DNA from: Henricia sp. BOLD:AAB3569
Taxonomy: Eukaryota; Echinodermata; Asteroidea; Spinulosida; Echinasteridae
Direction of reading: 5' to 3'
Length of the DNA: 64,000 bases
Assembly (NCBI GenBank): GCA_037783545.1
Contig: JBBELK010000307.1
Coordinates: 372,001-436,000 of the forward strand
Each line of letters starts with the position of its first letter. Position 1 is the first letter of the stretch. Positions 1-64,000 of the stretch are shown piece by piece. The notes beneath the pieces are model-generated. The model was given only the letters and a program-made list of their open reading frames with translations. It did not search any database and was not told the origin of the DNA. A program made the translations under genes and the position numbers.

Positions 1-785
1 CTGCCTAATGTATGTTTGTTTGAATTTTCGAAAAAGCTTATCCTGTGTAAAATCCACACTGTGCGTTCCAGCAATTTTTACATTTTCAATAGCAAAACTG
101 GTGGGGAAAAATACTGGGGCAAAAAGTACAAGTTGTAAAACATTGATCTCTCAAAAAACGAAATCTCCCCGAGCACAAAAATAACACTTCCTTTAACAAA
201 AGTGACTTTTTCTCGTGTCTGGAGGTCCTGTGATCGAGATAATATTTTTATATGACTATAAAATCTGACCCTCTTGGTCAAAACTGATGAAACTCATTCA
301 ATAAAATTTGTCAAGCCTTGTTTGCATGATGTAAAATCTAGGTTAAAATCCGTTGGAAATTGAAAAAAAGTTATTTAAGATCAAAAGTAGGACATGTTTT
401 TGACACGTAGTATCATGTAAAAAAAGAAATAATGAGAAGGTAAATTCAGCCGCAAAAGGACAACAGATATTCCGACAGCACATCTTTCTAAAAAAAATGC
501 CATACTGCACAGTACAGTAACTGTATAGGTCTAACTGGATAGAGGAGGATGCCACTGTCCTTTAAGCCCCAATATATCATTTGCAGTTACCCCAAATTTT
601 ATTTCACGAGTTGATAGGAAAAACCCAACTAAAAGTGTTGATATAGCAATTGGTAACAAACACCATGTGTTTTTAAAATGGTACCTCTGTGGGAGAAATT
701 GCCAACTGAAGGTGCTTTACCATTCATTCAACACAAAAACCATGTATGCATTTTAAGGTTTTCTAAAGTATTACTGCATCTATGT
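1..785. other. No recognised feature
   Basis: AT-rich DNA. I see no convincing exon, inverted repeat or tandem repeat; the short open frames are uninformative. Confidence 0.5.
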
Positions 786-880
786 GGCTGAAATTTCTGC
801 AAGGCAGTTCATTAACATTATTCTTTAGTTATGACATACTGTTGTTCCTGTTCTTAAACGTTTTCCAATCATATAATTTG
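786..880. repeat. Short dispersed repeat, copy 1
   Basis: This segment matches 10050-10135 in the same orientation. Shared blocks include CAAGGCAGTT, ATTATTCTTTAGTT and AAACGTTTTCCAA in the same order. The copy at 10050 abuts the inverted-repeat element starting at 10135; this copy stands alone. The family is not recognised. Confidence 0.6.
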
Positions 881-1009
881 TCATTAAAAACCATGCTCTA
901 TGTAGCTCTATATAGATGGATAGACAATTAAGGATGTCACTCAAGTGTCTGTCGCTGTTGGGTCAGTTGAGGAAAGTTGTGTACGAGGAGGTTTTAAAGG
1001 TTTAGTGAA

Positions 1010-1552
1010 GTGAAAATTATCAACCATTTGTTTTTATACACGAATCAGAAGATCAAAGTGTTGCAGACAAAGGGGCAAACTCAAATTAGTTTTCATTTCA
1101 GAAAGAAGTGACCTTTTCTCTACTTCAAAATTTTCTTGACAGACGAGGACGCTGTTTATTGCTAGTCATGGAGGGAACCCACAGTTGAAAAACAAAGAAA
1201 GAACATTACATTTCAAACTGTAATGATACCCCACTGATCCATTTCTGACCCAAACAAACTTGTTGGGATTGTTGCAAATGACATACTAAACAAACTCAGT
1301 AAACTGTTACAGATCATAACACTAAGACGTCACTGAAAATGACAAAAACCTTTGTACACAAGTCAATGGAGATTTCCTCTGTTGTCCTGAGATGACATCA
1401 CGGATTTGCTCATGAATATGGAAATTCTCATCAGCATAAAAATAGAAAACTTGCAATTACACCAAAACGGAACAATCAAATTTTGTGAAATTGACCAAAA
1501 TGTGTAAAACACACCCTCTACTATAATTATATTTAATAAAAACCCTATTTCA
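1010..1552 (-). repeat. Dispersed repeat, copy 1 (partner at 54834-55306)
   Basis: The reverse complement matches 54834-55306 almost end to end. Shared blocks include TCCATTGACTTGTGTAC, TTCCGTTTTGGTGTAATTGC and GGTTGATAATTTTCAC. No terminal inverted repeat or coding frame is shared, so the class is unknown. The other copy is about 70 bp shorter. Confidence 0.85.
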
Positions 1553-1896
1553 CACGTCCTGCCATATGTTACCATAATGAAGTTTAATTTATCTTCTTAT
1601 AAGAATTTGTTTTATTGAGAAAAGATAAAAGCATTTGCCGGCAAATATTCTCTTGATTGTCAAAATGACCTCTAGACTGGAGAGGGACCAAAATTAAATT
1701 TCAACTGCAAAAATTAATGAGCATAAATTTGGTCAAGATAATAATTATAGTACGTCTTCGCAATATTGTGTTCGGCCTGTAAGTAAAATACTGTCGCGAA
1801 ATGATGTACATGTATAGCCTAATGGGAGTGCGTGTGTTACGTCGTGTGTGGTTGCGAAGAAAATGTGCAATTGTATAATGTATAGACCAAAAACAC

Positions 1897-2056
1897 TGAC
1901 GTCATGAATGTTTACATTCATGCTTTTCTATGGCCCTTTGCCGTCTACAGTCCTACTTAAAATTGCGCGCATGTAGACAAACCATGACGTCATTATGCTG
2001 CGTATATATCTGCCGTTCGGGGACAAGCGACAACGACCCAAAACATAATGACGTCA
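1897..2056. other. Cluster of three TGACGTCA palindromes
   Basis: Exact 8-bp palindromes lie at 1897, 1985 and 2049, with a one-base variant near 2144. TGACGTCA is the consensus CREB/ATF site. Here it sits in a repeated context: CATGTAG, a few bases, then AAACC and the palindrome also occurs near 20715-20734. No gene start is visible nearby, so a regulatory role is unsupported and repeat origin is more likely. Confidence 0.35.
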
Positions 2057-2329
2057 CTTTCACTCAAATACGCCCATATGAGAGTCTCAGGGTATACCAG
2101 ATGGTTTGTTGGGCCATAAGAAAGCGAGCTTGTAAAAAAGCCATGACGTCGTTATGTTTCACGTCTATATTGTTAGCTTTAATTGGACCCGAAACATTGC
2201 ATGCTGACGCTGATACAAAACAAAATGGTACAAAATAAATGGATGCGGTCCTCATGCATCAGTTACTGAACAAAAGACTCGATATTAGATGTGTGTTTGT
2301 GCACTTGTTTCCCCATAGCTACATGCAGC

Positions 2330-2757
2330 TGTGGGGACATTGACCCACGGATGATATGTGGACTACAGAACGTTGTGGGGTTATTTTTCATGTCCCCACA
2401 ACGTTTGTTTCCTCAAACTCACTAAAATAGTGAAAAATCACTCTAAAATCACTCCAAAGAGAGTGGAAATTAGATTAGTGTTAGGGTTATGATTATGATT
2501 ATAATGATTTCTACTCTATTTAGAGTAATTCTTGAGTAATTTTCACTTTATTTAGAGTCATTTTAGAGTGATTTGCACTTTATTTAGAGTAATTTTAGAG
2601 TGATTTTCACTATATTTAGGGTGCTTTTAGAGTGATTAATCCTAAACCTAACCCCGACCCGAAACCTAAACCCCAACCCTTACCCTAATCAAATTTGCAC
2701 TCTATATTTAGAGTACTTTTAGAGTGATTTTACTCTATTTGGACTGATGTCCCCACA
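2330..2757. repeat. Inverted-repeat-bounded block of TAGAGT-rich imperfect tandem repeats
   Basis: TGTGGGGACAT at 2330 is inverted at 2747-2757, and a further copy near 2390 reads ATGTCCCCACAACG. Between about 2420 and 2740 the motif ATTTAGAGTAATTTTAGAGTG recurs with drift at a spacing of roughly 35-45 bp. A stretch at 2640-2690 is CCTAA/CCCCAACC-rich but not a clean telomere repeat. It looks like a decayed non-autonomous element carrying a minisatellite. Confidence 0.55.
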
Positions 2758-3513
2758 ACTCTGTGAATGCTAGATACTGTGTTTCCGCGCGTGCGTGTAT
2801 ATATTGCGAGGCGTAAAGGTATTATATGCGCCTGTTATTGTTCCCCCCACTCTTTACCTGCGCTACCCCACCATTTTGTAAAGTGGGACTTTGTCTTGGT
2901 TTGCATGCCCCATGAGGGTGGGGACTTTGACACACAGAAATCAGATTGTGAGCGCATATGGTAGGCAACGTTTTCACCATGGAATCATACATTTGATGGA
3001 ATTTTGCACAAAAAGAGAAATTGCACTTTCACAGCATGTTCACTTTTACACACATTAAAAGAAGTATAGATTATTTTCTGGCCACGATTACTCCTTAAGT
3101 AAAATGAAATGCATGATGTCAAGGTGAAAACGTTGCCTTTTGTGTTCGTAAGACATCTGTGCACACACCACTTTTTAAATGACAAAAATCAATATAGTAG
3201 TTCTTGAGTTACGTCAAAAAGTATTAGACGGGAACTTACTTTCTTGGTTGGGTGTATACGTATAATGGAAGAGTTGAACCGCAATAATTGAACGTGTGCA
3301 ATGGAAATGGCTCATGTTCGTCCTTCGTGAACATTTTTATTTGTGAATGTTGTTGAAATGGAATGAGTGTTACGATGTCAGTATAAGTTATTTATTTATA
3401 TTTATTTCTATGCTCTTCCAATGTTGCAAAAACTGTTGATGTAGAGAGTTTTGGTAGGTTTAAACTTCGCGCCAGTATCACGTATCCTTATCAAAAGTGA
3501 TACGTAAAAATGT
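2758..3513. other. No gene seen; C-rich remnant at about 2838-2945
   Basis: The remnant holds CTGCGCTACCCCACC followed by GAGGGTGGGGAC and TTTGACAC, resembling the interior of the element at 32279-32584. The rest has nothing recognisable apart from a small hairpin around TATCACGTAT near 3477-3506. Confidence 0.4.
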
Positions 3514-3909
3514 AAGGCTGTGCCTAACGAATCGAATATTCGATAGATCATCGAATGTTAGAATAGCATTTTAGTAGGTATGTGCTTTTTCAAATCCAAA
3601 CCAAATAAGTCCTTCAGCAATGGAAGTCCTTTGTCGAAACTGCCATACTGTATTTGCATCCAGCCACACGAGGCCCAGTGATAATTTCTGCAAAATCTCT
3701 TTGGGCGAAAGACTGCGGGAAATTCGGCAATAAAAAGGCTAATGTAACTTCCTGTGACCTACGAGTTCGGATACGCCAAAATAAATTATTTTCATGGCAA
3801 TTGTTTTTGTCAAAATCGTACAAAACAATTCACGCATCGAATATCGAATATTCGACCGAAAATAAAACCGATTTTTCGAATAGTAAATTATTCGAAAATG
3901 CACAGGCCT
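3514..3909. repeat. Inverted-repeat element with TCGAATATTCGA motifs
   Basis: The ends are AGGCTGTGC at 3514 and GCACAGGCCT at 3900-3909. Both subterminal regions carry AT-rich palindromes with TCGAATATTCGA-like cores. No target duplication is obvious and no transposase is encoded. It is probably a non-autonomous DNA transposon; the limits are approximate. Confidence 0.45.
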
Positions 3910-4526
3910 ATAAAATGTTGGCATAGACATGGATACTCTGATCTAAATCTTGGGAAGGATCCCTGAGAATGCAGATCTCGTCTAGGATCTACGCGAAGTA
4001 AACGAGTTTATCGCAGATCTACGCAATTTTGGATTCAAACAAACACACCCCATGCAGATATCAGAATTTACGCATGCAATTCTCATAAGTGAAAGTACAG
4101 TCAACCTTTTTCGTTCTTTTTCCTTTGTCGTTCTTTTTCCTTTTTCGAAATTATAGAAATAAGGGTAGAATAGCTTGTTGCAAATGACATTTATTGTCGA
4201 TTGTGCCATCATATCACTCATGCTAAGTCTCGGGTCATTTCACACGAACGGGAAGGATACAAAATAGTGCATGCGGCATGGAGCAAATTCGAGCATCGCC
4301 TATGGTGAATGTAGTCCGAACATTTTTGTCCAAACGAACGCAGTGTGTTCAACGATGGTTAGTCGAGGCCCAGTAAGCGCGCGCCCAGTCAGCTAGTTAT
4401 CCTACCGTGAGTTGTTGCAACGGTCTGCTGGAAACCATTGCTCCTCTCGAGGCGTTCGTGCGTGGAAGTAAAACGCACGCGTTTGACGAAATCCAGAACG
4501 AACCGGTAATTAACTACATGTACGTA
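3910..4526. other. No recognised feature
   Basis: No convincing exon or repeat seen, apart from a short local duplication of TTTTCGTTCTTTTTCC-like sequence near 4110-4145. Confidence 0.45.
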
Positions 4527-4530
4527 TTAA

Positions 4531-5053
4531 AGGCCCTGTAGATGATCTGTTTTTGAGCGATTCTCCGAATAAAACCATTATAAATCAAAAGAAAGACATC
4601 AACAAACTCATCCTAAGAAATTTCAGCTTTGTCAAATGTACCACGTTTAAAAAAACAATGAAAATCCATATGCATTTTCCTGGTCTTGGCGGGGTGTTTC
4701 AAATATTCGTTCTCAGTTGATCGGGTACTATGTGGCTTGCGTCATGCACTCTGTGGCGCACATACTGCGTGTGCGCGCGATCCATAAAAATGCATCGCGT
4801 TGGAACACGCACACGGAGTACACAGCGCCCATGCATTTTGGACCGCGTAGATGCGAACCAAAAATAAGTAAATCGTTTGCAAACGATCTAAATAATTTCA
4901 TCTTTACGGATTATTTTCTGGTAAAATTATATCATTTTGAGCGAAAACCTTTCATTGGGTAGTTGCTATTAATTCAATCTTTACTTTCAGAACTTTTCCC
5001 CTGTAAACTCGTCGATTACATTTTGGGGTCATTGCAAATGATCCACTGGGCCT
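4531..5053 (+). mobile_element. TTAA-type non-autonomous DNA transposon, family D copy 1
   Basis: The 523-bp element begins right after TTAA (4527-4530) with AGGCCCTGTAGATGATCTG and ends with GATCCACTGGGCCT at 5053. The right flank reads ACGA, so the second TTAA has been lost. The same family lies reversed at 61182-61567, where both TTAA sites survive. Long shared blocks include the segment around CCACATAGTACCCGATCAAC (reverse sense here) and GCGAAAACCTTTCATTGG. No protein is encoded. Confidence 0.9.
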
Positions 5054-5412
5054 ACGAATTTGCTAGCAATAGAGGAATTTGAAATCGTCATCGAAAACGA
5101 GGAGATATGATAAAATTTGCAATGAAAAGACGTGTGACGTAATACAATGGCTCAGCATCTGAAACGAGTCATAAATAATGTCCATCTTCGTGATAATCAC
5201 GTCGTGATGCTTATCAGGAATAACGGTATATGACGGGATAACTCGAGTACACTGGCGAACGCAGCCCCTACGTTTTCCTTTATGCCTAATGGAGACAAAG
5301 CTGATGGTATAAATTCAGCCTTCAATTTTAATTATGTTATTACTCCACATCAAATTATATGATGCGGTTTTGTTTAGATTTATCATCACCATTGCTATTT
5401 GGCTCTTTCATG

Positions 5413-5829
5413 CACAGTAATGGGGTACATTTCTGTGACATACAAGATCTTAGGTCCCAGTTCAGTTCAAATGTCTTAATTTTATTTTTAAATTATCCAG
5501 CTAAACTGAGGAAATAACTTTTGCACGAAGGAGTAAGACAAATAGTCCTGCAACAGACATTTCTGAAAACCCCGTGCACAAATTTTCCTATTACGTATGT
5601 AACAAAGACAGAAAAAATTGTCACAAAATGGTCTGTCCACGTTACATACGTAATAGGAAAATTTGTACACAAGATTTTCGAAAATGCATTTTGTGGCAGC
5701 AATTTCTTACCTTTTGGGCAAAGGTTATCTCCTGAGAACAGTACAAGGAAATTTCTTTAATTTTGGGATAAACTAAAGACATCTGAAAGGAAGTATTGAC
5801 TTATTTTTCAAATGTACCCCATTACTGTG
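5413..5829. mobile_element. Palindromic MITE, 417 bp
   Basis: The outer ends are perfect inverted repeats starting CACAGTAATGGGGTACATTT. A second inverted pair near the centre is CCTATTACGTATGTAAC against its complement (about 5587-5663). No clear target duplication was found. A fragment related to the inner part lies at 11110-11176. Confidence 0.85.
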
Positions 5830-6127
5830 GAAAGACCCACTTGCATGCACTACCAGCACATATATAATTGCTACATGTAATATAATTCAGCGCCAACTGT
5901 GCAGAATAGGCCGAGGCCTATATTATTGCTGTCAATATTATTATAACCATTGTGTCTTCATCTGCTTGGTTCTGCAGCACCAGCATATTTCAGTTTTCTT
6001 GACACATTATTTATTGAACAGCAAAATGCATGGGGATTCTCCTTGAAATTGGAACACGATGCCTTCTTTTACATCGTGACAATTTTGAAGTTATCTGTTA
6101 AAGGAGCGTATCCAGATCACATTTTTC

Positions 6128-6838
6128 CCTATGGGTTTTGAGATTTTGATACCATATAATTTGTCATATTTTTCTCATTATTGTTGATGTCCCCAACGTG
6201 GCGCGGCCCTTATAACGTGGCGCACTTTACTTTCCGTTCTCTCTTGGTGCAATAGACAATCTGTTGCACTTGGCATTAAATGGAAATAAAGTTCTCAAGT
6301 ATACCTTCATAAATTGCAAAACTAAAATACTGAGAAGAATCATTCATTTACTAGAAATTCACCGGAATGTGAAGGCATCGCTGTTCGCTTCAGGTTGACA
6401 TGACGCCATACACGGAAGCCTGTAATAGGCATTTGACTTTTTCTTGGAGCCTGTGAATTCTACTGCACGGTGTGTAAGTTTCAACTAAATCTTCTAGGGG
6501 GTTTTGCTACAAGGTGAGCGAATTTGCAGTGAGTTGTCGAAGTGCGCCAAGTTAGGGGACGTCACTATACCACAAATGATTCTGAAATTTCGCATTCTCC
6601 TTCCGTATATTTTCAAGGATATCGTCAGAAAACCACCGATGCTTTGCAACTAATTTATCTGGTTCTAAAGCAGTGCAGTAATTACACCAACCCTTTTGCT
6701 TCCACATCCAAATTGGAGATTGCAAATGTCCTGGTTTTTTTCCTTCCACGGATAATTGTTTGGGGAGTTATTTTATATGATTCTTATATAGGTTGAAACG
6801 AAATCCATTTTCTAGAAAATCCTGAACACTTTTAAAGT
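6128..6838 (+). repeat. Dispersed repeat family C, copy 1, split by an insertion
   Basis: Segments 6128-6185 and 6564-6838 match 61655-61955 in order and orientation. Shared blocks are ACCATAT, TCATATTTTTCTCATTA, TTTTCAAGGATATCGTCA and AAACCACCGATG. A third fragment lies at 11280-11365. The interruption is the element at 6186-6563. No coding potential is conserved between copies. Confidence 0.8.
6186..6563. mobile_element. Inverted-repeat insertion inside family C
   Basis: Ends are GATGTCCCCAACGTGGCGC at 6186 and the inverted form GCGCCAAGTTAGGGGACGTC finishing at 6563. A further ATAACGTGGCGCAC lies inside the left end. Its boundaries coincide with the break in repeat C, supporting insertion. 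No transposase and no certain target duplication. Confidence 0.7.
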
Positions 6839-7439
6839 TTTGGGTTTCGGTGATGGTTCAAAAGCAGCAGTGTATAATTTGTTTTATAACACCTCACCCA
6901 CAGATTCTGTATCGTGGTTGGTCGAGAGTGTGTCACGTGACGCTGGCTATTTTGCTATTTTTGTAAAAGTGCTCCAAAAAGACTATACCATGCACCCTTG
7001 TTCCGGAAAAGTACTATACCCGTAACAACAGGGGAACTATATCCGGCGCGCTTCCGGGGCCTGGAACGCGCGCAGCGCGTAGCTGGCCAGCCCTTCTTTT
7101 GGAATTATAAGCAATACAAAAATTCTGAAGGAGAGAGTTACGATGGAGATACGATTGAGAGCAGACAGTATCAACAGTGTAAAAAGTTTGATGGGAAAAT
7201 AAAGAGATTGATGCTTCTGTAAACGGAACCCTAGTCTTCAGTGACTTTGTTTAAAAGAGTTTCACTACAAACATGTCTCTACAAGCCTTAAATACATTGC
7301 TGTTCAATTGGAATTTCTGAATTAAATTTGATGAAATTAATTTTCACTTTAGGTGTTTTATTATTGATTTTTGTTTAAGCTTAAATTAAGCAGAATATGT
7401 AGGAGAGGTGTTGACTGCTTTATCTCCCCACATCTTCCA
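6839..7439. other. No recognised feature
   Basis: Includes a GC-rich patch near 7045-7090 with GCGCGC runs. No supported gene. Confidence 0.4.
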
Positions 7440-7682
7440 GGTCCTTGTGGGGTTTTGGAATTGACCACCTTTAGACACTAAAAACGATGGTTTTTCGACT
7501 TTATTTACCTATTTTGTTTAAACCCTCACGTTTAGCGGTTACTAGAGACCCCCAGTTTTGATATGTGAACAGAAAATCTTGAATTTTCCTTAAATAATTT
7601 AGTGTTTTTGGTGCGAAAACTAAGGACTGTCGAGAACCCCCCAAGGACCCGAACCACCCAAGGACCAAACCCCACAAGGACC
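7440..7682. repeat. Inverted repeat with CCAAGGACC direct repeats
   Basis: GGTCCTTGTGGGGTTTTGG at 7440 is inverted at 7665-7682. The right arm carries several direct copies of CCAAGGACC that continue to about 7736. Probably a decayed non-autonomous element. Confidence 0.5.
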
Positions 7683-7762
7683 AAATCCTCTAACTTCTTC
7701 ATAGACTTGTGCACAACCCGTGCACCCCAAGGACCAAAACATATATATTTGACTATGTCTCG

Positions 7763-7883
7763 TGGTATATAGTAAAACTAGCCTCCCTCGGTGACCCACG
7801 GAGCATTCTATTTTCCCTCGGCTTCGCCTCGGGAAAATATAATGCTCTGTGGGTCACCTCGGGAGGCTAGTTTTACTATACCA
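7763..7883. mobile_element. Near-perfect palindromic MITE, 121 bp, 4-bp TSD
   Basis: The whole element folds into one hairpin. Arms run from TGGTATATAGTAAAAC to GTTTTACTATACCA with CGGCTTCGCC at the loop. It is flanked by CTCG on both sides (7759-7762 and 7884-7887), a plausible target duplication. Confidence 0.8.
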
Positions 7884-7887
7884 CTCG

Positions 7888-8410
7888 AAGCAGTCAATAT
7901 TTGTATAATAAGACATTAGTTGACCTGTTGAATTTCGCTTATAACTGTGACAAAACAAATAACTGAGTACCAAGAAGTTTGGTGAATAAAAAATACACCA
8001 CTTTTTTTTGGTGGGGAAAAAACGAGACATGGTTGCAGAAAAGACATGCCTGCATGCAAAAGTCAATGTGACTTTAGGCCGCCAGAAATGTTGCACCGTT
8101 TGAAACACACACACGCATTAATGTGACCCATTCTCGAGAAATAAGTCGGATCGATGTCGCATCGGCTGGGCCGAGTTTTCGTGACCACAACCAAAAATAT
8201 GTTTCACTAATTTGACCAACGATGATCTATGAGAGATGAGGCTCAAACTTGATCATTGGTTGAAACGGTGATTACGTCACATATTCTTGGTTATAGTCGC
8301 GAAAACTCTGCTCAGACTGTGCGACAGCTAACAAAATTCCCCATGCAGAGCGGTTACATAAAAATAAATTAAGTTTAAAATGCCACTTTTACTTGCTTAT
8401 ATTAGGCTAT
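7888..8410. other. No recognised feature
   Basis: No exon with credible splice sites and no clear repeat partner in the window. Confidence 0.4.
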
Positions 8411-8890
8411 ATGTGAGCCACTCCACCAAAAGTAGGCTCTTGCATAAAAAAAATGAAAATAGAGCTAATAGCTTAATCAGATATAATATATTATAAGCTT
8501 GTCAATCCGTCAAAATTTGCCCTAGTTATGACCATTTCCGTGATGACCAAGAACACATTTTTAAGAAGCGCTTTAGCGAAAAATGGCGTAGAAGGTTGTA
8601 CTTCTGTTAGGGCATAAAGTCCTCAGCAACCATGCAAATTCTGACCCCAAAAGCCTTATACCTATAGGAAAACATCTGTGGGTGGTGTTTCAGCAAGAAT
8701 GAACAATAAGCATGGAATATCGGTGATTTAGAAGGTATGCTTTAGAAAAACACTTCTTTAGGTGATAGATGGATACTTAATAAGTGGTCTCCTGCTATCG
8801 ATAAAAAATGCCCTACTTGACATATATGCATAAATTATCCATTATCTAGTCAGTGCGACAAGCGCCAACTTTCGGTGAAGCGGCTCACAT
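8411..8890 (+). mobile_element. Non-autonomous DNA transposon, family A copy 1 (480 bp)
   Basis: Terminal inverted repeats of about 28 bp read ATGTGAGCC, then CTCC or CTTC, and a CCGAAAGT-like block. A second copy lies at 24205-26164 with the same interior order, including GGTTGTACTTCT, AAGCATGGAATATCGG and AAAATGCCCTACTTGACAT. No protein is encoded. This uninterrupted copy defines the empty state of the element inserted into copy 2. Confidence 0.92.
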
Positions 8891-9526
8891 AAAATAAAAT
8901 CTCCCACATACGACTATAAAAAAAACTGATCGATCGATCGCATCGCATTGTAATTGGTATGCCGTCGAGCTAATGAAAACAGAAATATCCTGTGTCGCTT
9001 TGTCACAGTCTTAGTGACAAAGAAATAATAACAAGAAAAACGTAGAGGGAAGAAAAACCCCGTGATTTCTTGCAGAGTACCTGAATATTTTGAAGTCGAC
9101 AAGATGGCGGATTCCAATTGCTATGTTGTATAACCCCGGTGTAGCCTCGGGCCCTACTCAGCATCAATAATCCGTTCATCTTCGTGCAGCCAATCTAGTT
9201 AATCATCGCAGGGATGCGGATAAGGTCAAACTCGAGTCTGTGTGGTTGAAGATGAAATTTATTTAAAGGGGAGTGCGAATAAAGATAAACTATGGGTGAG
9301 TCGAGAAAATGTGTGCATGTGTGGTCCTATGAGCATTTTGGACGTATGGCGGACAGAATAAAGTTGCGAAGTGAAAACGCCACCATTTGTGTGTTGCGAA
9401 GGCTGTGGGGTCTACACTAAAACACGCTAAACTGTTTCCCTGCGCTTGAGCAATGGACGTTTTAAATTACCAACGAATGTTTAGACAAATTACCATGGCA
9501 AAACTGACGTCACATTTTCGTAGTCT
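8891..9526. other. No recognised feature
   Basis: No gene supported. It holds a short CGATCGATCG run near 8932 and one TGACGTCA at 9505. Confidence 0.4.
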
Positions 9527-9745
9527 ATAGGGAGGGAGAACTTTGATTTGGGTATAAATTACAATTAAATACAAAATTACTGCATTTTTTGTTACTTTGG
9601 ACTTGATTATTTTACTCAAAATTCTGTCTGTAATAACTTTTCCATAATGTAAAACAGGTTTTTGGAAAGAGGTAAATTTGTTACAAAAAAATGCATATCC
9701 CAATAAAACTGCGCCATCTCCTTTTGTTCCACCATACTTCTAAAA
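9527..9745. mobile_element. Inverted-repeat MITE, family G copy 1
   Basis: The left part reads CTTTGATTTGGGTATAAATT and the right part ATCCCAATAAAACTGCGCC, ending near CCATACTTCTAAAAGGCTAAT. The arrangement matches 59325-59560, where the mirrored end reads GCCTTTTTGAAGTATGGCGG. It has no coding content; boundaries are approximate. Confidence 0.7.
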
Positions 9746-10049
9746 GGCTAATGCGAATCGACTAAGTCAACTATAAAGGATGTGTATACATGTATAACCT
9801 ACATTTGATTTAAAGATATATAGTTCATGGTTCTCAGCAAATTTGAATTTGTTTTCTTCTCCGAACGAATTTTCAAAGCATTTACTATATTTCAACAACA
9901 AAACATCATGCTTTGTTTTTTAGACATCGGCAACCTGTGGAAAACGCCGTGTTTATACGGTCGTTTTCGCGCCATGCCTTGACTTGCCGGAGACCTGACT
10001 TCCCGTGTTTGGTGTGTGGTGCGGTGCGTACATCCAATGGCCACGCGGC
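9746..10049. other. No recognised feature
   Basis: Nothing I can assign; slightly GC-richer near 9945-10030. Confidence 0.4.
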
Positions 10050-10134
10050 TGAAACTTCTTCAAGGCAGTTTTTTTAAACATTATTCTTTAGTTCTGTAAT
10101 GACGTTGTTCCTCTTTTTAAACGTTTTCCAAAGT
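10050..10134. repeat. Short dispersed repeat, copy 2
   Basis: Second copy of the repeat at 786-880, ending exactly where the CATGATTGG element begins. Confidence 0.6.
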
Positions 10135-10612
10135 ATACATGATTGGTATCTCGAAAATCAGAAATGTTCACAGATTTACGCCTTACTTACACAATATAGG
10201 GGCCTTAACATGATGACCGTAGAAATGGTTCCCCTGAAATGGTTTTGTCTAAAGTGCTATAGTTTTTGAGAGATGAGTAAAACAATTAGTTTTCGTCTCA
10301 TGAGACGAAAATTCATTTCGCCCCCAAACCACTTCGCCCGAGTGCCATTTCGCCCCAAATCACTTCGTCCAAACACAACATCGCCCAAATGCTACTTCGC
10401 CCCAAAAACCACTCCGTGCACAGGCCGCAGTTCAGAGCGAAATGGTTCAAGGCGAAGTGGTTTTGGGGCGAAATGACTGCAAACTCTTGTTTGACTGTTT
10501 TCTCAAAAGTTAGACGAAGTATACGGAGCTGGCTTTTGCTCAGGTTGGTTTTAATCATGCATATCTTCAATCATACAGGGGGATAAAACTATAACAGTTT
10601 ACCAATCATGTA
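10135..10612 (+). mobile_element. TTAA-type element, family J copy 1
   Basis: Ends are ACATGATTGGTA and the inverted TACCAATCATGTA. The interior carries diverged repeats of AACCACTTCGCCCC and the palindrome TCTCATGAGACGA. The 3' part (TTTTCTCAAAAGTTAGACGA, then AATCATGCATATCTTCAATC) recurs in copies at 22067, 41819, 46755 and 47708. The outermost bases of this copy are degenerate, so its TTAA sites are not certain. Confidence 0.85.
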
Positions 10613-10635
10613 GGCCCATACTATCTTTAACACTG

Positions 10636-10795
10636 GAGGACGACATCCAGAAGTTGACATCACGTGATAATATTTATCACAACCCGTGATATCGTCATCC
10701 TACACTCTGGACGCCGTCGTCCTACACTCTGGATGTCTTCATCCCGTGATAAATTATCTCGGGATATCGACATCCTATTATGGATGTCGTCAAAC
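10636..10795. repeat. Inverted repeat with CATCC/TGGATGTCGTC units
   Basis: GACGACATCCA at the left is inverted as TGGATGTCGTC at the right. Between them CATCCTACACTCTGGA is repeated in tandem and ATAATATTTATCAC-like hairpins occur. Related words reappear at 11640-11760 inside another palindromic element. Confidence 0.5.
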
Positions 10796-11109
10796 GGTAT
10801 ACAGACGATAAGGAAACACATGATTTTCCTCGCGTTTTCAGAATTTATAAACGTAAACCTTTGAACATTTCCGTGTTGTGAGTGTATACACCATTAGCTG
10901 TAACTCGCAAACCCATTTCTGGAAGTCACAAAAGCCAAAACTTTCACTTTAAATTCCAAGATATTAACCCTTATACATGTATAAATCTGTCTTGAGCACT
11001 ATAGTCTGACTTTGGAACCAGAATCATATATTTATGTACAATTGTTTTTCTCAAATTAAAGAAGAAAAATGTGTTTAGTTTGTTGAAGAAGATAACTTTA
11101 GCCGAAGAA

Positions 11110-11176
11110 CGGCAGCAAATAGTGTGACAACTTTCTGAAAACCCTGTGTACAAAAATTCCATATATTGTACGTAAC
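11110..11176. repeat. Fragment related to the 5413-5829 MITE
   Basis: GGCAGCAA, TTTCTGAAAACCC, TGTACAAA and TGTACGTAAC match inner segments of that element. The CACAGTAAT ends are absent, so this is a truncated or diverged copy. Confidence 0.55.
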
Positions 11177-11279
11177 GAGGAACGTTCGTGTGGTGTCCTT
11201 AATAATAAGACTTGTAATGCGCACATATCCACCCTGCTGGGTGTTCAAGGCGCAGCTTTAATGGACAATTTATTGCATA

Positions 11280-11365
11280 TTGATTGCGTAATTTTTGGTA
11301 TTTTATATGATTGTTTGGTTAAAACAAAATCCATTTTCTGGAAAAAATCTGAACACGGGGAATTT
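11280..11365 (+). repeat. Family C fragment (copy 3)
   Basis: GGTATTTTATATGATTG, AAATCCATTTTCT and CTGAACAC match the 3' part of family C (6765-6835 and 61885-61950). Confidence 0.6.
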
Positions 11366-11398
11366 AACCCAAGAAACAAAAGACATTGTGTTGAACAT

Positions 11399-11958
11399 GT
11401 GTAACTCGTACATCATTTTTTATACAAAAAAAAACCCCCAACGAATTTGACCCACGAGAAATGGGATACGACCCTCACAAAGAATGGCTTATGAGCGCCG
11501 CCGTTTCGTCCGGAAACCGGGCAAAGAATTACGTTTTCGCAAAAAAACTCCTTCGTATACTCCTTATACGCAATACTATGGAGCTCTGGAAGTGCCATCT
11601 AGTCTCCGGACTTGTTGAGATCCTGAGATAATTGATCGCAGGATGACAACATTTTCAGTACAAAATGTCGTTAATCCTACATTCTAGATGTCGTCTTCCT
11701 GAGATAATTATGACATTTTGCACTGAATATGTTTTCATCCTGCGATAAATAAATCTCGAATCTCAACAATTCCACAGACTGGATGGCACTTCCAGAGCTC
11801 CGTGGTATTGCAAGAGGAGTATACGATAACGTCATTCTTTGCCCAGTTTCCGGACAAAATGGCGGCGCCCATAAGCCATTTTTTTGTGAAGGTCGTAGCC
11901 GATTTCCCGTGGGTGAAATTCGTTGTTTCTTTGTATAAAAATAATGTAAAAGTTACAC
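11399..11958. mobile_element. Long palindromic foldback element, about 560 bp
   Basis: Arms of about 200 bp are inverted copies. The left arm contains GTGTAACTCGTACATCATT, CGGAAACCGGGCAAAGAAT and GGCACTT-type blocks near TCTGGA; the right arm carries the same in reverse. The centre repeats ATCCTGAGATAATT/ATCCTGCGATAAAT motifs. No transposase or clear target duplication. Confidence 0.8.
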
Positions 11959-12500
11959 CTGGGTCTAATTTAAACAGGTATATGCCTAAAGCATTTACAA
12001 TTCGAATTATAATCGATTCATATGAATATTTTTTTTATATTTTACTGTTTGGCATCTACAGTAGAAACTGTAGTATAGATACTTTATTCTTGTGGTTGCC
12101 TGCGCAGTTGAATGGCTTTTAACAACGGGCTTATTTTGTCTGTGAACGTACAAAGAGCTTTGAAAACCCTGAAAGGACGTCGTAAATACTGAAAATGAGC
12201 ATCGGCGCACGACCATGAGCAGGCACCACCTTAATTCACAAGATATGATTGGTCATCTATTCCCCACATTTCGGTTTTAAAATCGTTAGAGATACTTGTA
12301 TATACATTCAGGACAATCCCCTCTAAAGGCATACACCTTTCCCTTCCAAGCTGCAATCCTGAACGCTGCCATTTTGTACACTAGTATTTGGTTATCCCTT
12401 TTCAAATCTGCCCAGACCCAGCCTTGAAAATTAACTATTAAAAACTAAAATTACTAGCACCTACTCCTTTGTATTCATATAAATCAAAGTTACTGGTATA

Positions 12501-12871
12501 GACCAATCCGGTAACGAAAGTCTGCTTCCCTGTATATCCGCCATAGCTGGGGGCGTCCAATGCATGGGTTGTGCGTTTTGTGTTGCTGTTAGAACGAAAA
12601 GCGCTCATCCATTATAAGATGCACGAACGCGCCCCCTCCGCGCGTGCACGCGACGCGCCTCCTTCGCGTACACGCGACGCGCCCGCCTTCGCGTACACGC
12701 GACGCTCCCACCTTCGCGTACACACCATACTACCCTACAAAGACGCGCAACTTGTTCGAAGTTTAAAACAAATGCAGCTTCAACAACAGCAAAAACATAC
12801 AGTTCATTAAGTGGAAGCCCCCCAGCTATGGCGGATGTACAGAGAAGGAGACCTTATATACCGGATTGGTG
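12501..12871. mobile_element. Inverted-repeat element with GC-rich minisatellite core
   Basis: The element is flanked by TATA (12497-12500 and 12872-12875). Arms start GACCAATCCGG and CACCAATCCGG, and an inner inverted block reads ATCCGCCATAGCTGGGGG. The target duplication is TATA or TA. The core holds the minisatellite listed next. Confidence 0.85.
12630..12725 (+). repeat. 24-bp GC-rich tandem repeat
   Basis: About four copies of a unit containing CCTTCGCGTACACGCGACGC. As 24 is a multiple of three, it reads as a repeated Arg/Ala/Pro peptide. That is a by-product of the repeat, not evidence for a gene. Confidence 0.75.
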
Positions 12872-12875
12872 TATA

Positions 12876-13902
12876 GCAAATGCTAGAACAAGTAAATATT
12901 TTTAGTGTTTAGAAAATTATTTCCAGTAAAAACATGTACATGTACTTAGTTTTTATTCACACATACGCAAGTAAATGCTCTAAAAAAGGTAGTAAAGCAA
13001 ATGCTATTTTTAAATTGCCCCTTTAAAGGGGGAATCAGAGTTTGTACTGTCCGAAGACTGGGCCTCGCCAAAAATCACGATTTATTTGAACCAGTCAATT
13101 GTCTATGAACAAAATACGATCCTCCTACCTTTTTAGATCCATCCACTTTATGATTTGAGTATTTTCCCAGTGAAAAGTACCGGGTCGGCGGGCAATTTAT
13201 ATGCAAATAGCAGTAACCAGGGCGTAGCCATGCACGTGATACGTCTGGGCGAGTCGACGTAGACGCAAAATCTGTTCCACATAGGCCGTTTTCGAAACGC
13301 TCGATGTTTTACGGTCAGGCTCGGTATTTTGAATTCGATGTCTTCCTTTGTGTATAGTTTATCTTCGTGGATTCTCTTGGTGTTAATAAATATGATCAAA
13401 GGGGTGAACGCTCAAAAGTGCTCTCGTTGTCGAGGTTCGACTGTGTTGTGTTACGTGTACGTCACGTGACAGCATTGTGTCAATTTTGTTTGTGTGATTT
13501 AGCGTTGTGGCTAAATTTACCAAGGTAGTCTTCTGGTGACAATCTCAGAATAAACATTTAAAAAAAGTTTCATTGTGATTTCAGTTGTTTAATTTGCTGA
13601 GGGCATTATATAAGACAGAAAAAAAATCCTATAATAACAACAATAAACTTGTGCGAGCGACCATCAATGCTGCTTCTTTTTGTGCTTTGTTGCATGGTTT
13701 CTGGATTATCCTGTTGCTTTTAAGATTTGCACTGTGCCTGGTGCACCGAATTATTCACATTCAAGTGGAGGTGCAGTTTAGAAGTTCACAAACTGTGCCG
13801 TTGTTGCTACTTGTTGCACGCTTAGAAACCAAAGGTCTGGTTACTTTACTCCATCCTATACGGTGAACACTGTATTGGTTCTATACTTTACACCTGCCGC
13901 TT
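12876..13902. other. No recognised feature
   Basis: About 1 kb with no conserved exon, repeat partner or RNA gene that I can support. Confidence 0.4.
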
Positions 13903-15309
13903 GCACCACAGTAGCCTTTAGTCAAGGCTGCCTTGGCGAGTTATATATTCGCGCGCATTCAGTTTTCCAACGCTTGAGGAAAGACTAGCACGCACGGACT
14001 GTCCGCCCAGACAGCCTTTACCATAGCGTTTTTTGGAGCTTATGTTTTTCTTTATTTCTGTCTACCGTTTTGGTAGAGGGGTTACGTGCATAATGCATGA
14101 GGTCAGGATTCCCCATTGACCAATGAGAAGGTGAACTGTTAAACTGCATGACGTCATACGCATAGAAAATTAGGCAGTTGTAGTTTGTGTGAATCTTCGA
14201 AGAATAAAAAGCTAAATATTTCGGGAAACTTAATAAGTCCCAACATATCCCGGCCAAGAAAATGCTCCCTGGAGATGATCGCGATTTAGGCCTGCTCGTA
14301 CTCCCGAACCGGCCGGCCGCACAGTACACCGTGCCGCGCCGGTGGTATATGCCGCCGGCCGGTCGTCTGCGGCGGCCGCCCCGCTAGTGCATGGCAATGC
14401 CGCACGGTGCATTGTTTGTTGTTTTGCGTACAATGTATGATGTACTAAGGCAATGAAGCATGGCATAAAAAAAAATTCAACAAAATCTTACTGCAAAAGT
14501 AAATTTTCTTACTGCTAAAATTGCTTCTTTGTCACCCAATTTGTCACCCTCTCTGGAGCATTTATCATGTCATATTTAAAAGGATTTATTAGTGATATTT
14601 AAATTTATATATACCCTGAACAAACAGTTCCTTACTATTTGTTACGATAAACAAGTTCAAATGTCTGTCAACCTGCGACAAGCCACGACAATTACTTACA
14701 ACAACTTACAACAACTCTTAAGTTACGATTACTTACGAAAAACACTGCCACTGTACGTGTGACAATTGTACTAGCTGGCTCTGGTGATCTTTATAAATCA
14801 TAAATTTTGGGAATTTCAAAGCCAAATCGCACAGTGGGAGCTAAGCTGGTATTCCGCTGTGCAATATTTTCTTACGACTAGTCGCAATTATCTTAAGATA
14901 TAACAGGTACAATTTCGTAGCGTCTCGCAGGTTGTCACAGACTTTTGTACAGTTTTTGGTCACCCACTGCATGATTTGCCACAATTTGTTGCGACTGCGA
15001 CACATGCAAAAGTAGGAAGTATTGTACGTGTCGTAAGGATTCTCAGCCACTTCACGACATATCTTTTAATTTGCAAATTCTAACGCTTACGATATGGTTA
15101 CAATGTGCAATTTATTCCGAAAACATACAAATTTTTCCCTTTATTTTTGTTAGTGATCTCCCAATTTAACAGTTCCTTAAGAGATGACACGGTACGATCA
15201 GAAAATTTGTTGATCCTGTTTAAATGTCCATGACAAGCCACAGCTTACGAAACTCTACGACAAGCTACGATTGCACTGTAACAAATCTTAGAAAATCGTA
15301 ATGCTTAGC

Positions 15310-16510
15310 GCTTATTGTATTGTTGTGATATGGATTTTTTTATAAATACATACGAATGTCTGCGATTCTTTACGATTCCTTACGATGACAGTACAAATCT
15401 ACGACAGCATCTGCGACTTGTTCAGACACATACGAATGTCTGCGATCATGATCATACATTGTGCGATTCATTACGATTCCTTACTATTTGTTATGATTCC
15501 TTACGATGACGCAGTACAAATCTACTGTTACGACATCTGCGGGTTGTTCACAGACAGTCATTTTGTTACAAATCTTAGAAAATGTTAACACTTAATTAGC
15601 GCTCATCGTATTGTAAAGATAAATGCATTTTCAGTATACGAATGCCTGCGATTCCTTACGATTCCTTACAATGACAGTACTAATCAACGACATCTGCGAC
15701 TTGTTCAGATACATACGAATGTCTGCGATCATGATCACACATTGTGCGATTCATTACGATTCCTTACTATTTGTTACGATTCCTTACTATTTGTTACGAT
15801 TCCTTAATATTGGTTATGATTTCTTATGATGACGCAGTACAAATCTACTGTGACGACATCTGCGTGTTGTTCAGACAGTCGATCATTTTGTTACAAATCT
15901 TAGAAAATTGTAACGCTAAGCGCTTATCGTATTGTAACGATAAATGCATTTTCAGTATACGAATGTCTGCGATTCCTTACGATTCCTTACAATGACAGTA
16001 CGAATCAACGACATCTGCGACTTGTTCAGATACATACGAATGTCTGCGATCATGATCACACATTGTGCGATTCATTACGATTCCTTACTATTTGTTACGA
16101 TTCCTTAATATTCGTTATGTTTTCTTACGATGACGCAGTACAAATCTACTGTGACGACATCTGCGTGTTGCAGACAGTCGATCATTTTGTTACAAATCTT
16201 AGAAAATTGTAACGCTTATCGTATTGTAACGATATGCATTTTCAGTATACAAATGTCTGCGATTCATTACGATTCCTTACGATGACAGTGCGAATCTACG
16301 ACATCTGCGACTTGTTCAGAAACATACAAATGTCTGCGATCATGATTACGCATTGTGCGATTCATTACAATTCCTTAAGATTTAGTTACGATGACAGTAC
16401 AAATCAACAACATCTGCGACAAGCCACGACCACTTACGATACTCCATGTCAATCTTCGAAAAGCTGTGTTTTACGTAACCCTCCCACTTTGCGATATATC
16501 GTATAAAAAG
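15310..16510 (+). repeat. Tandem array of a roughly 300-bp unit
   Basis: About four units start near 15355, 15645, 15960 and 16255. Each carries GCGATTCCTTACGATTCC, a block around GACATCTGCGACTTGTTCAG, ATACGAATGTCTGCGATC and ATTTTCAGTATACGAATG. Within units TTACGAT recurs as a short internal repeat. Weaker relatives extend back to about 14640. The open frames here are repeat artefacts. The array lies wholly inside the MULE-like element. Confidence 0.85.
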
Positions 16511-16694
16511 TTGCAGGTAATCTCAGCAAAATTGAACAGTGAAATTTGTGCTTGTACATCTTGAAATTTTTGCTTCCAAATACAAAATATGGTAGTCGAC
16601 AGGCCCAAACCGATTATCCTTGCAACTTGAGAAAAACCTAGGAGAAAAGTCAGATTTTGTTCAAATTAATTGTCATATGGGCTATAGGTTTTGT

Positions 16695-16850
16695 ACACGG
16701 GGTGCAAGGACGACTTGTCTCGAGGACGACTTGTCTCGAGGACGACTTGAGCCAGGAACGACTTGTCTCGGGGACGACTTGACCTGGGGATGACTTGACC
16801 TAGGTGTTAATTGAGGGGAGCGAGTTGACTCGGGGACGACTTGTCCCGTT
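16695..16850. repeat. 17-18-bp minisatellite GGACGACTTGTCTCGA
   Basis: Around eight diverged units of GGACGACTTG followed by T/A-C-C/T variants. The unit is close to the arm repeat of the foldback element at 39865-40277 (GGTCGACTTGTCTCAA). Confidence 0.75.
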
Positions 16851-17276
16851 TCGCGTACTAGGCCTACGCGCGGTGTTTTGTTTGCCACACGAAAAGCATT
16901 GTTTAGCGAGATTTTATAACTTTAAAAATGGTTAATAAATTTATGTGGAGTTACTCTATAGAACTTTGACTAATCATGTTTCTTGTATTTTGTTTTCCTG
17001 GTACAAATAATAACTTTCGCTTTTTTCGTGAATGCTACCTATATTTATATGGATGATTCCAGAAGCTCCCCGCCGCTGGTTGGTTACAATTTATGAATAA
17101 TTCACCACCTCCGTTGCTGTTGAATTATTCAGCACGAAGGTCACATATACGCTTTGGTAAAGGCGTTCGGGGCGAACAGTCTGCAGTATGAATGTTAGTC
17201 TTTCCTCAAGCGCTAGCAAAACAGTGCACAAAACAAACCTCGCCACGGACGCCTTGACTAAAGGCTAGCACCACAG

Positions 17277-17813
17277 AGGAAGAAAATATAGTCTGATGAA
17301 TTGGATACTAAGTGTGCATGTGACAGAAAGCTCGCGAGTACACCTGACGCTATTCATGTGAAACATGCAAAAGCCCAAAATAATGGCAAACTGCAAATCG
17401 AGTCCACTACTCACAAGTCCAAAATGTGGACAGTGTACTATTGTCTTGCTATTCAGATGACAAAACCCAGGTGCATGTTGAATCTCACACAGTACGCAAT
17501 GTCTGTACAAATCAATTCGGAAAAATAACTCATTTCCCTTGCTTTTTTTCGCCATCTCTAAAATGTATCCAGGCAAGTTTTCCCGTTATTCCGACGGCTG
17601 TTTGGAGGATCGATGCTGTTTTTACAATGACGAAGCCAATCACGACTTCACCTAGTCAGAAATCACCCCAGAGTTATTTCAGCAAATAAAAGGTTGTTGT
17701 GAAGCACAATATGCAGCCGTACCCCGCGGCGGCCGCAGGCCGAATCAGTCCTTCCGATTTCGATGATTGTATTTTCTTTACAGTCTAGAATCTGCTTAAC
17801 GAGGGAAGCTCCT
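17277..17813. other. No recognised feature
   Basis: Short overlapping open frames on both strands, none with recognisable protein signatures or splice context. Confidence 0.35.
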
Positions 17814-17938
17814 TATAGACCGTATCTAATACCCGCCATCTTGTGGGGAAATTCCTTTGTTCCTTGAGGACATGCATGGTTGCACATTTTTGTTGTGCTT
17901 ACATTGTTGACAAATTATACGGTCTATAGGCGTCTAGA
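17814..17938. mobile_element. TA-site MITE, family H copy 1 (diverged)
   Basis: Begins TATAGACCGTATC and ends ATACGGTCTATA, sharing TTTGTTCCTTGAGGACATGC and ATGGTTGCAC with copy 2. The right arm is shortened. Confidence 0.85.
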
Positions 17939-18585
17939 AAGGTCTATAGATTTTCAGATATACGTACTGGAGACCCTCAGATTTGGTTCTGATCCCAAGT
18001 CGTTCTTTTATGGCATATTGTTAAATTAAAGCATCTTTGGCATAACTAAGGTCCTTGACGCTATGTGGTGTTTGCTTGAAAAGGGTTTACTTTTTTTATC
18101 AACTTTTAATGACGAGGTAACAAGATGCAGTTTTAAAAGTGGGAAGAAAATCCCAGGGGGGTCAAGCAAGGACTTCCGGGTACCAGGCAGGGAAATGGCA
18201 ATGGGGTTTTAACGTTGTGACAATATTCTATGAATTGTCACGTTACCGTACCGCTTTTGTAAGCGCCCAAACGACAATATAAATTCAAAAGCACTCCAAA
18301 TTCTACTGATTCAGGAAAGAAAAGAAAATAAAATAAAATATGAACTCGTCATTAGCGAATAATAACGATTAGCTTTACAAGTTTCCAGCTCCTTCTCCGG
18401 TTCATCAGAAATAACGCCGTCAAACAAATATCTGGTTTGAAAATCAACTTAAACATTTCCCTCTGTTGAGCGTAGTTAAGGCCACCAAGAGGAACCGAAG
18501 CAAGTAAACTACACACCATGACTGACAAGACAGAAAATCGCATACCCGAGCTGTACTGCAGCATGCACGATATGTATTCTGTTCC

Positions 18586-18735
18586 TATAGACCGTATCGA
18601 ATAGTCGCCATTTCGTGGGGCAGTTTCTTTGTTCCTTGAGGACATGCATGGTTGCACTTATTGTGCTTCCATTGTTGAACGGTTTAAGTAACAAAATGTG
18701 CCCCACGAAATGGCGGCTATTCGATACGGTCTATA
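18586..18735. mobile_element. TA-site MITE, family H copy 2 (complete)
   Basis: Terminal inverted repeats start TATAGACCGTATCGAATAG and extend about 38 bp through CGCCATTTCGTGGGGCA. Taking TA as the target duplication, the element starts TAGACCG. A TA target is typical of Tc1/mariner-type elements, but no transposase links it to a family. Confidence 0.9.
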
Positions 18736-21558
18736 CCTTAACACACTCTTCTCTTTTGTTAATGCACCAACCCCCCAAAAAAGAAAGGAATTCCTTTTTG
18801 GATTTTTGAGACACAATTGGAACAATATAGGGAGGGAGGGAGGGACTCCGGTGTGCTACCCTCTGTCACATATCGTGCTGCATATGGACCGAGCCGGAAG
18901 CTGAAGAAAGTGATTTTGGAAACGACCACAATGCACTGTATTCGCGTCAAAATGCTGCATTCGCGCTATTTTGCGCTTTTGTTTGGACGACAATTGATAC
19001 GCTTTGTGATTTGTGTTTGTTATGTCTATTTCATGTACTTTTTGTTCTATTAAGTTTTTCCCACAAGTAATAAGACTTTCAGGAAGATTTAATAAGGTGA
19101 ACCCAAAATATCGTATAGTGAACATTTTTATTCTCACGTGGAGCCAAAATGGTACCGAAATAATGGTCACTTCACACGCTTGCGATTCTTATACAAGGTG
19201 TCCAGAGGGCGACGAGTCTCGCGGACTCACGCACGTTCTATTTATAAGCACACATAGGAATCGAATCTTGCACGCCAGAGCTAGGTGAAATGCGAAAAAG
19301 AACCGTTATTCGCTGGAAAATTGTGACGTCAATTTCCGCGCGTACGCGCTCACTTCTTTGACAACGGTTCACGCTACTTGCATGGCAACGCGTTTCTCCA
19401 AAATAAGGCGGTATGATAGCGTATCTCTATGAGAGTAGGTATGAGCAAACCATTGCAAGTCATTAGGGTCCTTATTTTTAAATATTTTCTTCTAAAAGAA
19501 TAATAGTAAAATACACTGCGCAAACACAATGGATGTAAAACGTGAGCGTGAACCAGTAACCGTAGTTACGGTCCAGCGCCCGCAATGTGACGTCACGACT
19601 CTGCCAGCGAATGCCCACTGCGCCAACTGGACTTCCCCATGTCGGTTTATTCCAGGGTGGAGTCAATGTAGGTAATTTGAAGCCTACAATGTACGTGCCA
19701 TCCGTGGTCTCATCGACCCGTGTTCGATTCTGCCAAGGTACACCTTTGGCCTACACGCGTACCAATTTACACGGGTAGACGGCATAATAAAATGCCGTGT
19801 AAAATGTCCCTGCACTCCCATGGATTCGCTAACTTGAAACGTTCACAGATAACAACTAAATTCATATTTATTCGAATAATGTATTAAAGGGATTAGAGAG
19901 TGGTGACATTGTGGTCATTGATTATGACCGGAGTGACAAACATTTCAATTTAACTCAAAGTGGCGTGCTTATTAAATCAGTGCTTCGGTGGTGTGATCTG
20001 CAGGTTCAGAATCATTGAGGTAGCGCGCGCAAGCTTGGTTGAATTCTGTGACATTTGAGAAATTCCGCCGACCATTATGAATAATTCCATAGCCATATGA
20101 TGGAATGCTTTTCTGAAGACCAATCCAACACTTAAGCTGGATTCACACGTCCAGTTTCAAGACTTGATTGAATGATTCACACTGAGCCCTTTCGCGCGTC
20201 GGTTTGAGAAAAGGCTGCGTGGATGGAATTGTTGAGAGAAACAACGCACTAAAAGTTTAAAGAGTGAAATACTTCTTTGTTTTGATTTGAAATCCAAACA
20301 GTACTTGCAACGATGAGCCTTTTAAACCTCAACCCATCACATCCTGTGCATCCTTGCAAATTCCCGCAAACAGCACTTTATTTTTAAGCTTATACTGCAA
20401 TGTAGACTAATTGATGAGACAAAGCGCGCCATTTCTTGAATCACGACACGGACTATGCACGGCGCCTTCTTACTAAGATGACATCGATGGAGATTAATCG
20501 TGTGCAGGGTAAACAACGGTCTATACAAACACACGAAGTGCGCGCGGGTGAATCCATGGCTGCCATGTTTTAACGAATCTTGTTCAATAGAAATCTTTGT
20601 CCAGATCATCAACAGCATGAATAACGCCATAGACACAATGACGTCATGATTTGCTTATATGTGCGATTTCCTGTGCAATTTCATGTTCGTTTTTATAGGC
20701 ACTAAAAACGCACATGTAGCAAACCGTGACGTCACCTCCTGGTCGTTTTGGAATTAATCGCAAGGACGACACACTTCGGCTCTCCACTGGATTGCTGTGA
20801 CTGAACAATACCAACGTCTTGTCGCCGGAATTTTTTAAATCATTTTACGATTTAATTGAGATAATTCTAGTCAAGGCCGCAAATGTAAGAACGATTCACG
20901 TCATATCTCGGGTTCATTACACCGGGAGGCGAAATAAGTAAATGCTCATCTGACTTGCTTGCTGCTTGTTAAAGGTACATTCTGCCTTGCCATCTGTTAA
21001 TATTTCTTTACACTAAAAGCCATTTTGTCAATCGGATTATTTTTTTGTTGTGGTGCATATCACGCTGTTAATGATGGAGCAATAAAGGTAGATGTTTTAC
21101 GGATTTGCGCCTATTTCATTTGAAATGCACTTGAAAGAAAGTTTGATTTCGTTCACGAATCTTTGTTAACCCTATTCTTGTTTTTAATTTAAGACATTCG
21201 TTCTAAGAACAATATTATCCACGAAAGAAGTGTTTCAATCATGCAGAGATTGGCGTAGAAATCGTATTCTACTTTGAACCATATTTAATTTTCTTAGTCT
21301 CAAATCGAACATGCACCTTATCATGGCTCGACTGCAAAGTTCATTTCAAGCGTCGACAGCTGTGGCAATTTTGTGCTCATCTTCAGACAATTCAATGCTT
21401 TATTTCTTTTATATATTGAGGTTCCTTAGTTTGGAGGCCGACAATTTCATCAAATTAAGCCTGATTGCCGACAAATTCATCGAATTAAACCATGCAGCTT
21501 CCAGAGGACGTCCTTTTAATTATGTTCTGTAAGTCAGTTTATGGAGACAGTGTACACT
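18736..21558. other. Long stretch without recognised genes
   Basis: It holds a short (GGGA)n run at about 18830-18845, four exact TGACGTCA palindromes (19324, 19588, 20639, 20727) and a small inverted pair GACGGCAT/ATGCCGT near 19777-19800. No exon or element boundary could be supported. Confidence 0.4.
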
Positions 21559-21857
21559 ATGGGAGACTCTTAAGACGCGTGGTGGTAGCGGTAGAGTAGT
21601 GTAACGCTTGTTACTCAAGCGTGACGTGTGCGCAGGCCCTTGGGGACCGAGAGCGGATAATTGTCAATATCGCAAAAGGAACAAAAGGTTGAGCCTTTGT
21701 GTTCGGCCGCCATATTGACAATTGTCCGCTTTAGATGGTCATGCTTAAGTGTGTGACAGAGGCCAATTAAGCCAAAGTGTGCATGCTCAGTAAGGCATTG
21801 ACGATGGGAAAGGGTCAGTTTGTTTGCTGCCACCAAGCGTCTTAACAGTCTTCCATT
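21559..21857. mobile_element. Inverted-repeat MITE, family F copy 1
   Basis: Left end ATGGGAGACTCTTAAGACG and right end CGTCTTAACAGTCTTCCAT are inverted, followed inwards by TGGTGGTAGC or its complement. An inner pair is GCGGATAATTGTCAATAT/ATTGACAATTGTCCGC. Copy 2 lies at 57696-58098. Confidence 0.8.
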
Positions 21858-21943
21858 GGAATTGCGCCCACAGAACAAGCGGTAATCGTGTGCATCAGTG
21901 TCAGCGCGGTTTGTTCTGCCACTGCATCCGACAGTTTTATAGA

Positions 21944-21959
21944 TATATATATATGTTAT

Positions 21960-22010
<51 letters not shown>
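21944..22010. repeat. (TA)n microsatellite
   Basis: More than 20 TA dinucleotides with one short GTTATATTG interruption. The tyrosine-isoleucine open frames across it are artefacts. Confidence 0.95.
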
Positions 22011-22013
<3 letters not shown>

Positions 22014-22066
22014 CATTCCAACCAAATGTAGTTGTCGGTAACTTTCGAACGTAGAATAGGCCTTAA

Positions 22067-22495
22067 AGATAGAATACATGATTGGTATACAGTTACAAAT
22101 AGTTGTATCCCCCTGTGTAATTAAAGATATGCATGATTAAAGATATGCATGATTAAAACCAACCTGAGCAAAAACCAGCTCCGTACTTCGTCTAACTGTG
22201 CACGAAGTGGTTTTGGGGAGAAGTGGCATTTGGGCTAGGTAGTGTTAGGACGAAGTGATTTGGGGTAATGGCACTTGGGCGAATTGGTTTGGGGAAAATA
22301 CTGGGCACTTTGGCGAAATGGTTTTGGGACGAATTGAATTTACGTCTCGCGAGACGAAAAATAATTGTTTTGCTCATTTCTCCACGATATACAGCACTTC
22401 AGACATTCTGCCGTCATTATGTTTATATCGTGTAAGTTATGTGTAAATCTGTGAACATTTCTGATTCTTCGAGATACCAATCATGTTTACTGCCT
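22067..22495 (-). mobile_element. TTAA-type element, family J copy 2 (both TTAA sites present)
   Basis: TTAA at 22063-22066 and 22496-22499 frame the element. Ends are AGATAGAATACATGATTGG and CCAATCATGTTTACTGCCT. It is inverted relative to the copy at 10135 and shares the AAGTGGTTTTGGGG-type internal repeats and the TCTCGCGAGACG palindrome. ATTAAAGATATGCATG is duplicated near the left end. Confidence 0.9.
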
Positions 22496-22499
22496 TTAA

Positions 22500-24204
22500 T
22501 ATAATTTTAAATAGCCTTTAAATAACCTTAAAAATCATGTGTAACAGTATTTATTCTTTTTACTTTGTCCTAAACACTTTTTTTAATTATTGAAACACCT
22601 TTTGGCTATTTCCGCTTAAACTCCATGTGATTCCTTTTTTTCATTTGATTTAACGCGCAGTAGCGCGCATATCTTTTTGTCAATGCTGGAAGACGAAGAA
22701 AGGCAAGTTGGCGTTCTTTTCCCTTTTCCCCCAAATTTTTTTCAAAGAACAACACTATGAGTTCACTTCTGAACATAACACAGGAAAAAGAAAGCATAGT
22801 TAAGCCCATAAATTCAGCAGTAATAAGCGATAAACATTTCTTTCTTTTATATATAGATTGTATTCCTATATTAAGTACCTGGGTCTAATTTTGTCCAAGG
22901 GCAAGTAGATGGAAAACCTATTACCTCCGCAGCTGGGGTTTATACGGTACACAACCGGTCAGACGTCAGAAGTCTATATTATTAGATTAAGGATTTTCCT
23001 TCAAGCCGAATGCACAATGCATGCTGCGGCTTATTGATGTCTTAATAGTTTGATACGGCCGGGGGTGTCACACTGTACAAAGAACAAGAGTAAACGCTTT
23101 GCACGAGCGGCCATGAGAGGGGACAGTCACAATGTGTCATGCACGATTAGTCACATCATTTAAATATCTGAAAACCTGCCCCTTGTCCCTGTCAAGGCCA
23201 TCGGTGCAAAGGGTCGACATGTATATGACAAATATATATATGGGTCTTTCCATTAACATGCCGTGAGCCAAAGTGTGAAATTTTTATGCATTTGTACAAA
23301 TGGCCTTTTCAAGTTAAACAAATTGTTTAAAGAAATTCCTGTGCAATTTCTAAATAATGTAGAATATTTAAAATAATTTACAAATGGTTAGACATCTATT
23401 GGTATCATAGTCTTGAAAATATTCAAGAAAATTGTTTCACGACGTAAGGGGGCATTTTTGACCAGTTTCCTTCTGGAAAAGGTAGTTGCTGATTTTACCC
23501 AGCTGTAGAACATGGACTTTATCGATTCAAATTACATTATGAGCGGAAAGTTTTAAAACGTCACACTTGGGTTTAGAAGATCGCACTAGTTTATTGAAAA
23601 ATTATCGTTACGTTTTGGGTAGTATCAACAGATAAACAACTCCATAAGTCTTACGACGTATGAACACTGTGTCCCGTTTTCATGGAATAACCCATATACG
23701 AACTCCACAAAGCATCATATATACTTTGTAATTACCATTGGTAATTATAGCGATTCCCTGTTGTATGGACGCCGTCATTTTGTCCGAAAAACGTTCATGC
23801 ATACAAATCATTCGAGAATTTGAAGGAGTAAAATAGGCATATACAGACATTTTCTTACTGCATATATGGCAATATGAAAATGTACGTAATCACATTGCTT
23901 TCGCTCAGTTTTTAACAAATAACACCACCAATAATGAATTACCATTTCCTGTGAAGTTTGCATCAGCTTTTCAATGGTCGCGATTGATTTTTGCAGAACA
24001 ATAATGTACATACTATGGGCCTACTTGTATTTTCGACTGTATAGCGCAATACCAATTGATTCTTTGCTGTACTACTATAAGTAGTTGCTCAAAATTAGAT
24101 ACATTTAACAATGCAATATCTGTGACATCCACGTAAGTATAAAAGCATCGTTACCCGTTTTCTCCGCTTTATATTTAGAACACGAAGAAAGTTCCGCATC
24201 AAAT
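22500..24204. other. No recognised feature
   Basis: 1.7 kb with no exon, RNA gene or repeat partner in the window that I could support. Confidence 0.4.
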
Positions 24205-26164
24205 ATGTGAGCCGCTCCGCCGAAAGTAGGCTCTTGCATTAAAAAAAATGAAAATGGAGCTAATGACTTAATCAGATAGAATATATTATAAGCTTCACAA
24301 AACTACAAACATTGTGTCAATCCGTCAAAAATTTACCAAGTTGTGACCATTTCCGTGATGACCAAGAGCACAATTTTTAAGAAGCGCTTTAGAGAAAAAT
24401 GTCGTAGAAGGTTGTACTTCTAGTCAGGCATGAAGTCCTTAGCAACCATGAAAATTCTGACTCCAAAAGCTTTTTTTTGGGAGCCTTCTGGTGTATGGGA
24501 TATAGCGCCAACCCCTGCCGAAGGCAATGAAATTAAGCATGGAATATCGGTTATTTTCCCATTGTTTTAGCCAAATTAGCCTAATAGTTTCATGAAGGTA
24601 CATGTATGCGTTAGAAAAACATTGAAAAACTTTTTTTTGGTAGTATTTATTCACTTAAACAGCTAGAATCCCCCATCCACATTTTTTTAGTTTTCCTGTT
24701 TATCATGGAGTTTTATGTTTCTACAACACGATTACAACGTATTTTCCGCCAAAAACCGACAGTCTTTTGTTTAAAACGAAATTCAGTTCCGACCCTCTTC
24801 ACCCGAAATTCTGAAACGCTCGAGGTCACTTGGTTTGTTTACAAACAGGGGCGTGACGTCATCCTGAGAAGAACTCAAAACGGCCTGTGTAGTATTGAAT
24901 GGAACACATACGAAGTGTATGTTCATCATGCCTGTTTCGTCCTTGTAATTCAAATTACAAACGTGGACAACAATTTATTGTTATCTTTTTGTGAAAAAAA
25001 AAATGAAATTGTTGCTCACAATTATGCTCTTTTGAAGTAAATTTCAGTGAATCGCGGCCGTTGGTTTTTACACGAACGGCCGTCTTGAAATTGAAAAAAA
25101 TATATTAATTGGGTATGAATTTAGGAGTTGAATTCCACATCTTGTTATGAGCTGTAAACCACGAAACAGTGAGAGTTTGATGGGGGAAAAAGACGACTGA
25201 GACAAAGTTATGATTTTTACTGAAGCAAAACACATAAGTGCCACAGCGGCAGTTGGCAAACGGTCGAGCGTTGTTAGCGACTTGGGAAAAAAATAAAAAT
25301 ATATATTTTGAGTTAAAACCACTTTCAAACAACAGACCACCTCCAACAGATTTCAAAAATACCTTTGTTGGAAAAAGCGGTTGCTGTTTTATGCTTGTTA
25401 AATTGCGTCCAATTTACGTGCGGAATCGCCAATGAAAATGATTAGACAGCTAGTTCAAAAATTGCATAGCTCCTGTACGCGCGCGCACACGGCAGCCTAG
25501 CCGTACACATGACCCAACTCACGGCAGCCTATACCCGGTACAAGTTCGCCTATAATTAGTACACCTTCGAGCGACTCATTCTTCGAAATAATAAAGAAAA
25601 TGTTTCTGCTTTTTTTTCCCATAGTGTCTGGTAAAACATACAACCATGCAACTACTGGGCATATATCTGGCTTTTTGGACCAAACAAATTCTTCAAAAAA
25701 CACCATCTAACAGAGACGGTTTTCCAAGTTTTTTTGCGTGTAAACGTATGGAGCTAACAATAGTGTTGACTTCTCTTTCTCAGGATTGCGTCACGGGGTC
25801 ACGCGCATATCATTAATACCTAATGAGCGTTTCAGAAATCGCGAAAATCTCATTTTCGAAAAGCGCACTTTTGCTTGCAATTTATCCACTTAAAACCGAC
25901 AATTAAAAATAATAAAAAAATCCACGTCGGCAAGAGGGATGTTTGGACTATCGAAAAAAGCCCAACTGCTGGATTTTCCTTTAAGGGGGATTCTAGCTCT
26001 TTAAACTTCTTTATGTGATAGATGGATACTTAAAAGGTGGTCTCATGCAGATATCCTGGTAACGATAAAAAAAAATGCCCTACTTGACATACATGCAAAA
26101 ATTAGCCATTATCTCAGTTCTGGCCTGTGCGACAAGCGCCTACTTTCGGTGGAGCGGCTCACAT
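24205..26164 (+). mobile_element. Family A copy 2, interrupted by a TTAA-type element
   Basis: Ends ATGTGAGCCGCTCCGCCG and the inverted GGTGGAGCGGCTCACAT match family A. The interior follows copy 1 to about 24650 and resumes at 26005 with CTTCTTTATGTGATAGATGG. The gap is filled by the element at 24659-26000, so this copy is older than its passenger. Confidence 0.92.
24659..26000 (+). mobile_element. TTAA-type DNA transposon, family B copy 1 (1342 bp)
   Basis: Flanked by TTAA at 24655-24658 and 26001-26004. Terminal repeats are ACAGCTAGAATCCCCC and the inverted GGGGGATTCTAGCTCT, 15 of 16 matching. The host sequence (family A) continues cleanly across the site. No transposase frame was recognised; the longest open frame (24705-25040) is also broken in copy 2 at 33801. 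piggyBac and Kolobok elements both use TTAA; the ends do not settle which. Confidence 0.92.
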
Positions 26165-27567
26165 AGGCCTAGCCTATTTAGGCATTCCGCCGATGCGATA
26201 CATGTAACTTCTAAAAGCTGTTATCTTTTATTTTACAGGTAAACCTCTTCTGACTTCATCCAAACATTTTATTTTTAATTGTTATAGGCATTAAAAACAT
26301 AAAATTACACTGCACTGGAGGCTCGTAGCTGTTTGTCCATGCAGTTAGTTATATCAGGCGAGCACTGGCGTTAATTTTAAACCACGATAAAAAAAAAAAA
26401 TACTTTGACAGCGAAAACTGTTTTCCTGTATTTGTTGGGCTATTTTGGGCTCGAAATAGACCTACACATGATTCTGAAAGTTTTTTTTGTAAAATAGACT
26501 GAGTAGAACCTGAAAAAGAAACCACCAAATTTGGCCGTTTTTGAGCAAATCGAGATCAGGTGATTTATCGGAACCAGATTCTGGTTCCGATCAATCATTT
26601 GTTCTTGCATCAAATTCAGCTCTGATTTTATTTTCAAAATATTTATGAGTATTTGACAAAAGAGGCTATTTATTCAGGTTATGAAACAAAGTTAAACATA
26701 ACTCTGAAAATCGAACATAAAATGTTGACACAAAGTCCGAGGAACCGAAGCGAGTTCCACGGTGGACAGTCTACCGGACGATGTGACATTTAGCCCCTGC
26801 ACGGCACACACACGTTGCCCGCCAAAAACCGGTACAGTGCCGTGGAACTACAATTGTACGTTCGTGAAGACAAACCATGAACGTCAGCTCCTCTACACAA
26901 AACGGAAAAACCCATTTGGTCGTCCAGGCTGTCCAGTGAATTCTTCAGCAGAAAATGAAGGATACTCAAAGCAAAAGTGAAGAGCGAATCGTTTCCGAAA
27001 GTCGTGAACGAGTCTCGCGCGATAGTGAACGGCTGGTAAAGCGTATACATGTTAAGCTTTTGTGCATCAAAAGAATTATTGCCAAGAATGCTGTATTACT
27101 AAATTACGTAAAAAGTAGGCCGGTGTGTACCTTTAATCCCAATGTTATTCATACTCTATGAAAAAATCTCGGAGTTTTGCAATTATCTTATACCTACAAG
27201 CTGGCGTGATGGAACTTTCACTTTACCCAATGACATTTACATGTAGTTGGCATGTACAAATCCACAAATTATATTTTGGCTCAACATTATTAGCATAACA
27301 ATACAGTTTTTTGTAACAATATATGTTTGTGATAATGCACATGGTTTGGACATTCCTAAAGATTCTTTATAATGTTATACATTTTTTTCAAGATGTGTGC
27401 ATAAAATTCGAATGCATTCCAAATGTGATATATTGAATGTAGTATAGTGAGGAATGTCATAAAACAACTCTCTGCTTTTAGACTCCAAATTAAGGATAGC
27501 TGATGCAATCATTCTCAGTTCATGGTCAGCATGGCGAAGCATGAAATAACTTGGTGAGGACCTTTGG
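26165..27567. other. No supported gene
   Basis: A plus-strand open frame at 26762-26980 has four cysteines and no recognised domain. It lacks neighbouring exons, so I do not call it. The rest is AT-rich. Confidence 0.35.
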
Positions 27568-28470
27568 TTGAGCATTGTGAATGCTCATAAAAAGGGGAAA
27601 GGCTATCAAAAGCTATCTCGAGTGCAAGATGCCACCATGCAACGCATAATTAGGAAGTACAGGAAGTTCCGCACTGTAAGAAAATATTTAAGGACGTGGT
27701 CAGAAGCCAAGGGTGTCATCTCGTCCGGCAAGAAAAGTATGGCGAAAGGCCAACAACAATCCACGGATCGCCATCAAGACTCTCCTGAACAACATTGGCG
27801 AGTCTGGGACCAAGATATCAAGGCCGACAACCAGCGGAAATTGCACAAGAGGGATCCCCATGGACGCCGACCAAGAAAAACTTCACTTCTGAAATGGAGG
27901 CATAGGGAAACTCTTCTGACATTTGCAAAAGCGTATATACCTGGACCAAGATCCAAGCTTTTGGTAATCAGTTTTGGTTATTAAATGAGACGACAATGGA
28001 GCTTTCGTTTGGCGAAAGAAAGGCGCAGCATACAACTCTAAGAAAACAGTCCCAACTATCAAGCATATGGCGGGAGCATAATGCTTTGAGGATGTTTTTC
28101 AGCCAATGGGCCCGGCAATCTCGTAAAAGTAGATAGCATCATGAAAAGGGAGCAGTGCATCAAGATCCTTCAAGTTGAGGAAAACATCAAGCAATCCACA
28201 GGGAAACTTCACCTCGTGGAAGCATTGGACGTATCAGCAGGACAACGATCCAAAACACACCGCCAAGTCAGTCAAGAAATGGTTTCGGGATAACGATGCA
28301 GACGTTTTAGAGTAGCCAAGCCAAAGTCCGAATCTTAACCGAAACAGGAATCTTTGGGGGAGCTCAAGACTCGAGTGATGGCAAGGAAGCCTTCAAACCT
28401 GAAATATCTAGAGACCTTATCGAAGGAGGAGTGGGCCAAAACCCACGTACAGATATGCAATATACCATTT
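27568..28470 (+). pseudogene. Tc1-family transposase relic
   Basis: Tc1 transposases bind terminal repeats through paired helix-turn-helix motifs and cut with a DDE catalytic domain. Here GKGYQKLSRVQ and the following region match the N-terminal helix-turn-helix. A shifted frame carries PHGRRPRKTSLLKWRHRETL, matching the linker before the catalytic domain. Farther on, in other frames, are GPGNLVKVDSIMK, NDPKHTAKSVKKWF (second catalytic Asp in NDPKHT) and NLWGELKTRV. The motif before NLWGELK has lost the conserved Pro-Ile-Glu, so the catalytic Glu is gone. Several stops and frameshifts show it is inactive. No terminal inverted repeats were identified. Confidence 0.9.
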
Positions 28471-28717
28471 GAGCATATCATATTTTGTGATTTAAACAAG
28501 GGTATGAATAATTCTGGACATGAATTTTTTTTATAAATCTGCCAATAAAATACCCCCGAAACAATGCATTTCTTGAAATGTCTCTTGCAGTGATTCTTTC
28601 AGCTGTCTGACACGTTAATATGTAACTTAAGCCAGAAGAAATTCATTCCTCAAAATAATAGCACGATTCAAAGTACTCCGAATTTGCTTATAGGTATACG
28701 AATAACTTTGGGCTTAA

Positions 28718-28849
28718 AGGCACAGGCTCGTCAGCAATGCGCGCCCGCCCAATTCGTGCTCGAAACACGCAGCTCCATGCCTTTGCTATGGAGCTGCGTA
28801 TTGCGTGGCACACATTTGGCGGGCGCGCATTGCCGACGAGCCTGTGCCT
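28718..28849. mobile_element. TTAA-flanked perfect-arm palindrome, copy 1 (132 bp)
   Basis: TTAA sits on each side (28714-28717 and 28850-28853). Arms begin AGGCACAGGCTCGTC and extend through GCGCGCCCGCC to a central ACGCAGCTCCAT hairpin. The same 132-bp palindrome, flipped, lies at 51108-51239. It could be transcribed into a very stable hairpin, but there is no evidence that it is. Confidence 0.95.
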
Positions 28850-29248
28850 TTAACTGTATGTTACACCTCCCCTTTAACTGTGGACCGTTCTTCATTACGG
28901 CGGTTTATGCCCTGGAGCACGTCCATTTACGGCGTTGTGTTACTCGGAGAGTTCACCTCAAATCGCACTTCCCTCAGGCGTCTATAGATTGCCAATTTTC
29001 CCGCCAAATTGCCACGACCCTCTTTTACACAAACCCGCGCCGACGCATGTAGCAACTTGCGCCTTCGATGTTTTTTTTCTCCCTTTTCACGGCTAAACGT
29101 AAAAAGTAAATTTGAGGAAAACTGAATATTGCTAATGCTATATATCGGTTTGCCGAGATTATTTAATGTGATTTTGCTGACAAATGTTCTTGTTGAAAAA
29201 AAGTGTGGGTTAACTCCATATCCGGCCTGTATTGATTTGTCTAAACCC

Positions 29249-29351
29249 TGAACCCAACCGAGAACCCAACCCAACCGAGAACCCAAACCCAACCGAGAAC
29301 CCAACCTAACCGAGAACCCAACCCAACCCGGAACCCAACCTAACCGAGAAC
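29249..29351 (+). repeat. 17-bp minisatellite GAGAACCCAACCCAACC, left block
   Basis: Tandem units of GAGAACCCAACCCAACC with small variants. The array is interrupted after CCGAGAAC by the element at 29352 and resumes at 31712. Confidence 0.95.
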
Positions 29352-29421
29352 CATAGAGTTGTATAAGCCGTTAGGCTAGAGTGCGCACTCGGACGTTTTG
29401 CCGGCCCCGCATGGAGAGCGG

Positions 29422-30367
29422 TAGCCTTGTCCAAGGCTATGAAATTGTGTGAATCCGTGAAGAATTTGCCTGTATGCTATGCAGCGAAAGTGCGCCATCG
29501 CGCGGTGAATTGTAGCCAACTGCAAAATAGTCTGGTTACCAAAATATCTTGGTCTGAATCCTGACTTCTCGGGCGAGGCTGTATCATAGCCTTGTTCTTT
29601 CTGTATTCGATTTCTTATGTGTTTCTTTATATCTGCGTTCGAAATCCGACGCAATTACTTATGCGAAACCCGAGTGCTTATAAATATTCATATCTTACAT
29701 AACATCCAATCAGAGCTCACTACTCGGGTCAAATGGTGCCTGTGACCGGTTTGCAAGCATAAACGTTTGTACGTCGTACATGTGTAGTGTTGTTGTTGTG
29801 TTGTACATGTAGTACGTTTATGGCACGTACGGCAAACGTAGTGCCCTGTGTGCCATCATGTGTAGTGTACAGTATGCCTGTCTGATGCACGTAGTGTTAC
29901 AACTGAGGAAATCAACGGTAGTTTGAATTATGCAGCCTGCAAATTGCAAATTGATGACTTTCACGAAGACCAGAAGATATCCCTCACATATTTTCTGTAA
30001 AGGTATGACGTGTTTGTGAACTTACCAACTGGGTATAGGCTACGTACGTACGGAAAATCTGCTATTTTTCAAACGGCACCGTATTGTTCTGTCAAAACAA
30101 CCGTTAACCAATGAGCTTTCGCGTCTCGGTGCTCTGTTCGAAAAATTTGCATAAAGAGTCCCCGCCCATAAAACACATCGAATACAGAAAGAACAAGGCT
30201 ATGATATAGCCTCGCCCGAAAAGTCAGGATTCAGACCAAGATATTTTGGTAAACCAGACTATTTTGCAGTTGGCTACAATTCACCGCGCGATGGCGCACT
30301 TTCGCTGCATAGCATACAGGCAAATTCTTCACGGATTCACACAATTTCATAGCCTTGGACAAGGCTA
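29422..30367. mobile_element. MULE-like foldback element nested in the hAT-like element, 9-bp TSD
   Basis: GGAGAGCGG flanks both ends (29413-29421 and 30368-30376). Inverted repeats of about 190 bp begin TAGCCTTGTCCAAGGCTA, itself almost a palindrome, and include GTGAATCCGTGAAGAATTTG and TTGTTCTTTCTGTATTCGAT. A 9-bp duplication and long arms suggest a MULE. The terminal TAGCCTT matches the start of the element at 13912. No coding content was recognised. Confidence 0.92.
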
Positions 30368-30696
30368 GGAGAGCGGCAGCCATGTTTTGCCGTGGCAAGA
30401 GCTGGCGTTCGCGCACGATGTACATTGCACTTTACGGCATACAGCTGCGGGTAGTTGTCAAAGAAATGGCATTTTGTTTCACGAGTGAGGAATCTTATTA
30501 TCTAAACTACCTATTTAACAGATTTATAGTTAAAACGGAACTCAAAAAGAACCTAGCACTGCCGTTTACAGTTTGTTCCTTCCTCAATCATGTGATGATG
30601 TCCATGATCGATGATCGGTTATTGTCAGCACTAACCAATATCATATTTTTGTCCTACCACGATCCATGTTTGTACTACTATTGGGTACTGTTTTTT

Positions 30697-30734
30697 CACT
30701 AGGCAGATGCTCTACCAGCTGAGCTATGAGGCAC
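30697..30734 (-). repeat. tRNA-derived fragment (5' half), probable SINE head
   Basis: On the minus strand, GTGCCTCATAGCTCAGCTGG, then TAGAGCATCTGCCTAG, matches the acceptor/D-arm/anticodon-arm start of a tRNA with an A-box-like block. The T-arm half is missing. A relative with both halves is at 46092-46165, and the bases just upstream are also similar, which favours a SINE head over a decayed tRNA gene. Confidence 0.6.
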
Positions 30735-31711
30735 AGTTGGTATACTCCCTCAGGTTTTCCCTATAGACCCAATTCTTCTATTAGGGCCCCTGTCTAACGC
30801 GGCCAGTGGCCAGGGTACCAGTATCTGTGTGTGTACAATCCCGGTGGAAGTTGAACCTGGGTAATCTTGCCACATACAGTAAATTGCCTCAATGAATCGA
30901 CCTACTGTGGACAATTTTATGAGGAGCTTTCAATTGTTATTAAAAACTTAAACAATTTCAACTTTTTAACGAGAGACTACATGTATTTCATACACTTCAC
31001 TTTTAGCTGTTTTTAAGCAATACACATGCATTGTGGTATGTTTTAGGATGTTTGTATATCCATACATGTGCCCACTGCACCGGTATATCAAGGCCACCTG
31101 TTTATTTTGGCCACATTTGGTCGGTCCCTAGTGTGACCATTATATACAAGTTTCACTGTATGTAGTACCAGGCCCATTGACATTCATAAAAAGAAAATTT
31201 GTTTTATTTGGTAATCGTGTCTGGATGTGTTGGATTTTAAATGGAAAAATAAAGTTTTCTTGCTGTGAAAATAGCATAAAATAGCACTTGGAAATTCATT
31301 TACGGCTACCGTAATATAGCATTTGCATTTTATGGCAACACCACAACACCATCGCGATACAAAACTCGGTTACCGTACATCAAGATATCAACTTGACTGT
31401 GGACATGGCATTTATCTCAATTCAAAATCCAAAAGAAAAGAAAATCCAAGTAAGAATGGCAAGTAAATGTATGCTAAAAAGTAGTACTACCAATATTTCC
31501 TATTTTGGAATAAGGATTACAGACCAAAATATGTGTAAAAATACCGAGAAAAATCGCCACGCGTACACACAAACACATGGTCATCCGGGTACTTTTCGCG
31601 AGAAGTTGCCACGGCATAACATGGCGCCTGGAGCACCACGGTGGGCCGGCGGCTTTGTACACGGGGCGTGGCGACTGCGCACTCTAGCCTAACGGCTTAT
31701 ACAACTCTATG

Positions 31712-31830
31712 CCGAGAACCCAACCTAACCGAGAACCCAACCCAACCGAGAACCCAACCCAACCGAGAACCCAACCCAACCGAGAACCCAACCCAACCGA
31801 GAACCCAACCCAACCCGGAACCCAACTTTG
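31712..31830 (+). repeat. 17-bp minisatellite, right block
   Basis: Continuation of the GAGAACCCAACCCAACC array beyond the hAT-like insertion, in perfect phase with the left block. Confidence 0.95.
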
Positions 31831-32200
31831 AACTAAACCCACTCTCTAAATTCCTAAGAGTGAAGACTCACTTCCTCACACTGAAATTAGGGACAAGACG
31901 ATTTGGAGTGAAATTCCCTCACTCCAATAGATTGAAATTTCACCGTGGAAGGGGTCCCTTTTCAATCTAAACTAGAGATTTTAACTCTTTCAGATTTAGA
32001 GAGTAGAACCCAACCCGAAACCCAACGCAAACCCAACCCAGTACCCAACCTTGAACCCAACCCAGAACCCAGTCTGAACCCTAACCCTGCAGATTCAGCC
32101 ACAAACCAAATCCAGAACCCATCCCAGAACCCAACTCACAACCCAACCAAGAACCCAACCAAGAGCCCAGCCTTAAACCAAACCAAATCTCAACTTAGAA
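31831..32200 (+). repeat. Degenerate AACCCAACC repeats with an embedded hairpin
   Basis: From 31990 the AACCCAACC theme continues in loose form to about 32200. Between 31838 and 32010, ACTCTCTAAATT is inverted as GATTTAGAGAGT, suggesting another small insertion. The Pro/Asn/Thr open frames here are repeat artefacts. Confidence 0.6.
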
Positions 32201-32278
32201 ACCCAATCGATTTTCTTTTATTTAATGGGTTTAATGTACTTCAATTCGCAGCCCATAGGCTGAATTGCAAGAAGCTTA

Positions 32279-32584
32279 TGCACCTATAAATTGTTTCCCC
32301 CCCCCCCCCCTCCCCCCCCCCCCCCCCCCCCCGCGCTACCCCACCCCCTAGGTGGGGGTTTGGTCACATTTTTTCATGCATTTGGCCCATTATCTGTGCA
32401 TTTTTGTGCATTTTTGCGCATGTTTTGCACCCGAGGGTGGGGATTTTTGTCACCTAAATGTTGCCCCAGGGGTGGGGATTTTGTCACGCAAAAAGTGGCA
32501 ATCCCCACCTCTTAGGTGGGGTAGCCCGGGGGGGGGGGGGGGGGGGGGGTGGGGGAGGGGTGGGGGAAACAATTGATAGGCGCA
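32279..32584. mobile_element. Harbinger-like MITE with poly-C and poly-G arms, TTA TSD
   Basis: TTA flanks both sides (32276-32278 and 32585-32587). Inverted ends read TGCACCTATAAATTGTTTCC and the mirrored AAACAATTGATAGGCGCA. Just inside lie about 45 C residues on the left and a similar G run on the right, then GCTACCCCACC and its complement. Inner direct repeats read GTGGGGATTTTTGTCAC. A TWA duplication is characteristic of PIF/Harbinger, which is my inference. Confidence 0.82.
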
Positions 32585-32699
32585 TTACAAGTGTCTTCAA
32601 CCTAAAGTTCGAGACACATAAGTACGGATGGTGGCGCTATTGGCAGCCGACGGCCATGGACACATGAGAATCCCCTAACTCTTCACGAAAGAATGCTCT

Positions 32700-32815
32700 G
32701 GGATTGTTTTAGTGTGTATACTACACACTGGACCAGCCGAAGGATAGAGTAAGTATGTTTAAGTGCCTTGCTCGAGGGCACAGGTACCCCAACCGGGTTC
32801 GAACCCGCAACCTCA
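32700..32815 (-). mobile_element. tRNA-derived SINE fragment
   Basis: On the minus strand, GCGGGTTCGAACCCG (32794-32808) is a perfect B-box and T-arm. It is followed by GTACCTGTGCCCTCGAGCAA and GGCACTTAAACATACTTACT, the kind of post-tRNA body seen in SINEs of aquatic animals. The A-box half is missing. It is not a functional tRNA gene. Confidence 0.7.
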
Positions 32816-33106
32816 AGTTTTAACCCGATTCGGACTCGAGTCCGGACTTGAGTCCCGATTTTCAAGGACTCGGCCAGTCAGGACTCCGACAGTAAGGACT
32901 CGGAGATTTGGGCTTTCCTGGCACGGCTAGTAGCCTAGTTGTTATTGCTTAATGGTACAGGTGCATGGGCACTAAGTCTTTTTCAGTGATTATCGGTTAA
33001 AAAAAAGGGACGCACTACGTGAGTGCGCCGTATTTCCCCCCAAAAAGCTTGCAAATATTACCTGTCATCAGATCGCACCGGAAACTGTACAAAAATACTC
33101 AGAGAA
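32816..33106. other. Short GGACTC-rich tract, otherwise nothing recognised
   Basis: GGACTCGAG/GGACTCGG words recur irregularly at about 32828-32910, possibly a small degenerate minisatellite. Confidence 0.4.
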
Positions 33107-33175
33107 CATCACTTCAGAGAGGCTACAAAGCATCACTTCAGAGAGGCTACAAAGCATCACTTCAGAGAGGCTACA
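33107..33175 (+). repeat. 24-bp tandem repeat, three copies
   Basis: Three near-identical copies of a unit containing CATCACTTCAGAGAGGCTAC. It keeps an 8-residue repeat open in frame, but no gene context supports coding. Confidence 0.95.
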
Positions 33176-33796
33176 GGTTTTTTTACCGGCAGCTATGTCC
33201 AAAACTTTGAAGGTAGATGTTTAGCGTAAATAAGGACAGTAAAGGTTGATGCGTTTGTTGGAATAATAGCCGACATAATTTCATAATAGAAGTATGCAGT
33301 TTGTATATGGCAGGAAAGAGCATATTAAAATGTGTGTATATAGCAAAAGTTAAATATAGGGAATTTAACCGACCTCCAATTTTAACCACTCCAGCAAGTA
33401 AGGTCATTCACTCTGCACGTATGCAATAATAAGTAAAGTCTGTTTCAACCTTTAAATATGCCAAAAGATAAGGGATTTCTGTACATTTAAGGGAAATATT
33501 TCCGTACTCTTACGTCACTTTTTCTTAAAATGACTTATTAGTAAGTGCAAATCTAATAAAACAAACCTAAAATTTGGAGGGAAAATAAATTAAGATTTCA
33601 CTCGGAAAAACTTAAAATTCTTCGGTAAGAGTTAACTTGAGAAGTTGATCAGAAATGTTTTCTTTAAAATGACTCAAAAGTAGGCCTACCCATTGCACTG
33701 TCGCTCGCAAGCGTAAGGAAACCCGCGAGGAGAACATGATGAATTATAGAAACGGCCAGAGACACCTTACTTTTCACCAAAGAATGCACTGGATCC
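33176..33796. other. No recognised feature
   Basis: AT-rich DNA with no supported exon or repeat. Confidence 0.4.
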
Positions 33797-33800
33797 TTAA

Positions 33801-34443
33801 ACAGCTATAGTATCCCCCGTCCACATTTTTTAAATTTTCCTGTTTATCATGGAGGTGTATGTGTCTACAACACCATCCCAACTTGTTTTCCACAAAAACT
33901 ACAGGCTTTTGCTTAAAACGCAAAGCAGTTCCGACCCTCTTCACCCGAAATTCTGAAACGCTCGAGGTCACTTGATTTGTTTATCAAAAGGGTTTTGGCG
34001 TCATCATGAGAAACATACAAAACGGCCTGTGCAGTATTGAATGGAAAATACACGAAGTGAATGTTTATCATGCCTGTTTTGTTCTTGTAATTTAAAATAC
34101 AAACGTGAAAAACACTTCATGTAATTTGACAACAATCTACTATTACCTGTTTTGTGAAAAAAACGATGAAATTGTGGCTCACAATGAAGCTCTTTTGAAG
34201 TAAATACTGGTGCATTGCGACGGGTGGTTTTGTCACGGAACGAACGGCATTCACAGTGGTCTGTGTACAGCATGGTACGGTCCCTGCGGGCGTAGTTCCC
34301 ACGTGTTTGAACATCGGCCGGTACAAGTTAGAATGATCGAGCGACTCATTTTTCTCTCTCTTGGTAATATAAAAGAAAATCTTTCTGCTCTTTTTTTTTT
34401 CATAGTGTCTGGTAAAACATACAACCACGCAGCTACTGGGCTT
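33801..34443 (+). mobile_element. Family B copy 2, 3'-truncated or deleted
   Basis: Starts after TTAA (33797-33800) with ACAGCTATAGTATCCCCC. It follows copy 1 through TTTTCCTGTTTATCATGGAG, CACCCGAAATTCTGAAACGC and CATAGTGTCTGGTAAAACAT. The middle differs (copy 1 is about 300 bp longer there) and the right terminal repeat is absent. Confidence 0.88.
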
Positions 34444-34657
34444 TTCAAAAGATCAAAATAGTACTGTCATATATTTCGGTAATATTGGCAAGAAAAAAGA
34501 ACACACGAGGCAGACAAAAAGGCGATCATTTTAACGATGAACTATAACCTTTATTTGGCATAACAACAACAGTAAACAGTCAACAGAGGGCGCTATATAA
34601 CTTATCCATGGACTGATGTGCTGGCTTACTACAAATACCAAAGCAGATTTCAAACTA

Positions 34658-36819
34658 ATTTATGTTAATATTAGGAGCCTATAAAAAAACTTTGAAAGTC
34701 TTATTACGCTTCTTCAATCTCTCTGTGAGTTCTCAGTCATTGCCTTAACCGAAACGTGGCTTAATAAAACATCTCCTGCTCAGTTCTCTTTATACCAGGT
34801 TATACACTACTAACAGTTAATAGAGAAAAATAGAGGTGTTGCTCTTTATATTAAAACTGATATTAATTTTGAAATAATCAAGAATTTTAGCTGTTACTCA
34901 TCTTCTATGGAATCTTTATTTATTGAAATAAAAAATCCTGCATCTAAAAATATCATACTCGGGGTCATTTACAAACCTCCCAATATGTAGTTCATGAGGA
35001 GTTTTTGGACAGGTTGCAAATCATTTCAGATGTTTGTCTCAACGAATCAAAATGTCTAATTTGTGGTGACTTTAATATAAATTTATTGGATGTAAACAGT
35101 AACAATTCTCAGGAATTATAGGAAACTATGTACTCATACACACTAATACCATTAATAGATAAACCTACCAGAATAACGACAAAATCAGTAACTCTATAAT
35201 CGATAAAATGTTTACTAATATAATGCCTATACCAAAGTCCGCAATATTAATTTCTGATATAAGTGACCATTTGCCAGTATGTACTTCGATACCAACAGTT
35301 AATAATCCTCCAAGAAATGAACCCTTCAAATCCACTCGCTTCTATTCAAAACAGTCACTGCAAACATTTAATGAAAAACTTAACCATACTGACTGGTCCA
35401 CTGTATATGACAGTAATGATCCTAGCAAGGCCTACGAGCAGTTCAAAAATATGTTTACTTACCTTCACGACAGAAGGATAGCTGAAAGAAGATCCTTGAA
35501 GAAAAAAAAGAAACGTGGGGGGCGCACGCCCGCTCCTTTTCAAAAAAACAAATTACAAAAATAAAATAATCCACTTTTTGTGCACACTTTTCCTGCTTAA
35601 AGTGGTTGAATATTGCCCCATATCGCACAACAGAGCATCTATAATCCATCTATAAACCGTTAGGGCTTCGCGCTACGCACTCGCTATTTCATTGTCATCA
35701 GCATTTCATGCTTAAAAATTTCACGCCCCTCCCCCTTTTCAAAATCCTGGGACCGCCCCTGATACTTATTCATAAATTAAATTATTATGGAATTAGAGGT
35801 ATCTCGTTAGACTGGTTTAAAAGTTATTTATCACAGAGAAAACAACATGTCATAGTCAATGGTCATATTTCTACTCCTCGTACATTAACGTGTGGTGTTC
35901 CCCAAGGCTCTATCCTTGGACCACTTCTGTTCCTTGTATATATCAATGACTTTACTAAATCTTCAGATATTTTATCTTTTATGCTTTCTGCAGACGACTC
36001 CAATTTATTATATAGTCATAACAATATTTCAACGTTAATAGATGTTGTCAACATGGAACTTAAAAACATATCAAATTGGATTAAAGCAAATAAATTATCG
36101 CTGAGTATTAAAAAAATAATAGTTGTATCTTATTCAGTAATTCCATAAATAACTTGCCAGAGGATGTTTATATTGATAATAACAAAATTAACGAGGTAAA
36201 AAGTACTAAATTTCTTGGCATATTTATTGATAGCAAACTTTCTTGGAAAATACACGTAGATTATACATGTAAAATAGTTTATAAAAATATTGGTATGATT
36301 AACAGAATGAAATAATCCCTTCCTACAAATATTTGTTTGTTATTGTATAATACCCTGATCTTATCGTACATTAACTATGGAATTTTAGCATGGGGAAATG
36401 CATCTAAACAGCTTATCAATAGGGTCTTCCTCTTACAGAAAAGAGCTGTTCGTATTATTTCACACTCTGATTATTTGACCCATACTGATCCCCTCTTCAA
36501 ACAGTATGAAATACTTAAGATTAATGATACTTATTTCGACCAAATCTGTATATTCATGTTTCAGGTATCTAAAAAAAATGTTGTGCCCAAATGTTTAAAA
36601 TAATTGTTTAAAAGAAATGACCGCTATCATACTTACTTTACTAGACAGGCTCATCACTTTCACATTCCTAAAACTCGAACGACATTAGGAAATAAATTTA
36701 TCACATCCAATAGTCCAAAGTTATGGAATTCACTCGATAATAAACTGAGATCAATAGAAAGACTATTATCCTTCAAAAAAGAATATAAAACTTTCGTTTT
36801 GACAAAATATACCAGTTAA
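34658..36819 (+). pseudogene. Decayed endonuclease-reverse transcriptase ORF of the CR1-like LINE
   Basis: This protein nicks target DNA and reverse-transcribes the element RNA. Endonuclease motifs are visible in order: ALTETWLN (about 34745), RGVALYIKT, LGVIYKPPN, LICGDFNINLLD and SDISDHLPV (35257-35283). After the replaced block, RT resumes with YYGIRGISLDWFKSYLS and GVPQGSILGPLLFLVYIND. The catalytic YADD-type box reads SADDSNLL. The later segment has KFLGIFID and a C-terminal domain with SYINYGILAWG and LGNKFITSNSPKLWNSL. Stops or frameshifts near 34814, 35120, 35200, 36146, 36314 and 36601 show it is dead. RT motifs before YYGIRG are missing. Confidence 0.92.
35505..35761 (-). mobile_element. 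Foreign block inside the LINE, ending in a hAT-type terminus
   Basis: LINE coding similarity stops near 35505 and resumes near 35762. The right edge, read on the minus strand, is CAGGGGCGGTCCCAGGATTT, like the CAGGGGCGGATCCAG terminus of many hAT elements. The left edge is G/C-rich without a matching end. No target duplication is visible. About 200 codons of RT are lost, so this is an insertion plus deletion or a chimera. Confidence 0.6.
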
Positions 36820-37147
36820 AAGGACTTCAGGCATGCACTTCCCTTTGCTAGTGTTTTCATTACATTTCTCTTTCTGATGTATGCCGTTGCATTAGTATGG
36901 GTATATCATTTTGATTTCATTTGAATATGAATCCTTTGCTCATTCCCTAAACTTAATTCCATACCATTATATTAAAAAAAATCATTTCCTTTATCTTTAT
37001 AAAGGGATCCCATACTTGACAAGCTTTGCTTTTTATGGGGTCCCTCTATATACATGTACATTATTCTATAAATCTCTGTAAAATTATGCATTTAAATGTA
37101 TGTGTACACAGTATGGAAATAAAGTGAATTGAATTGGAATTGAATTG

Positions 37148-37419
37148 ACGTTCAATCGGCAATTTTAAACCAGTCTCATAATCCGAAATCGTTACTCTTT
37201 TCTTGAATTTATCATGCACAGATTGGGAACGATCCATCTTTCAAAGTTAACGTCCATTTTAAGTCAAACAAGACGTCGTTCTAACTCGTTATTTTGACGA
37301 AATTTCATGGCGAGTACATGTTTCAACAAGCTCATTTCAACATGTAATTTCAGCTTCAAAATACATAGAGTAGGCCTATAATGAGCGAGGTATTCCAGGT
37401 ACCGTACAGACTTTCGCGC
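37148..37419. other. No recognised feature
   Basis: Flank between the LINE tail and the next repeat. Confidence 0.4.
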
Positions 37420-37535
37420 CGGCTAACATGTTCCAGCGTGCACCTCCTTGCCAGCGGCCTGGTAGTCTGATGCATGATGACTCTCTTATATGCGAGCGCC
37501 ATAGCGCAGTGGGAGGACCCTTTATGCAAATCTAT
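37420..37535 (-). repeat. Dispersed repeat family K, copy 1
   Basis: The minus strand shares GATTTGCATAAA, CTGCGCTATGGCGCTCGC and CAGACTACC with 48470-48570. TGCGCTATGGCGCTCGCATA is a GC-rich core. Class unknown. Confidence 0.75.
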
Positions 37536-38025
37536 CACGCAAATGGCTTATTTAGTTATTTTCCTAATTTAACTTTAAAACTATCCAAAATATTGATTTC
37601 CAGTAAATGCAGTTTATGTATGGACTTTCATTAAGCCAATTTCTTTAATTGTAACGTCACTGGGCACATATTCCGAATTTGTTTTAGTTTTCCTTTTTGC
37701 CTAAAGATTTAAATTGAGGTCAGTTCTTTCCTTAAAAAAATATACGCAGGAGCCAATTTGACTATGAAATTTCCAGTCAAGTGTTATGTACCTTGGTTAA
37801 TTCAAAAGGTTGTAGATGTGCCTTTGGGCAAGGTATATTTTACCATAATTCTACACACAAAAACATAGGTACATGTGTACCTACTTTGCTGTAGTAAATG
37901 TATAAAACTCCAGTAATATTATCATTAAACATCAAACTGATAATTGCCCAGATTTTCATGGTAAAATTGGCTCCAAGCACAAACAATATACACCTTTAAA
38001 GTTACAAAAGACACTGATACTTACT
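37536..38025. other. No supported feature
   Basis: Possible intronic DNA of the minus-strand exon at 38026-38060; no other exon stands out. Confidence 0.35.
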
Positions 38026-38060
38026 TCATTTAAACTGGACCCTTGGCTCTGATCAAAACC
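38026..38060 (-). CDS. Candidate 35-nt internal exon
   Basis: On the minus strand a strong acceptor (pyrimidine-rich tract ending TTTTTCCTCAG) is followed by 35 bases and a consensus donor GAA|GTAAGT. One frame is open through it, reading FDQSQGSSLNE after two leading bases. The splice sites are better than any others in this region. However, I find no partner exon on this strand nearby, and 35 bases carry little protein information. It may be a microexon of a gene whose other exons lie outside the window or across the LINE insertion. Confidence 0.35.
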
Positions 38061-38409
38061 TGAGGAAAAAGGAAAGTATTGCTGTTAATGAAATAGATAA
38101 AAGGTTCCCAAAACCCTTAACATAACCGTTTAAAATGGCCTCATTTTGTTGAATTATTGTTTTGTTGTGATATTTTGTTCCGTATTTGTTCGTATGGATT
38201 GAATGAAAATACTATAACATTGACACCACCAGAGGTATTAGGTAGAAAATCTACAGTTTGAAATAGGGAAATATTACCATGCATGGGGACCCTGAGATCC
38301 CTTGCGCTAAGCTATTGGACAAATCTTTAAAAATTATAATTTTTTCCTTATAAATACATATGACACTTTCCCAACCAATTTTGCGTTTTTATCATCAAAC
38401 TAACATTTT

Positions 38410-38580
38410 ATACATCACTGGTAATTCGAAAATCAGAAATGTTCACAGATTTACGCCTAACTTACACAATATAAACATGATGACCGTAGAAAACTTCCCC
38501 TGAAATGATTTGGTCTGAAGTGTTATAGTCTTTGAGAAATGAGCAAAAGAAATAGTTTTTGTCTCATGAGACAAAAAGCC
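38410..38580 (+). mobile_element. Family J fragment (copy 4)
   Basis: TCGAAAATCAGAAATGTTCA, CAGATTTACGCC and TGATGACCGTAGAAA match the left part of the copy at 10135. The right half is absent. Confidence 0.85.
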
Positions 38581-38717
38581 GTTTTTTTTAAACATTTCGT
38601 TGAATGCTGCCCTCACACGACCGATAATAGCGATAAGGTCAAGTCTGGTAACCAATGCGCATTGGTATTCCTTTGTACACAGACTAGGCAGATAGACTTC
38701 ACAACATGACAACGGTT

Positions 38718-39542
38718 TTATGGCCCAGTCACAATGTCGGCGATCTGTCGGGGATTAGTTTTGGCGGGGGGTCGTCGTAGAAAATAAAGAAGCCTTGAAC
38801 AATCCTAGCAATAATCCTAATAAAAGTGGAGCAGTTACATTGTCTGAGATTTTTTCAAGGATTTTGACCCGGTTTTGTCGAAAAATCGTGGGATTAGCCT
38901 CCGATCGCCTCCGATTGCATCGGAGACGATATCTGCGAGCATCTTTTCTTTTAATTCCCCCCCCCCCCCCCCCCCGGGTATATGTGGGGGAAAAGGAGGG
39001 TTTTCTGACCTCGGTCATCTGTATTTCTCCCTGTACACTGCAGCAAGAGCGTCTTAAACTTTTAGCGATCCGATCGGAGGCGCCCTTATATACACGGCGA
39101 TTTACTACGATTCCACCGTACGATTCGTCGGAGACGATCACAGAAAGCGTACGAATCGTCGCAGGGCGCCTCCGATTCAGTCGGAGGGCGCCGGAGACCA
39201 CTCGCAGACATTGAATCTCAACCTGAATTTCCAATCCCACACAGAATCTTGCGACTAGTCTCAGATTATTCGGAGGACGCCTCCGATTAATCGGAGGGCA
39301 TCGTAGGTCATCAGAGATTGTGTCTGGGATATAAAATCTTGCGAGCAATCTTAAAATTTTAAGTTCAAAGTTGGGGACCGCGACGGGTGTGGCGATGCCA
39401 AAAAAATCTGCGACAAGCCGCAGGCGTCCGGAGAGCGCCTCCGACGGGTGCAAAATCGTGAGATCTGTCTCAAGATTTTGTTCAAATTTCCCGGTTTTAC
39501 CCATCGCCGACGCATCGCAACTGATTTGTGACTGGCCCATAA
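38718..39542. mobile_element. Inverted-repeat element rich in CTCCGAT palindromes
   Basis: Ends are TTATGGCCCAGTCACAA and the mirrored TTGTGACTGGCCCATAA. The interior has many CCTCCGAT/ATCGGAGG motifs forming local palindromes, and a C17 run at about 38958. A 261-residue minus-strand frame spans it but reads as Arg-rich low-complexity sequence following the repeats, so I do not call it a gene. Confidence 0.8.
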
Positions 39543-39864
39543 GGCTGTGAGCATAGAGTGAGCATACCGGTTTGTTTTGCTAGAATTGTTGGCAAAATAA
39601 TCATCGTGGCTGGTTATTTCCCTCAAGGACCTGCGTAGGGGTTATGCCTGACAAGGTTTGGGTGAGTTTTAGGGGGAATTAGTGTGTCACGGTGAGAAAA
39701 TTTGTTAAACGACATCCACGATTTGCGCAACCCAACATGTGCTGTAGTCTTCAAGTTGTTGAAGTTTGCACATAACTGGAAGAAGAAGAAGAAATGACAT
39801 GATTTGTTTTGTCCTGTTTTTGTGATGGCGTGCGCGTGTTCATGTTCTTAATGCTTCTCAGCTC

Positions 39865-40277
39865 GGGGGTCAGACAAGTCGACCGTTGAGACAACTCGAC
39901 TCGAGACAAGTCGACCGTTGAGACAACTCGACCGTTGAGACAACTCGACCGTTGAGACAACTCGACCGTATGTGCGATAAATAGAAAGACAAGTCGACCG
40001 TTGAGACAAGTCGACCGTTGAGACAAGTCAAAGGGGAGAGGTGATGGTGCTTACCCATTCAGTGACACGGCCGTTCTGGTCGACATGTTTTTATTGTTTG
40101 AAAATAAAATATGTTATTTTAATTTCAAAATTTAAGTGTGTCCGCTGAGTTGTCTCAGCGGTCGACTTGTCTCGAGTCGAGTTGTCTCAACGGTCGAGAT
40201 GTCTCAACGATCGAGTTGTCTCAACGGTCGACTTGTCTCAAGTCGAGTTGTCTCAACGGTCGACTTGTCTGACATCC
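39865..40277. mobile_element. Foldback element with minisatellite arms, 8-bp TSD
   Basis: CTCAGCTC flanks both sides (39857-39864 and 40278-40285). Each arm is a tandem array of a 17-bp unit, GAGACAAGTCGACCGTT with CAAG/CAAC variants, in opposite orientations (39870-40031 and 40146-40277). The AT-rich middle has no coding sequence. Drosophila FB and sea urchin TU elements have the same design of inverted arms built from short tandem repeats. Confidence 0.92.
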
Positions 40278-40383
40278 CTCAGCTCTACTGGTGAAAAGAC
40301 CACATCCCAATGAAAAATGATAAAGCAAGAGCTGAGATTATCTTAGCTAGTCTCCACTTATATTGAAAGGTTTACAGTGGACC

Positions 40384-40880
40384 GTTTGCCTGCCAACTCG
40401 ACCGTCGTACCAACTCGACCGTCGTACCAACTCGACTTCACAGTCGAGTCGGTATTTTGTAAGTTTATGCCACAACTCGAATTTAAGGAAAATAACTATT
40501 GGAATCGATAGCTTTGACAATTTTAGAATAAGTTGCATTTCCGTCGCAAAAGCTTAGTTTTAGAGAAAAATCACGGGAAAAAAAATTGCATATGATTGCA
40601 CGCAAAGCGGCCGGCCATAAACCAAACAGATCATCACGCGCACGCCCTATTTCTTTACACACTGCTCGGCCGGCAGCAGTTTCACACACTTTTGTATGGA
40701 GGCGGGCGTGACAAAAACACAGAATTTTCATGGAAACGCAACATTTGCGACGGAAATGCCAATAGAAAAGGTATTTTAAAATCGTCCAAGTTATCGATTC
40801 CAATAATTATTTTCCTTAAATTCGAGTTGTGGCATAAACTAAAAAAATACCGTCGAGTCATGAACTCGACCGTTTGCCAA
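40384..40880. mobile_element. Foldback element with CAACTCGACCGT ends
   Basis: Arms of about 125 bp are inverted copies that include GTTTATGCCACAACTCGAAT and TTAAGGAAAATAA. Outside them CCAACTCGACCGTCGTA is repeated in tandem on the left, and a single GAACTCGACCGTTTGCCAAC lies on the right. The centre has a CGGCCGGC palindrome pair. Outer limits are uncertain. The GTCGAC-type unit resembles that of the neighbouring element at 39865. Confidence 0.8.
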
Positions 40881-41670
40881 CTGGAGCGTTGATAAGAATT
40901 TAGTACCGGCAAAAGTGGCACTAAAACTCTTGCCAAAAGTCTGAATGTCCCGACAAAATGTCCCGGTAAATTCCTGACAAAGGTCGCTGCAAGTTGTCCC
41001 CGGTACGATTTGTCCTGTTTCCTGCGAATTCCACATTGGCAGGGGGCTTTCCAAGGCTGCGGAACTCTGTCTTCCGCATCATGGGTGAACATTTATATTT
41101 TCTACCGGAAATAGTAGCCTTGAATAGCCCTCATGCGCCAAAATATGAAGCACCCGAATCTTGAGTTTGCCTTGCGACATTGTATGCTTCTAATCTATCA
41201 GTTATATCGCCCTATATCATGATGCAGTGATTTAGTGTGTGTACAGGTACAAGGTACAGTGTTGGAGGTCTTGTTAAACAAATATGCATGTAGTATTACA
41301 AACCAGTACTTTTGTTTCATGTATTTTGTTGTCTTACCCAAGGCATAAAGTAATGAAATTAACGGCAAATAAAATACATTTTGATCTTGTTGCTGAACTT
41401 CCATATTTAGCCCTGGCAAGGAGGAAGTTAAGCCACACGTCTGAGGCATTTAAATTTGGCTGTTGAAAAATGGAACTGTCATATTGTAAAAATAACATTT
41501 AGGGTATTCTGACTGTAATAATATGTCAACTCATTCTGTTTTGGTGCAGAATGGTTTGTGACTGTGGCTCTAACCTCCAAATCGATGTCTTTCTGAAAAA
41601 CATGGGACAAGGCAAAGTTGGAATCTTGCATGGTTTAACTTTTTGCTAACATGTTTTACTGTGCATTTAG
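40881..41670. other. No clear feature; possible upstream exon at about 41547
   Basis: A candidate acceptor (TTTTGGTGCAG) precedes an open stretch starting MVCDCGSNLQ, but the only nearby donor candidates are weak. Spaced GTCCCGG words near 40945-41005 may be repeat remnants. Confidence 0.3.
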
Positions 41671-41763
41671 GAGTTCTTCACCAAGCATTCCAGGACCAAG
41701 TTCATCTGCAGGACTAAAATTTGCCACATCCACCCCTGCACATCTATCCGGTGTAGCTCCCAG
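41671..41763 (+). CDS. Exon 1 (of those visible) of a plus-strand gene of unknown function
   Basis: Five consecutive exons between here and 43823 have GT-AG borders and compatible phases. This one lies between ACTGTGCATTTAG and CAG|GTAAGAC. In the frame required by the next exon it encodes a Ser/Pro/Ala-rich linker (SIPGPSSSAGLKFATSTPAH), starting at phase 2 and ending at phase 2. Such a segment is probably disordered. The true first exon and start codon are not identified and should lie upstream. Function is unknown; see the exon at 43615 for the only family resemblance. Confidence 0.6.
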
Positions 41764-41818
41764 GTAAGACTATGAGTTGAAGAAAATCAGATAATGCCTT
41801 TTCTCAGTAAACACTTAA

Positions 41819-42075
41819 AGGCGGTATACATGATTGGTAAACCATTACAAATAGTTTTATCCCTCTGTGTCGTTATTAGATATTCATGATAAAAACCAAC
41901 CTAAGCAAAAATAAGCTCTGTACTTCGTCTAACTTTTAAGAAAACTGTCAAATAAGGGTTAACCGTCCCCAAAACCACTTCGCCCTGAACTACATGTACT
42001 TCATCCTAAACCACGGCCTGCATATGCACTCCTGATTGCCTGTGCACGAAGTTGTTTTGGGGCGGACATAAGGAA
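41819..42075 (-). mobile_element. Family J copy 3, truncated, inside an intron
   Basis: TTAA at 41815-41818 is followed by AGGCGGTATACATGATTGG, the cleanest left end of this family. The copy continues through AAAACCAACCTAAGCAAAAA and fades near GTTGTTTTGGGGCGG without the right terminal repeat. Confidence 0.85.
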
Positions 42076-42250
42076 AACAGATTAAGAATCATTGGTTATT
42101 TTCTAACAAGTCTACATGTTCACATTGCACTATGCACCTTTTTGGTTGGTGTATGCATAATTTAAATTAATTGAGTGGGATTGTGCTGCAGTGATTGAAA
42201 CACATAGCTGACAACAGTTCATTAAAAATTTATGGGTTTTTTCTTTGTAG

Positions 42251-42318
42251 TCCCATGATAGGTGTATCGCCTTTGAGAGCCAATGACATGGAGGAGAAAT
42301 GGCCCACTCTACTGACAG
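42251..42318 (+). CDS. Exon 2 of the plus-strand gene
   Basis: Acceptor TTTTTTCTTTGTAG and donor ACAG|GTATTG. It joins exon 1 at a split Ser codon and reads PMIGVSPLRANDMEEKWPTL, then LT, ending at phase 1. The other two frames contain stops or do not fit the join. Confidence 0.6.
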
Positions 42319-42636
42319 GTATTGTCTTGTCTGTATTGTATCATGTTTATTCCAGTTTTGCTTATGGGGGCATGTACATGTAGTTTGTATGTGGGCATGT
42401 TCCATATTCGCTGAATTGGGCATGAGCACGTGCCAAGCTAAAAAGGGTTTAAAACTGTCCAGTCTTTGTCTAAAAAAAACTGTCTGATGTATATTTGTGT
42501 TTCGTAGGCTTTTATCGAGCACTTGGACCTCTAACTATATTTGAGAAAATTATATGAGGTATGCTTCAGCCGAGCTCTCTCGTTCTTTTACCATTTGCCA
42601 GAGCTGAGTATTTCCAAATATATTGTCCTCTTACAG

Positions 42637-42687
42637 CTCAGGGGTGTCTGGAGTGGAACCCTTCCGAGAAAAAAAGACATCTGCCAG
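42637..42687 (+). CDS. Exon 3 of the plus-strand gene
   Basis: Acceptor TTGTCCTCTTACAG and donor CCAG|GTATGT. It joins exon 2 at phase 1 and reads AQGCLEWNPSEKKRHLP, ending at phase 1. The 51-nt length keeps frame. Confidence 0.58.
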
Positions 42688-42765
42688 GTATGTAACTCAA
42701 AAGGCAAACCGTATTTAGGGTTGTTATAAAGAGTAGAATGCATGTGCTATGCATTTCATTCCAAG

Positions 42766-42974
42766 TCAGTGAACACATTGCAAAATTTGTCAGAGACACA
42801 TCAGTCATTAGTGAATGCCGCCAAAAAATACAGGAATGTATGAGTGAATTTACCCCACATCCACTTTGCACCATTGCTAATATGCCCATCACTTCTTCAT
42901 CCCATCATCACTTTGCCACCCTGCCGAAACAAAATCTGCAATCGGGCCCTTACAAAGGCCAATTTAATCAGGAT
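42766..42974 (+). CDS. Exon 4 of the plus-strand gene
   Basis: Acceptor TTTCATTCCAAG and donor GGAT|GTAAGG. It is 209 nt, joins at phase 1, and encodes a segment beginning VSEHIAKFVRDTSVISECRQ, followed by KIQECMSEF and a Ser/His/Pro-rich part, ending at phase 0. Three cysteines fall near ECRQ, ECMS and LCTI. No domain is recognised. Confidence 0.62.
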
Positions 42975-43614
42975 GTAAGGTACTTGCAATCCTTAACCCC
43001 GAGATGCCCGGGGGCCACTACTGTTTTTCCGCCCCGGGTTAAGACAAAATAAGACGGTTACGCCGGGGTTGGTTAACCCTGCCAGTGACCAGGATTAAGG
43101 AGGGCAATCTCGGGGTTAACGGCCAAAACCCCAGGGTTAGCATTGTAGAGGGAAACCAGGGGTAACATGTAAGGGTTCACAGGCAATCTCTGGGTTAGCG
43201 CGTGCTGCGCTGGCGTACATCATATAGTTACGCACGTGAATATTTTTGCTCTCCCAACAAAGGCATGGCTTCTAAAGCACCGCAAAGCTAAATTTATAAC
43301 GAAAAACAAATTTTTTGAATGAAGAAGAAAAGCTCTTCATCCAGGCATGGTTGATAGACAAGTTCAGTAACAACTCGATGGGACTACTCGAAAATCCGAA
43401 TTCAAGATGTATCATGCAGATTTTTGTTCCTCCAATTTGTATACAGATACGAAAATGGTTTTTGCACCCCTATGGGGTGTGTGCCCGCGCCTGCGCTAAC
43501 CCACGGCAAGCTTATATGTGTATACCGTACACGTAATACAAACAGACTGTTCAAAACAGTCCCAAGGATCACCTGCTACGAGGGTTAATAAGTGAATTTT
43601 CCCGTACCTTTCAG
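42975..43614. other. Intron with GGGGTTAAC-type inverted motifs
   Basis: AACCCCGAGATGCCCG near 42996 is mirrored by GGCAATCTCGGGGTTAAC near 43103. GGGTTA words recur to 43200, suggesting a decayed insertion in this intron. No further exon was found. Confidence 0.45.
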
Positions 43615-43823
43615 GAGAAATGGAGGGGCCTACTCCACCATGTGTGTGGAAAACATGAATGGGCATTGGGTGGGTCTGTTGGGTTAGGTCAGTGTGAGCA
43701 TGAGCCACTGGAAAAGCCCCGGGAAGACTACCTGACACCAGGAGAAGCTCCCCATTCAGCACTGATGTCTATCACCATGGACAAGCGGTTCTTGAACAAC
43801 ATGGAGTACTATGTCAATTTCCG
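43615..43823 (+). CDS. Exon 5: transposase-like conserved segment
   Basis: The acceptor is a good pyrimidine tract ending ACCTTTCAG and the donor is TTTCCG|GTATGA. The 209-nt exon starts at phase 0, matching exon 4, and contains KWRGLLHHVCGKHEW, QCEHEPLE, then a spacer, SALMSITMDKRFLNNMEYYV and NFR. The order Trp-x(4)-His-His-Val, Cys-x-His and a final block before His-Thr-Gly resembles an abundant family of uncharacterised proteins in fish, corals and echinoderms, thought to derive from DNA transposons. Recognition is from memory of the pattern, not a search. The expected next exon (HTG..LE..) is not seen; downstream DNA is filled with transposons, so the gene may be broken. Confidence 0.7.
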
Positions 43824-44173
43824 GTATGATGCCTATTTTGTTTGCGCAACTTTTCTGAATCTTTCTTACAGCATAATATATAATTTTCATAATGCAACAT
43901 AACTCTTCTTAATGCAAACTGGCCACTAATTGATCACGTTCACAGATGCCATCTTCGTAGGAAAAATGCTACTGCGTATTAAACGCCATCAAGTACGCGC
44001 ACGCACACCCTGAAAATTGTTCCAAACATGCGTGCGTGTTGCTCGAAATTTGTTCGAAACACGGCGCAACCGAAGCGCGTCACCAAAAATTACGCTGAAA
44101 ATCCTGATGCCATGACATCTTGTAGGAAGTGATGTCATTTGAACGTGATCAATTGCAAACTTCATATCGATGG

Positions 44174-44302
44174 AACACTGATAATACGAGGTCCTTGGAA
44201 ATAATCTTGTATTATAAGTCTTGAAAACAAAAGACTTTGGACTTAAACTTTTGCTTGTTATAGGCATTACTTTGTATTAACAGTGCTCTAATTATCAGTG
44301 TT
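44174..44302. mobile_element. Small palindromic MITE, family M copy 1
   Basis: Ends AACACTGATAATAC and ATTATCAGTGTT are inverted. The interior (AAGTCTTGAAAACAAA, TTGTTATAGGCAT, TTTGTATTAACAGTGCTC) matches the copy at 45772-45913. Confidence 0.85.
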
Positions 44303-44353
44303 TGACTGTATAATCTCTTTTCCTTTACACAATAACAGTACATGAACATATGC

Positions 44354-44570
44354 TTACAAAATCTTTGCTGTGCATCTTCGCCTCATGGAGCCAATGACAC
44401 GCGCATGAAAGTCTTGTGGGATGTCATTCCACACCTGGACGAGATCTCTACCAAGCTGTTGCAGGTTTGTTGGCTGCTGAGGAAGATGACATAATCGGCG
44501 CTCCATCTCATCCCAAACATGCTCAATGGTCTGATGACCGTCAGCTAAGGACAGACGCGGCATGACGTTT
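44354..44570 (-). pseudogene. Tc1/mariner transposase C-terminal relic
   Basis: On the minus strand the frame contains TIEHVWDEMERRL, then QQPTNLQQLGRDLVQVWNDI, and VIGSMRRRC. This matches the end of the DDE domain of Tc1-type transposases, where EHVWDE follows the catalytic Glu (E in TIE). The usual SPDLNPIE is altered to ADGHQTIE. The rest of the protein is missing because the fragment abuts the LINE. It is a different lineage from the relic at 27568, which has NLWGELK at this position. Confidence 0.9.
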
Positions 44571-44639
44571 TGAGTACTGGACACAATCTTGCAAAATGCT
44601 CTTCTGGCATTTGGGTAGTCAAAGATGCTTCCCCATACA

Positions 44640-45111
44640 AACATGCAAAATGGTTTATAATGCACTAATTGCCTCACATTTTAATTATTGTGACGTGGTA
44701 TGGGGAAACTGTGGTATCACGCTGCAAACAAAACTGCAAAAACTCCAAAATAGAACTGCACGCATCATAGGAAACAAAGATTGGAATAGCCCTAGTCGCC
44801 AAATTTTGAATGAACTTGAATGGAGTACTCTTAATGTTAGCAGACACCATCACGAGGCTATACTAATGTATAAAGTCATCCACGGTAATGCCCCGGTATA
44901 CTTGTCTGATAAATTCAAAGTAGCCAGTACAAACTATAACTTACGACGTAATAACTCGACACTTTCACTACCAAAACCCAAAACAGAATCACTTAAAAGA
45001 ACCTTTGAATACAGAGGGGCTATAACCTGGAACGGTATTGACTTATACACACAGAACCTCCCGAATATTATCAGTTTCAAGGGGAAGCTTAGGGACTCCG
45101 TAGTTTTGTGA
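44640..45111 (+). pseudogene. C-terminal reverse transcriptase fragment
   Basis: The frame reads MVYNALIASHFNYCDVVWGN, LQKLQNRTARIIGN, EAILMYKVIHGNAP and ITWNGIDLYTQNLP, the conserved C-terminal region of CR1-type ORF2 proteins, ending at a stop near 45111. It is open throughout, so this insertion may be fairly recent, but it lacks endonuclease and RT catalytic motifs. Confidence 0.9.
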
Positions 45112-45640
45112 CCCTGCTATTTTATACACACTTAGACTATTACTTCATCGGTTCCCTATCCAATGTTCTTACCCTCAAGTTAAATCGACTCGATATATTT
45201 ATTCCAAATGTAAATTTGTTTTTATTTTATTTTCTGTCTGTCCAATATAATTATCTTTTATCGTTTTATCACATATAAGTCTGCTTTATCACAAATAATT
45301 TGATTTTTTGGGTGTGATATCGTGTATTTCCCTTAATTATAAATGTTACTGTTTATGTGTGCATTATTGTTTTTCTTCCTACGTTGTGTTTGAATGTGCT
45401 TAGTTCATTGTAACTGTATTTGTCTTATAAGTTATTTTTTTATGTTTTAACTTAACCATTTAAAAAAAAATTTATGTACCTTAAAATTCTTGCCATTTTT
45501 AGTTTTTTTTATAATCCTAGTTTTATATAACGTATATATATTTTTTACTTTCGTTGGTATACACGGCCCCTTGAAAACCAACAACATGTTGAATGGGTCA
45601 CCGTGTCTAAACAAGTGTTAATAATAATAATAATAAAATT
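44640..45640 (+). mobile_element. LINE 3' end, CR1-like, with (AAT)n tail
   Basis: Only the last 160 or so codons of ORF2 remain, followed by about 500 bp of AT-rich 3' UTR and a TAATAATAATAATAA tail at about 45618-45637. The tail differs from that of the LINE at 34658, so it is another family. Confidence 0.88.
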
Positions 45641-45771
45641 TAGCACCTTCAGGCTGCCAAGATAGGTACAGATTTATACATAATTCAATACAATTTTCCA
45701 GATGCAATTGATATGTGCATAAATCTACTCAAGTGAAAGCGCCACCCTTTGTGTGTTACCAAATACAGTAT

Positions 45772-45913
45772 AACACTGATAAATTACTTTGTTATAAGAG
45801 TAATCAAGTATTATCAGTCTTAAAAACAAACGAAAACAAAGACTTGGGACCTAAATGTTTCCTTGTTAGAGGCATGACTACTTTGTATTTAACAGTGCTC
45901 TTATTATTAGTGT
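45772..45913. mobile_element. Family M copy 2
   Basis: Ends AACACTGATAAATTA and TTATTAGTGTT. The interior order matches copy 1 at 44174. The two copies flank the Tc1 relic and the LINE. Confidence 0.85.
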
Positions 45914-46091
45914 TTGACCATGTTGACTGTATAATACTAATTGGTGTTTCATATTTTCGGCTAATCAATATGGCAATTGACATACGTTCTTTTACTTGGG
46001 ACTGAACACAACATACATGTGTGGTATGTTGCCCGATCACCATTGATATGAAATACTATATGGTAATACCCCCTCAGGATTAATATTAACT

Positions 46092-46165
46092 GTGCCTTAT
46101 AGCTCAGCTAGTACAGCATCTGTCTAGCGAGTCAGAGGTATCAGGTTCAAATCCTGATTAGGCCC
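46092..46165 (+). repeat. tRNA-like sequence, probable SINE head or tRNA pseudogene
   Basis: 74 nt with A-box-like TAGCTCAGCTAGTA and a consensus B-box GGTTCAAATCC inside a paired T-arm (ATCAG/CTGAT). The acceptor stem pairs at five of seven positions (GTGCCTT with TAGGCCC). The anticodon loop is one base too long and there is no CCA-adjacent discriminator structure I can confirm. Similarity to 30697-30734, including upstream bases, favours a SINE. Confidence 0.6.
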
Positions 46166-46546
46166 TCACGATTTTTCTCTCATCTCAAGTTTGGTTGTTT
46201 CCTTGGGACTGATGATCTGGATTGCAATCAATAACCACTAATATTAAAAAATGTACAAGCACCTATCATGCCTATCTCAATAGACGGGTGTGACTAGGCC
46301 TATTTTCCGCAAAACAAACTAAATCGACATTTCCAGTGCACTAATCTACTGGGAGTGCACAAACTTTACACAGGAATGGGATTTTGTCACGAGCTTGAAG
46401 TTTAGTCCCATATATGAAGCTTAGTAGACATTGTGAACCTTCTATCAAAAATATGAATGCAAGTCACTTTGTATGTAGGTTAGATAATGCATGGCAGATG
46501 GCAGATAGCTATACGCGCGTGGATTTTGAGCTTGCCGAAACTGTCT
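46166..46546. other. Possible SINE body, otherwise nothing recognised
   Basis: The 100 bases after the tRNA-like head may be the SINE body, but no second full copy is available here to define it. Confidence 0.35.
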
Positions 46547-46660
46547 ATTACCACCGAGTTTTTCCGAGCCGCATACGTTTCCCGTACGCGTGACATCATC
46601 GCAAGGGACCATGATACGCGTACGGGAAACGTATGCAGCTCGGAAAAATCGGGTGGTTGT
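46547..46660. mobile_element. Palindromic MITE, about 114 bp
   Basis: TTACCACCGAGTTTTTCCGA and its inverse, then CGCATACGTTTCCCGTACGC paired with its complement, around a short loop. No clear target duplication. Confidence 0.75.
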
Positions 46661-46754
46661 ATCAAAATGTTGCGTGTTTATTCAAGAAGTGAGCGAAAGT
46701 GTAGATGTACATAGGCCTATATTGATGTGAAATTCTCAGATAATAACCACGCAA

Positions 46755-46893
46755 TATTTTAGGACAATAACGGCCCGGTTTTTGACTTTTCTCAAAAGTT
46801 AGACGAAGTAAAGAGCTGATTTTTTTACTCGGGTTGTTTTTCAATCACACAGGGAGATTACACTATTTGACCAATCATGTATACTGCCTTTAT
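46755..46893 (+). mobile_element. Family J fragment (copy 5), right end
   Basis: TTTTCTCAAAAGTTAGACGA, AGAGCTG and CCAATCATGTATACTGCCTT match the right end of family J. The terminal TTAA is changed to TTAT. The left end is missing. Confidence 0.85.
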
Positions 46894-47707
46894 TTGAAAT
46901 AAACACAATTTAAGAAAAATAAAGAATGTCTTTGGTCTTTGTCTCTTTTTGTTAGCGGTGCAGAAGTACATGTAAGTGTTTTGTGAAATTAATTTACCAC
47001 TTTTGTGAAAATGTCACAAAAATTGCCAATATTCTACAAAACCGGCCGAGAGTTTGAAATTCACAAAAACATGCGTTTTTCAACAAACTCGTCACCTTGT
47101 TTTCACAAAAGTTGTAAAAAATTCACAAAACTTTTCAGTTGATCAGCTGATTTCCTCTTGTTTCCTCATATCCCATTGAAAATTGACTTCATGCACTAAA
47201 TCTATGGAACATATGGCATAAAAATTCAAAGAAAAACATTACATTTTCACCCCTAAATTCATGTTTCCTCGCCATATTTACACTTTCTCAGTGGGGTGTT
47301 ATGTCATATTATGAAGGATTAGTGGCGCGGGTGTATGGTATTTATACGGAAAATAAAAAAAAAATTCTGCATTTTCCTCTTTTTTTGTAATGACACACAC
47401 ACATTTACTAAAAAACACGTACCGTGTACAACGAATACGGTTTACTATACTGTGCATGTGCCATATACTAGTACACTGTATACATATATAATTGACCTCG
47501 GCTGCCAACCAGCCGGCCAACTAGCGCGCGTACAGACGGTGTCGGATTACTTGATTTGCGCACATATCAAACGGTTGTTGTATTAGAAGAAACTACGTAA
47601 ACATGAAACAGTGCCTGCTTATCCCTGCAGTAATGTATTTTATCGCAAGAGGGCGCTAGTACAAAAACTTGCCTCGACATTTTGTTTCACACAATTTCGG
47701 AAGAAAA
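46894..47707. other. No recognised gene
   Basis: CACAAAA and its complement recur many times at about 46985-47140, possibly a decayed repeat. Nothing else assigned. Confidence 0.4.
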
Positions 47708-47862
47708 ACGACACGGTTTTTCACTGTTTTCTCAAAAGTTTGACGAGGTATGGAGCTAGATTTTACTGAGGTTGGTTTTAATAATGCATATCTTTATTCA
47801 TACAGGAAGATGACACTATATGACACTGTTTGTAAGGGGTTACCAATGATGTATACTGCCTT
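47708..47862 (+). mobile_element. Family J fragment (copy 6), right end with TTAA
   Basis: CTGTTTTCTCAAAAGTTTGA, TTGGTTTTAATAATGCATAT and CCAATGATGTATACTGCCT followed by TTAA. The left end is missing. Confidence 0.85.
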
Positions 47863-48439
47863 TAACAAGGAAAATCATGGGTGTCCATGCATGGTAATAA
47901 ACCCTGAAAGAGTTAATGTGTTTTCAAGTTAAATGACACTTCCCACTTCAAAAATGTGTTTCTTTTGCAGATGTGCACCTTTTGGGGGGTTTGCAGTTCA
48001 TGTCATTGAGAATTACGTAGTGTATTAAGGAATGTATGTGACATTTTTACTATATCCACAGCACATTTCGGTAAGATTTTAGTTCAATACCTGCATTATT
48101 TTGACTTTAATACAGTTTACTTTCGCCAAAAAGAGAAATTTTGTACTTGCAGATACTAAAAGTATCGGCCTTTTTTGTTGGTTCTTTTTAAAATTATGTT
48201 ATTATTAAGCCGATACTTTCATGGAACCATTTTTTACCTATCAAAAACGTGGCCCCAAAAAAAATCTTTAACCACAAGTCTTTTTACAGGAAATTGCAAT
48301 TTGTTGGTAAAATCAAAATCTCTACACGTTCTACATACCGCCCTGGCCGTAATACTCTCAAAACTGGCGTACACACCTTCGTTTTTATCAGTTTGACGCT
48401 CAAATTCACATCGCTCCGAGCAAAACCTCAAACCCCTCG
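47863..48439. other. No recognised feature
   Basis: No exon with convincing borders. A pyrimidine tract ending TTTCTTTTGCAG at about 47970 is followed by a short open stretch only. Confidence 0.35.
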
Positions 48440-48575
48440 TGTTTGAAAAGAAATCTGAGAATTGTGTTTTTCGGATTTGCATAAAATCCTATATAGAGTC
48501 CTGCCTCTGCGCTATGGCGCTCGCGTATAACCGAGTTATCAAGCACCAGACTACCCGAATTGCGACCCAAACTAT
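48440..48575 (+). repeat. Dispersed repeat family K, copy 2
   Basis: CGGATTTGCATAAA, CTGCGCTATGGCGCTCGC and CACCAGACTACCCG match the minus strand of 37420-37535. Confidence 0.75.
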
Positions 48576-49092
48576 CATATCCTACCATTACTTGATATTG
48601 TTGATACGCAATCAAGATGAAGCGTCTCTGCTGTAATTAGCTGTGAAATTTGTTCGTGGACTTTGCTGTAATGTGAACAGAATTTTGATCGGCAAAATCG
48701 GAGAAATCTTGACATTTATACTAGGTTTTGGAGTTTGAAACGTTGAAATCTGGACCCGAAAGCTGGCGGCGTTTCTAGTGAGTGTCGGATTTAGGAGTGT
48801 GATCGCTGAATGCCTATACTACGTACATTCATGACATTAGTGTACATGTACATGGCATACACGTAGAAACGATTAAGAAACTAAACCAGACAGCTCGACA
48901 GCTCTATGCCATGATGGAGAGTGGGATGACAAATGATAAACTTAGTTTGGTACTGTTATAGGTATATGCTGTCGAGGAAGCGTTAAGGAGTGAAATTAGT
49001 CAAAGTGCTACTGATTCTTCGGGCCCGGCGTAAAATCAAAGACGAGATCAAAGGCGCATAACACCGATGACACAAGAAATGTTGGTGAAATT

Positions 49093-49763
49093 GTGTCTAA
49101 AGTGATCACCGCCATTCAACCCCTTCCGATTAGGACAGTAACAGCAGCGGTAACAACTGCTATATCTACAGCTACATCACAGCTCCTGGAGGCTCTGAAG
49201 GTCCAATCCCAACGAGAGGCGGAAAGTCAAAGGAAAGAGCTTTCATGCTTGAAAGTTGAGACACAAAAACATATAGCTTTGATCTTGACAAGTTTGAGCA
49301 AAATAGCCGTAAAGACGGCATAAGGATCTTCGGTATGGAGGAAAAGGCTGATGAGGACACCAATGAAGTTGTAATTGATCTTGTCAAAGATATTGGTGTG
49401 GAGTTGACATCAGTGTTAGTCACCGACTAGGACGCCCAAGGCCTATTATTGCAAAATTTGTCCGCCGCGACTCTAAGACAGCGATAATGAGGAACAAAAA
49501 GAAGCTTAAAGGCTGAGGAGATGGGAAGGAACATCTTCGTTGAAGATGATCTCACTCCCTTACGAAGCAAGTTGGTGAGGGAATTGAAGCAGGATGAGAG
49601 GAAAAAGCGGGTTTGGACCATTGAGGGAAGAATTGTCTGTGTTCATGAACACGGCAAGGAGATAAAAACCGTTATTGATTCACCAGAGGATCTGTTCAAG
49701 ATTGGCTGGACAGAAGAACTTTTAGGACAAGTCCGACCCCTTACAACAAAATATTTAACTTGA
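49093..49763 (+). pseudogene. LINE ORF1-type RNA-binding protein relic
   Basis: ORF1 proteins of two-ORF LINEs coat element RNA through a coiled coil, an RRM and a C-terminal domain. Here a helix-forming start (QLLEALKVQSQREAESQRKE) is followed, after a frameshift near 49255, by FEQNSRKDGIRIFGM (typical RRM entry). Then come RPRPIIAKFVRRDSK and MRNKKKLK, with IFVEDDLTPLRSKLVREL and VWTIEGRIVCV closing the C-terminal domain. Stops near 49427 and 49510 show decay. The order matches ORF1 of L1/Tx1-like or related LINEs. ORF2 follows within 60 bases. Confidence 0.85.
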
Positions 49764-49804
49764 TCATTGTTATGCCTCAGACGTTGAGCCTGCATGTAAT
49801 TTAT

Positions 49805-49968
49805 TTGTGAGAATAGTAGGTCTCAATGTCTGTGGTATTCACAGTAAGGTAAAACTTGGGGTTTTAGAAGAGTTTATTAAGGATTGTGACATAATTTGCC
49901 TCAGTGCAACTAAAACTAATTTTATAGAAGAGGATTTGCTTCCTTTTAATTTGTCAAAAAAAATAGAA
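49805..49968 (+). pseudogene. Start of LINE ORF2 endonuclease
   Basis: RIVGLNVCGIHSKVKLGVLE, then CDIICLSATKT and EEDLLPFNLSKK, matches the first strands of the APE-type endonuclease, where the catalytic Glu of TET reads Ala-Thr. The frame is cut at about 49968 by the recombinase element and resumes near 52717. Confidence 0.85.
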
Positions 49969-50410
49969 GTCTAGATATGCCATTTATTTTCGTTATCGAA
50001 CGACAGGTGCGAATTTTGGAACACAGCGACAACACCTTTACAATATCCCACTCTACGCGCCCTCGCTTTCAACGTCCCACCGACTTTACTGCTATTCGCT
50101 AAAGCCGACTTGACAAATGCCAAGTACGCAGCGACATGGAAACGCTGGGAGCTTTGGGAGAACTCCAAGCCTGGCATCAATGCGTTCCCGGCGGAGGCTT
50201 TTCATCTGTCTATCTACCTTGCACACATAGCAACATCTTCGGGAGCCAAGTCGGCAGCCAACGCACTGACAGCAGCCGTTAAGTAGGCACACAACCTGGC
50301 AGGTCTCCCGTCACCAACGGATGACCCTCTATTCAAGACTGCCGTATACAGGGCTACAACCGCAAGCATGAAACCAGAAAGGAGCCAATTACGCCGGACA
50401 TTTTAGAAAA

Positions 50411-51847
50411 TATGAAATTCCAAAACGGACAGGCAAACGTCGTACTTCTGTTTTCAAACGTCGTACTTCAGTTTTCAAACGTCGTAGTTCAACTTTTCAA
50501 ACGTTGTACCTCAGTTTTAAAAGTCGTGGTTCAACTTTTCAAACGTCGTACTTCATTTTTTTAAACGTCGTACTTAAATTTTTCAATCGTTGTGGTTCAA
50601 TTTGTTAAACGTTGTGGTTCAATTTTTCAAACGTCGTGATTCAACTTTCTCGCATCCTGGTTCACCTTTTCAGCAGAATGGATCCACCCATCGCGCGACG
50701 CGATTTAGCGCAGATCGACCGATCGCGCCCAAAAGCCGCCCAAGCTTCCTTGGTCCACTGATGATCTGTATTATGGATGGTTCGTCATCACCATGCAGAT
50801 AGCACACGCGCTATGACAGTTGACCTAGCACACACGTGGCCACACACATTTTAGTGTGAGTGTTACAGATCTGTTAACAGATCTGTTATCTTAATCATAA
50901 TTGTGACCTCAGAACAAACATGTTAACACGACGTGTTAGTACATGTATGTGTTAAAAGTCGTGCGCAGACTGAGAGCGCAGTTCTGCTACGTGTTAGAGT
51001 TAGTGTAACAGATCTGTTAACATATCTGTTGGCTCGGCATCTTCGGAAATGTCAAGTCGGTATAGGGTTCTGCTCGAATTTCAACACTAACACTAACACG
51101 GGCTTAAAGGCACAGGCTCGTCAGCAATGCGCGCCCGCCAAATGTGTGCCACGCAATACGCAGCTCCATAGCGAAGGCATGGAGCTGCGTGTTTCGAGCA
51201 CGAATTTGGCGGGCGCGCATTGCTGACGAGCCTGTGCCTTTAACCACTAAGTGATTGAAATATTCAAAATCTTCACAATCTTCACGGAGCCCAACAAAAG
51301 TCTCAATTGTGAGTAGAATGCAAGATCCAAAACATTTATGAGCTGTGTTAAAACCTAGAGTTGTGACTTTGCACTATGTACAGTGCAGATAATTAACATG
51401 GTCTGTTAACAAGGTGTTAACCTGGATGTTCAGTTAGAGGTCGAGATTAATGCCGTGTTAACAGATCTGTTAACAGATCTAGCTGTTAACATTAACACCT
51501 AACACACACACCGAATTGTGACCTCACCCAATGGATACGGTTATAAACATAGATAGACTGGTTCCTCTAACATTTCTCAGACACGCTAATTATTTGGATA
51601 ATCGCTGGGTCTGGGACTCATACTCTTGTAGCGTTGGGTGGCTTTTGGGCGCGATCGGTGGATCCATTCTGCTGAAAAGTTGAACCAGGATGCGTGAAAG
51701 TTGAACCACGACGTTTGAAAAATTGAAGTACGAAGTTTGAAAAGTTGAACCACGACGTTTGAAAACTGATGTACGACGTTTGAAAACTGAAGTACGACGT
51801 TTGAAAGTTGAAGTACGACGTTTGCATGTCCGTTTTGGAATTCCATA
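50411..51847. mobile_element. Foldback transposon with minisatellite arms, 1437 bp, 6-bp TSD
   Basis: AGAAAA flanks both sides (50405-50410 and 51848-51853). Ends are TATGAAATTCCAAAACGGAC and its inverse. Arms consist of a 21-22-bp unit, CAAACGTCGTACTTCAGTTTT with variants: about ten copies on the left and seven on the right, in opposite orientation. Inside the arms both carry GCAGAATGGATCCACC and GCGCCCAAAAGCC. The middle has several AGATCTGTTAACAGATCT palindromes and a TTAA-type palindrome (51108). It has no transposase. Confidence 0.95.
51108..51239. mobile_element. TTAA-flanked palindrome, copy 2 (132 bp)
   Basis: TTAA at 51104-51107 and 51240-51243. It has the same length and arms as 28718-28849, with the central asymmetric bases reversed, meaning opposite insertion orientation. 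It is nested in the foldback element, so it is the youngest layer here. Confidence 0.95.
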
Positions 51848-52716
51848 AGAAAAACGTTTCACACAATATGGCCACTCTATACTGCAACATTAGCAGATCT
51901 TCGTGTTTTATTTATTTGTTTTGTTAGCTACGCTGCTTTTCTAAGATTTGACGAAATCAGTTCAATTCGGCGTAAAGACTCTTCCTTCTGCAAGATAGCC
52001 TTATCATTTATCTACCGAGATCCAAAACGGATCAACTTAGACAAAGTTCCTACGTCACAGTAGCCAGAACATACAAACCTACGTGTCCTGTAGCCGTAGC
52101 TGTAGCCAAAAGATACCTCAGCGCACTGGGAGACCGGGCTGATTGTGACTTGCATCTCATTCGTAGGCTCACAGCATCAAAAAAAAGGTCCTGTGCCCAC
52201 CTCCCACGGCCTTAGTTACACCAGAACGCAAGATATAGTTCTACATGCACTCGAGCCCTACGTACCGGACGTATCTAAATTTGGCCTGCACAGCTTCCGG
52301 TCTGGCGGTGCGACCGCAGCGTACAACGCCCTTGTGCCTACTAAATGAACTGATTTCAAGGCACGGCAGATGGAAAACGGATAAAGCCCGAAATGCTGAC
52401 ATCAAGCCTGATCACGAAACAACCCTTATTCCTTCAAAATTACTTGGCATATAGATCTTTTATTTAATCAATCCCAAACCCCTTAAATCTTGTAATATAC
52501 CGGGAAAAATGAATGCATCAAGGAAGATGTGCAGTTATACTTGTAAAGTTTGTAAAAGCAGATTCAGTGTTAAGTTTGAGTAAGAATAAACTGAGCGAGC
52601 TCATGTGCTCTGCCCATCTAATTGTTCACCAAAATTAGTTTCTTGTCTCTTTTCTTTTCTGTTGGTTTTTTATTTCCTCACATGAGGAAGATATAAAAAA
52701 ATTAATTAATTTTCTG

Positions 52717-53620
52717 ACGAAGGAAAGTAGAAAGAAAATGGTGGTATCCATGGCATTTGCATATTTGTGACAGAAAAATACTCTGATTGTGTGAACATTA
52801 TCCTTGATGTCGTTTCAGATTCGGTTATTTGTATTAAAGTGGAGAAGAAAGCATTTGGTATTGAATGTATCATTGGTGCTGTTTATTTGCCGCATTACGG
52901 TTTTCGTGAAGGTTATATTTATACTTTAGATCACATGTTTGTTTTACATTCATTGATTGACTTTTATTTGCATCATAAAAGGATAATCTATTGTGCCTTC
53001 ATTGACTATAAAAAAAACTTTGTAGACAGGTCATCACTCTGGTCGAAATTAATATCTATGGTATTAATGGTAATATCATAAGAGTAGTGTATAATATGTA
53101 TGACAAAGCCAAATCTTGTGTCAAAGTGGGTTATAGTACTTCAGATCTTTTTATGTGTAATATTGGGGTCAGACAAAGTGAACATTTATATCCCTTGCAT
53201 TGTATTTAAATGATTTTGAGTATTACGTTTAAGTCGTCATTACAAGGGCCTTGATTTTTTTCTTTTCTGAGATACGTCCAAATTTAAGTAATGATGATAT
53301 TGAAGTTTTCCTTAGACTTCATATGCTTTTATATGCAGATGACACAATTCTTTTAGCAGAAAGTGCAGATGAACTCCAGTCAGCACTTTCAGCAGTTTGT
53401 CAATACTGTAAAATTTGGCATATGCGTGTAAATACTTATAAAACTAAAATCGTTGTTTTTTTTCAAGGGGGAAAGTGAAAAATTTCCAGATTTGTTTTTT
53501 GGTGATGAGAAAATTGATGTTACCGAGGATTATGTTTATCTATAGTAACTTTTAACTATAATGGTTCTTTTACAAAAGCATTATCTAAACAAGTCTCTCA
53601 AGCCACGCGTGCTATGTATA
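52717..53620 (+). pseudogene. LINE ORF2, endonuclease remainder and reverse transcriptase
   Basis: It continues the ORF2 begun at 49805: GIHGICIFV, then YSDCVNIILDVVSDSV and IIGAVYLPHY, the endonuclease middle. The frame then jumps to the RT: TLDHMFVLHSLIDFYL, YCAFIDYKK, SSLWSKL, AKSCVKVGYSTSDLF, the degenerate box GVRQSEHLYPL, and the catalytic box LLYADDTILLAESADELQSA. About 1 kb between endonuclease and RT is deleted. Similarity ends at about 53620, so the 3' part is lost. Clade is undetermined. Confidence 0.9.
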
Positions 53621-53624
53621 TACA

Positions 53625-54275
53625 CGCTTGGAAACATTTTGTCTTTATTGGAAATGCAGTATCTCTGTTTTTGAATGATGAAAATGTGTAAAATTTCGAT
53701 ATTTACGCAAAATAGCAGATATTTCCGAGTTAAACATGAGCTTTTGGTCGATATTGTCTATCAAACCGTTTTTTGCGTGATAAAAATTGGAAAAGTAAGC
53801 AAATCGAAATTGTTCGTTCAAAACTCTGTTCAAATTTGTATCCAGTAAAATGAGCGTTTGCATTTCCCTTCTTGGTTGTTGTTCCACGGTGTCAGTTAAA
53901 ATCCTAAATAGCTTTCCCTTTTTTCAGAATCAAACTAAATTGTTTTTTGTTAATAAAATTAAGATTTGGCAATCTTTTCCAAAATTCGTCTCTCTGAAAA
54001 TCAAAATTCTGATAATTAAACAACAAATTATCTAACAATGTGTGCAGATGCAAAATCGGACATTTATTTCTAATGAAATCTTAGTTTCCACATTGATTTA
54101 CAAAGATCTGCTCAAGGAGGACATTTTAACCAGGCAATATGTAAGACTGCAATAGGCGCTGATTCGAACACGTCACACACTATAATTATCCACTGCAAAA
54201 ATACACGTACAATAAATGGAAAATTAAGTTTAACTTATCGGTTAACAATTTTTGTATAACTTATAGTAGTTTGTT
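53625..54275. other. No recognised feature
   Basis: AT-rich DNA between the LINE remnant and the minisatellite. Confidence 0.4.
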
Positions 54276-54800
54276 ATCGGGGCGCCAATAATTGGCACCC
54301 CTCACTCACTATACATTTACTGTACATAAATAAATAGCGAATTGGGTTTACAAAAACTGCATGTATGTGCTCGGGGCGCCGATTGGCACCTTTCGCGAAC
54401 CATGGCCCACTAAATAGCGAACTGGGTTTATAAAAACAACAATTTTGTGCAAGGGTCGCTGATTGGCACCCCTCGCGGATCAAAGCCCACTGTACAATGA
54501 ATAGCGAACTGGGTTTATAAAAACTACAAGCGTGTGCAAGGGGCGCCGATTGGCACCCCTCTGGAATCATAGCCCACTGTACAATGAATAGCGAACTGGG
54601 TTTATAAAAACTACAAGCATGTGCAAGAGGCGCCGATTGGCACCCCTCTGGAATCATAGCCCACGCGTACTGTACAATAAATAGCGAACTGGGTTTGTAA
54701 AAACTACATGTGCTATGTGGGCGCCGATTGGCACCCCTCGCGAATCCGCGAACTGGCTATAAAAACTGAAAGTGTGTGCAAGTGGTGCCGGGGGACCCCC
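54276..54800 (+). repeat. 87-bp minisatellite, five to six units
   Basis: Units begin near 54332, 54414, 54501, 54588 and 54681. Each contains TAGCGAACTGGGTTTATAAA, TGTGCAAG and the small palindrome GGGGCGCCGATTGGCACCCC. Middle units are nearly identical; outer ones are diverged, as expected for expansion from the centre. Minus-strand frames rich in EGCQSAP are repeat artefacts. Confidence 0.92.
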
Positions 54801-54833
54801 TGAATTCCATTGTATTCCTGTATTTTAGGCCAA

Positions 54834-55306
54834 TGAAATAGGGCTTTTATTAAATATAATAATAGTAAAGGGTGTGTTTTACACATTTCGGTCAATCTAA
54901 GAAAATTTGATTGTTCCGTTTTGGTGTAATTGCAAGTTTTATATTTTTATGCTAATGAACTTCCATATTCATGAGCAAATCCGCGATCTCATCTCAGGAC
55001 AACAGAGGAAATCTCCATTGACTTGTGTACAAAAGTTGTTTTCATTTTCAGTGACTTCTGGGTGTTATGATTTGTAACAATCCCAACAATTTTGTTCGAG
55101 TCAAAAATGCATCAGTGGGCTACTGCTACTGTTTGAAATGTAACGTTCTTTCCTTGTTTTTTAACTGTGGGTTCCCTCCATGGCTAGCAATAAACAGCGC
55201 CCTCGTCTGTCAAAAAAATGTAGAGAACAGGTCACTTCTTTCTGAAATGAAAACAAATTTCAATCTTTGGATTCGTGTATCAAAACATCTGGTTGATAAT
55301 TTTCAC
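54834..55306 (+). repeat. Dispersed repeat, copy 2 (partner at 1010-1552)
   Basis: Inverted relative to the first copy, matching over nearly its entire length. It starts within 40 bp of the minisatellite. Class unknown. Confidence 0.85.
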
Positions 55307-55724
55307 TCAAGGAAAAATACAACCTTAACACATACACAAACTGCCATTTAGAAACTGATTATTTATGCTCTAAACTCACCCAGAAATGGTTTGGTGGCAA
55401 TATCAATTCCATTGAGTTAAACTGAGTAGCTTGACTGTGTTTGAAGGAACAAGTTGAGATGACAAAATCATAGGAAATGATAAAGGAGATGTCTGGTTAT
55501 GAAAGAGCAATATATTCGAATATAAACACAAAAGCTGCAAAACACAGATCGCGACTGCACAACTCAAATGGAAACTTTTCACTTGGGAGTAGTTTGCATT
55601 TTCCCCCCATTTTTTTTGCAAAATAATGAAATTTTGGCATAATGAAATGTTTTGGTGCGGGGTCAAAATCACATGCGGGCGCTGACGAGAAACTAGTAAT
55701 ATAATTTCATTGATCTTAATGATG

Positions 55725-55739
55725 CTGGATCCGCCACTG
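55725..55739 (-). mobile_element. Solo hAT-type terminus
   Basis: The minus strand reads CAGTGGCGGATCCAG, the usual end of many hAT transposons. No matching second end was found within about 1.5 kb, so the element is truncated or too diverged to see. Confidence 0.5.
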
Positions 55740-55795
55740 GTTTGCGGTAGCACCATGTGACTCTCTTTTGTATGTATGTGGTTCTGAAAAGAACG

Positions 55796-55875
55796 GGTGA
55801 TGAGTGTGAACTCAACATTTCGAACAGTATGCTCTGTTCTTCTGCACTGTTCGAAACGTTGAGTTCACATTCACC
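55796..55875. repeat. 80-bp hairpin
   Basis: GGTGATGAGTGTGAACTCAA and the complementary right arm (GTTGAGTTCACATTCACC) surround a short loop. Likely a tiny MITE. Confidence 0.75.
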
Positions 55876-56656
55876 AGAAGTGGTATAACTTAAAAACGAA
55901 AATGGTATTATCCAGTAGCCCAAGCAGCCGGACATTTTTCGGCGCATAGCATTGAGCACGCTATGCGCCCGATGCATTACAATGCATTACAATTATCACT
56001 GGATGAAGTATGCCCAATGTATGCAGTACAATCACTGGATAAAGTGCAATAGCAGTTGGCTATAGGACCTCAGGCTTGGTGCATCCGAGAAGCATTAACA
56101 AGGCTAAGTAAATACTGGTACCTATAGTTTGAACGACAACTTCGACGTTCACTACTGTTCAGAATAGGTCAAACCAACACCAAAAACCTAAACAAAAGCA
56201 CACCTGGTCAGGACGGAAACCGCAAAGACCGTCTGAATCCGAATGGAAAACTTTGAAAATGGCCATAATACGTCGCATTGCACCGCATTTGCGTTAACTA
56301 CATGGCGCGGTGGGTTTTCTATTTAGTGTTGGGTTACCCAGTTTATGTTAGAGATGGAAATATTAAAAAAATTATGAACTTTTTGCTCAGGTGATAAATG
56401 AGATCTAAAGGATTTGTATAGCGGACCCCGAATTGGTAGATGAAACTGCTAATTTTGACGTGGTGTCAAAATGTTAACGAAAACACGGTCGCCACGTGCG
56501 ATATATAGTTCCTATCTAAGGTCTCTGGAAGTTGACGAGTCTCGTAGAGTCCCACTCGTTCTCGAGGTGAGCTGACACGACCGATACCAGACGGTGGCTT
56601 CAAGTTTAGACGTCGTTGCTATATATCTAATTAAAACGGTACTTTTTTATAGTATT
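55876..56656. other. No recognised feature
   Basis: GACGAGTCTCG near 56533 recurs near 19210 in similar flanks, a hint of a short dispersed repeat. No gene. Confidence 0.35.
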
Positions 56657-57020
56657 TTACTCTTTTTCCATATCTGAATCCAACTCAGTGTATTTCCTTT
56701 TTAATTCTCTTCTAGTGTCAGTGTTTAAACACCCCCTAGTGCTGAACAGAAAACCCCAAAGAATGACTGACTCTATTGGAACATCATCAATGTATGGGTT
56801 TGTTTTTCGCCCCTTTCCAAGGTTCCATTCTTTCCACTCTCGTAGCCAAGATCCTTTATACCAATGTACCTTTACGGTAGAGTTGGTTTTTTTTCTAATA
56901 CCTTGCCAATATATGCTCGTCTTGAGGTGTCAGCTAAATGGAGTACTACAAGTTGTCCAATACATTTTTCACCAAAGCGTTGTCGCCGCACCGAAAAGTG
57001 TGAAATCCACGCCACCTGGG
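56657..57020 (-). pseudogene. Transposon-type polyprotein relic (C-terminal domain)
   Basis: On the minus strand a frame runs RRQRFGEKCIGQLVVLHLAD, SRRAYIGKVLE and, after a one-base shift in an A8 run, VKVHWYKGSWLREWKEWNLG, then DDVPIESVILWGF, LKRKYTEL and a stop at 56657. The pattern IGKV followed by VHWYKGS and W, then SVILWGF, resembles the small beta-barrel, chromo-like C-terminal domain of retroelement-type polyproteins in invertebrates. This is pattern memory, not a search. The single frameshift suggests modest decay. Confidence 0.55.
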
Positions 57021-57695
57021 GCAAATTAATGGCTATACAATAATGCTAAAAACGACCAAGTTGAACACAATATCACAGCAAGAAAATGTTTATTTACCTT
57101 CCACACACTACATTTTAAGGAATAACTCTTATAACACATTGTCACAAACTCACGAGCTCAATTTATACATTCAAAATCCAGCTTTCATATAATAGTTTCA
57201 AAACCTATACATCAGTGTACCGAAATTATTTTACAAAATACCTTTAAGGCGCCTTTCCATATATGTGTATGCGTTCATAGTCCATTTTGCGTGCGTACAT
57301 GTGTAGTGCGTCTTTACGCTTTAAATCGTTAAAGGTAACTTTTGTACAATGGCAGTCCATTGTTGCTTTGTCATGTAATAATGTTAAGCAGTAATATCCC
57401 TTGCTTGAAAAAAAAATAGGTGTGACTAGAGTACACCTTTAATGGTAAATGTTTCTGACATGCACGCCTCTATGCCATGTTTCATTCTCCTAATGACTAG
57501 AAAATTATGAAGTTAAAATATTAAAAAGCCAACCGGCTTCTCCAAAAGCCGCACTTTCACAAAAGCAAAGCTCCTGAAATACAGAACCTGTAGGTACTTC
57601 GCAAAGCATGTGATATTATTGAACGTGGATATAGACAAGGATTTCGTGCTGTGTGGTTAGTATATTGTATCTGAATGTTCATGCAGATACTCAAA
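57021..57695. other. No recognised feature
   Basis: No exon or element with definable ends. Confidence 0.4.
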
Positions 57696-58098
57696 TAATG
57701 GGAGACTTTTGAGACGCTTGATGGCAGCAAACAAACCGGTTCTTTTCCATCACAGAGTTAGATATAGAAAACTAGAGTGTGCACTGGGTATTCAAGTCAC
57801 GTGTAAAGATTGTGCCGATGTGGGCGGCGCCATGTTTGCTTAACGCTGTGAGTGCAAAGTGAGCAACGCCAACACCGTTCCCCTTTGCCCACCGTGCACC
57901 CATAGCGTTAACCCAAAATGGCGCCGTCCATTTCGGCACATCATGTACTGAGAGTGCGCACTCTAGTTTTCTACATCTAACTCTGTTTTCTATTGTTACG
58001 CCATATTGAGCATGCGCACTTTAGCTCCAACGTGATGTAAACAATGGAAAAGGACGGGGATATTTGCTGCCACCACTCGTTTCAAAAGTCTCCCATTA
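57696..58098. mobile_element. Family F copy 2, carrying a nested MITE
   Basis: Ends TAATGGGAGACTTTTGAGAC and its inverse (finishing TCTCCCATTA), with GGCAGCAAA-type blocks inside, match 21559-21857. The centre is occupied by the element at 57753-57985. Confidence 0.85.
57753..57985. mobile_element. hAT-like MITE, 233 bp
   Basis: Inverted ends read CAGAGTTAGATATAGAAAAC followed by TAGAGTGTGCACT. Flanks TTTTCCAT (57743-57750) and TTTTCTAT (57986-57993) are a possible 8-bp duplication with one change. The block CTAGAGTGCGCACT also closes the inverted repeat of the hAT-like element at 29352, suggesting a shared family. GTGGGCGGCGCCATGTTTGC-type inner arms are also inverted. Confidence 0.82.
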
Positions 58099-59324
58099 CG
58101 GTTAAGTGTTGTCATTGCTCGTTGTTTCACAACTAAGGTGAAAAAGGGTAAAACAAACTCTAATTAAGGTGAAAAACTGATACAGTCTCAGTTTTATACA
58201 TTAACAAATATAATGGACGGATAGATTAGGTACGGAAGGATTAAGTAAAAACCAGAAAATATGTTGGCCATTTCGTACTAGTAAAAGGCGCTCTGTGCGG
58301 CAGTCGAAAGAGTTACGATTGCACTAGAAACATATTTGTACCCCAAAACACCATTGTGTGGATTTACATTATTCGTCCCCTTCCAAAAACGGGCCCGTTT
58401 AAAAATCTTGAATACGACCCGAAACAAAACAAATGTGATTATATACATAAAACCTTGAAATGTATGTACATTATAAAATATCCGGACGCTAGGTTTGGCA
58501 TCATACAAGAGAACATAAAAAAGAGTACTTACTAGTTTTTACCACTTTCTACATTTTTCTTAGATAGGCGTGTCCTATTTACATGTCTCTTATTGAAAAT
58601 ATTGAGTCTATGGAAATTGAAGGACGTAGCCATATAGGCCCATCGTTTTGTCATAGCAGGTCAGTGATAAATTGTCCCAAAACAGTCTTGTTACTCTGCG
58701 TTAGTAACTAGGGCAATGCATTTAACGCTACAAATAGTTACTATGTACCGAAAAGCAATATATTAACTATTAGCATGTGGTTTACAGTTGAGTTTAGAGT
58801 TGAGTTGAATAACAATGACGCATTGAGTTATACTGAGTTAGCGTTGACCGTTAAATTTTAATAGGAATAGTTCAGATTTTTTTTTTCGGAGTTGAATATT
58901 TCAGAGTTGATTTGCAGACAAATAACGGCGTTTTCACTTTCGCTCATTTTGTTTAAGGTGTAGAAATTCCTTCATTTAAAATGCATGTTAAAAACTGTTT
59001 CTGGGATATTTTCGTTGCTGGACGGAAGTCTTAGTCGCTATACACAAAAATGGCCGCGGTACGTTTGTCAATTTAACACATAATCACTGGTGGACTAGGT
59101 TACCACGCGTGGCGTTACACCTCACTAAGTCGAAGTGGAACAGCGCTGCTCAATGGCAGTTTTGTGACAAAAGAAACCGCTTGTACTGTACTCCATAAAT
59201 ACAGTAGGTTTTTGCACGGAACCACCTTATAAAGTTTTTTTTTGTGACATTGGGTTTTGGGAAGTTGTTAAAATTGCGTTTGCACGTAGAGCCTCCTTTT
59301 TAAGCGCAGCCATGCAAAGAGCCA
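58099..59324. other. No recognised gene
   Basis: A TTGAGTT-rich stretch at 58785-58865 is possibly degenerate simple sequence. It lies downstream of the membrane-protein gene (minus strand) and may include its 3' UTR. Confidence 0.35.
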
Positions 59325-59560
59325 TTAGCCTTTTTGAAGTATGGCGGACACAACAGGAGGGCGCACTTTGATTTGGGTATAAATTCCGATTAAATGCAAA
59401 ATAACAGCATTTGTTTCTTTTCATTTTATACTTCTGTCTATAATCGTAACATGCGAATCATGTTTTTGGAACGAAATAAAAATGTTAAAAAATAATTATA
59501 CCCAAATAAAATTGCGGCTGCTGCAATTTGTAACCCCTCCAAAAGCCTAATACACTGTAT
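59325..59560. mobile_element. Inverted-repeat MITE, family G copy 2
   Basis: GCCTTTTTGAAGTATGGCGG at the left mirrors CCTCCAAAAGCC at the right. TTTGATTTGGGTATAAATT mirrors AATTATACCCAAATAAAA. Matches the copy at 9527-9745. Confidence 0.75.
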
Positions 59561-59613
59561 ACGGGCAACCAAAGTACTAATCTGTTATCATCTATTGCAT
59601 ATGTAGAGACGTG

Positions 59614-59804
59614 TTAAGCCTCGCCCTTTTCACGTAGAGCCATCTCCTCCCGCGATGTACCAACTTTGGCATTGCTTTTACACTTGACGATTACGACTAT
59701 GATGATGATTATGATGATAATCAGGGCTACTGCGCCACCCACAGCTATACCAATGATCGCTCCGGTACTCAGGCCGGTGGTCGGTGCGACAGTTGTTCCT
59801 TCAG
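59614..59804 (-). CDS. Last exon of a SEA-EGF membrane protein: TM helix and cytoplasmic tail
   Basis: It joins the EGF exon at 61063-61026 through a split Ala codon; the acceptor is CATGTCTAATTTCAG. It encodes a Thr-rich stalk (EGTTVAPTTGLSTG), a hydrophobic segment AIIGIAVGGAVALIIIIIII followed by VVIV, a basic stop-transfer KCKSNAK and a 25-residue tail ending EKGEA before TAA at 59614. Together with the upstream exons this is the C-terminus of a single-pass type I protein like membrane mucins, in which the SEA domain self-cleaves next to EGF and TM segments. The long Ile run is encoded by ATC/ATA repeats. No other gene overlaps. Confidence 0.9.
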
Positions 59805-60231
59805 CTGAAATTAGACATGGAATCTGCATGAAAATCTAATCAAATCACTCAACACATTATTAAATTATTATTTCTTGGATTTATAAGATGAAAATCGTTA
59901 GATAGATGGAACCGGTATGAATGCAGTCGGAAATGTGTATACTTGGTTTCCGTATCATTGTAACAAACGCTGGTGAGTACCGCAAAATAGACGTAAACTA
60001 CATCGCAAACAGCAACGCGGGTAGTTGGTAAAGTTGAACCAACTTTAAAGATTATTTTTGTCAATGTTCGCGTTGCAGTTGTTCGCGTCTCTGTCTGCGC
60101 GTGCGTATCACGATTTTATGGAAACTAGTCAAAGAAATAGGACGTGTAACTCCATGGAAACCTAAAAATATAATCGACCTATAAAAGTGACCGTATATAC
60201 TGTTCTCTGTAATTAGCCTTTTGTGTGTAAC

Positions 60232-60332
60232 GAGGGGGAGGGGTGGGGGAGGGGGGAGGGGGGCGGAGAGGAGGGGAGGGGGGAGGGGGGAGGGGGCGGG
60301 GGGGGTATGGGGAGGGGGGGGGGGGGGGTTCC
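60232..60332. repeat. G-rich low-complexity tract
   Basis: GGGGAGGGG-type purine run of about 100 bp ending in G10 or more, lying in the intron between the last two exons (minus-strand gene). It could form G-quadruplexes. The Gly-rich frame is an artefact. Confidence 0.9.
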
Positions 60333-61025
60333 TACCCTAACCCCACCCCAAGATTTCTTTTTCAATTTAGTATATATTACAATTACATAATAAGAACCGA
60401 AGTCGCCCTTCTCAGGCTGAAGAGGCAGTAATCAGGCGTGCATTTGGTGTTATAGGCTGAGCGTGCAAATTGAGTGCAGAAAAAGTCGATCACGTGGAGG
60501 ACGAAAGGGCAAGCCAAACTCAGCTTAAAGCTTAAAGCTGATAGCAAAGAAAGGACATGTCGAATTGACCTCTCATGCTCCTTGATCCTGTTTTACATCT
60601 TCCATTGTTTGGCGCAAGTTAATGTTAGCTTTGTTTACAAAACTAGCCCCTGTTCAGCCAGGCGTGAAATTCCCAACATGATGACGACGTTAATGAAAAC
60701 ATGAAACTTAGGTCTTCCGATATGTTTGAGCCAATTTTCTAAATATAATACAATTTCCATTTTTTATCTACAATTTTATGAGTGTATACATTTTTTTGAT
60801 ACACCCTGTATGGGAGCCTCAGGTCACCAGACAGTTCGTAAGTCAATAGGAAAACACCCTATAAAGAAGCCGTGACGTCATTATGTTTATATTGAATTCA
60901 CACATTAAATTAGTGTGTGCTGGATTAAACATTAATGGCAAATAGTTCATCGATTTACTTATTGAACGTGTATAAGATATGCATAACTTCCTGACAATTG
61001 ATATAAGAATTTATGTACATATTAC
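60333..61025. other. Intron sequence, nothing recognised
   Basis: One TGACGTCA at 60873 in a context (AAGCCGTGACGTCATTATGT) resembling 2140-2160. Confidence 0.4.
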
Positions 61026-61063
61026 CTATTTCACAGGTGCTGCCGGTATAACCCATGTCACAC
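61026..61063 (-). CDS. EGF exon B of the membrane protein (38 nt)
   Basis: Acceptor TACTTTTTGTTTCAG and donor AATAG|GTAATA. It reads CDMGYTGSTCEI, the second half of an EGF domain (Cys5-x-x-Gly-Tyr-x-Gly-x-x-Cys6). The first base completes a Thr codon split with exon A, and the last base starts the Ala codon completed by the TM exon. At only 38 nt it would be missed by simple ORF searches. Confidence 0.9.
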
Positions 61064-61181
61064 CTGAAACAAAAAGTACATTCGAAATTTATTTGAAATG
61101 GTTAATGGGCGTTTGCACGAAGATCAACGGTTTTAATTCTGGTGGAGCCAAATTGATTTTCACTGCATCCAGACCTCTTAA

Positions 61182-61567
61182 AGGCCCAGTGGATCATTTG
61201 CAATGACCCCAAAAAGTAATCGACGAGTTTACAGGGGAAAAGTTCTGAAAGTAAAGATTGAATTAATAGAAACTATCTAATGAAAGGTTTTCGCTCAAAA
61301 TTTTGCATTTTTATGGATCGCGCGCACACGCAGTATGTGCGCCACAGAGTGCGTGACGCAAGCCACATAGTACCCGATCAACTGAGAACGAATATTTGAA
61401 ACACCCCGCCAAGACCAGGAAAATGCATATGGATTTTCATGGTTTTTTTAAACGCGGTACATTTGACAAAGCTGAAATTTCTTCGGATGAGTTTGTTGAT
61501 GTCTTTCTTTTGATTTATAATGGTTTTATTCGCAGAATCGCTCAAAAACAGATCATCTACAGGGCCT
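61182..61567 (-). mobile_element. TTAA-type element, family D copy 2 (both TTAA sites intact)
   Basis: TTAA at 61178-61181 and 61568-61571. Ends are AGGCCCAGTGGATCATTTG and CAGATCATCTACAGGGCCT. It is reversed relative to 4531-5053 and 137 bp shorter, mainly by a deletion in the middle. It sits in an intron of the SEA-EGF gene. Confidence 0.95.
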
Positions 61568-61654
61568 TTAAACTCATTGTCCACATTTGTATTCATTAAT
61601 CTGGAAATAAATCGATTTTCTTATATATCGCTGGACAGTTGGAACCACTTCTGG

Positions 61655-61955
61655 GATTTTTATACCATATCATATGTGTCATATTTTTCTCATTAACATT
61701 CAGAAATGTCATGTTCTCAATCCGTATAATTTTCAAGGATATCGTCAAAAAACCACCGATGTTTTTTAAACTAATTCATATGGTTCCAGAAAGCAGTGCA
61801 TTACACAAACCTTTCTGCTTCCACCTCCAAACTGGAAATTACAAATTACCCGTTTTCTTCGTGTAATTAGTATTTTGGGGAGGTATTTTATCTGGTTCTT
61901 ATAGGTTAAAATGGAATTCATTTTCTTAACAAATCTAAACACGCTCTTTTGAACT
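61655..61955 (+). repeat. Dispersed repeat family C, copy 2 (uninterrupted)
   Basis: This copy defines the continuous form of the repeat split at 6186-6563. It lies in the same intron as the family D element, about 90 bp away. Confidence 0.8.
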
Positions 61956-62183
61956 AGAATTAGTCGTCAAAACATACATAACAGACATTTCAGATTATCA
62001 GCCAATGTTTAGACCCAATATTACCACGGTAACTATTCTGGGGGAAATTGCGTCGATCGGCAAGCAACACATCCTTAGCAGCGCATGGTGTCAGGGTGTA
62101 ACCACTTTAGCGGCACTTTTGGTCGATAATATTACATTTCAACACTTTCAATATTGGTGAAATAAAATGTAGGTATTACTCAC

Positions 62184-62265
62184 GTGCACTGTATTTGGTT
62201 CTCGGTGACCATGCATGTACCGCCATTCATACATGAGTTAGACTGGCAGAAAGTTGAAATGAGAA
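62184..62265 (-). CDS. EGF exon A of the membrane protein (82 nt)
   Basis: Acceptor CGCGTCTATCTTTGCAG and donor GCAC|GTGAGT. It reads LISTFCQSNSCMNGGTCMVT, then ENQIQC, holding the first four cysteines of an EGF domain with the usual CMNGGTC signature. Phases match exon B exactly. No calcium-binding Asp/Asn-Ile-Asp-Glu start is visible, so it is probably a non-calcium EGF. EGF modules beside SEA domains are typical of cell-surface mucins and related adhesion proteins. Confidence 0.9.
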
Positions 62266-62456
62266 CTGCAAAGATAGACGCGAAAGTTCTGATTCAAAAG
62301 GCGCCAACGTCAAACGGATGTTTCTCACACATTCCCTTAATTAGGGCCATCCACACAAGTATGTATACAGATCCATTTGATATAAGGATGTTACTTTAGC
62401 GGTATATTTTTTGGGTGTGTGTCATTTACGCTGGTGCAGTTATATTCTGGAGCCAA

Positions 62457-62543
62457 CTATGAGCAACTAACAATGGAAATTGGGCACAAACCATTGTTAT
62501 TAACAATGGTGTGTGCCCAATTTCCATAGTTAGTTGCTCATAG
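62457..62543. repeat. 87-bp hairpin in an intron
   Basis: CTATGAGCAACTAACAATGG and ATTGGGCAC blocks are inverted around AACCATTGTTATTAACAATGG. Likely a small MITE. Confidence 0.85.
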
Positions 62544-62792
62544 TGTGTGGCCCGGAATTGTTTTATTGTTTACATTAACGTGATAAAAGTGTGGATACAT
62601 GTATTATAATCCAATAGAAAGTTTAGTCTGAACCACAATGTCAATTTACGATGTTTTTTCTTTCTATTTTCAATAAAAGTGTTTTGCCGGAAAGACCACC
62701 TTAAATTAGCCATATGTAATTAGTTCGCACACATCTCCTATTCAGCTACACAATCATGACCAGGTTCTGGGGTTCAGACCAGAATTGCCTAC

Positions 62793-62978
62793 CCATAACG
62801 CTGACTGAGGTCGGGTCGATTGTTATGACAGACGAACTGGCAGTCGCATTCTTGATCCGCGTGGCTATTTCATCGGCAGTCGTTTGGTCCGATACATGGA
62901 AAAACAGCCTGTAGTTGATGATGACACTGCCGTTAGTGATGCTGGTAACCTCACAGCGACTGGCGTTTGTTGAATTCA
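62793..62978 (-). CDS. SEA-domain exon of the membrane protein (partial gene)
   Basis: Acceptor TTTAGTTTCTAG; the donor I prefer is TATGG|GTAGGC at 62793, which gives phase 1 and matches EGF exon A. The frame stays open to 62749 if another donor is used. It reads NSTNASRCEVTSITNGSVII, then NYRLFF, ADEIATRIKNA and ITIDPTSVSVM, the second half of a SEA domain (NGSV beta strand, following helix, last strand). SEA domains are extracellular and in mucins self-cleave at a G-S-V motif, which is present here (N-G-S-V). The first half and the rest of the gene should lie beyond 63000; no such exon is evident before 64000. Confidence 0.87.
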
Positions 62979-64000
62979 CTAGAAACTAAACCACACAAGG
63001 AACAAAACGTTTTATGTTACCTGCCCTCGGCGTCACATTATACATTAGGGCCTATGCGTCGCATGATTTCACTTCAGAGGGCACATTTTCCTTCCTGAAG
63101 AGTTCACAATTTGTGCTTTTATTGCGTCTGCAGAACAGTTGGGTGCGTCTTATGCACTGGTGCGCTTTACACATGATACTTTCATAAGTCTATAAGGCGC
63201 ACCTTTCCTCCATTGTGGCACCTATTAACTTTTCTGCTACAGTAAGCACACGTTTTCAGCTGGCGCTTGAAGCCTGCCGCACACGAGAGCTATCACCTTC
63301 GCCAAAATTCAATCGTGGCCGATGGCGAAACACATAGCTCTCGTATGCGATCAATTTTCCTAAAGATTTTTGCCTTTCCGGGCGCTGCGCCAAATATCTA
63401 TCGTGTTTGATATTTTTGCCACGCGTGGCGAATGGCGCATCGTGTGCGGTGGACGAAAGCTATCTGCTTTCGGCTAACGCGTAGAACGCATGCTTGATAC
63501 CGCACGCTGGCTGGGAGTGTAACAAATTGGATAAGCGCCAGCTGTGGCGCATGAGCTATACGCGTCAGCCGAAAGCAGATAGCTTTCGTTTTGGGGATTT
63601 TTGCTGAAAATTATTAAGAACTGAATCATCTACATAGCGCGCCATCGGTTATTATTTTTTTTCTAGAAAAAGGGATCAAAACCCTAATTATTTTAATTAA
63701 TGAACGGGACAATTTCTCACAAAGTGCCGTTTTCCGTTTTCACGAAGAGACCGTTTTGAAACCAAACAAAAAGGGATGTTCTTCTGTTGGGTCGAATCAC
63801 ATGACAATACGCGTTTTCACGAAGAGAATGTTTATAGCACGCGGAATCAGCGCATACTGGCCTGAACGTTTCACAGCCGCAAGGGCAGATCTCTTGATTT
63901 ATTGATTTTACGTTTTCACGAACAGAATCTTCTGTTAATCAATTAGTTACTCGCAACTTTTTAATCATTTTTAGGACGGAGTGCCACGTGTCAGAAGCCA
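62979..64000. other. Probable intron of the SEA-EGF gene
   Basis: No exon recognised. It contains inverted repeats (listed separately) and three spaced copies of GTTTTCACGAAGAGA-like sequence at about 63737, 63812 and 63911. Confidence 0.45.
63453..63589. mobile_element. Palindromic MITE, about 137 bp
   Basis: Arms ACGAAAGCTATCTGCTTTCG and GGCTAACGCGTA are inverted at the right end. A related but separate hairpin with CACACGAGAGCTAT lies at about 63279-63350, and CGTGTGCGG near 63441 mirrors CCGCACACG, so a larger decayed element may span 63275-63590. Confidence 0.75.

Follow-up and report, generated by a model that had tools for sequence, protein, structure and literature searches.

The recombinase relic and its interruption

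The window, that is, the whole 64,000-nucleotide stretch of Henricia sp. DNA that was analysed, contains a relic of a putative Cre-like recombinase gene interrupted by a non-coding element of 1437 bp (50411-51847), which has a copy of AGAAAA on each side. The features of the locus are:

49975..50404, + strand: Cre-like recombinase relic, portion to the left of the insertion (approximate outer limit)
50405..50410, no strand: left 6-bp target duplication AGAAAA (a single AGAAAA in the uninterrupted relative C611)
50411..51847, + strand: complete non-autonomous foldback transposon, 1437 bp, without transposase (no transposase match inside)
50411..50448, + strand: left terminal inverted repeat TATGAAATTCCAAAACGGACAGGCAAACGTCGTACTTC, which runs into the first unit
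50435..50658, + strand: array of the left arm: 10 units, each 20-22 bp long, and a short inner border; unit core AAACGTCGT..TTCA
50659..50743, + strand: left arm, non-repeated inner part
50744..51633, + strand: centre of the element, including the nested palindrome 51104-51243
51104..51243, no strand: nested palindromic MITE with TTAA flanks, missing in the sister copy C303 (one TTAA there)
51634..51686, - strand: right arm, non-repeated inner part
51687..51823, - strand: array of the right arm: 6 units, each 21-22 bp long, and a short inner border
51810..51847, - strand: right terminal inverted repeat TATGGAATTCCAAAACGGACATGCAAACGTCGTACTTC, as read on the - strand
51848..51853, no strand: right 6-bp target duplication AGAAAA
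51854..52348, + strand: Cre-like recombinase relic, portion to the right of the insertion (approximate outer limit)

The termini are inverted and start TATGRAATTCCAAAACGGACAKGC..; the two ends read TATGAAATTCCAAAACGGACAGGC.. and, on the opposite strand, TATGGAATTCCAAAACGGACATGC.., the left one having TATGA rather than TATGG and the right one TATGG. The original prediction of inverted ends and of AGAAAA duplicated on both sides is confirmed to the base, its span being that of the element plus both target copies. With the element and one AGAAAA removed, the reading is locally open over the join (..KEPITPDILEKRFTQYGHS..), and the matching uninterrupted relative at C611 reads ..KEPVTPDILEKLFTQYGYS... 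The joined flanks match C611:660609-661106 over 503/506 bases (90% identity), straight through the join, and C611 has one AGAAAA and an open Cre-like recombinase frame through the insertion point. This relative, by spanning the site, supports the proposal that the interrupted gene maps a foldback transposon with minisatellite arms exactly. The further claim, that excision restores a colinear recombinase frame, holds across the join, where the reading is open and matches C611, but not elsewhere in the relic, which has a stop and frameshifts away from the join. Because of these lesions, the interrupted gene would not be intact even without the element; only C611 is open over the stretch read.

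That the recombinase is Cre-like is suggested by the C611 relative, whose matches to Cre are weak. All 17 of the 17 PDB sequences matched by the 154 residues of this relative are Cre or Tre (E 0.0014-0.023), and its comparison with phage proteins gave 21 records, with seven Cre or Cre-fusion proteins and one hypothetical protein among the matches listed (E 0.2-0.9). Neither the recombinase pieces nor the C611 relative matched a Pfam or NCBIfam family; one window piece had no phage match, and one, compared alone with PDB, had only an unrelated match (E 0.45).

The palindromic TTAA-flanked MITE nested in the element (51104-51243) has a second copy in the window at 28701-28854, 95% identical to the first. 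At this position only one TTAA is present in C303, the sister copy; therefore, the MITE joined the foldback after the window copy and C303 diverged, or C303 lost it cleanly.

Several other repeats lie in the window. A further foldback (39865-40277), unrelated to the first, also has minisatellite arms: it has a 17-bp unit, AGACAAGTCGACCGTTG, in inverted arrays, the ends GGGGGTCAGAC / GGATGTCAGAC, and an 8-bp duplication, CTCAGCTC, at 39857-39864 and 40278-40285; its unit was found in no other locus at up to two mismatches among the family and rva_4 loci examined. Tandem arrays of units of about 87 bp and of 290-321 bp occur at 54333-54746 and 15470-16392, respectively, and a tRNA-like match (Rfam tRNA, 33.3 bits) at 46093-46165, where ARAGORN makes no call.

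Copies in the genome and their target sites

The window's own assembly (740.7 Mb) was searched with a terminus pattern of 23 bases, beginning with TATGR and with up to three mismatches allowed, which gave 72 + 73 = 145 matches versus 1 + 2 = 3 for the reversed control. Among the 100 matches listed, TATGG starts 92 termini as judged by eye, the pattern itself having asked for TATGR. Because one insertion can be present in the assembly as several sister copies, whose flanks are about 84-99% alike (C307/C303; C151/C168; C564/C720; C329/C46/C665/C666; C92/C161), insertion sites were counted by flank, by eye, and the 28 terminus pairs examined (16 + 2 + 10) reduce to 23 distinct sites.

The 6-bp duplication is exact at 11 of the 23 sites (C307, C52, C564, C329, C92, C108, C221, C64:336k, C229:1174k, C46:6279k and C60), agrees in 5/6 bases at five (C151, C936, C376, C2 and C64:2917k), is offset by one or two bases at two (C147, with six identical bases shifted by two, and C229:191k, where 6/7 bases agree), and is weak or absent at five (C186, with 4/6, and C169, C861:319k, C475 and C161:618k, which agree in fewer bases and have no duplication). 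Among the 14 sites first tallied, seven have an exact 6-bp duplication and none has an exact match at lengths of 3-5 or 7-11 bp; pairing left sides with the right sides of other sites in this set gave 0/182 exact matches and 2/182 at 5/6. The expectation of several copies with 6-bp duplications is thus borne out.

Uninterrupted relatives, the empty sites that had been anticipated, were present among the loci examined for 7 of the 12 sites tried (the window and 6 of 11 others), two of the seven being weak. The relative of C936 is 93% identical over 294 bp with the same six bases; C151 has relatives at six or more loci (75-91% over about 205-235 bp in the six listed, one of them with the exact right-hand copy, CTATTG); that of C108 is 86% identical over 107 bp with a target differing by one base; and that of C52 is 88% identical over 76 bp with the same six bases. 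Two relatives are weak: that of C564 is 80% identical over 80 bp with a single base difference, and that of C376, which lies at a locus edge, is 91% identical over 54 bp with a different target two bases longer. None was found among these loci for C92, C329, C147 and C229, and a candidate for C221 was dropped, being the right flank of the C221 site itself. The insertions at C151, C52 and C108 sit inside other dispersed repeats. The window element is a real non-coding mobile element with mirror-image tandem-repeat arms, one of a genome-wide family, and precise insertion with a 6-bp target duplication and TATGG..CCATA-type ends is shown.

Structure of the arm arrays

Tandem Repeats Finder reports 10.0 copies of a 22-bp unit on the left of the window element and 6.1 copies of a 21-bp unit on the right, in arrays that are inverted relative to each other. 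Self-match within each array peaks at lags of 21 and 22 (lags 15-29 tested), and the two arms align with a score of 230 versus at most 29 among 200 mononucleotide shuffles, all in agreement with the original description of both arms as tandem arrays of a 21-22-bp unit. The family has the long inverted arms, composed largely of tandem short repeats, that define foldback elements.

The arms were tallied at 12 sites (20 arms; four arms without the inner border motif were excluded, and C169 and C861:319k are left out), with a detector that accepts up to four mismatches to the unit core and thereby inflates the apparent conservation of the core. Each arm carries 5-24 units; of the 178 steps between units, 169 measure 21 bp (104 steps) or 22 bp (65 steps). 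Two types of unit account for 120 and 63 of the 198 units, with 15 others; the outermost unit is of the GTACTTC type in 19/20 arms and the innermost of the GTGGTTC type in 16/20. The inverted arrays vary in their number of 21/22-bp units between copies and also between sister copies of one insertion, as shown by the units per arm of C46 and C665 (16/9 versus 18/10) and of C151 and C168 (9/9 versus 15/5).

The arrays might be an ordinary satellite or minisatellite that forms an inverted pair by chance, with no mobile element present, but this is exceedingly improbable. Although unit arrays are dispersed through the genome, they keep company with termini: a 48-base array probe (up to two mismatches, genome-wide) gave 61 matches versus none for the control, of which 54 are no more than 600 bp away from a listed terminus, four lie 1.0-2.5 kb from one in what was taken as the same element (C303, C328 and C666), and the remaining three, in two places, come after termini identified by direct reading. 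All 61 belong, or very probably belong, to terminus-bearing elements, and free satellite arrays of the unit, which would have spoken against a transposon, were not found in the whole genome at this stringency. This association of arrays with termini, together with uninterrupted relatives that have one target copy, ruled out a satellite origin of the whole element. Two unit strings and one terminus string were absent from the literature searched.

Superfamily, mobilisation and comparison with known elements

In complete IS3EU families the termini are always TA..TA and the TSDs usually 6 bp long, and GingerRoot elements have 6-bp TSDs and mostly TA..TA ends (PMC10045372, excerpt); IS3EU is likewise described with TAYGG..CCRTA ends and 6-bp TSDs (PMC12730594, excerpt). 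The TATGG..CCATA ends of the family together with its 6-bp duplications (exact at 11/23 sites and 5/6 at a further 5/23) match this published signature of a minor superfamily, and therefore a superfamily does fit, which corrects the earlier view that a 6-bp target suits none of the standard ones. The element is most likely, with a probability of about 0.75, a non-autonomous cut-and-paste DNA transposon of foldback design that belongs to IS3EU/GingerRoot and is mobilised in trans.

Transposase genes of this type are present in the genome. The rva_4 domain (PF24764), which we take to be the IS3EU-type transposase core, has 53 matches, compared with none in 14 control genomes. Five rva_4 proteins were compared with NCBIfam, where IS481 models match four of the five and IS3 transposase models all five (E 2.4e-17 to 0.0043, with no match reaching its curated cut-off). 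No transposase was found by tblastn in 248 kb of family loci: of three matches at E<=1, none falls in the transposase core, and the best (L032) is to the tail of an ORF outside the transposase stretch. When the 100 listed termini (of 145) were paired facing inward, 0/53 rva_4 matches fell between them, so that the full-length relative with a transposase that had been hoped for did not emerge from either search. Nine rva_4 loci have no family terminus, and only weak candidates for a TA..TA inverted end with a duplication, within flanks of about 1-3 kb. The longer copies C168 (3.7 kb), C221 (3.6 kb) and C861:319k (3.5 kb) contain no transposase match, and C2, where two family termini stand 14.3 kb apart at 831225-845504 (5/6 duplication), has no rva_4 match. 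C169, with 5.8 kb between its termini, was considered as an autonomous copy and rejected, having no duplication and no transposase match and containing another minisatellite. Because no transposase was found in the family or between the listed termini, the probable link to IS3EU is drawn from the ends and the duplication length. The TATGA at the left end of the window copy, and the five sites whose duplication is weak or absent, also count against it.

An undescribed superfamily, or another with duplications of about 6 bp that shares TATGG ends by chance, is an unlikely source of the family. Dada has target duplications of about 6 bp. Polinton has a 6-bp duplication as well (PMC10045372, excerpt), and no autonomous partner was found in the family loci or between the 100 listed termini; against this, both published features of IS3EU, the ends and the duplication length, occur together in the family, and the genome has IS3EU-type transposase genes. 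Less likely still is a Mutator-superfamily foldback, or a P-superfamily one such as Galileo, with an atypical duplication. The arm design does resemble those of Tetris and Galileo, and most foldbacks seem to belong to Mutator (PMC4079207, excerpt), but the duplication is 6 bp rather than the 8-10 bp of Tetris, 0/14 sites have an exact match at 7-11 bp, a range that includes the approximately 8-10 bp of Mutator, and the element ends fit IS3EU instead.

If the family belongs to IS3EU/GingerRoot, a DDE transposase of that group, supplied in trans, would cut the ends and join them across a 6-bp stagger; the ends, the duplication and the absence of coding sequence argue for such cut-and-paste mobilisation. 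More tentatively, the arrays may be rows of predicted transposase-binding sites two helical turns apart, with the outer unit type (GTACTTC, 21 bp) beside the end and the inner type (GTGGTTC, 22 bp) farther in, and they may expand and contract via slippage or unequal exchange while mobility is kept. A binding role is suggested by the 21-22-bp spacing, the ordered unit types, the overlap of terminus and first unit, and the precedent of Galileo, whose transposase is reported to bind tandem repeats in long inverted repeats (PMC3688188, excerpt). A bolder reading, possible rather than probable, is that IS3EU evolved the foldback design independently and that selection has shaped the arms into a polar code of transposase-binding sites, in which outer units are set by the cut ends, inner units at the inner edge and spacing at two turns, with the number free to vary between.

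Most foldbacks have so far been assigned to Mutator, Galileo (P) being an exception (PMC4079207, excerpt). A family with IS3EU ends would mean that the foldback design arises in another DDE lineage, and the design may therefore owe its recurrence to some general advantage that multi-site ends confer. The natural variants, with 5-24 units per arm, sister copies with different arms, and empty sites, make the role of the arm arrays testable. No foldback IS3EU was reported in the literature searched; among the papers listed, only PMC8268682, seen as an excerpt, contains both words, "foldback" occurring there in the title of a reference. Separately, at L064 (C829) an IS3EU-type transposase frame is immediately preceded, on its upstream side, by a long inverted minisatellite (1778-2230), and L065 has a related array (67-69% identity).

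Like the family described here, the sea urchin TU and Drosophila FB elements have arms of short tandem units, but their duplication lengths differ. IS3EU/GingerRoot elements share with it the TA..TA (TAYGG..CCRTA) ends and 6-bp duplications (PMC10045372 and PMC12730594, excerpts), and rva_4-type transposases similar to IS3/IS481 are present in this genome, whereas the family differs in its 5-24 tandem 21/22-bp units per arm and in that its transposase was not found in the loci and terminus pairs searched. The Crassostrea gigas repeats CgiSat35 and CgiSat47 are also tandem repeats annotated as DNA/IS3EU, but have satellite units of 690 and 129 bp, with no foldback described in the excerpt (PMC8268682). 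Tetris of Drosophila virilis is likewise a non-autonomous foldback with tandem repeats in inverted arms, for which no autonomous partner was found, but it has an arm unit of about 220 bp and 8-10-bp duplications, is assigned to Mutator by its authors, and has units that also form free satellite arrays (PMC4079207, excerpt), whereas in the present family the 61 array matches accompany elements. Galileo, a Drosophila element of another superfamily (P) with a THAP-domain transposase, shares the long, internally repetitive inverted repeats, and its arm repeats contain several binding sites for its THAP domain (PMC3688188, excerpt).
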